Part shown: positions 1 through 33,122 of the stretch, piece after piece
How positions within the stretch are numbered: the stretch's first letter is position 1
Layout of the letters: every line of letters begins with the position of its first letter
Source of the DNA: Herpetosiphonaceae bacterium
GTDB lineage: Bacteria > Chloroflexota > Chloroflexia > Chloroflexales > Herpetosiphonaceae
Length of the DNA: 33,122 bases
Reading direction: 5' to 3'
Assembly (NCBI GenBank): GCA_013538855.1
Contig: JABXJS010000111.1
Coordinates: 1 to 33,122 of the forward strand
The notes under the pieces: generated by a model
What the model was told of the DNA's origin: nothing
Seen by the model: the letters and a program-made list of their open reading frames with translations, nothing else
Databases searched by the model: none
Program-made: the position numbers and the translations under genes

Positions 1-414
1 CTTAATGCAGGCAGCTCAGCCGTGTGTCGGCTGCGTGCTCGGGCGCAGGCGCGGGACGGCCAGCCAGCCGCTTCAGCCATCGCACCGCAGCCGTGCGGCT
101 ACGCCACCTACGCCCTGAGCAATCAGCGAGCGTGGCGGCACCGGGCTGGGCTACACCGCGATCACGGCGGCCCAACCACGGCGCTGTGGTTCAACATCTC
201 AATCCGGCGCACCCGCAACACGGGCGTTTGCGGATGATCAGCGCTGTGCTTAATGCAGGCAGCTCAGCCGTGTGTCGGCTGCGTGCTCGGGCGCAGGCGC
301 GGGACGGCCAGCCCGCCGCTTCAGCCATCGCACCGTAGCCGTGTGGCCGCGCCACCTAGGCCCTGAGCCATCAGCGCGCGTGGCGGCACAAGCCTGGGCC
401 ACGCCGCGCTGACG
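1..414. repeat. Two diverged copies of a 248-bp tandem repeat
   Basis: The sequence from position 1 recurs from position 249, a period of 248 bp. The first 65 bases of the two copies are identical. Substitutions then accumulate to about position 165 (copy 1) and 414 (copy 2), where similarity fades. Bases 167-248 are seen only in copy 1. Each copy contains a perfect hairpin, CAGCCG-TGTGT-CGGCTG, at 17-33 and 265-281. Short reading frames in this stretch exist only because of the high GC content and have no ribosome binding site. No gene is supported in 1-474. The array may continue left of the window. It could be an intergenic repeat family or a structured non-coding transcript. Confidence 0.85.
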
Positions 415-436
415 CTGGATTAACGCCAGCGCTTTT
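413..436 (+). terminator. Possible weak terminator after the repeat
   Basis: CGCTGG (413-418) pairs with CCAGCG (426-431) around a 7-nt loop, and TTTT follows at 433-436. The stem is only 6 bp, so this is a tentative rho-independent terminator for transcription entering from the left. Confidence 0.3.
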
Positions 437-474
437 GATCACAAAAAACACATCTGTGGAGAGGAACACGAGCT

Positions 475-2484
475 ATGCAGACAGCGCTCACATTTGGCCG
501 CTCGATCCTGGGCTATCCCGAGGCGGCGCTGCGCCGCGAATGGTTGGTCAGCAATGGGATCGGCGGGTACGCGATGGGATCGGTGCAGGCCAACACGCCG
601 ACGCGCAAGTACCACGGCTACCTGGTGGCCGCGCTGGAGCCACCGCTCGGGCGCGTGGCGCTGGTCGGCGGCCTCAGCTGCTTTGCGCGCTACGCTGATG
701 CGGAGTACGAGCTGAGCGGCTTCGAGTGGGCCGACGGAACATTCAGCGACGGCTATCGCCACATTGATAGCTGGAGCCTGCACGATGGCATTCCCACCGC
801 CACCTTCGCCCTGGCCGAGGCGCAGGTTGTGCAGCGCGTGTGGATGGAGTATGGGAGCAACACAACCTATGTACAGTTTGAGCATGTGCGCGGCAGCGCG
901 CCGATCGAGCTGCGCATGCGCCCGCTGCTTACCGAGCGCGACCACCACGAGACCAGCGTTGACGCCGACTGGCAGCCAACAATCGGCGTGGTGCCCAACG
1001 GTGCGACGGTCGCCCTACAGCAGCACGCGGCCACGCTGCGCCTGCTCTCGGACTATGCGGTGTGGACCACCAACGGCAGCGAGTGGATCGACGCCGTGCA
1101 CTATCGCGTCGAGACCTACCGCGGCTACCCCGACACAGCGCGGCTGCTGGTTGCTGGCGAGTTTTATGTCACCTTGCGCCCAGGCGGCAGCGTCACGCTG
1201 GTCTTCTCGACCGAGGCCGCGCCTGATCTAGACGGCCATGCGGCGCTAGAGCGGGCCAGCGCACGGGCCAGCGAGCTGCTCGCCCAGGCGGCGCTGCCAG
1301 CCGACGCGCCACAGCTAGCGCGCCAACTTGTGCTTGCCGCCGACCAGTTTATCGTGCGCCGTGACGTGCGCATGCCAGACGGCAGCAGCAGCGCCGGCGT
1401 CAGCGTGCTGGCCGGCTATCCCTGGTTCAGCGATTGGGGCCGTGACACCATGATCGCGCTGCCAGGGCTGCTGCTCAGCACCGGGCGCGTCGAGCTTGCC
1501 GCACGCACGCTGCGCACCTGGAGCCACTTTGTGAGCCAGGGCATGCTGCCCAACCGCTTCCCAGACATCGGCGACGAGCCAGAGTACAACACCGTTGACG
1601 CGACGCTGTGGTTTGTGCAGGCCCTGCGCGCCACCTACCAGGCCAGCGGCGACCGCAGCCTGATCGCCGACCTCTACCCGGTGCTGCAGAGCATCATCGC
1701 GTGGCATCGTCAGGGCACGCGCTACAGCATCAAGGTGGCCGACGACGGGCTGCTGGCGGCAGGCGAGCCGGATGTGCAGCTGACCTGGATGGATGTGAAG
1801 TACAAAGGCTGGGTGGTGACGCCGCGCCAAGGCAAGGCCATCGAGATCAACGCGCTGTGGTACAGCGCCCTGCGCACGCTGGCCGAGTTCGCCGAGCTGC
1901 TGGAGCGGCCGCAGGATGCCGCCGCGTTCAGCGCCGAGGCCGAGCAGGTCCAGCAGGCCAGCGAGCGCTTCTGGAGCGCTGAGCACGGCTATCTCTACGA
2001 CGTGCTCGACGGCCCCGACGGAGCCGACGCGACCCTGCGGCCCAACCAGCTGCTGGCGCTGGCGCTGGCGCACCCGCTGATCAGCGGCGCGCGCGCGCAG
2101 GCGGTGGTTGACGTATGCGCGCGCCAGCTGCTCATCGCGACCGGGCTGCGCTCGCTGGCACCGAGCGACCCGGCCTACATCGGGCGCTACGGCGGCGACC
2201 TCAAGGCCCGCGACAGCGCCTACCACCAGGGCACAGCCTGGGCCTGGCTGAGCGGGCCGTTCATCAGCGCCTACGCGCGCGTGTACGGCGCAGCGGCGGC
2301 GCAGCAGTGGCTCGCGCCGTTCAGCGATCACCTGGCCGACGGCGGCGTTGGCTCGGTCAGCGAAATCTTCGATGGCGACGCGCCCTGGCCGCCGCGTGGC
2401 TGCCCCTGGCAGGCGTGGAGCGTGGCCGAGTGGCTGCGTGTCTGGCGCGAGCTACACAGCCTTACGCACGCACCAGCGCGCTAA
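475..2484 (+). CDS. Glycogen debranching enzyme (amylo-alpha-1,6-glucosidase family)
   Basis: This 669-aa cytoplasmic protein matches bacterial and archaeal GDE-type debranching enzymes, which hydrolyse alpha-1,6 branches of glycogen. Residues 22-50 hold the N-terminal signature (WLVSNGIGGYAMGS, then TRKYHGYL). The C-terminal (alpha/alpha)6 catalytic domain shows PWFSDWGRDTMIALPG (316-330), LPNRFPD (358-364), EYNTVDATLWF (370-380), TWMD (437-440) and YHQGTAWAWLSGPFI (583-597). Family knowledge places the catalytic acids among these aspartates and glutamates. The length is normal for the family. The ATG at 475 has AGAGGAA about 10 nt upstream. No other glycogen gene lies nearby, so it seems to stand alone. 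No promoter was recognised, and the repeat region lies directly upstream. Confidence 0.93.
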   Translation: MQTALTFGRSILGYPEAALRREWLVSNGIGGYAMGSVQANTPTRKYHGYLVAALEPPLGRVALVGGLSCFARYADAEYELSGFEWADGTFSDGYRHIDSWSLHDGIPTATFALAEAQVVQRVWMEYGSNTTYVQFEHVRGSAPIELRMRPLLTERDHHETSVDADWQPTIGVVPNGATVALQQHAATLRLLSDYAVWTTNGSEWIDAVHYRVETYRGYPDTARLLVAGEFYVTLRPGGSVTLVFSTEAAPDLDGHAALERASARASELLAQAALPADAPQLARQLVLAADQFIVRRDVRMPDGSSSAGVSVLAGYPWFSDWGRDTMIALPGLLLSTGRVELAARTLRTWSHFVSQGMLPNRFPDIGDEPEYNTVDATLWFVQALRATYQASGDRSLIADLYPVLQSIIAWHRQGTRYSIKVADDGLLAAGEPDVQLTWMDVKYKGWVVTPRQGKAIEINALWYSALRTLAEFAELLERPQDAAAFSAEAEQVQQASERFWSAEHGYLYDVLDGPDGADATLRPNQLLALALAHPLISGARAQAVVDVCARQLLIATGLRSLAPSDPAYIGRYGGDLKARDSAYHQGTAWAWLSGPFISAYARVYGAAAAQQWLAPFSDHLADGGVGSVSEIFDGDAPWPPRGCPWQAWSVAEWLRVWRELHSLTHAPAR

Positions 2485-2522
2485 ATGGCTTAAAACCCAT
2501 AGCTCAGTATGCATAATGAGTA

Positions 2523-2531
2523 TGCTATAAT
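2523..2531 (+). promoter_or_regulatory. Extended -10 promoter of the barrel/kinase/roadblock operon
   Basis: TGC followed by TATAAT (2526-2531) is a perfect extended -10 element. Transcription would start near 2538, ahead of the ATG at 2569. No good -35 is visible at 16-18 nt, as is usual for extended -10 promoters. It also rules out an in-frame start at 2509. Confidence 0.7.
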
Positions 2532-2568
2532 GGGAAATGTTGCCACCACCTGTAGGAGAAACCTCCAC

Positions 2569-3726
2569 ATGACGCACTATTACCCCGATGGAACAGCGCC
2601 TGTGGTCACCCACACTGTCGCCCGCATCGAGCGCCAACTGCCTGTGCCCGGCGATGTAAAAGTCCGCGTCGGGAGCCGCGTGGAGCCAGATGACATCGTG
2701 CTGCGCGCCGACTACCCCTTAGGCCCGCAGATCATCAACGTGGCGCGCGAGCTAAGCATTCTCCCACGCCAAGTTTACTCCAAGATGAAAAAAGAAGAGG
2801 GCAACAAAATCGAAAAAGGTGAGCTGATCGCGCGCGCCAGCGTGTTTGGCGGTCGCTCGGTGCAATCGCCGGTGGCCGGCGTGATCACCACCATCGACCG
2901 GGCAACCGGCTACGTCACCATCACGCCCAACCCCGTGCAGCTCGAGCTACGCGCCCAAGTGCGCGGCATCGTGATGGAAGTGCCCGACAAGCGCACAGTC
3001 ATCATCGAAACACCGGCCTCGTATGTGCAGGGTATTTTCGGGCTAGGCGGCGAGCGCTTCGGCGTGCTGCGGCTGCGCGTCTCCGACCGCAGCGAGTCGC
3101 TCGATGCCAAAGACATCAGCGCCAGCGAGGCCTACGCCATCATCATCGGCGGAGCGAGCATCACCGCAGCGGCGCTACGCCGCGCCCTCGAAGAGCAGGT
3201 GCGCGGCGTGATCGTTGGCGGCATCGAGGAGCATGAGCTGCGCGATTTCCTTGGCGATACAGAGTTTCACGCCTGGCGCACAGGCTACGACTCCTGGCGC
3301 TTGCCTGCGCCGCCCTACAACCGCGACCCCGGGCTAACGCTGATGATCACCGAGGGCTTTGGCGTGCGCCCCATGAGCGCGCCACTCTTTGACACACTGG
3401 CCACCTATAACCAGCAAGAGGCGCTGATCGAAGGCGCAACGCAGCTGCGCGCCGGGCTGCGCCGACCGCGCATCGTAATACCGCTCTCGCGGGTCAGCAA
3501 CGTCGAGCAGGTCGCACCATCCATGGCCGAGCTGGCGCTCAACAGCATGGCCCGCATCCTAGCCGGGCCGCACGCCGGGAAGATTGGGCAAGTGGTGGCT
3601 CTACCAACACGGGAGCAGCGCCTGCCATCGGGGGTTTTGAGCAGTGTTGCTGAGGTGCAGCTGGTTGGTGCAGACGCAACCCGCGTGCTGCTGCCGCCAG
3701 CCGCGCTCGAACCTCTGCTGACGTAG
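2569..3726 (+). CDS. Conserved protein with barrel-sandwich and KOW-like domains, function unknown
   Basis: The product is 385 aa, with no signal peptide or membrane segment. Residues about 25-120 look like a biotinyl/lipoyl-type barrel-sandwich domain: PGDVKVRVGSRVEPDDIVLRA, then SPVAGVI at 100-106. The typical MKM biotinylation motif is absent, so it need not carry a cofactor. A middle alpha/beta part (about 185-300) contains IIIGGASITA and GVIVGGIE. AGPHAGKIGQVVAL (332-345) resembles a KOW motif, normally involved in RNA or ribosome contacts. The start at 2569 is preferred because AGGAG precedes it and a promoter lies just upstream. It is the first gene of an operon, and its TAG stop overlaps the AGGAG of the next gene. 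No function can be assigned. Its company suggests a link to signalling. Confidence 0.85.
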   Translation: MTHYYPDGTAPVVTHTVARIERQLPVPGDVKVRVGSRVEPDDIVLRADYPLGPQIINVARELSILPRQVYSKMKKEEGNKIEKGELIARASVFGGRSVQSPVAGVITTIDRATGYVTITPNPVQLELRAQVRGIVMEVPDKRTVIIETPASYVQGIFGLGGERFGVLRLRVSDRSESLDAKDISASEAYAIIIGGASITAAALRRALEEQVRGVIVGGIEEHELRDFLGDTEFHAWRTGYDSWRLPAPPYNRDPGLTLMITEGFGVRPMSAPLFDTLATYNQQEALIEGATQLRAGLRRPRIVIPLSRVSNVEQVAPSMAELALNSMARILAGPHAGKIGQVVALPTREQRLPSGVLSSVAEVQLVGADATRVLLPPAALEPLLT

Positions 3727-3741
3727 GAGCAACAGACGGAT

Positions 3742-5388
3742 ATGACCGAACAGCAACCAGCATCTCGACTCGATGTCCGTCAGTCGCACGCTGCCATTCT
3801 GGTTGTCGATGATGATCAGGCAATGTGCCACTACTGCACATCGGCGCTGCGCCATCTTGGCTATCACGTAACGGCAACGACCTCCAGCCTAGCGGCGCTG
3901 GACTATCTGCGCCAGCAGCCGTTTGATCTTGTGCTGACCGATATCAAGATGCCACAGCTCAGCGGGCTGGACCTCACCCGCCACGCCCGCGAGATCGACC
4001 CAATCCTGGCGATCGTGATTATGTCGGGCCAGACAAGCCTAGAGATGCTGCGCGAGGCGGTGTCAAACGGCATCACCAGCTACCTCAGCAAGCCCTTCGA
4101 GGTCGAGGAGTTGCGCCTGACCGTCACCCAGGTGCTGCACCAGCGCACCATGATGCGCGATAAGCTGCGCCTAGAGACGGTCGTGCACCAGCTGCGGCTC
4201 AGCAGCGCGTTCAACTATACACTCTCCCTGCCGGAGATGTGCGCCGAGATTTTGCGCGTCGTGCAGGAGGAGATCAGCGGGCGCTGGGCGTACTTTCTGC
4301 TCAACGTCGATGACGCCGCGCCGCGGCTGCTGTTTGGCCACCCCGACCAGCCACCGCTGGACACGGCTGGCTGGCAGCTGCTGCAGCAGACGGCGCTCAA
4401 GCAGCTGCCATCGCGCACCCGCATTCAGCTGGGGGCCGAGCTGTGCGACGGCGTCTGCCTGCCGCTAAGCGTTGGCGGGCAGAATATCGGCAGTGTGTTG
4501 TTCAACCACACCCAGCCGCTCACGCCAGCGCGCGCCGAAAGCCTGACGCTGCTGATGAAGCACGCCGCCGCCGCGCTCAACAACGCGCGCCTCTTCACGC
4601 AGGTGCAAGAGGCCAACAGTCGCCTGCAGGAGCTTGATCGACTTAAGAGCGAGTTCATCGCCATCACCTCGCACGAGCTGCGCACACCGCTCGCAATTGT
4701 GTTAGGATACGCTATGCTGCTCCACGATCAGGCCGATCCGCCAGCGCGTGAGTATCTGCGCCGTATGCTTGAAAGCGGCCATCGTCTCAATGCGATCATC
4801 GACGACATGACAAACCTGCGCCAGGTCGAGCTACGCCAGACCCACCTCACCATCGAGGAGGTCGATCTGGCCGATCTGATGCAGGAGTGCGTGACGAATG
4901 TCCAGAGCCTAGCCGACGGCAAACGCCAGACGCTCAATCTCAAGTATGACGCCAGCGCGCTGTGTCGCGTCCACCTGGACCGCGATAAAATCGCGCTTGT
5001 GCTTACAAGTTTGCTCTCAAATGCGATTAAATTCACACCAATCGGCGGCGATGTCACACTGCAAGCCTGGTGTGAGCATGTGGAAACAGTGCCGTATGCC
5101 CACGGCGACCAAGCAATTGCGCTCAATCCAGGCGCTTGGGCCTTTATCAGCGTCCAAGATACTGGCATTGGCATCCCGCCTGGGCAGCAGCGGCGTATCT
5201 TTGAACGGTTCTATCAGGTCGCAGATTCCTTGACCCGCGAGAATGGCGGCACGGGACTGGGCCTCGCTCTTGTACAGGGTTTGGTGACTGTGCATAATGG
5301 ACATGTCTGGGTGACCAGCCAGGAAGGCATGGGCAGTACATTCACGGTGGCGCTCCCACAGAATGTGCCGCAGTCCCTGATGTCGTAG
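3742..5388 (+). CDS. Hybrid receiver-GAF-histidine kinase
   Basis: This 548-aa soluble kinase has an N-terminal receiver (about 18-133; acidic pocket DDD at 23-25, phosphoacceptor D67 in LTDIKMP, K117). A GAF-like sensor follows (about 155-285), then a short coiled coil. The HisKA domain carries phosphorylatable H311 in SHELRTP. The HATPase domain shows N427 (LLSNAIKF), DTGIGIP (473-479) and GGTGLGLAL (502-510). Having the receiver before the kinase means it probably takes a phosphoryl group from another kinase, or is controlled by its own receiver. No transmembrane helix is seen, so it senses a cytoplasmic signal or partner. It begins 15 bp after the barrel/KOW gene and is followed after 8 bp by the receiver-roadblock gene, so the three are co-transcribed. 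Confidence 0.92.
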   Translation: MTEQQPASRLDVRQSHAAILVVDDDQAMCHYCTSALRHLGYHVTATTSSLAALDYLRQQPFDLVLTDIKMPQLSGLDLTRHAREIDPILAIVIMSGQTSLEMLREAVSNGITSYLSKPFEVEELRLTVTQVLHQRTMMRDKLRLETVVHQLRLSSAFNYTLSLPEMCAEILRVVQEEISGRWAYFLLNVDDAAPRLLFGHPDQPPLDTAGWQLLQQTALKQLPSRTRIQLGAELCDGVCLPLSVGGQNIGSVLFNHTQPLTPARAESLTLLMKHAAAALNNARLFTQVQEANSRLQELDRLKSEFIAITSHELRTPLAIVLGYAMLLHDQADPPAREYLRRMLESGHRLNAIIDDMTNLRQVELRQTHLTIEEVDLADLMQECVTNVQSLADGKRQTLNLKYDASALCRVHLDRDKIALVLTSLLSNAIKFTPIGGDVTLQAWCEHVETVPYAHGDQAIALNPGAWAFISVQDTGIGIPPGQQRRIFERFYQVADSLTRENGGTGLGLALVQGLVTVHNGHVWVTSQEGMGSTFTVALPQNVPQSLMS

Positions 5389-5396
5389 GAGTCATT

Positions 5397-6536
5397 ATGG
5401 CGTATAGGGTGTTTATTGTTGCAGGCGATAATGCGGTGCTACACAGCCTGCCTGTCTTAATGGAAACAAACAACGAAATTGAAATCACCAGCTTGGAGTC
5501 ATCAAACGAGGCCCTCTGGGAGCTACAGCAGGGCGCACCCGATGTGCTGGTCGCCGATCTGGACCTGCCAGGCTTTAGCGGGCTGGAGCTGGCCGATCTC
5601 GTGCCGGACTTCGCCCCCGAGACGCGGGTGATCTTGTGCGCCCGCAATCCCAGCGGCGATGTGGAAAACCAGGCGGCACAGCGCGGCCTGTTTCGGCTGC
5701 TAAAGGGCGAGCAGCCCGCCGATGTCATCGCGTCGGTGGTTTTTGCGGCAGCACAGCAAGCGCCCGCTCCGGCCGCACGTGCGCCAGAGCCAGAGCCAGA
5801 GCCTGCGCCCGCGCCGAGCCAGCCCGCGCCAACGCCGCCGCGCTCAGAGCCAAAGCCCGCACCGCAGCGCGCCGCCCCGCCGCCGACCAATAGCTCGAAC
5901 AGCTCGGCAGCGAACAACCGCACGCCCTACGCCGTTTCAAAGGCTCCGCCACCAGCACCGATCCGCAAAGCGCCGCCCAAAGTGAGCGCTCGCCCGGACC
6001 TGCCTGGCCGCTCCGCCGCCCAGCCTGGTCGCCCGGCAGCCCCAGCGGCGCGCGCGAGCGCCCCGCCGCCAGCGCCAGCACCTGTCGAGGAGCCACAGGT
6101 GGTCGAAGATCAGGCGAAAAAGAAACGGACCAGCGGCTCGCTGGTGCTCACAGCCGAGACGATCGCACCCATCCGCGCCAAGCTCAAGGACTTGGGTATG
6201 CAGCTCGGCGCACAGGCCACCGTGCTCACCGACCGCTGGGGCGTGCCGCTGGTCGAGGAGGGCCGCACAAGCCTGCCACTGCCACCGTTTCTGCCGCTGC
6301 TGGCGACCAGCTTCTCGACCATGATCGACTACACCAGCCAGCTGCACACCGACGAGGGCAGCGGCCTCTATATGCACGAGGGCAACCGCTACGATATCTA
6401 CATCTTCGACGTCGGCAGCCAGTTCTTGCTGGTCATGATCTTCGATAAGGAGATCGCCGCATCGAAGCTCGGCTCGGTCTGGCTCTACGCCAAGCGCGCC
6501 GTCCGCGAGCTGGCCGACGAGCTTGAGGGCACCTAG
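5397..6536 (+). CDS. Receiver / Pro-Ala linker / roadblock-LC7 protein
   Basis: The 379-aa product has three parts. Residues 3-118 form a receiver fold with phosphoacceptor D54 (ADLDLPGFSG) and K103. The N-terminal acidic pocket is reduced to a single aspartate (D11 in VAGDNA, where DD or DDD is usual), so phosphorylation may be weak or absent. Residues about 120-245 are a proline/alanine-rich, probably disordered linker. Residues 248-379 match the roadblock/LC7 family (ATVLTDRWGVPLVEEG, YDIYIFDVGSQFLLVMIFD, LYAKRAVRELADEL), which usually dimerises and regulates Ras-like GTPases, as MglB does for MglA. No GTPase gene is in the window. It is last in the operon, 8 bp after the kinase, with its AGGAG overlapping the kinase stop. 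The upstream kinase is its likely phosphodonor (inference). Confidence 0.88.
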   Translation: MAYRVFIVAGDNAVLHSLPVLMETNNEIEITSLESSNEALWELQQGAPDVLVADLDLPGFSGLELADLVPDFAPETRVILCARNPSGDVENQAAQRGLFRLLKGEQPADVIASVVFAAAQQAPAPAARAPEPEPEPAPAPSQPAPTPPRSEPKPAPQRAAPPPTNSSNSSAANNRTPYAVSKAPPPAPIRKAPPKVSARPDLPGRSAAQPGRPAAPAARASAPPPAPAPVEEPQVVEDQAKKKRTSGSLVLTAETIAPIRAKLKDLGMQLGAQATVLTDRWGVPLVEEGRTSLPLPPFLPLLATSFSTMIDYTSQLHTDEGSGLYMHEGNRYDIYIFDVGSQFLLVMIFDKEIAASKLGSVWLYAKRAVRELADELEGT

Positions 6537-6545
6537 AAAACGTGC

Positions 6546-6577
6546 GGCCGCCAGATCAGCCAATTGATCTGGCGGCC
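6546..6577. terminator. Bidirectional hairpin terminator
   Basis: A perfect 13-bp stem pairs GGCCGCCAGATCA (6546-6558) with 6565-6577 around a 6-nt loop. It lies between convergent genes ending at 6536 and 6586. On the minus strand the stem is followed closely by TTTT (complement of 6537-6540). On the plus strand there is no U-tract. Confidence 0.8.
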
Positions 6578-6585
6578 ACCAGCGG

Positions 6586-7662
6586 CTAGCGGCGCATATT
6601 CGGCAAAAAGACAAAGCTGGTAAACTCAACAGGGCTGCCAACCTGGCCCGAGTCCGGGTTGACCATCAAGCTGCTCACATCGACAGCCTCAAACTGATCG
6701 CCTGTGATCGCGTCAAGCTCGTGCAGCACATCGTTGTTCCAGCGCTCATCCGGCACCCCCGAGATGTACCAGTCACTCCCATTGTCAGCCAAAATCAGCC
6801 CGTACTTCTGCATCGCTCGCGCAATCACCTGCGCATTTGGCGACAAACTGCTGATATCAAAGCTCTGCTTTAGTCGAAAGCGCTGGCCCATCGGCGGCAC
6901 GCTCTGGTCGGTAATCGACGAGGCGAAGTGACGGGCGGGCCACACATACGCGCGCTGGGTCGACGACGCGGTGAAGCGCAGCGCATGGTTAATCTCACCT
7001 GCCGCCACCTCATCGTAGCGCACAAGCCCCGGGAAAACCGGCAGACCCGCTGCGTCGGCGGAGGTCCAGCCATCTGGGCGCAGCGCGTTGGAGTTAAGGT
7101 CGAAGATCGCACCGCTGCCGCCGGTCCAGGTCGTAGCGTTGATCTTCTCGGCCAGCCAAACCTCATGCAGCGTGCAGTGGTCCTGGTCAATCACCAGCAC
7201 GTGATGATCACCACCGCCCTCAACTGGCGCATCCGGCGGGATGGGGTAGGGGCCAGGATCGCTCTCGTCAGAGTAGTCGAACGTAATGTTCACCGCTGGC
7301 TGCGCTCCCGGCACAACAACGTAGGGAATGCCAATCGGGCTGCCCTCCCATAGGCCAGCGCCGAAGTCGGCGTGCAAGCCGGTGTTCGAGCCAATGCTCG
7401 CGATATACTCCGCCGAGCGCGCATGCACTGGCAGCGTATCCACCGGCGTGTTCCAAATGTTGTTGGCTGGCAACACCGGGCAGCCAGCAATCGTCGGCGG
7501 CGCATCGGGGGCCTGCGGCGTGGCTAGGCGCTGTGGCTGCGGCGATGCAGCTGCCCCAGATGGCGCTGGCTCACGAGCGGCAACCGGGCTAGCCGACTGC
7601 ACCTGCCCACAGGCGATCAGGCCGAAGATCAAGGCGATCAACAAGAGCTTGCGTAACAACAT
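6586..7662 (-). CDS. Secreted lipoprotein, conserved family of unknown function
   Basis: The 358-aa product has a lipoprotein signal: MLLRK, a hydrophobic core, and lipobox LIAC with acylated C18. A Pro/Ala/Ser/Gln-rich spacer runs to about residue 58. The conserved ectodomain then carries NNIWNTPVDTLPVH, DESDPGPYPIP, GSGAIFDLNSNALRPDGWTSADAAGLPVFPGLVRYDEV, VWPARHFAS and LADNGSDWYISG. I recognise this as a recurring family of secreted bacterial proteins but know no established function. Its acidic and aromatic composition would fit polysaccharide binding or degradation, which is speculation. GGAGG lies a few bases before the ATG. It is monocistronic, convergent with the roadblock operon and divergent from psuG. 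Confidence 0.82.
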   Translation of the reverse strand: MLLRKLLLIALIFGLIACGQVQSASPVAAREPAPSGAAASPQPQRLATPQAPDAPPTIAGCPVLPANNIWNTPVDTLPVHARSAEYIASIGSNTGLHADFGAGLWEGSPIGIPYVVVPGAQPAVNITFDYSDESDPGPYPIPPDAPVEGGGDHHVLVIDQDHCTLHEVWLAEKINATTWTGGSGAIFDLNSNALRPDGWTSADAAGLPVFPGLVRYDEVAAGEINHALRFTASSTQRAYVWPARHFASSITDQSVPPMGQRFRLKQSFDISSLSPNAQVIARAMQKYGLILADNGSDWYISGVPDERWNNDVLHELDAITGDQFEAVDVSSLMVNPDSGQVGSPVEFTSFVFLPNMRR

Positions 7663-7775
7663 CGTTACCTCCTAACAAAAACAGGCGCGGCCAATTACAT
7701 CCTTGGCGCTGGCAAGCAGGCGCGGCCCTCGCGCACGCAACAGCGCCTGGCCGCCACAGCACTACGGCCAGAGTA

Positions 7776-7784
7776 TGGTATAGT
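7776..7784 (+). promoter_or_regulatory. Extended -10 promoter of psuG
   Basis: TGG plus TATAGT (7779-7784) lies 28 bp before the psuG start. No clear -35 is seen. Confidence 0.55.
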
Positions 7785-7812
7785 TTGGGCCGAAATAGAA
7801 AGGAACACCTCC

Positions 7813-8724
7813 ATGCTCGCTATCCATCCAGACGTTCAAGCCGCCCTTAGCTCCGGCGCACCTGTCGTCGCACTCGAGTCCACCGTGATTAGCCACGGGC
7901 TGCCCTTTCCGCATAACCGCGATGTGGCGCTGCTGCTGGAGCAGACCGTGCGCGCGGCCGGAGCGGTGCCCGCCACGATTGCCGTTGTCGCTGGTGTGCC
8001 AACGATTGGCCTGACCAGCGCCCAGGTCGAGCGCTTCGCCCAAGCCCAGGACGTGCTGAAGCTCAGCCGCCGTGATATTGGCTACGCGGTTGCCAGCAAG
8101 CGCGATGGGGCAACAACGGTTGCTGCAACCATGGCCCTCGCTGCCGCCGCCGGCATTCAGATTTTTGCCACAGGCGGCATTGGCGGTGTCCATCGTGGAG
8201 CGCGGGAAACGTGGGACGTATCGGCTGATTTGGGCGAGCTAGGCCGCACGGCGGTGCTGGTCGTGTGTGCTGGGGCGAAGGCGATTCTGGATCTGTCGGC
8301 CACGCTAGAGATGCTGGAGACACTTGGTGTCCCCGTCGTGGGCTATGATACCACCGAATTGCCGGCCTTCTACTCAGCCCATAGCGGCCTCGCGCTCACC
8401 CAGTCCGTCGCCAGCCCCGCCGCCGCCGCCGCCGTGTGGCGCGCCCACCGCGAATGGGGCGCAGGCAGCGGCATGCTCGTGACCGTGCCACCGCCGCCCA
8501 CGGCTGCGCTCGATGCCGCCGAGGTCGAGACCGCGATCAGCCGCGCCTTGGAGCAGGCCGCCCAGGCAGGCGTGCGCGGCGCTGAAGTGACACCCTTCTT
8601 GCTGGCCGCCATGGCCCGCGAGACAGCCGGAGAGAGCGTGGCCACCAACACCGCCCTGCTTACCAACAATGCTCGTCTTGCTGCGCAGATCGCCGTAGCA
8701 CTAGCACAGGAATCAACACAATGA
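7813..8724 (+). CDS. psuG: Pseudouridine-5'-phosphate glycosidase
   Basis: PsuG (IndA family) reversibly splits pseudouridine 5'-phosphate into uracil and ribose 5-phosphate, salvaging modified nucleosides from RNA turnover. The 303-aa length is typical. Signature segments are ALESTVISHGLPFPHN (20-35, with the conserved glutamate E22), VAGVPTIGL, ATGGIGGVHRGA (119-130) and CAGAKAILDL (152-161), which contains the catalytic lysine K156 by analogy with the E. coli enzyme. The ATG follows AAAGGA at a good distance. The partner pseudouridine kinase (psuK) is not next to it. Instead its stop overlaps the start of a DUF3105 gene (ATGA). Confidence 0.95.
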   Translation: MLAIHPDVQAALSSGAPVVALESTVISHGLPFPHNRDVALLLEQTVRAAGAVPATIAVVAGVPTIGLTSAQVERFAQAQDVLKLSRRDIGYAVASKRDGATTVAATMALAAAAGIQIFATGGIGGVHRGARETWDVSADLGELGRTAVLVVCAGAKAILDLSATLEMLETLGVPVVGYDTTELPAFYSAHSGLALTQSVASPAAAAAVWRAHREWGAGSGMLVTVPPPPTAALDAAEVETAISRALEQAAQAGVRGAEVTPFLLAAMARETAGESVATNTALLTNNARLAAQIAVALAQESTQ

Positions 8725-9299
8725 GCACACCCCGTCAATCTCGTGGTCGTACCGTCGAAAGCGGCAGCCGTAACACCCTCTGGATCGGTCTCGCCATCGT
8801 CGCTGTTCTCGTCATCATCGTCGTGGGCATTGTGCTGCTCACCAACACCGGCGGCGGCTCCGCAGCCGCAGAGCAGCAGTTCCCCGACGAGGGGCGCGAT
8901 CACGTCGCCCAAACCGAGCGCGTCGAGTACCAGACCAACCCGCCAACCTCGGGCAAGCACTGGCCCAGCACCGCGCCCTGGACCTTCTTCGACAAAGAGG
9001 CCCCTCAGGATGAGAACCTTGTGCACAACATGGAGCACGGCGGCGTCATCATCTGGTACAACCCCGATAAAATCCAGGGCGACGAGTACCAGAAGCTCTT
9101 CTCGGTCTACCAGGGCCTAGCGCAGAAGAATTACCGCGTTATCTTGACCGTGCGCAAAGACCTCGACCCACCGATCGCACTCACCGCCTGGAACTATATG
9201 CTGCGCCTCGACTCTGTCGATGAAGCGGCGATCAATAACTTCTACGACGCCCACATCCTCAACGGGCCAGAGTGCGTCGCCAAGCGCTGCCCGCAGTAG
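8721..9299 (+). CDS. DUF3105 membrane-anchored protein
   Basis: This 192-aa protein has a short basic N-terminus, one transmembrane helix at about residues 14-38 (LWIGLAIVAVLVIIVVGIVL) and an extracytoplasmic domain. That domain carries the DUF3105 hallmarks NPPTSGKHWP, LVHNMEHGGVIIWY and a late cysteine pair in ECVAKRCPQ. The histidines in the HNMEHGG segment suggest metal binding, but the family has no established function. The start overlaps the psuG stop by 4 bp, so the two are translationally coupled. No functional link with pseudouridine breakdown is evident. Confidence 0.88.
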   Translation: MSTPRQSRGRTVESGSRNTLWIGLAIVAVLVIIVVGIVLLTNTGGGSAAAEQQFPDEGRDHVAQTERVEYQTNPPTSGKHWPSTAPWTFFDKEAPQDENLVHNMEHGGVIIWYNPDKIQGDEYQKLFSVYQGLAQKNYRVILTVRKDLDPPIALTAWNYMLRLDSVDEAAINNFYDAHILNGPECVAKRCPQ

Positions 9300-9321
9300 C
9301 GCACCAATCGTAGGCTACGCC

Positions 9322-9360
9322 AAACGGCGCGCCCACCTGTTTGCGGTGGCCGCGCCGTTT
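9322..9360. terminator. Bidirectional terminator between DUF3105 and guaB
   Basis: A 16-bp stem with one C-C mismatch (9322-9337 with 9345-9360) encloses a 7-nt loop. The outer ends are AAA and TTT, giving short U-tracts in both directions between two convergent genes. Confidence 0.82.
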
Positions 9361-9388
9361 GCTATCTTGCGCGTGGCTACCTTGGCGG

Positions 9389-12202
<2,814 letters not shown>

Positions 12203-12263
12203 TCACGTTGGAACCAAAAGTATGACACATACGCTGTCTTCTCAGTTCGGTCATGGCACCAAG

Positions 12264-13304
12264 CTAGAGCGCCAGCGAGGCGCGGCCAGCGATTGGGCGA
12301 TCGAGCGCGGCGGCGATGCGCTCAACCTGCTGTACAAGCTCGACAAAGCGCTCTGGCAGGAGCGACTGCTCGCCATCGGAGACTGCGAAGGCTGGATTCG
12401 GATGCACCTCGACGATCAAGCCGTCGGCTCCGGCGGCAATGCCTGCGCGCGCCATCGGCGTAACGCTCTGCCAGCGCCCGGTGGCGTGGCTCGGGTCAAC
12501 AATAATCGGCAGGTGCGTTAGCTCGCGCAGTACGGGCACTGCGTTGAGGTCGAAGGTAAAGCGCGAGTGATCATCGAAGGTGCGAATGCCGCGCTCGCAC
12601 AGAATCACCGCCGGGTTGCCCTCGGCCATGATGTACTCCGCCGACATCAGCCAATCCTTGAGCGTTGCCGACAGGCCGCGCTTGAGCATGATCGGGCGGC
12701 GGGTGCGGCCAACTTTCTTGAGCAGCGCAAAGTTTTGCATGTTGCGCGCCCCAATCTGCAGAATATCGGCATAGTCGGCAACCAAATCCACCGTCTCTGT
12801 GTCCATCACCTCGGTGACCACCGGCATGCCAGTGCGCTCGCGGGCCTCGGCCAAAATTTTCAGGCCCTCCTCGCCCAAGCCCTGAAAGCTGTAGGGCGAT
12901 GTGCGCGGCTTAAAGGCCCCCCCGCGCAAGATCGTTGCCCCGGCCTGCTGGACAGCGTCGGCGGTGGCAAAGAGCTGCTCACGGCTTTCGACCGAGCATG
13001 GCCCGGCCATCACCACAACCTCCGGCCCACCGATGGTAACGCCGCCGATCTCGATCACCGTGTTCATCTCGCGAAACTCGCGGCTCACCAGCTTGTAGGG
13101 TGCCGTCACCCGAATAACATCGCGCACAGCCGGCATGAGGCGAATACGCGCGGCCTCAATAATTGCGCCGCGATTGCCGGTGATACCGATGGCGGTACGC
13201 GTCGGGCCGGGCATCGGGTGCGCCTCGTAGCCCAACTCACGCACCACCGCGCAAACGGCCTCGATGTCCGCTGCGGTCGCGTGAGCATCCATAACAATGA
13301 GCAT
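12264..13304 (-). CDS. aroF: 3-deoxy-7-phosphoheptulonate synthase (DAHP synthase, type I-beta)
   Basis: This enzyme condenses phosphoenolpyruvate with erythrose 4-phosphate, the first step of the shikimate pathway. The 346-aa protein has an N-terminal ferredoxin-like regulatory domain of about 70 residues ([20 protein letters not shown]), as in the Thermotoga-type enzymes. The TIM barrel follows with [49 protein letters not shown] and VDPSHATGR, which supply PEP and metal ligands. The start at 13304 is chosen because GGAGGGG directly precedes it. An in-frame ATG at 13322 would place that Shine-Dalgarno sequence inside the gene. It lies upstream of guaB with 124 bp between. Feedback control by aromatic amino acids through the N-terminal domain is likely from family knowledge. 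Confidence 0.95.
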
Positions 13305-13392
13305 AGCCCCTCCGAATGACACGACCTCCCGCGCAAGTAGGCGGCTTTTGGAACAATCCTGAGCAACAGCGGTAGGTCAAGGTAAAACAAGG

Positions 13393-13427
13393 CCGTGGGC
13401 GGTTCCGCCAGCGGAAAAGCACCACGG
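13393..13427 (-). terminator. Two-tier hairpin upstream of the DAHP synthase
   Basis: An outer stem CCGTGG/CCACGG (13393-13398 with 13422-13427) and an inner stem TTCCGC/GCGGAA (13403-13408 with 13411-13416) form a cruciform. On the minus strand it is followed by CCTTGTTTTACC. It lies between the 142-aa gene and aroF. It is most simply a terminator of the former, though a leader role for aroF cannot be excluded. Confidence 0.5.
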
Positions 13428-13477
13428 TCGTTGGCCACAAGCCTCTGTGAAAAGTGTAACACCGCCCCTAGCATGGG

Positions 13478-13906
13478 TCAAATGGCCAGCTGCGCCATCA
13501 AGTCTGTGCGCTCGATCACACGTGCGCCTGGCAGCAGCGCCAGCGTCTCACGACTCAAGCCTGGCGGCAATCTTTCTGGCTGTGCATCCCAAAAAATGAC
13601 CCGTGCGATCTGTGCATCGCCAAGCAGATGCAGCAGCGCTGTCGTCGCCTGGATCGGGCGCACGGTTGGTAGCTCTGGGCTGCGCAGCTGCTGCGCGAAG
13701 GCCAGCGCGTCGTCTGGCGAGCAGAACAGCAGCACCACGCGATCGTGGCGCTCGCTGGACTTCAGCGCCGCCGCCATGCGTGGACGCATGACATAGTGAT
13801 AGTAGGTCGACTGACGGAGGGGGGCCACGGCTGCGCGAATCAGCGTCTGGACAGCCTCGGGGGCAGTGTGCAATAAATCAGCTATTTGATCGAGCGTATA
13901 AGACAT
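13478..13906 (-). CDS. Hypothetical protein, 142 aa
   Basis: I do not recognise this protein. It is soluble, with no signal peptide. Residues about 1-30 (YTLDQIADLLHTAPEAVQTLIRAA) could form a helix-turn-helix-like helical pair. The middle (about 55-125) alternates beta and alpha elements: DRVVLLFCSPDDALAFAQQL, then ARVIFWDAQPERLPPGL. The second half resembles a small alpha/beta or restriction/receiver-like fold, without a diagnostic motif. A weak AGAGG lies before the ATG. It lies 42 bp downstream of the LppX-like gene on the same strand and may share its transcript. Confidence 0.6.
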   Translation of the reverse strand: MSYTLDQIADLLHTAPEAVQTLIRAAVAPLRQSTYYHYVMRPRMAAALKSSERHDRVVLLFCSPDDALAFAQQLRSPELPTVRPIQATTALLHLLGDAQIARVIFWDAQPERLPPGLSRETLALLPGARVIERTDLMAQLAI

Positions 13907-13948
13907 AGCGCGCCTCTGGATGCTGGTGTTGGCTCCAATCTCTACCGT

Positions 13949-14650
13949 TTAAGATGTTGGAGCGTCGATTGTTATCGGCTCGTTGAACTGACTTAGCGTC
14001 AGCGTGCGGGTAATCTCCGGCTTCTCCGCTGGATCAAGCGGACCGACCGCCTGCAGCTTGCGCAGGAGTGTGTCATCTTTGCCTAGCCATAAATCTACCT
14101 TAAGACTGCCCGCTGAGGCAACTCCGCCGGTGATTGCATTCAGCGTCGAGGCCTCCGCCGTAGCCTGAATATGGTAGGTAGCGACACCATCCAGCTCCTC
14201 CTCGCCCACATACGTGATGTCGCTCAGGCCGCGTAGCACTTGGCTTACGCCATTGGCTGGCGAGAAGGCATCAAGGCCGCTGGTGTCCTCAAGTTTCTCA
14301 AACTCATTTGGATTAAACGGGTTTGGCGTGATCCAAGCCTGACCGCCAATGATAATGCTGTTGATGTTCACCGCCACCGGCACCTCGCCGAGGCGGGCTT
14401 TAAGCTTAGCTTTGAGCTTGTCGGGGCGCACGCTATCGCCATCGGCGTTGATCAGCACAATGCCCGTATCGCCAAGCGGCGCGGAGTCACCATTGGTGAC
14501 ATCTAGGTTAAAATGAAACGAGTTGACCTTCTCAAACGCTGCTGCACCATCCTCGGCCAGCTTCGCTGGATCAGGTGCTTCGCCTTTACCACAGGCCATC
14601 AAGAGCAGCATGCTCGTCATCACCACGAGCCAGCGCGACCACCGCAACAT
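13949..14650 (-). CDS. LppX/LprA/LprG-like lipoprotein
   Basis: This 233-aa lipoprotein has lipobox LMAC with C20 after a hydrophobic core. The mature part follows the LppX_LprAFG pattern: AAAFEKVNSFHFNLDV near the N-terminus, GGQAWITPNPFNP, DITYVGEEELDGVATYHIQATA and LKVDLWLGKDDTLLRKLQ. In mycobacteria this fold binds and moves lipids or glycolipids at the cell envelope. In Chloroflexota the ligand is unknown. A clear GGAGG precedes the ATG. It starts 11 bp after the stop of the metallo-hydrolase gene, so the two are probably co-transcribed. Confidence 0.8.
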   Translation of the reverse strand: MLRWSRWLVVMTSMLLLMACGKGEAPDPAKLAEDGAAAFEKVNSFHFNLDVTNGDSAPLGDTGIVLINADGDSVRPDKLKAKLKARLGEVPVAVNINSIIIGGQAWITPNPFNPNEFEKLEDTSGLDAFSPANGVSQVLRGLSDITYVGEEELDGVATYHIQATAEASTLNAITGGVASAGSLKVDLWLGKDDTLLRKLQAVGPLDPAEKPEITRTLTLSQFNEPITIDAPTS

Positions 14651-14661
14651 AGAACCTCCAT

Positions 14662-15657
14662 TTAGCCAACGGCTTGATGAATAAAGATAGTCTGACCCCT
14701 GCGCTCATCACGTACCACGCGGCCAGCCTGCTCTAAAAATACCAGATGTGCCAAGGTTTCCGCTACTGCAAAGCGGATCTGGTGCGCCGACAGCTCGCTG
14801 AGCGGAAAGACGACCGCGCTGATCTCCCAGGCGCTCTGGCCGCTGCCCGCCGCCTGCGCCATCTGCTCCAGCCGCTCGTCGTGATGTGCGGCGATCTCAC
14901 GGCAGCGCTCGGCCAGCCCGCCGAATGGTCGACCATGGCCGGGCAGCGCTAGCCGTACCGGCAGATCAACCAGCGCACTGAATGAGGCCAGATAGGCGCT
15001 GAGCGGGTCAGGGCGCGCTTCAGGCCAGAGACTAATGTTGGGGGTGATCTTAGGCAGCACGTGGTCAGCGATCAACAGCAGCTCGCTCTGCGAGTCGTAG
15101 AGGCAGGTCTGGCCATCGCTGTGGCCAGGCAGGCTCAGCACCTGCCAGGCGATATCGCCGAGCTGAAGTGGTTCGTTTATGTCGATCAGTGTCAACGTGG
15201 GCCGCGGCAGAATCTGTGTAGCAGCGTCGAGCATCATCGCCACAATCGCATCGCACACCTCGGCGGGCATGCCGTGGCGGGCAAAAAAGCTGCGGTTGCG
15301 GCCGCTCGTCTCGCGCTGATCGCTCTCCCAGGTGCGCCGCACGATCTCGGCCTCGATGGGAGCCATCAGCACCGGCGCGCCAGTGCGCTGCTGCATCCAG
15401 CCAGCCATGCCGTAGTGATCTGGGTGATAGTGGGTAATTAAGATCGTCTCGATCTGCTGCGGCACCAGCCCGAGCTGGGCAAACACCGCTTCCCAGGCCG
15501 CCTCGGTGTGCGCATCGTGCATGCCTGTGTCCACCACTGCCCAGCCGCGCTCGCCGCGAATAAGATAGCAGTTGATGTAGCGCAGCGGCAGCGGAACGGG
15601 GATCGGCACACGGTAGACCCACGGCGAGATTTCTTCAACAATAACCGATGCACTCAT
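14662..15657 (-). CDS. Metallo-beta-lactamase-fold hydrolase
   Basis: This 331-aa cytoplasmic MBL-fold protein carries HYHPDH (H76-H81, the HxHxDH di-zinc motif). Further metal ligands are in LPGHSDGQTCLYD, LLIADHVLPKITPN and LPGHGRPF. The C-terminal about 80 residues (ERLEQMA, then VAETLAHLVFLEQAGRVVRDERRG) resemble the small winged-helix-like tail of the lactamase-B-2 or glyoxalase-II-like group. The substrate cannot be named and may be a thioester or phosphodiester. The start at 15657 is chosen because AGGAG precedes it. An open frame extends upstream to 15780 but would run through a terminator and tRNA-Cys. The gene begins about 20 bp past that tRNA terminator. Confidence 0.85.
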   Translation of the reverse strand: MSASVIVEEISPWVYRVPIPVPLPLRYINCYLIRGERGWAVVDTGMHDAHTEAAWEAVFAQLGLVPQQIETILITHYHPDHYGMAGWMQQRTGAPVLMAPIEAEIVRRTWESDQRETSGRNRSFFARHGMPAEVCDAIVAMMLDAATQILPRPTLTLIDINEPLQLGDIAWQVLSLPGHSDGQTCLYDSQSELLLIADHVLPKITPNISLWPEARPDPLSAYLASFSALVDLPVRLALPGHGRPFGGLAERCREIAAHHDERLEQMAQAAGSGQSAWEISAVVFPLSELSAHQIRFAVAETLAHLVFLEQAGRVVRDERRGQTIFIHQAVG

Positions 15658-15675
15658 CGTGCGCTCCTGCCATGC

Positions 15676-15712
15676 AAAAAATGCACCTGGTACGTTGTGC
15701 TGTACCAGGTGC
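15676..15712 (-). terminator. Strong intrinsic terminator of tRNA-Cys
   Basis: GCACCTGGTAC (15683-15693) pairs perfectly with 15702-15712 around an 8-nt loop. On the minus strand the stem is followed within 1-2 nt by six T (complement of 15676-15681). It lies 7 bp after the tRNA 3' end. Confidence 0.92.
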
Positions 15713-15719
15713 GAAGCCT

Positions 15720-15794
15720 TGGAGGCGACGACGGGATTCGAACCCGTGGATGGCGGTTTTGCAGACCGCTGCCTTACCACTTGGCTACGTCGCC
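15720..15794 (-). tRNA. tRNA-Cys (anticodon GCA)
   Basis: On the minus strand the gene folds as a standard cloverleaf. The acceptor GGCGACG (from 15794) pairs with CGTCGCC, the discriminator is T, and CCA is encoded (15722-15720). The D arm is GCCAAGTGGTAAGGC. The anticodon arm is GCGGT-CTGCAAA-ACCGC with anticodon GCA. The T arm contains GTTCGAATCC. It reads UGC and UGU codons. Confidence 0.97.
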
Positions 15795-15804
15795 GCGGAA
15801 ACGG

Positions 15805-15833
15805 ATTATAGCATAGGCCATGGACTACTGCAA
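15805..15833 (-). promoter_or_regulatory. Promoter of tRNA-Cys
   Basis: Read on the minus strand: -35 TTGCAG (15833-15828), 17-nt spacer, and extended -10 TGC-TATAAT (15810-15805 for the hexamer). It ends 10 bp before the tRNA 5' end. This is the best promoter in the window. Confidence 0.85.
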
Positions 15834-15933
15834 CTTTTTATCTAGGCCTGGCGTCCAAGTCCCAGATACGAAAACAACGCTGATCCGGTCGTCCGGGGAC
15901 CGACAGCACGCAGTCATCTAAAGGAGAAACCTT

Positions 15934-16536
15934 ATGCAAAGCAGTGTGCCAACCCCGGTGCAGTCACGACTAACCCGCCCCGCCGACATGCGACGTGTTG
16001 GCGGCGTGTGCAGCGGCCTCGCCCAGTACGTCGGCGTCGATCCAATCATCCCGCGTCTGATCTTTGTGGGGCTGCTGTTCAGCGGTTTGGGCCTTGTGCT
16101 CTATCCGGTGCTCTGGATGATCATTCCGGCCGAGGGCCAGACGCCGAGCACGTGGAAGCTGTCCGCTGGCTTCGCTGAGATGCGCACGTGGCTGCGCCAG
16201 TCTACCCAGCAGCTGCGCCAGGAGATTCGCTCGCGCCGCCAAGCCCGCATGAGCGCCGCCAGCGCCCAGCCCAGCAGCTCGTCCCACCCGCGCTTCGACC
16301 CACAGACCGGTCAGCCGCTGGACCCGAACGAGATTCCGATTAACAACATGCCGCTGTCGGCCCCAACGCAGGCGGTGCAGATTCGCCGCCGCCGCACCAT
16401 GGGCGTGATTGTGCTCGGCCTCGGCCTGCTGCTGCTCACACCGCTGATCGGCCAGCTGGCGCACTTCACCCTGCCGCTGGTGATCATCGTCGCAGGTGTT
16501 CTGCTCCTGCGCCGCCCAGCCGTCGCCAACAGCTAA
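15934..16536 (+). CDS. PspC-domain membrane protein
   Basis: The 200-aa protein carries a PspC domain at about residues 10-66: RLTRPADMRRVGGVCSGLAQYVGVDP, then a helix pair LIFVGLLFSGLGLVLYPVLWMIIPAE. A charged Gln/Arg/Ser-rich cytoplasmic stretch follows. A C-terminal hydrophobic hairpin (about 152-194, MGVIVLGLGLLLLTPLIG and TLPLVIIVAGVLLL) resembles the LiaF/toast-rack-associated membrane region. PspC proteins take part in envelope-stress responses. No pspA or pspB is adjacent. AAGGAG lies 9 nt before the ATG. It is monocistronic, ending in a strong terminator. Confidence 0.9.
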   Translation: MQSSVPTPVQSRLTRPADMRRVGGVCSGLAQYVGVDPIIPRLIFVGLLFSGLGLVLYPVLWMIIPAEGQTPSTWKLSAGFAEMRTWLRQSTQQLRQEIRSRRQARMSAASAQPSSSSHPRFDPQTGQPLDPNEIPINNMPLSAPTQAVQIRRRRTMGVIVLGLGLLLLTPLIGQLAHFTLPLVIIVAGVLLLRRPAVANS

Positions 16537-16551
16537 ACAAGTCGCAGTGCC

Positions 16552-16589
16552 AGCGCTCCGTAGCCCAACCAGGGTGCGGAGCGCTTTTT
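16552..16589 (+). terminator. Strong intrinsic terminator of the PspC gene
   Basis: AGCGCTCCG (16552-16560) pairs with CGGAGCGCT (16577-16585) and is followed by a U-tract (TTTTT at 16585-16589). The end of the T-tract is also the stop codon (TTA, minus TAA, 16588-16590) of the convergent diguanylate cyclase. Confidence 0.9.
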
Positions 16590-17985
16590 ATATCCAACGG
16601 CGCACAAGCGGCAGGTTGCGCAGCGAGCGCGGCAGCCAGCCCCAGCGCTGTGCGGCGGCATAGGCGCTGCGCGCCAGGGCACAGTGGCTCAATGGATACG
16701 TCTCTTCAGGATGGAAGACCGCGTATGCGCCGCGGCCCTGCTCCTTCACATGGTACATTGCGGCGTCGGCGGCCTGCAGCAAATCCTCGGCCGTCGCCAC
16801 ATGCGCTGGCGCACAGGCGATCCCGATGCTTGTGTTGATCTCCACACGCTGGCCGTGTAAGAAAAACGGCTGCTGAAGCGCCTTGATAATCCGCCGCGCC
16901 ACGCGCTTAGCATCGCGCAAGCGCTGAATCTGCGGCAGCAGCACGGTAAACTCATCGCCGCCAAGCCGCGCCACCACATCGCAGGGCCGCACGCAGGTGC
17001 GCAGCCGTCGGCTCACATCGATGAGCAGCTCATCACCAGCTGCATGGCCTAAACTATCGTTGATATGCTTAAAGTGATCGAGGTCGAGGAAGAGCAGCGC
17101 GCACTGGCCGCGCCGCGCGATCACGGTGGTCAGTGTGCGCTCCAGACGCTCTAGCAGGAACGCCCGGTTGGGCAGGCCAGTCAGCGGGTCGTGGAGCGCG
17201 CGGTGCTGGTAGTGCGCGGCAAGCTGGCGCTGCTCGGTTACATCGTAGCAGTTGAGCAGCAGCGTCCCTCCAGCCACAGGCTCGGTCAGCTTGGTCGCGG
17301 TGATCTCATAGTCGCGCCATGTCTGCGTATCTGCGTGCAGCCGCCAGATGCGCGTGCAGCGCTCGTGATCGAAGGACTGCATACATGCTTGCAGCGGCGC
17401 AACATCATCACTGTGCACAAACTCCACCAAGCTGCGCCCGATCAGCGCTTGTGGCGCAGCGCCGAGCGCTGTCTCCGCCGCAGCGTTGGCAAAACAAATC
17501 TGCCCATGGGCATCGAGCACAAGCATAAGCGATGTCTGGTCGATCAAGGTTTGCAGCTGACTGATGGTTGACTTGTAGTGATCAATATCAAGCAGCGTCA
17601 CAGCCAGTGTGTTGATCGTGTCGTGCTCATCGCGTAGGCCCAGCAGCGTCACAGCCAGCCAGCGCGGGCCATCAGGCGTGTGCAGCTGACACTCAAAGGC
17701 CACTGATGGCACCGATCCGCTGCACAGCGCCGACAGAGCAGGTTCGAGCGGCGTGCGATCCACCATGGCCTCGGCAAAGCTGCGCCCGTACAGCTGCGTG
17801 CGCGAACATCCAAGCCAGCGCAAGATCCACCGATTGGCTTGCTGCCAGCAGCCAGCGCGATCTAGGAACCCACGGCCGCATGTGTCGGTGTCCTCCCAGC
17901 AGCCAGCGTCCGCGCTGTTCTGCGCAGGGGTGATTAGCTGGGGAGCGGCGGGGCGGCGGTACTCTTGGACATCAATGACCTTCAT
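16588..17985 (-). CDS. PAS-PAS-GGDEF diguanylate cyclase
   Basis: The 465-aa enzyme should make cyclic di-GMP from two GTP. Two PAS-like sensor domains (about 35-135 and 145-255) precede a GGDEF domain (about 258-425). The catalytic motif RLGGDEF is intact at about 340-346. The preceding RPCD forms a product-inhibition I-site (RxxD five residues before GGDEF), so feedback control is likely. No transmembrane helix is seen, so it is cytoplasmic. The first PAS has several cysteines and tryptophans (AGCWEDTDTCGRGFLDRAGCW), which might bind a cofactor (speculation). The ATG at 17985 has GAGG 7 nt upstream and is preferred over a TTG at 18054 and an ATG at 18012. No EAL or HD-GYP phosphodiesterase is nearby. 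Confidence 0.9.
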   Translation of the reverse strand: MKVIDVQEYRRPAAPQLITPAQNSADAGCWEDTDTCGRGFLDRAGCWQQANRWILRWLGCSRTQLYGRSFAEAMVDRTPLEPALSALCSGSVPSVAFECQLHTPDGPRWLAVTLLGLRDEHDTINTLAVTLLDIDHYKSTISQLQTLIDQTSLMLVLDAHGQICFANAAAETALGAAPQALIGRSLVEFVHSDDVAPLQACMQSFDHERCTRIWRLHADTQTWRDYEITATKLTEPVAGGTLLLNCYDVTEQRQLAAHYQHRALHDPLTGLPNRAFLLERLERTLTTVIARRGQCALLFLDLDHFKHINDSLGHAAGDELLIDVSRRLRTCVRPCDVVARLGGDEFTVLLPQIQRLRDAKRVARRIIKALQQPFFLHGQRVEINTSIGIACAPAHVATAEDLLQAADAAMYHVKEQGRGAYAVFHPEETYPLSHCALARSAYAAAQRWGWLPRSLRNLPLVRRWI

Positions 17986-18104
17986 AGACAGACCTCGTGG
18001 GAGTGCAGGCATGTTCTTCTCTAAAGCGTACAGGTTGCCTGTTAATGTTTGCAATTGTTAATAAGCACGAACCTTGCCGCCAGCACCGCTCTTGAAGCGG
18101 CGTG

Positions 18105-18134
18105 AGTATATCGTAGTCCGAAATTCTTATCCAA
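18105..18134 (-). promoter_or_regulatory. Promoter of the diguanylate cyclase
   Basis: On the minus strand: -35 TTGGAT (18134-18129), 18-nt spacer, -10 TATACT (18110-18105). This leaves a leader of about 110 nt before the start at 17985. Confidence 0.6.
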
Positions 18135-18193
18135 CTCTTAATTTTTTATCTTTTGCCCGCTTGGCTCTGGCTGTAACAGGAGCGCCACGAGTA

Positions 18194-18202
18194 TGCTACG
18201 AT
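18194..18202 (+). promoter_or_regulatory. Possible extended -10 promoter
   Basis: TGC plus TACGAT (18197-18202), about 37 bp before the GTG start of the four-helix membrane protein. The hexamer is imperfect and no -35 is clear. Confidence 0.4.
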
Positions 18203-18238
18203 TACGCCAGGATCAGCTGTTAGCATAGGGAGACATAC

Positions 18239-18667
18239 GTGATCAACGGTTTATTCCAAGCTCACTCTGGTTGGCGCTGGGTTGCCATGCTCGCAATCGT
18301 TGTGGCGATTGGCTACGGCCTCTGGGGCTGGCTCACAAATCAGCGCTGGTCCACAACCGGCCGCCGCATTACGATGTTCGCGACAATCGCCGTAGATATT
18401 CAGCTCTTGCTGGGGATTGTGCTCTATGTGTCGTATATGATCGATGGCCGCTGGAGCGCCTACTCAGCCAGCGTGAAGTTTGCCCACCCGCTGATGATGA
18501 TTCTCGCGCTGGGGGCAATTCACATGACCAACGTGCGCGTGAAACGCGCCGACCGTGGCAAGTTCCGCGTGCTCGCCGTCGGTGCCATTATCACGCTGGT
18601 GCTCGTCGTGCTTGGCATCGCTGCCCTTGGCGACGCAAGCCGCATCTACACCATGAGCCGCGTCTAA
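18239..18667 (+). CDS. Small four-helix membrane protein
   Basis: The 142-aa protein has four predicted transmembrane helices: about 12-32 (WVAMLAIVVAIGYGLWGWL), 45-67 (MFATIAVDIQLLLGIVLYVSYM), 82-98 (AHPLMMILALGAIHMT) and 111-130 (VLAVGAIITLVLVVLGIAAL). Histidines near membrane faces (HSGWRW at the N-terminus, HPLMM and IHM in helix 3) recall small b-type cytochrome-like or heme-copper-linked membrane proteins, but I cannot assign a family. It starts with GTG, supported by AGGGAGA 6-7 nt upstream. It is monocistronic, followed by a strong hairpin terminator. Confidence 0.8.
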   Translation: MINGLFQAHSGWRWVAMLAIVVAIGYGLWGWLTNQRWSTTGRRITMFATIAVDIQLLLGIVLYVSYMIDGRWSAYSASVKFAHPLMMILALGAIHMTNVRVKRADRGKFRVLAVGAIITLVLVVLGIAALGDASRIYTMSRV

Positions 18668-18690
18668 AGAGCACCAGTCATTTAAAAACG

Positions 18691-18720
18691 GCGGAGGCAC
18701 CCACATCTGGGAGCCTCCGC
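18691..18720. terminator. Bidirectional terminator
   Basis: GCGGAGGC (18691-18698) pairs with GCCTCCGC (18713-18720), with an inner CCCA/TGGG stem and a CATC loop. AAAAA on the left gives a U-tract for the minus-strand radical SAM gene. The plus strand has the looser TGTGTGTTTC. Confidence 0.85.
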
Positions 18721-18754
18721 TGTGTGTTTCTGCCATTCGATCGCTAGCGCTGTG

Positions 18755-19864
18755 CTACTCCTGCGGCCCTGACTGCTGCAAGCGCTGCAGCATATCATCG
18801 AGCCGCGAGTGCGAGGCGGTCAGGCTGAGGATTTCGCGCAGCGCTGGCCACAGCGGGCTAACCGCCAGCGCCGCCTCGTCGATCTCGCCCTTGAAGACAG
18901 CATCGGCCAGATGTGTATGCCGCCCAGCCAGCAGCTCACGGCCCTTGACATGATCCTCAAAAGCCTGATGCTTTAGCAGCAGCGCGGCAGTGTTGGTGGG
19001 CGAAAGATGCTGCTTGTACAGCTCAAGCGGCGCGCGCACGCGCAGCCCAAACTGCTCGCAGCGCCCCATGATCTCGCGATTCATCTCACGGCGATACTCG
19101 GCTCCTGGCTGCATCTCCGTACCATACAACTCGCGGTAGTAGGCTGCGGGATAGTTGCCCAGGCGGTTGAGCAGCTCCGCCATGCGCAGGCGATGGCGCT
19201 CGTTGGGCTGCCAGAGATACTCCCAGCACACCCACTGCGGCTCCACAGCGGCGATGGCCTCTAGCGTCACCGGCAGCTGCCGATCGGTGTCGGTGAGATA
19301 GGGGATGACCGGAATGAGCGAGACGGCGGTGGGGATGCCTGCGCGCCGGAGCGTATTGAGCGCCTCCAGACGGATTGATGGCGGCGGCGCTTTGCTCTCT
19401 AGCTTCTCCGACAACAGCGGATCGACCGTTAAAATAGAGAACATCACGATCGCTAGGTTGTCCTCGTTCATGCGCTGAAGCAGCGTCAGGTCCTCAAGCA
19501 CCGCGTGGCTCTTGGTCTGGATCAGCACCGGACGCTGGGCCAAGTGGCAGGCCTGCAGCATTTGGCGCGTAAGGCGATAGGTGCGCTCGGCCGGCTGGTA
19601 GGGATCGGCGAGATTAAAAGCGATCAACTCGCCCTCGGGCAGCGTTTTAATATGCTCAGCGAAGCGCTCGGGCAGATCCACAAACGCCCGCACCACCTCA
19701 TTGAAGGGGCGCGTGTTGAACGACCAGCCGTCGCAGTAGTGACAGCCGATCTCACAGCCAGCGTATGCGCCGGTCTGGTAGGTTGATAAAAACAGCTCAT
19801 TGATCGTCGGGCGCCGCGGCGCGAGAGCCGGGCCACCAGGACGCTCCTCAAGATAGTAGGCCAT
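18755..19864 (-). CDS. Radical SAM protein of unknown substrate
   Basis: The 369-aa protein binds a [4Fe-4S] cluster through CEIGCHYC (C37, C41, C44), the CxxxCxxC signature of radical SAM enzymes. Later segments follow the partial TIM barrel: LIAFNLADPYQPAERTYRLTRQML, PVLIQTKSHAVLEDL, FSILTVDPLLSEKLESKAPPPSIRLEALNTLRRAGIPTAVSLIPVIPYLTD. This last pattern resembles the spore photoproduct lyase-like (SPL/Rv2578c) branch, but the substrate is not known. The C-terminal about 120 residues are helical and family-specific. The ATG at 19864 is chosen because AGGG lies 8 nt upstream. A GTG at 19873 is the alternative. It is monocistronic and divergent from the two-component system. Confidence 0.85.
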   Translation of the reverse strand: MAYYLEERPGGPALAPRRPTINELFLSTYQTGAYAGCEIGCHYCDGWSFNTRPFNEVVRAFVDLPERFAEHIKTLPEGELIAFNLADPYQPAERTYRLTRQMLQACHLAQRPVLIQTKSHAVLEDLTLLQRMNEDNLAIVMFSILTVDPLLSEKLESKAPPPSIRLEALNTLRRAGIPTAVSLIPVIPYLTDTDRQLPVTLEAIAAVEPQWVCWEYLWQPNERHRLRMAELLNRLGNYPAAYYRELYGTEMQPGAEYRREMNREIMGRCEQFGLRVRAPLELYKQHLSPTNTAALLLKHQAFEDHVKGRELLAGRHTHLADAVFKGEIDEAALAVSPLWPALREILSLTASHSRLDDMLQRLQQSGPQE

Positions 19865-20027
19865 GCAGTCCACCCTAAAGTAGCATTTCGTTCAGCCTAT
19901 TATACCAGCAGGCCCGTCCTCGGTCGGAAGGACGACTCATACTCGTCCTGATGCACAGGCCAGTTTGCCCACGGCTCCGATGGCAGCCAAAGGCCGCCAT
20001 GGTACGTTAATCACGGAGGAAATAGCG

Positions 20028-21650
20028 ATGCGTCGACGTTTAGCGCAGCGGTTTGGCAACCTGCGCTGGAAGCTCACTTGGTCGTATGTCTGGGTGACAC
20101 TGGTGATCTCTATGCTGATCAACTGCGCTGCTTTTGCGCTCATCCTAGGCAGCAACCCAATCCCAACCCCACAGCTGCTACACGAGCTGCAGCAGTCGCA
20201 TGCGCAGGATCTCGCCGTGCTCTGGGAGGACAACTCGCCGCCATCACAGCAGCTGCAGAATGCGCTGCGCTTTCGCTTTGGCAGCGTGCAGTCCACGACA
20301 AGCGGCCAAAGCGCGGCGATCCGGGTGGGCCTCAGCCTGCAGATTAACTACGACGATCCGCAGCTGCTCGAGCGGAGCCTGAAGCTTGATCTAAGCACGT
20401 TTGAGACGCACGCAAGCTATACCAGCACCAGCCCGCTTGTGCTCGTCACCGATCCTGCCGGTGTCATTATTGCCGGCAACTTCCCGCAGCAGTTCGCACC
20501 TGGCAGCCTGATCAGCGATCCCGAGGTGGCGAACGCCCAAACGTATATCGCCGCCGCGCGCGCTGATCAAGCTACGCCACCTGCCTATGGGCGCAGCGGC
20601 AACCGGCTTGTCGCGGCAACGCCGATTAAGCACAATGGAGCGGTTGTGGCGGTGCTGTACATGCATACGCGGCCCTTTGAAATTAGCCGTTGGATCGTCG
20701 TGATTCTTGTCGTTGTGATCTTTGTGGTAACGTTCGTTGTAACCGGCTTTGTCAACGGCTTAATTGGCATGATCTATGGCTATCTGGCCGCCCGTCCGTA
20801 TGCGCGACGGCTCCAGCAGCTCAGCCAAGCCTCCGCAGCAGTGGCGCAGGGCGATTTTGCTATCCGTATTGATGACCCGTCCGCCGACGAGATTGGCCAG
20901 CTTGGACGGCAGTTCAACACCATGGCCGACCAACTCGCCGCCAATATGCACGCGCTACGCGCGCTCGCCGATCACAACGCCGCGCTCGCCGAGCAGGCCG
21001 CTCAGCTCGCAATCGTCGAGGAGCGCCATCGCCTCGCCCGCGAGCTGCACGATAGCGTCAGCCAGGAGCTGTTCAGCGTCACCATGCTCGCCGCCGCCGC
21101 GCAGAACCTGCTGACCAGCCAGCCCCAGCGCGCCGCCGAGCACCTGGTGCAGCTGCGCCAGATGGCCCAGCGCGCCCTTCAGGAGACACGCGCGCTGATC
21201 TTCGCCCTGCGGCCTGCGGCCCTCGGCGACAGAGGGCTGGCCCAGGCGCTGCGCCAGCTTTGCTCTAGCGCCCGCGAGCGCCAAGCGCTCGATGTCGATC
21301 TCCAGATCGAGGGCGAGCGACGGCTGCCGCTGGAGCAAGAGCAGACGCTCTTTCGGATTGTGCAGGAGGCGCTGGCTAATGTCGTGCGCCACAGCGGCGT
21401 GCAACAAGCGCAGGTTGGGCTGCGCTACAGCGATCACGAGACCCAGCTGACCATCAGCGATAAAGGCAAGGGCTTTGACACACAGGCAGCTCGTCCAGCC
21501 CAGTCGCTGGGCCTGATCAGCATCGCCGAGCGCGTGGCGGCCATCGGCGGAACATGGCACATTACGAGCGCTTTGGGGGCAGGCACACGCATCGACATAC
21601 ATATACCACGGGCGACCGAGAGCAGCGCAACGGAAAGGAACACACCATGA
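20028..21650 (+). CDS. NarL-family membrane sensor histidine kinase
   Basis: The 540-aa kinase has TM1 at about 17-40, a roughly 175-residue extracytoplasmic sensor (about 41-215), TM2 at about 221-250, HAMP (253-307), a short coiled coil, and a HisKA_3 domain with phosphorylated H341 in RLARELHDSVSQELF. The ATPase domain carries FRIVQEALANVVRHSG (N box), ISDKGKGFD (G1) and SLGLISIAERVAAIGG. The sensor contains TDPAGVIIAGNFP, which looks like a CACHE/PAS-type extracellular fold that binds small ligands. GGAGGA 7 nt before the ATG at 20028 fixes the start. Its stop overlaps the start of the response regulator (ATGA), and an ABC exporter follows, so it probably senses an envelope or antibiotic-like signal (inference). 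Confidence 0.92.
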   Translation: MRRRLAQRFGNLRWKLTWSYVWVTLVISMLINCAAFALILGSNPIPTPQLLHELQQSHAQDLAVLWEDNSPPSQQLQNALRFRFGSVQSTTSGQSAAIRVGLSLQINYDDPQLLERSLKLDLSTFETHASYTSTSPLVLVTDPAGVIIAGNFPQQFAPGSLISDPEVANAQTYIAAARADQATPPAYGRSGNRLVAATPIKHNGAVVAVLYMHTRPFEISRWIVVILVVVIFVVTFVVTGFVNGLIGMIYGYLAARPYARRLQQLSQASAAVAQGDFAIRIDDPSADEIGQLGRQFNTMADQLAANMHALRALADHNAALAEQAAQLAIVEERHRLARELHDSVSQELFSVTMLAAAAQNLLTSQPQRAAEHLVQLRQMAQRALQETRALIFALRPAALGDRGLAQALRQLCSSARERQALDVDLQIEGERRLPLEQEQTLFRIVQEALANVVRHSGVQQAQVGLRYSDHETQLTISDKGKGFDTQAARPAQSLGLISIAERVAAIGGTWHITSALGAGTRIDIHIPRATESSATERNTP

Positions 21651-22297
21651 GCGATACAATCCGCGTCGTTTTAATTGATGACCACGTCGTTGTGCGGGTT
21701 GGGCTGCGAGCGTTCCTCGACACCCAGCCCGACATCGAGATCGTTGGCGAGGCCGACTCTGGCGAGAGCGGGGTGGACCTTGTAAGCCAAACCCTGCCCG
21801 ATGTGGTGCTGATGGATCTGCTGATGCCTGGCATCGACGGCGTCGAGGCCACGCGTCAAGTGCGCGCCGTCTCGCCCCACACCCAGGTGATCGTGCTCAC
21901 GAGCTACGCCGAAGACGAGCGCATCTTTCCAGCCATCAAGGCCGGTGCGCTCTCCTACCTGCTGAAAGATGTGGGGCCAGAGAAGCTGGTGGCGGCGATC
22001 CAGGCCGCCCGGCGCGGCGAGGCCACCCTGCATCCAACCGTGGCCGCGCGGCTGATGAGCGAGATCAACGGCACCCGCGAAACATCGCCGCTCGATCTGC
22101 TGACCGAGCGCGAGCGCGATGTGCTCACCTGCATCGCCCGCGGCATGAGCAATGCCGAGATCGCCCAGCATTTAGTGATCGGCGAGCGTACGGTAAAAAC
22201 CCATGTGTCGAATATTTTATCGAAACTGCATCTTCAGGATCGCACGCAAGCAGCGATTATGGCTCTGCGCGAGCGCTTAATTCCGCTCGATGAGTGA
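21647..22297 (+). CDS. NarL/FixJ-type response regulator
   Basis: This 216-aa regulator has a receiver with DDH (11-13), phosphoacceptor D57 in VVLMDLLMPGIDG, T/S at VLTSYA and K in YLLKDV. The C-terminal LuxR-type helix-turn-helix reads LTERERDVLTCIARGMSNAEIAQHLVIGERTVKTHVSNILSKL. The start at 21647 is set by AAAGGA and by the 4-bp overlap with the kinase stop. The upstream in-frame extension lies inside the kinase gene. It is the cognate regulator of that kinase and probably controls the ABC genes 68 bp downstream. Confidence 0.95.
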   Translation: MSDTIRVVLIDDHVVVRVGLRAFLDTQPDIEIVGEADSGESGVDLVSQTLPDVVLMDLLMPGIDGVEATRQVRAVSPHTQVIVLTSYAEDERIFPAIKAGALSYLLKDVGPEKLVAAIQAARRGEATLHPTVAARLMSEINGTRETSPLDLLTERERDVLTCIARGMSNAEIAQHLVIGERTVKTHVSNILSKLHLQDRTQAAIMALRERLIPLDE

Positions 22298-22365
22298 CCA
22301 ATCGTGTAACAAAACGCCAACGTTCGGCGTCTAATCCGCCAGAATTCAACCAGAAAGGACTTCGC

Positions 22366-23328
22366 ATGAGCGAGATAGCCATCACAGCTCGCGGGCTGAC
22401 CAAAGTCTATGGTCGCACGCCAGCCGTCAATAAGCTTGATCTGGACATCAAGGCCGGTTCAGTCTACGGCTTCTTAGGGCCAAACGGCGCAGGCAAGACA
22501 ACGACGATCCGCATGCTGCTCGGCCTCATTCAGCCCACCGCCGGCACCGCCCAAGTGCTCGGCCACGACATCCGCACCGAGCGCGAGGCGATCGCGCGCA
22601 AAGTGGCCGCCATCGTCGAATCGCCCGCCTTCTACACCTATCTCAGCGGTATCGACAACCTGCGGGTCTTCGCCCGCACATCGGGCGTCGACGACTCAAA
22701 TGCACGGCTGCAAGGTCTGCTGGAGCGGGTTGGCCTTGGCCCACGCGGCAAAGATAAAGTCAAAACCTACTCGCTGGGCATGAAGCAGCGCCTTGGCATC
22801 GCCGCCACGCTGCTCAACGATCCGCAGATCATCTTTCTCGACGAGCCGACCAACGGCCTTGATCCAGCGGGCACCGTCGAGATGCGCCATATGATCGAGC
22901 GGTTGGGCCACGAGGGCCGCACCATCTTCCTCTCCTCGCACCTGCTGCACGAGGTCGAGCAGGTGTGCACGAGTGTGGCGATTATCCAGCAAGGTGTGAC
23001 GATTGCGCAGGGCCGGGTGCAGGATCTTGTCAACGATGGCGGCGGCTACGCGATCGAGGCCGCACCGTTTGATCGGGCCATGAGTGTGCTGCAGGAGCAC
23101 CGCGAGCTGAACGCCAGCAGCCAAGATGGGCACTGGATCAATGTGTCGGCCCAGGCCAGCGATATGCCGCAGCTCGTGCGTGCGCTGGTAGCTGCCAACG
23201 TTGATGTGTATCAGGTCCAGGTGCGCCAGCGCTCGCTAGAGAATCTATTCCTAGAGCTGACCAACGGCGGTGGTCCCGCCAACGCCTTTGTGCCACAGCC
23301 TTTAGCCGAGATGGAGGTCGGTCAATGA
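22366..23328 (+). CDS. ABC transporter ATP-binding protein (BcrA-like)
   Basis: The 320-aa ATPase has Walker A GPNGAGKTTT (38-47), Q-loop region VAAIVESPAFYTYLSG, signature YSLGMKQRLGIA, Walker B IIFLDEPTNGLDPAG and switch histidine SSHLLHEVEQ. The C-terminal about 90 residues form the extra domain typical of ABC-2 exporters of the BcrA/YxlF group. AGAAAGGA precedes the ATG at 22366. It overlaps the permease by 4 bp (ATGA) and follows a two-component system. This is the classic layout of an inducible exporter of antimicrobial peptides or lipids, but the substrate cannot be read from the sequence. Confidence 0.93.
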   Translation: MSEIAITARGLTKVYGRTPAVNKLDLDIKAGSVYGFLGPNGAGKTTTIRMLLGLIQPTAGTAQVLGHDIRTEREAIARKVAAIVESPAFYTYLSGIDNLRVFARTSGVDDSNARLQGLLERVGLGPRGKDKVKTYSLGMKQRLGIAATLLNDPQIIFLDEPTNGLDPAGTVEMRHMIERLGHEGRTIFLSSHLLHEVEQVCTSVAIIQQGVTIAQGRVQDLVNDGGGYAIEAAPFDRAMSVLQEHRELNASSQDGHWINVSAQASDMPQLVRALVAANVDVYQVQVRQRSLENLFLELTNGGGPANAFVPQPLAEMEVGQ

Positions 23329-24158
23329 TGAGTTTATATCGCGCCGAGTGGCTGAAGATGCGCAAGCGCCCAGCGACGCTTGGCATTGTCCTGATTACGC
23401 TGATAGTGGTGGTGTTGGCGATGGGGGGCTTCACCGCCTATGCGCTCTCGCAGGGCGTTGGCAGCGCACCGTATGAGGCAGCCCTGCAGCTGCTGGCCTA
23501 CCCATCAGCGCTCCAGTTCACCTTGAGCATTCTCTCATCGCTGGGCATGCTGCTGGCGGTGATCTTCATCGCCAACTATGTTGGCAGCGAGTACAGCCGC
23601 GACACGTGGAAGATGATCCTGCCGCGCAAGGGCAGCCGCCAGCTGTTTCTGTGGATGAAGATCGCGCTCACCTTCACGTTTATTCTCGTGCTGGTAGCAA
23701 TCACGCTGATCGTTGGCCAAGTCGTTGGGATGCTCGGTGTGCTGCTGCTAGGCGGCGATATAGCCCCAAGCACCAGCACCTCGCTGGCTGATATTGGCAA
23801 AGCCTGCTTTGCGCTAGTGTTCCAGATGGGCTTCTACAGCCTGCTGGCGCTGCTGGCGGTGATCATCACCCGCTCGACCATCGGCGGCATTGTGATTGGC
23901 GTGGTCGCCAGCACGGTGCTCGGCATTATCACGCAGCTGTCTACATGGGCGGCGAAGATTTTACCGAACGTGCACATTGAAAATATCATGCTGCATGTTG
24001 GCGTCAACGGTGGGCGGGAAAACCAAGCCTTCATTGATCAGATGTTTGGGCAGTCGATCTCAGTCTGGGTCAGCGTGGCGGTCGTCAGCGCCTACATTCT
24101 GGCCTTCCTCGCCGGCTCGATGTGGATCTTCACCCGCCGCGATATGGCTGGCGGCTAG
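23325..24158 (+). CDS. ABC-2 type permease
   Basis: The 277-aa permease has six predicted transmembrane helices: about 18-42, 62-86, 105-135, 155-180, 187-208 and 245-268. The N-terminal cytoplasmic motif LYRAEWLKMRKRPAT is typical of BcrB/ABC-2 subunits, as is the YVGSEYSRDTWKMILPRKGSRQLFLWMK loop. It is translationally coupled to the ATPase (ATGA) and closes the operon, followed by a perfect 13-bp terminator hairpin. It presumably dimerises to form the channel of the exporter. Confidence 0.92.
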   Translation: MMSLYRAEWLKMRKRPATLGIVLITLIVVVLAMGGFTAYALSQGVGSAPYEAALQLLAYPSALQFTLSILSSLGMLLAVIFIANYVGSEYSRDTWKMILPRKGSRQLFLWMKIALTFTFILVLVAITLIVGQVVGMLGVLLLGGDIAPSTSTSLADIGKACFALVFQMGFYSLLALLAVIITRSTIGGIVIGVVASTVLGIITQLSTWAAKILPNVHIENIMLHVGVNGGRENQAFIDQMFGQSISVWVSVAVVSAYILAFLAGSMWIFTRRDMAGG

Positions 24159-24169
24159 CGCAACAACAC

Positions 24170-24205
24170 GGGCGCTGATCACCTTCAACATAGTGATCAG
24201 CGCCC
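24170..24205 (+). terminator. Terminator of the two-component/ABC operon
   Basis: GGGCGCTGATCAC (24170-24182) pairs perfectly with 24193-24205 around a 10-nt loop. The U-tract is weak. The 160 bp from here to 24367 hold no gene I can support. Confidence 0.75.
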
Positions 24206-24367
24206 GCTTGAACTGAACCACTAGCGCTGCTAGCGCTCACGTTTTTCCTCACAAGCCCTACAGCCGTTGCCGCCGGATCAGCGCTTGACACGCCACAGCA
24301 GCAGGCGCTGCCGCCGCACACGCCTGCGCGCAACCACCCGCGCCGCATCCCACAAGCACACAACCGA

Positions 24368-25375
24368 CTAGCGCGCCAGGGCAAGCAGATCGAACAGCAC
24401 AGCCGAGGCGGTGACCTCAACGCCTGCACCAGGGCCACGCACCACGAGCGGGCGCTCGCTATAGCGCGTCGTCGTCCATGTCACCATGTTGTCGGGGCCA
24501 CGCAGGCTGCCAAGCGGGCTATCAAGCGGTACTGCGCGCAGCCCAACGGCGGCACCTTGGGCTGTGATCGTGGCCACGTAGCGCAACGTAGCAGCGTTAG
24601 CGCGCGCGGCAGCTTGACGCTCAGCGAAGCCAGCATCAAGCTGCGTCAGCGCCGCCAGGAAATCGGCCACCGAGCCGTGAGCCAGATGCTCAGGGAACAG
24701 TGGCTCGACTGTGACGTCGCGCCACTCGAGCGGATAGCCCAACGTGCGCGCCAAAATCAGCGCCTTACGCGCCACATCGATGCCACCGAGATCATCGCGT
24801 GGATCAGGCTCGGTCCAGCCACGACGCGCCGCCTCGGCCACAGTCGCCGAGTAGGGCGCACCAGCCTCGATCTCGGAGAGCAAAAAGCCCAGAGTACCGC
24901 TTAGGCAGCCCTCGATGCGCTGAACCTCGTCACCGGTATCGCGGAGCCACTGCGTTGTCACAACGACGGGCAAGCCCGCGCCAACCGTCGCCTCGTAGCG
25001 CGTACGGCCAGCAGAGCTGAGCGCCTGAAACAGCGTAAAGTCGGCCGCGAGCGGCTTCTTGTTGGCCAAAGCCACACGATAGCCGTCGGCGACAAGCTGG
25101 CGCAGAATTGGCCCGCTCTCGTCGGCGGTGGTGTCGGCGACGAGCGCACCAGCAGGGAGTGCGGTATGCCACGCCCCGGCTACGCCACCAGGCTGCTGGG
25201 CCAACGGCTGGCCCTGGGCCTTGGCAGCGCAGATGCGCTCAAGTGTCGCTGAATCGAGCGCGCCAGCGATATAGCCGCTGCGATCAGCGACGAGGCCGAT
25301 GGTGAAGTGTGGCTGTGCCTGCGCCGCCAGCGCGCGCCCGACACCGCCCAAGCCAATAATTGCCAGCATGTTCAC
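24368..25375 (-). CDS. hom: Homoserine dehydrogenase
   Basis: The enzyme reduces aspartate semialdehyde to homoserine with NAD(P)H, the branch point to threonine and methionine. The 335-aa form lacks the C-terminal ACT domain found in longer enzymes, so direct threonine feedback is less likely. Visible motifs are the nucleotide-binding loop IGLGGVGRAL (7-16), VALANKKPLA with the catalytic-region lysine, YEATVGAGLPVV, GCLSGTLGFLLSEIE and GWTEPDPRDDLGGIDVARKALILAR. The start is GTG at 25375, supported by GGAGG 9 nt upstream. An ATG two codons later would be too far from it. It is monocistronic and divergent from the YugP-type peptidase gene. No thrB or thrC is adjacent. Confidence 0.94.
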   Translation of the reverse strand: MNMLAIIGLGGVGRALAAQAQPHFTIGLVADRSGYIAGALDSATLERICAAKAQGQPLAQQPGGVAGAWHTALPAGALVADTTADESGPILRQLVADGYRVALANKKPLAADFTLFQALSSAGRTRYEATVGAGLPVVVTTQWLRDTGDEVQRIEGCLSGTLGFLLSEIEAGAPYSATVAEAARRGWTEPDPRDDLGGIDVARKALILARTLGYPLEWRDVTVEPLFPEHLAHGSVADFLAALTQLDAGFAERQAAARANAATLRYVATITAQGAAVGLRAVPLDSPLGSLRGPDNMVTWTTTRYSERPLVVRGPGAGVEVTASAVLFDLLALAR

Positions 25376-25426
25376 GATTGATAACCTCCGGATTAACGTC
25401 CCGCTAACGCAGGCTGGTCTGCCCTT

Positions 25427-25435
25427 TGCTATAGT
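25427..25435 (+). promoter_or_regulatory. Extended -10 promoter of the YugP-type peptidase
   Basis: TGC plus TATAGT (25430-25435) lies about 50 bp before the ATG at 25486. No -35 consensus is evident. Confidence 0.6.
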
Positions 25436-25485
25436 TTAGACAGCATACCATAGACACATGACGCATGTGTTTTACGGAGGAACCC

Positions 25486-26190
25486 ATGTTTTTCTTTGAC
25501 CCACTGTACCTTCTCTTTGCAATCCCAGGGATGTTGCTGGTCTTCTGGGCGCAGTGGAAGGTCAAATCAACATTTAGCAAGTACGCCCGTGTGCCAAACT
25601 CGTATGGTCTCAGCGGCTACGATGTCGCGCGGCGGCTGATGAGTGCCGAGGGCTTGAATCTTCAGGTCAACCAGGTGCCCGGCGAGCTGACCGACTTCTA
25701 TAACCCAGCCGACAAGTCGATCAACCTATCGCAGAGTTCCATCCAGCCCTCGGTGGGCGCGATGGCAGTGGTGGCACATGAGCTGGGCCACGCGGTGCAG
25801 GACAAGCAGGGCTACACGCCGATGCGCCTGCGCAGCTCGATTGTGGGCGTGGCCACTTTGGGCACGAATCTCGGCACCTGGCTCGTGTTCCTTGGCTTGA
25901 TCTTCGGCGGAGCCTCGCGCTCGAGCTTTGGCTTCCAGATGGCGGTGGTGGGACTGATACTCTTCTCGGCGGCAGTGCTCTTCACGCTGGTGACGCTGCC
26001 AGTTGAGCTGAACGCCTCGAAGCGCGCGCGGCAGATGCTAATCGCCAACGGTATGGTCTCGCCACAGGAGCAGGCCGCCGTCAAGGATGTGCTCAACGCA
26101 GCGGCGATGACCTATGTTGCAGCAGCGGCAAGCTCAATTTTGACCTTCCTGTACCTGGCATACCGTGTGTTTGGCGGGCGGCGCGACTAA
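25486..26190 (+). CDS. YugP-type membrane zinc metallopeptidase
   Basis: The 234-aa integral membrane protein has the zincin motif HELGH (98-102) within AVVAHELGHAVQD. An N-terminal helix lies at about 6-24. Two or three helices follow the active site (about 122-142, 150-176 and C-terminal 205-225). The pattern YGLSGYDVARRLMSAEGL, then YNPADKSINLS, is characteristic of the YugP/neutral zinc metallopeptidase family, whose natural substrates are poorly known. GGAGGA precedes the ATG at 25486, which is preferred over an upstream in-frame codon at 25465. It is followed after about 70 bp by a small membrane protein gene that has its own promoter. Confidence 0.9.
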   Translation: MFFFDPLYLLFAIPGMLLVFWAQWKVKSTFSKYARVPNSYGLSGYDVARRLMSAEGLNLQVNQVPGELTDFYNPADKSINLSQSSIQPSVGAMAVVAHELGHAVQDKQGYTPMRLRSSIVGVATLGTNLGTWLVFLGLIFGGASRSSFGFQMAVVGLILFSAAVLFTLVTLPVELNASKRARQMLIANGMVSPQEQAAVKDVLNAAAMTYVAAAASSILTFLYLAYRVFGGRRD

Positions 26191-26215
26191 GTGCTGCACG
26201 CATTGGCCTGAGGTT

Positions 26216-26224
26216 TGCTATACT
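26216..26224 (+). promoter_or_regulatory. Extended -10 promoter of the 45-aa protein gene
   Basis: TGC plus TATACT (26219-26224), 38 bp before the ATG at 26263. Confidence 0.6.
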
Positions 26225-26262
26225 GGAGCACAGCATGATCTTAGCATGAGGAGGAATCGTTC

Positions 26263-26400
26263 ATGGAAGATGATCTGAAGCGCCGCCTAGTATACGGGCT
26301 GTTCAGCTTAGTGCTTAGCGCGCTCGCCACCCGCTTAGCCGTCTATCTCACCAATAAAATCCTCGGCGAACCAGCTGACTCATCCGAGTCGATCGTCTAA
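26263..26400 (+). CDS. Small membrane protein, 45 aa
   Basis: The frame runs from ATG at 26263 to TAA at 26400. It begins MEDDLKRRLVYGLFSLVLSA, continues with a hydrophobic run to about residue 31, and ends in a polar acidic tail (EPADSSESIV). It has a complete expression unit: an extended -10 at 26219-26224, a strong GAGGAGGAA ribosome site and an intrinsic terminator 20 bp past the stop. It has a single predicted transmembrane helix. The function is unknown. The basic N-terminus plus hydrophobic helix recalls the start of the 79-aa protein at 29183 in the neighbouring operon, though the similarity is low. Confidence 0.75.
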   Translation: MEDDLKRRLVYGLFSLVLSALATRLAVYLTNKILGEPADSSESIV

Positions 26401-26420
26401 GCTACGCCGAAGCCCACCAG

Positions 26421-26452
26421 CGCCGCCCTTTCAGCAGAGAGGGCGGCGTTTT
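26421..26452 (+). terminator. Intrinsic terminator of the 45-aa protein gene
   Basis: A 12-bp stem (26421-26432 with 26437-26448, one T-G wobble) with an AGCA tetraloop is followed by TTTT (26449-26452). Confidence 0.9.
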
Positions 26453-26626
26453 GGCACAACTTGTGCTTAGCTCCTGCTTTTATACCAATTCACCGTGGGT
26501 ACTCAGCAATCAATCCAAGGCCGGTTTGGGACGCAGCCCCATGCTCCCCCGGCAGGCTTGCACATCTGTGCCCGCTCTAAGGCGAGTTGGCATTACAGAC
26601 AATCACAACAACAGAGGACTACCGCC

Positions 26627-27916
26627 GTGGATGATCGTCTTTCAACGTTTTTAGCCACGTGGAGCGCACGACGGGTGATGCAGGGCACGCTGGTGGTGAT
26701 CAGTGTGCTGATCATCGCCTATCTTATGATCAGCTTCTACAGCGTGCTGATCGTTATTTTCGTCGCCTTTTTGCTTAGCACGGCTGTCCGACCACTGGTG
26801 CAGCGCCTCCAGCGCTTCAATATTCCCCCGGCCGTCGGCGTCATTATCACCTATAGCCTTTTGCTAGGGGCATTGATAGGGATCGTCGTGCTGGTGGTGC
26901 CGCTGGTTGCCAACCAGATTAGCGCCATCAGCACCAACGTTCCCGCGTACTACCAAGACCTGCGGCGGATATTCGTGCAGTCGTCGAGCGGCATCATGCG
27001 CACAATCGGGCTGCGCCTGCCAGTCAATCCACCAGAGGTTTTCGGCAGCCTTGGCGCGCAGTCGGCAGACGCGAGTGCCAGCGCTGCGAACCTCCCGGTT
27101 CCGCAGCTCATTAGCATTATTGGCGAGATCGGCAAAGGACTCTTCGTGCTGATCGCAACGCTGCTGCTTGGCTTTTACTGGACCCTTGATGGCGAGCGGA
27201 TTATTCGCACGCTCATACAGCTAGTACAGCCTGAGCAGCGCGAGCAAGCCCGTGAGATTGTGCAGGAGATACAGGCGAAGCTTGGCGCGTATATCCGCGG
27301 CCAGATCATCCTTGATCTAGCTGTAGGCAGTATGGCGATCGTCGCCTATCTCTTGATCGGTTTAGACTATGCGCTGGTGCTAGGAATCCTAGCCGGAGTA
27401 CTAGAGACGGTGCCGATCCTTGGCCCGATCCTAGGCGCAGTGCCACCGGCGCTGATTGCGTTGGCCAGCGGCAACACGAACGCGCTCATCTGGGTGATTG
27501 TTGCCACTGTGGTTATTCAGCAGCTCGAAGGCGCAATTCTCGTCCCGCGGGTGATGGATCGCGCCGTAGGGGTCAATGCTGTGGTCACGCTGCTAGCCTT
27601 TGCGGCCTTCACCTCGCTGCTGGGGCTGATTGGCGGCTTGCTGGCGGTGCCGCTGGCCGCCATCATTCAGATTATCGTCATTCGACTCATCTTTCAGCGC
27701 CAGAACCTGCATCCGCTGATTGAGCGGCGCGATCAGTTTGGCGTGCTGCGCTATCAAACCCAAGAGCTAGGCGAGACCGTGCGCATGCGCGCGCGCACCG
27801 CCGAGGACAGCGATGACGACAAGCTTGAGAGCATCGACGATGAGCTAGAGGCGATCATCGCCGATCTCGATGCGCTGCTAGCGCAGGCCAGCGCGCCGCT
27901 AGGGGACATGGAATGA
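26627..27916 (+). CDS. AI-2E-family (UPF0118) permease 1
   Basis: The 429-aa membrane protein belongs to the AI-2E transporter (PerM/TqsA/YtvI) family. It has N-terminal helices (VISVLIIAYLMISFYSVLIVIFVAFLLSTAVRPLV), a long middle soluble region (about 95-200), and a conserved C-terminal helix bundle including YALVLGILAGVLETVPILGPILGAVP and VNAVVTLLAFAAFTSLLGLIGGLLAVPLAAI. Members export autoinducer-2 or ions, and the cargo cannot be deduced. The C-terminus ends in an acidic coiled-coil-like tail (EDSDDDKLESIDDELEAIIADLDALL). The start is GTG at 26627, with AGAGGA 8 nt upstream. The frame is open further upstream to a GTG at 26495 that lacks a ribosome site. It overlaps the second permease by ATGA. 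Confidence 0.9.
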   Translation: MDDRLSTFLATWSARRVMQGTLVVISVLIIAYLMISFYSVLIVIFVAFLLSTAVRPLVQRLQRFNIPPAVGVIITYSLLLGALIGIVVLVVPLVANQISAISTNVPAYYQDLRRIFVQSSSGIMRTIGLRLPVNPPEVFGSLGAQSADASASAANLPVPQLISIIGEIGKGLFVLIATLLLGFYWTLDGERIIRTLIQLVQPEQREQAREIVQEIQAKLGAYIRGQIILDLAVGSMAIVAYLLIGLDYALVLGILAGVLETVPILGPILGAVPPALIALASGNTNALIWVIVATVVIQQLEGAILVPRVMDRAVGVNAVVTLLAFAAFTSLLGLIGGLLAVPLAAIIQIIVIRLIFQRQNLHPLIERRDQFGVLRYQTQELGETVRMRARTAEDSDDDKLESIDDELEAIIADLDALLAQASAPLGDME

Positions 27917-29148
27917 AACAGCTTGCTCGTGTTACAGCGCTGGTAGTGCTCACACTAGCACTGGTTGCGCTCGTATGGATGTTCAGCAGCGCTGTGCTGC
28001 TCTTCTTGCTCTCGCTGGTCGTGGCGGCAGCAGTGCGGCCTTTTGCTGTACGCCTTATGCAGCGCGGACTGCGGCGTAGCCTGGCCTACGGCATCGTCTA
28101 TGCGCTGATCGTTGTGCTGCTCGCGAGCCTGCTCGTGGTGATCACGCCAGGGCTGCTTCAAGAGATTCAGCGTGCAAGCGACTCGGCGCTCCAGGCTTAC
28201 AGCCGTATTCTGGTCAACTGGCCTAAGGGCAGGCCCTGGCAGCGCAAGATTGTTCCGGCACTGCCGCCAAGCCAAGCGCTGATCGACACGCTGGCGGGGG
28301 AGCGCGGCTCGGCGCTGTTCGGCCGTGTGCTCGGCTTTAGCAGCGGGCTATTTGATGTGCTAGCCCAACTGGTTGTCGCGCTCTCGTTAAGCATCTACTG
28401 GGCCAGTGACCAGCGCCGCTTCGAGCGGCTGTGGCTGTCGCTCATCAGCGCCCATGAGCGGCCGCGTGCGCGCACGATCTGGCGTGATGTTGAGCGAGAA
28501 GTCGGCGACTATGTGCGCAGCGAGGTAAGCCAGAGCCTGCTGGCCGGCGTTAGTCTTGGGCTGGGCTACTACTTCATCGGCCTGCCCTACCCAATCCTGC
28601 TGGCGCTCTGGGCGGCGCTCGGCTGGCTGATCCCCTGGGTCGGCGTGCTGCTGGCGCTGATTCCAGCGGTGCTCGTAGCATGGCCGCTGGGGATTGTAGG
28701 CATGATCGGCGCAGCACTGCTTACAATCGGCGTGTTTGTGGTGATGGAGGTGTGGGTTGAGCCGCGGCTCTATGGACGCTCACGGGTCAGCCCGGTGCTG
28801 GTGGTGATTGTGCTCATGATCATGGCACAGTATGCAGGCATCCTCGGCATGCTGCTAGCCCCGCCCCTAGCCGCTGCCACCCAGATTTTAGCTCGCAGCC
28901 TCTGGTTCCGACCAGTGCCGCGCAGCCAGCCCACCGCGCTCCTTGCGCAGCTCGTCGACCTGCGCACACGCCTAGCTCACCTGCGCCTAGAAAGCAGTGC
29001 GAGCGACGAGATTAACACACCGCAGCTCCAGAGCCTCTTCGTCCACACCGAGGAGCTGCTCGACAAGACCCACGCGACGCTGGCAACTGGCGGCATGCTC
29101 GTGCAGGTGGTAGAATCGGACGCAAGTCAGGCAGCTTCAACAGCATAA
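27913..29148 (+). CDS. AI-2E-family (UPF0118) permease 2
   Basis: This 411-aa paralogue has the same layout: MFSSAVLLFLLSLVVAAAVRPFAVRLMQ at the N-terminus, a soluble insertion, and then LPYPILLALWAALGWLIPWVGVLLALIPAVLVAWPLG and YAGILGMLLAPPLAAATQIL. It is clearly diverged from the first permease, with lower conservation of the typical GPI/GAVP stretch. The start codon overlaps the previous stop (ATGA), so the two are made together and could form a hetero-oligomer (inference). The soluble C-terminal segment after about residue 335 is polar, with a helical tail. Confidence 0.88.
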   Translation: MKQLARVTALVVLTLALVALVWMFSSAVLLFLLSLVVAAAVRPFAVRLMQRGLRRSLAYGIVYALIVVLLASLLVVITPGLLQEIQRASDSALQAYSRILVNWPKGRPWQRKIVPALPPSQALIDTLAGERGSALFGRVLGFSSGLFDVLAQLVVALSLSIYWASDQRRFERLWLSLISAHERPRARTIWRDVEREVGDYVRSEVSQSLLAGVSLGLGYYFIGLPYPILLALWAALGWLIPWVGVLLALIPAVLVAWPLGIVGMIGAALLTIGVFVVMEVWVEPRLYGRSRVSPVLVVIVLMIMAQYAGILGMLLAPPLAAATQILARSLWFRPVPRSQPTALLAQLVDLRTRLAHLRLESSASDEINTPQLQSLFVHTEELLDKTHATLATGGMLVQVVESDASQAASTA

Positions 29149-29182
29149 CCACAGAGTTCTCGCAGCCAAGGGAGGAAGCGTA

Positions 29183-29422
29183 ATGAAACGCCACTGGAAA
29201 CAAGCCCTCGTGACGTTAGGCAGCACGCTCGGCAGCCTCGTGCTCGCTGCCTTGTTGCGATCAGACGACCCACACGACCAGCCCCAGCCGCCCGCAGCCG
29301 AGCAGCGCCTGGCCCAGCGCCCACAGCCACGCGGCCTGCGCGGCCATATCGTCGACATGGTCTCCGATGTGCTCGCTGAAACCTATCGCAAGGTGCGCGA
29401 GCAGCAGGAGCGGCAGCGATGA
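29183..29422 (+). CDS. Small protein, 79 aa, with N-terminal hydrophobic helix
   Basis: The 79-aa product has a basic N-terminus (MKRHWKQ), one hydrophobic segment at about 8-26 (LVTLGSTLGSLVLAALL), a Pro/Gln-rich middle and a charged amphipathic C-terminal helix (VDMVSDVLAETYRKVREQQERQR). The function is unknown. GGGAGGAA lies before the ATG. It begins 34 bp after the second AI-2E permease and overlaps the YihY gene by 4 bp (ATGA), so it belongs to the same operon and may act as an accessory to these membrane proteins. Confidence 0.8.
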   Translation: MKRHWKQALVTLGSTLGSLVLAALLRSDDPHDQPQPPAAEQRLAQRPQPRGLRGHIVDMVSDVLAETYRKVREQQERQR

Positions 29423-30489
29423 ACTGGATTAAGTCTACCGCCTGGCCGCTCGTTCAGCGCACCTTCAAAGAGTTCAACAAAGACGAGTGCTCACGGCTGG
29501 CGGCATCGCTGGCCTACTATGCCGTCTTTGCGATCTTCCCGCTTGTGCTGCTGATGATCACCATCCTGGGGTTTTGGCTGCGCGCGCGCGGAGCCGAGCT
29601 AGGGGCCAACGCCGAGCAGGAGCTTATCAACCGCCTGCTTAACGCTGTTGGCTCGAATGTCTCCGATGATATCGCCCAGTCGCTTGCGCCGATCCTGCGC
29701 GATATCAAGGTGCAGGCAGGCACCAGCGCACCCATTGCACTGATCACCACGCTTTTCGCCGCCAGCGGTATTTTTGTGCAGCTCGACAACGCCTTCGACA
29801 CGATCTGGAATGTGCCACCAGCCCCGTCGAGCGGCATCCTGGGCACGGTCAAGCGTACGCTCTTCGAGCGCGGCAAGGCATTTCTGCTGGTGCTGAGCAT
29901 TGGCGTGCTGCTGGTCGGCTCGCTGATTATCTCAACAGTGCTGACAAGCCTCAGCAAGTATGCCCAGCACCTGCCGGCCGGCGACGCGGTGTGGCGCTGG
30001 CTGACGTTCGGCGTCTCTTTTTTCTTGAATGTGCTGATCTTCTCGGCGCTGTTTTACTTTATGCCCAAGCGCGAGCTACGCTGGCGCGATATGCTGCCAG
30101 CCGCTCTGCTCACAGCGCTGCTGTGGGAGGTTGGCAAGCAGGTGCTGTCGCTGTACTTGGGCAACAACAAGTACACCGCCTCGGCCACCATCAGCGCATT
30201 TATCGCGCTGCTCGTGTGGATCTACTACGCGAGTCTGATCCTGTTCTTTGGGGCCGAGTTCAGCCAAGCCTACACCATGTGGCGGGACGAAGAGCGCGAG
30301 ACAGCCGTGCTGGCCACGCTCCCACCACCGCCAGAGCTGCCCGCCGTTGGGATTCGTGGCCCAGAGGCTGCGGCGCAGCAAAAGGCCGCCTACGCCACAA
30401 GCGGTGTGATCGTTGGTGCGCTGGCGGCAGTCGTGATCGGCGGCCTGAGCGTCGTCGCCAGCATTATTCAGGCGCTGCGGCGGCGCTGA
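29419..30489 (+). CDS. YihY/BrkB-family inner-membrane protein
   Basis: The 356-aa protein matches the YihY/virulence factor BrkB family: CSRLAASLAYYAVFAIFPLVLLMITILGF at about 15-43, TTLFAASGIFVQLDNAFDTIWNVP at about 110-133, and helices KAFLLVLSIGVLLVGSLIIST, LTFGVSFFLNVLIFSALFYFMP and TISAFIALLVWIYYASLILFFGAEFSQAY. Six membrane helices are expected. Molecular function in the family is unsettled (once misnamed RNase BN). The C-terminal about 75 residues add a proline-rich cytoplasmic stretch and a further hydrophobic helix. It is the fourth gene of the AI-2E operon, coupled by ATGA to the 79-aa gene. Confidence 0.93.
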   Translation: MNWIKSTAWPLVQRTFKEFNKDECSRLAASLAYYAVFAIFPLVLLMITILGFWLRARGAELGANAEQELINRLLNAVGSNVSDDIAQSLAPILRDIKVQAGTSAPIALITTLFAASGIFVQLDNAFDTIWNVPPAPSSGILGTVKRTLFERGKAFLLVLSIGVLLVGSLIISTVLTSLSKYAQHLPAGDAVWRWLTFGVSFFLNVLIFSALFYFMPKRELRWRDMLPAALLTALLWEVGKQVLSLYLGNNKYTASATISAFIALLVWIYYASLILFFGAEFSQAYTMWRDEERETAVLATLPPPPELPAVGIRGPEAAAQQKAAYATSGVIVGALAAVVIGGLSVVASIIQALRRR

Positions 30490-30535
30490 TCTTGCCTCTT
30501 GGAGGCTAGACCGTAGTCAATACAGGAGGTACGCA

Positions 30536-30769
30536 ATGGTCACACCACCATCACGACCTGGCCCGATTGGCGAGCCGCCCAATCCAATGCCACTGCCCGA
30601 GGGCGACCCGCCTAGCCCGGTCGATCCAGCTAGCCCGCCGACGCCGCTCGATCCGCCGCCAGGGCCAACACCCACGCCGACACCGCTCGATCCGCCGCTC
30701 GACGTGCCCACGCCAGTTGATCCAGGCCCAGGCGTGGGGCCGCTTGGCGAGCCGCCGCACTCACGCTAA
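30536..30769 (+). CDS. Extreme proline-rich small protein, 77 aa
   Basis: By my count 32 of the 77 residues are proline. The body repeats the patterns PxDP and TPLDPP, and the motif GP(I/L)GEPP occurs near both ends (PGPIGEPPNP and VGPLGEPPHSR). There is no signal peptide or hydrophobic segment, and the protein must be disordered or polyproline II-like. The coding case rests on a near-perfect AGGAGGT Shine-Dalgarno 6 nt before the ATG and a full-length frame right behind the YihY gene. Its stop overlaps the stop of the convergent gene. It might be a spacer or scaffold for wall or membrane proteins. The function is unknown, and a spurious GC-driven frame is the main alternative. Confidence 0.65.
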   Translation: MVTPPSRPGPIGEPPNPMPLPEGDPPSPVDPASPPTPLDPPPGPTPTPTPLDPPLDVPTPVDPGPGVGPLGEPPHSR

Positions 30770-31602
30770 GGCCCGCTCGCCGCGATGGACGCGCTGACAT
30801 CGGCGTTATATGCCACATCTTCAACCGTGAACAGCGCCCACGGGCGACCAGCATCGAACCACGTAACCGCGCCTGTGGCTGGCAGCAGATGGCCTTGCAG
30901 TAAGCGCCAGTCACGGGCCTCATTGAGCCACAGCGTCTTATGCGCGCTTGTGGCTTCTTTATAGCGCAGTGACTCCAGCGTGCTGAGCAGGCCGGTCTCG
31001 GCATCAAAGCGCGCCAGCAGATACTCCTGCTCGCTGCCAAAGGGCACCACCAGCGTGGCAGCAGACGCATCGATTGGCTCCCAGCGCACGCGCTGATCCG
31101 TCACCCAGAGGGCGGGAAACCAGATCGCCTCGGCCCACAGCGCTAGGTTGGCCCCCTGGTCAACCTGCGGCCCGCTACTGGTGCCAAACGGCAGATCAAG
31201 CCGCGCCTTGCCGGCCAGAAAGTGCTCGTTGACCTGCATCAGCGGCATGCCAAGCACGTTCACCTCGATGTAGTGCCGATAGCCAACGCCTGCTGCATGA
31301 ATAAAGCGAAAACGCGCCGGCCACGTGAGGCCCCCCAGCCGCAGCGTCGCACGCCCAGAAAGCACCGCCGAGCGAATCAGCGGCACGCGCTCGCCGTAGA
31401 GCTGCCAGTAGAAGCGCTCGACCGGCGCAGGCAGACCAGACGGCAGCGCGATAGTCTCAGATAGCCCGCGCGGCTGCTTGACCGGGGCAAACGGCTGCGG
31501 CTGTTTATGCAGGCCCAGCCAACCCAGCCCGGCAAGCGCCGCCCCCACGCTTGCGATCAGCGGAAGTTTCGGCAGCGGATGGTCATATATGCTCTGTTGC
31601 AT
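30766..31602 (-). CDS. DUF6544-like conserved protein with N-terminal membrane anchor
   Basis: The 278-aa protein has an N-terminal hydrophobic segment at about 12-30 (LPLIASVGAALAGLGWLGL), then a soluble beta-rich domain. Recognisable stretches are LPAPVERFYWQLYGERVPLIRSAVLSGRATLRLGGLTWPARFRF, YIEVNVLGMPLMQVNEHFL, NLALWAEAIWFPALWV, VRWEPIDASAATLVVPFG and a late TWFDAGRPWALFTVEDVAYN. This fits the DUF6544-type proteins, which have no assigned role. The ATG at 31602 is chosen because GGAG sits 8 nt upstream. In-frame alternatives at 31629 and 31641 lack a ribosome site. It is convergent with the proline-rich gene, the stops overlapping by 2 nt. Confidence 0.72.
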   Translation of the reverse strand: MQQSIYDHPLPKLPLIASVGAALAGLGWLGLHKQPQPFAPVKQPRGLSETIALPSGLPAPVERFYWQLYGERVPLIRSAVLSGRATLRLGGLTWPARFRFIHAAGVGYRHYIEVNVLGMPLMQVNEHFLAGKARLDLPFGTSSGPQVDQGANLALWAEAIWFPALWVTDQRVRWEPIDASAATLVVPFGSEQEYLLARFDAETGLLSTLESLRYKEATSAHKTLWLNEARDWRLLQGHLLPATGAVTWFDAGRPWALFTVEDVAYNADVSASIAASGP

Positions 31603-31714
31603 CGCTCCATCTCCAACGTGTGCATTCATCGCATCGAGCATACACGCTCAAAAGGGCGCGCCACAGAAACAAATGCCTACCGAGGGTTACAGCTTATACA
31701 CACAGCGACGCGCC

Positions 31715-31748
31715 AAAAACACCAGCGGCCACCCACATGGGCGGCCGC
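31715..31748 (-). terminator. Terminator of the 80-aa membrane protein gene
   Basis: GCGGCC (31725-31730) pairs with GGCCGC (31743-31748), with an inner CCC/GGG stem after one mismatch. On the minus strand the stem is followed by TGGTG and then TTTTT (complement of 31715-31719). Confidence 0.78.
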
Positions 31749-31771
31749 ACGTCGGCTGATTAAGCATTAAC

Positions 31772-32014
31772 CTATGTGAACAGCATTTGAGCAAAGCGGC
31801 TGGCCACCAAGAAGCAAAACAGCGCCACCAGCAGCGTCCAGCCTGCGCCGCCGAGCACCGCCAACGCCATGTTGGCCGGGCCAGCGCCAGCGATGCGCGA
31901 GCGTGGAATAATCTCGCCCTGGACCGCGCGCAGCGCTGTGACTAGCAGCAGCACGCCCAGTACAAGATGCACGAGGCCAAATCCAATAATCGCAAGTGCG
32001 CCAAAAAAACTCAT
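31772..32014 (-). CDS. Small two-helix membrane protein, 80 aa
   Basis: The 80-aa protein has two predicted membrane helices: about 3-27 (FFGALAIIGFGLVHLVLGVLLLVTAL) and about 48-74 (MALAVLGGAGWTLLVALFCFLVAS), joined by a basic loop (PRSRIAG). No family is recognised and the function is unknown. The ATG at 32014 is chosen because AGGAGGT precedes it. An in-frame codon at 32038 would place that site inside the gene. It has its own promoter and terminator and is divergent from the MFS gene. Confidence 0.75.
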   Translation of the reverse strand: MSFFGALAIIGFGLVHLVLGVLLLVTALRAVQGEIIPRSRIAGAGPANMALAVLGGAGWTLLVALFCFLVASRFAQMLFT

Positions 32015-32048
32015 ACTACCTCCTAAAATCAACCCCAACGCCGCCTCT

Positions 32049-32076
32049 ATTGTAGCAGGAACAGCCTGCCCGGCAA
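32049..32076 (-). promoter_or_regulatory. Promoter of the 80-aa membrane protein gene
   Basis: On the minus strand: -35 TTGCCG (32076-32071), 16-nt spacer, extended -10 TGC-TACAAT (hexamer 32054-32049). It lies 35 bp before the start codon. Confidence 0.7.
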
Positions 32077-32079
32077 CTC

Positions 32080-32108
32080 TTGACGCCTATGGAACTTCCT
32101 CGGACAAT
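32080..32108 (+). promoter_or_regulatory. Candidate promoter of the MFS gene
   Basis: -35 TTGACG (32080-32085), 17-nt spacer, -10 GACAAT (32103-32108), about 46 bp before the ATG at 32154. It is back to back with the promoter of the 80-aa gene, only 3 bp apart at the -35 boxes, so a single bound regulator could affect both. Confidence 0.5.
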
Positions 32109-32153
32109 GGCAGGTACAACAATCTCGCTCTCGATTGGCTACAAAGAGGTTTT

Positions 32154-33122
32154 ATGACAACAAAAGCGGCAGCTTCTGAACGCCGACTGCCCTGGGGCCT
32201 GATCGTGACCGCGCTGGTAATCTTCCTCGCCGCGCTCGACCAGACGGTGATCATCACCGTGTTGCCCGAGGTCGTCAAGTCGTTCAATCTCACCATCGAC
32301 GAGGCCTTTGGCCAGGGTATCTGGGTGGTCACCGGCTACTTATTGGGCTATACAGCGGCCATGCCACTGGTCGGGCGCATCGCTGACTCCTATGGGCATC
32401 GCAAGGTCTTTCTCGCCGCCATGGGCATCTTCGCTGTCGGCTCAGTTGGCTGTGCCCTTGCCGGATCTGTGCCAACGCTGGTCGCATGGCGCATTGTGCA
32501 GGCCATCGGTGGCGGCGCAGTGCTGCCAATCGGCCTGGCCATCGCCGTCGAGGAGGTCGGCGAGAACAATCGCGCGCTGGCGCTGGGCCTCGTCGGGGCG
32601 GCTGGCGAGGCGGGCGGCGTGCTTGGCCCAGCCTACGGCGGCCTCATCTCGCAGCTAGAGATCGGCTCCATCGACGGCTGGCGCTGGGTCTTTTGGTCCA
32701 ACGTGCCGCTGATCGCCATCCTGCTGGTGCTGCTGATCAAAACACTGCCAGCCCACAGCGGCGCACGGGGCCGGGTCGATTACCTGGGCGGTGGTCTGCT
32801 GGCGCTGGCGCTGACGTTCCTCACGCTGGCACTCTCGCGCTCGCTGGGCAGCCTCGCCGTCGATCCGGCGCTCACCGAGCAGGGCGTCGATCAGTTTGCG
32901 GTTGAGTGGACCTCGCCGCAGACGCTGCTGATGCTGGGCCTGTCCATCGCCGCCCTCGTCGGCTTCTGGATCTGGGAGCGGCGGGCGAGAGAACCGCTGA
33001 TTGACCTGCGCACCTTTCGCGTGCCAGCCTTCAGCGCCGCCAATGCCACCAATGTGCTGGTCGGCGGAGCCTTGATCGTGGGCATGGTCAACGTGCCGTT
33101 TTTCGCCAGCACAGTGCTGGGC
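32154..33122 (+). CDS. DHA2-family MFS transporter, 3' end beyond the window
   Basis: The frame is open from ATG at 32154 to the window end (323 codons, no stop). It begins MTTKAAASERRLPWG and continues with the family motif LAALDQTVIITVLPEV (motif D1), WVVTGYLLGYTAAMPLVGRIADSYGHRKVF (motif A) and GLVGAAGEAGGVLGPAYGG (motif C of drug:H+ antiporters). At least eight membrane helices are covered. This is the EmrB/QacA-like 14-helix group, which exports drugs or other amphiphiles by proton exchange. The substrate is unknown. AAAGAGG precedes the ATG. About 40 percent of a typical protein is missing at the right edge. Confidence 0.9.
   Translation, partial: MTTKAAASERRLPWGLIVTALVIFLAALDQTVIITVLPEVVKSFNLTIDEAFGQGIWVVTGYLLGYTAAMPLVGRIADSYGHRKVFLAAMGIFAVGSVGCALAGSVPTLVAWRIVQAIGGGAVLPIGLAIAVEEVGENNRALALGLVGAAGEAGGVLGPAYGGLISQLEIGSIDGWRWVFWSNVPLIAILLVLLIKTLPAHSGARGRVDYLGGGLLALALTFLTLALSRSLGSLAVDPALTEQGVDQFAVEWTSPQTLLMLGLSIAALVGFWIWERRAREPLIDLRTFRVPAFSAANATNVLVGGALIVGMVNVPFFASTVLG

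Follow-up and report, generated by a model that had tools for sequence, protein, structure and literature searches.

The question raised by this locus is how three adjacent genes, encoding a barrel/KOW protein (P1), a receiver-GAF kinase (P2) and a receiver-roadblock protein (P3), act together, and whether they form the phosphorelay onto a Ras-like GTPase that a first-pass annotation had suggested. The genes lie in a contig of a Herpetosiphonaceae bacterium, and the whole stretch of 33,122 nucleotides that was analysed is referred to here as the window. The domain calls made for all three proteins were upheld (Table 1), and the proposal of one operon is borne out by the common direction of the genes, by the lone extended -10 box ahead of them, which matches perfectly, and by the TAGGAG at each of the two junctions. 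The box is the predicted promoter element of the operon; matches to TGNTATAAT number 3 in the whole window, against 0.08 expected by chance. An in-frame ATG of P1 at 2509 sits 5' of this box, and the homologues begin at MTHYYPDG of 2569. The hairpin behind P3 is intrinsic-terminator-like for the minus strand, its T-run serving the convergent minus-strand gene. Just 5' of the operon lies a glycogen debranching enzyme gene (GDE_N/GDE_C; 475-2484, plus strand), and a protein of similar length is also found upstream in Herpetosiphon (L073). Farther along the window, an IMP dehydrogenase gene (9389-12178, minus strand) carries an in-frame intein-like insert of ~415 codons just before the catalytic Cys (GPGSI/C...HN/CTTR; Pfam Intein_splicing 2e-10).

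Table 1. Features of the operon and its borders, in window coordinates.
Feature	Position	Strand	Basis or size
Extended -10 box TGCTATAAT	2523-2531	+	exact match, 5' of operon
Shine-Dalgarno-like TAGGAGA of P1	2553-2559	+	sequence
P1 gene	2569-3726	+	385 aa
P1 N-terminal barrel-sandwich hybrid	~2602-2958	+	BCCP/NqrA/RnfC-type barrel, VIA-align Z ~8
P1 swivelling beta/beta/alpha domain	~2947-3489	+	RraA and rifampin-phosphotransferase swivel domain, VIA-align Z 8.4-9.0
P1 C-terminal KOW/SH3 domain	~3526-3723	+	VIA-align KOW Z 8-9.5
TAGGAG, P1 stop fused with P2 ribosome site	3724-3729	+	sequence
P2 gene	3742-5388	+	548 aa
P2 receiver (residues 19-127)	3796-4122	+	Pfam 1.6e-26
P2 GAF	4222-4578	+	below Pfam cut-off in window; clear in orthologue
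P2 HisKA	4645-4824	+	Pfam 1.1e-15
P2 HATPase_c	4978-5361	+	Pfam 2.9e-26
TAGGAG, P2 stop fused with P3 ribosome site	5386-5391	+	sequence
P3 gene	5397-6536	+	379 aa
P3 degenerate (pseudo-)receiver (residues 5-102)	5409-5702	+	Pfam 1.4e-10
P3 Pro/Ala-rich linker	~5760-6130	+	sequence
P3 MglB-type roadblock domain, no C-terminal extension	6138-6524	+	NCBIfam MglB and family profile
Strong hairpin between P3 and convergent gene	6544-6579	unassigned	-33.3 kcal/mol, z -4.6

The arrangement is widely conserved and not confined to one genome. In each of the 53 Chloroflexales-and-sister genomes in which P1 and P3 share a contig, whether or not P2 is present, the two genes are neighbours on the same strand, no more than 6 kb apart. 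The kinase is missing at 21 of these 53 loci (L081 being one of them), absence being scored by a P1-P3 gap too short for it, as a flank-based kinase test overlooks some kinases where flanks are short. Because P1 and P3 stay neighbours where the gap has no room for P2, the P1-P3 pair is the core, and P2 is an optional member lost in many lineages.

The claim that P3 ends in a roadblock domain was confirmed by significant similarity of its C-terminal residues in profile searches. Residues 248-376 match NCBIfam MglB (NF052242) at 5.8e-10, with 39.5 bits against the NCBI equivalog cut-off of 200, and the profile of the P3 roadblock family matches solved MglB chains at 2.3e-16 to 1.6e-9, best over 131 of 133 positions. 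Pfam Robl_LC7 gives no match to the same residues; a check by Pfam only would wrongly refute the domain, since only the NCBIfam and profile searches detect it. In MglB, Asn37 and Arg98 are the GAP residues (PMC11016934), and a C-terminal GEF helix follows the roadblock (PMC6785124, PMC11016934). The P3 equivalent of Asn37 is never Asn in 18 sequences (A, W, M, E or G), and the C-terminal helix is absent, no aligned homologue of P3 extending beyond the final roadblock helix; a classical GAP/GEF action of P3 therefore appears doubtful. The host's own canonical MglB likewise lacks Asn37 and Arg98 in the alignment. A serious rival to a role of P3 on the GTPase switch itself, rated unlikely, is that the roadblock is MglC-like, pairing with MglB or with itself as a structural platform that makes no contact with the GTPase. 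Such a role would fit the residue and helix differences just described, a helix-2 face unlike that of MglB, and the second, canonical MglB that adjoins MglA in the same genome; the search of solved structures with the P3 profile nevertheless returns MglB entries alone at E <= 0.01, and the equivalent of Arg98 is Arg in 13 of the 18 sequences (Gln in the window).

The operon holds no GTPase gene. The expectation that an MglA-like GTPase would be encoded elsewhere in the genome proved right: mglA lies on a different contig (C41), beside the separate mglB. Contig C279 (L128 / L004) encodes a further pair of small GTPase and roadblock protein, distinct from MglA/MglB. Across the Chloroflexales, MglA is present in 62 of 63 P3 genomes. 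P1, P3, the MutL-type ATPase associated with P1, MglA and MglB are all absent in 11 of 11 genomes of genus g6, and DUF6754 and pilus/secretion-type ATPase matches are absent in the 7 of 7 tested. Genus g19 is devoid of MglA, MglB and P3 and retains P1, the MutL-type ATPase, DUF6754 and one pilus/secretion-type ATPase. These loss patterns are suggestive of P3 going with MglA and P1 with the ATPase, each co-loss being a single event in a single genus and the Fisher values ignoring phylogeny. The pilus/secretion-type matches (TIGR01420) all score below the curated cut-off and mean some type II/IV-family ATPase; a PilT identity was rejected for them on that ground. The g6 genomes (G010, G029 and others), of ~3 Mb, belong to the same family as the Roseiflexus-like f3 genomes. 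P3 is not obligatory, since one genome (G012) keeps MglA and MglB and has lost P2 and P3 beside P1.

The receiver of P3 is degenerate, whereas that of P2 is canonical. In P2, residues D23, D24, D67, K117 and H311 are invariant among 20 homologues and the catalytic boxes are intact; its GAF domain scores 22.9 bits against a Pfam cut-off of 28.6 in the window and 1.2e-19 in an orthologue. In P3, the Mg2+-binding acidic pair is absent in 23 of 23 aligned homologues, the Lys is found in one of the 23, the window sequence itself, and residue 54 is D (11), E (8), N (2), S (1) or P (1). A set of 40 loci gave the same picture, and the features of a phosphorylatable response regulator (acidic pair, phospho-Asp, Thr/Ser, Lys) are not found as a set in P3. 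Phosphotransfer from P2 to D54, as first proposed, is unlikely because the P3 receiver is degenerate and P2 is missing at so many otherwise intact loci. A phosphorelay in which D54, once phosphorylated by P2, would alter the action of P3 on MglA thus carries a low probability, even with D54 present in the window and the kinase catalytically intact. No D54 occurs in any read locus without room for P2, a weak trend in its favour that is not significant at the genus level, and the 12 of 23 homologues with E, N, S or P at this position include genera that retain P2.

P1 has a different history. It is a phylum-wide family in Chloroflexota, the closest named relatives of the window protein being those of Herpetosiphon and a Herpetosiphonaceae MAG at 71-74% identity. 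Among 400 Chloroflexota genomes, P1 is found in 226, a MutL-type ASKHA ATPase (PF13941) in 225 and both in 212 (phi 0.86, counts that ignore phylogeny). Of the 87 genomes in which positions were compared, 80 have the ATPase gene immediately 5' of P1 and in the same orientation; the 7 exceptions are all Chloroflexales, and outside that order P1 directly follows the ATPase in 80 of 80. In the Chloroflexales, the ATPase keeps its place in an operon with DUF6754, two 6-TM proteins (F2 and F4) and a bitopic Zn-ribbon protein (F1); the ATPase of the host genome matches PF13941 at 6.6e-62. A sister family (L098) carries F1-F2-ATPase-P1 followed by P2-P3-atpB in one block, which looks like the ancestral state. 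The F1 proteins of these operons (L115-L126) are highly variable in length and combine a Zn ribbon with a disordered stretch that holds many PxWLR-type repeats and with a generic Rossmann-like domain flanked by two TM helices; a structure search with this extracytoplasmic domain gave generic Rossmann-like matches only (E 5.5e-3, Z <= 9.2), and no function is claimed for it. DUF6754 was not found mentioned among open-licence papers. The earlier view of the locus as a kinase-to-GTPase set stands in part: the MglB-type P3 and the MglA of the genome agree with it, and the main partner of P1 is instead the MutL-type ATPase/membrane module.

Outside the Herpetosiphonaceae, atpB-atpE-atpF usually follow the cluster directly (17 loci; Pfam), and P1 remains next to atpB even at two loci lacking P2 and P3 (L149, L110). 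Together with the resemblance of the P1 barrel to NqrA/RnfC, this could mean a role of the cluster in membrane energetics, in which the adjoining F1Fo ATP synthase is regulated by P1 (with P3). Such a role is improbable, however, for no atp linkage exists in the window's own family, or in the phylum at large, where P1 comes after the MutL-type ATPase.

The structure of P1 predicted by AF2 (pLDDT 88) resolves into three domains with domain-level matches only; no PDB entry matched it over its whole length in Foldseek, the best hit being NusG (E 2.6e-4, TM 0.14), and a PHROGs search gave nothing for P1 and receiver-level matches only for P3. The KOW motif falls slightly below the Pfam cut-off (21 bits against 22.3) and is supported by the predicted fold. 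The swivel domain has no conserved His among homologues; a phosphotransferase role was dropped for that reason, and P1 looks like a multidomain adaptor devoid of a catalytic signature, not an enzyme. That the operon is an ordinary regulatory cluster, in which the NusG/Spt5-like KOW domain lets P1 act on RNA polymerase or ribosomes, is very improbable in spite of the fold match: the KOW/SH3 barrel is a generic fold (subunits of photosystems and of complex I match P1 about equally), Pfam finds no NGN domain in P1, and the genes that accompany P1 encode membrane proteins and an ASKHA ATPase.

Based on these findings, a model is tentatively proposed, with a confidence somewhat short of even, in which P3, built of pseudo-receiver, linker and roadblock, serves the MglA switch as a scaffold and is connected to the ATPase/membrane module by P1. 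The roadblock of P3 would dimerise and dock on MglA (or on MglB), and P3 would thereby read or tune the MglA/MglB polarity switch, while its pseudo-receiver, carried on the disordered Pro-rich linker, would bind a partner protein without phosphorylation. P1 would be the adaptor, with an old partner in the MutL-type ASKHA ATPase, whose operon encodes membrane proteins (the 6-TM proteins, DUF6754 and the Zn-ribbon/bitopic protein). By joining P1 with P3, the Chloroflexales would have tied this module to polarity or surface motility under the control of MglA, with the soluble GAF kinase P2 and its own canonical receiver as an optional input. We infer the binding of P3 to MglA/MglB, that of P1 to the ATPase and to P3, and the polarity or motility output from the invariant P1-P3 adjacency, the match of the P3 C-terminus to MglB structures, the contrast between the two receivers, the co-occurrence and adjacency of P1 and the ATPase with the single block of the sister family, and the presence of MglA with P3 together with the co-losses in g6 and g19. 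Gliding of filamentous Chloroflexota (PMC13104615, PMC3368417) is consistent with such an output. Against the scaffold model stand the missing Asn37 and GEF helix, the genome with MglA/MglB that lost P2 and P3, the single-event nature of the co-losses, and the many Chloroflexota that hold P1 and the ATPase without P3, so that the module itself need not serve motility. A bolder version, of low probability, is that P1, the ATPase, DUF6754 and the linked membrane proteins constitute an undescribed phylum-wide envelope machine, put under MglA control via P3 in gliding Chloroflexales; if true, the machine could be part of the filaments' surface-motility apparatus.

Gliding and polarity of filamentous Chloroflexota are poorly known, and the conserved gene pair, by which an MglB-type protein is linked with an ATPase/membrane module found across the phylum, offers concrete deletion targets. 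It also provides a first point of entry to P1, DUF6754 and the operon of the MutL-type ATPase.

No system with this gene set was found described in the open-licence papers searched, as the first-pass annotation had supposed, nor was P1 or a receiver-roadblock fusion found there. For P1 the likenesses are of fold: of the NGN and KOW domains that follow one another in NusG/Spt5, it shows a KOW fold and gives no NGN match in Pfam; its other domains resemble RnfC/NqrA barrel-sandwich and RraA/phosphohistidine swivel domains but have no conserved catalytic His, and its genomic partners are not Rnf/Nqr pumps. Its associated ATPase matches the MutL/GlmL family (PF13941, ASKHA ATPase), yet is set among DUF6754, 6-TM membrane proteins and P1. 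The roadblock domain of P3 matches MglB over its whole length, yet the P3 gene is not adjacent to mglA. With the Myxococcus xanthus MglA/MglB/RomR(X)/FrzS system the operon has in common an MglB-type roadblock and MglA in the genome; RomR (PMC10329633) has the receiver and disordered linker layout of P3, and FrzS, a described pseudo-receiver in the MglA pathway (PMC11580455), has its pseudo-receiver. In P3, by contrast, pseudo-receiver and roadblock are in one protein, beside P1 and often a kinase; the roadblock replaces the C-terminal Glu-rich helix of RomR, so that the RomR feature set is incomplete; Asn37 and the GEF helix of MglB are missing; and no link to a MutL-type ATPase module features in the Myxococcus system as described. 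Actinobacterial conservons (CvnA-D; AGPS) likewise combine a histidine kinase with an MglB-type roadblock in an operon (PMC4316618, PMC13343842), but the Chloroflexota operon and its conserved neighbours in other genomes have neither the GTPase (CvnD) nor a CvnC homologue, its kinase is soluble, dispensable and equipped with an N-terminal receiver, and its roadblock is fused to a pseudo-receiver. Because defining features fail in each case, P3 and its operon are not classed as MglB, response regulator, RomR or conservon, though a like function may be possible. In conclusion, the described systems that come closest are the polarity proteins of Myxococcus and the actinobacterial conservons, and the fused pseudo-receiver/roadblock design enlarges the small group of Ras-type switches in bacteria.
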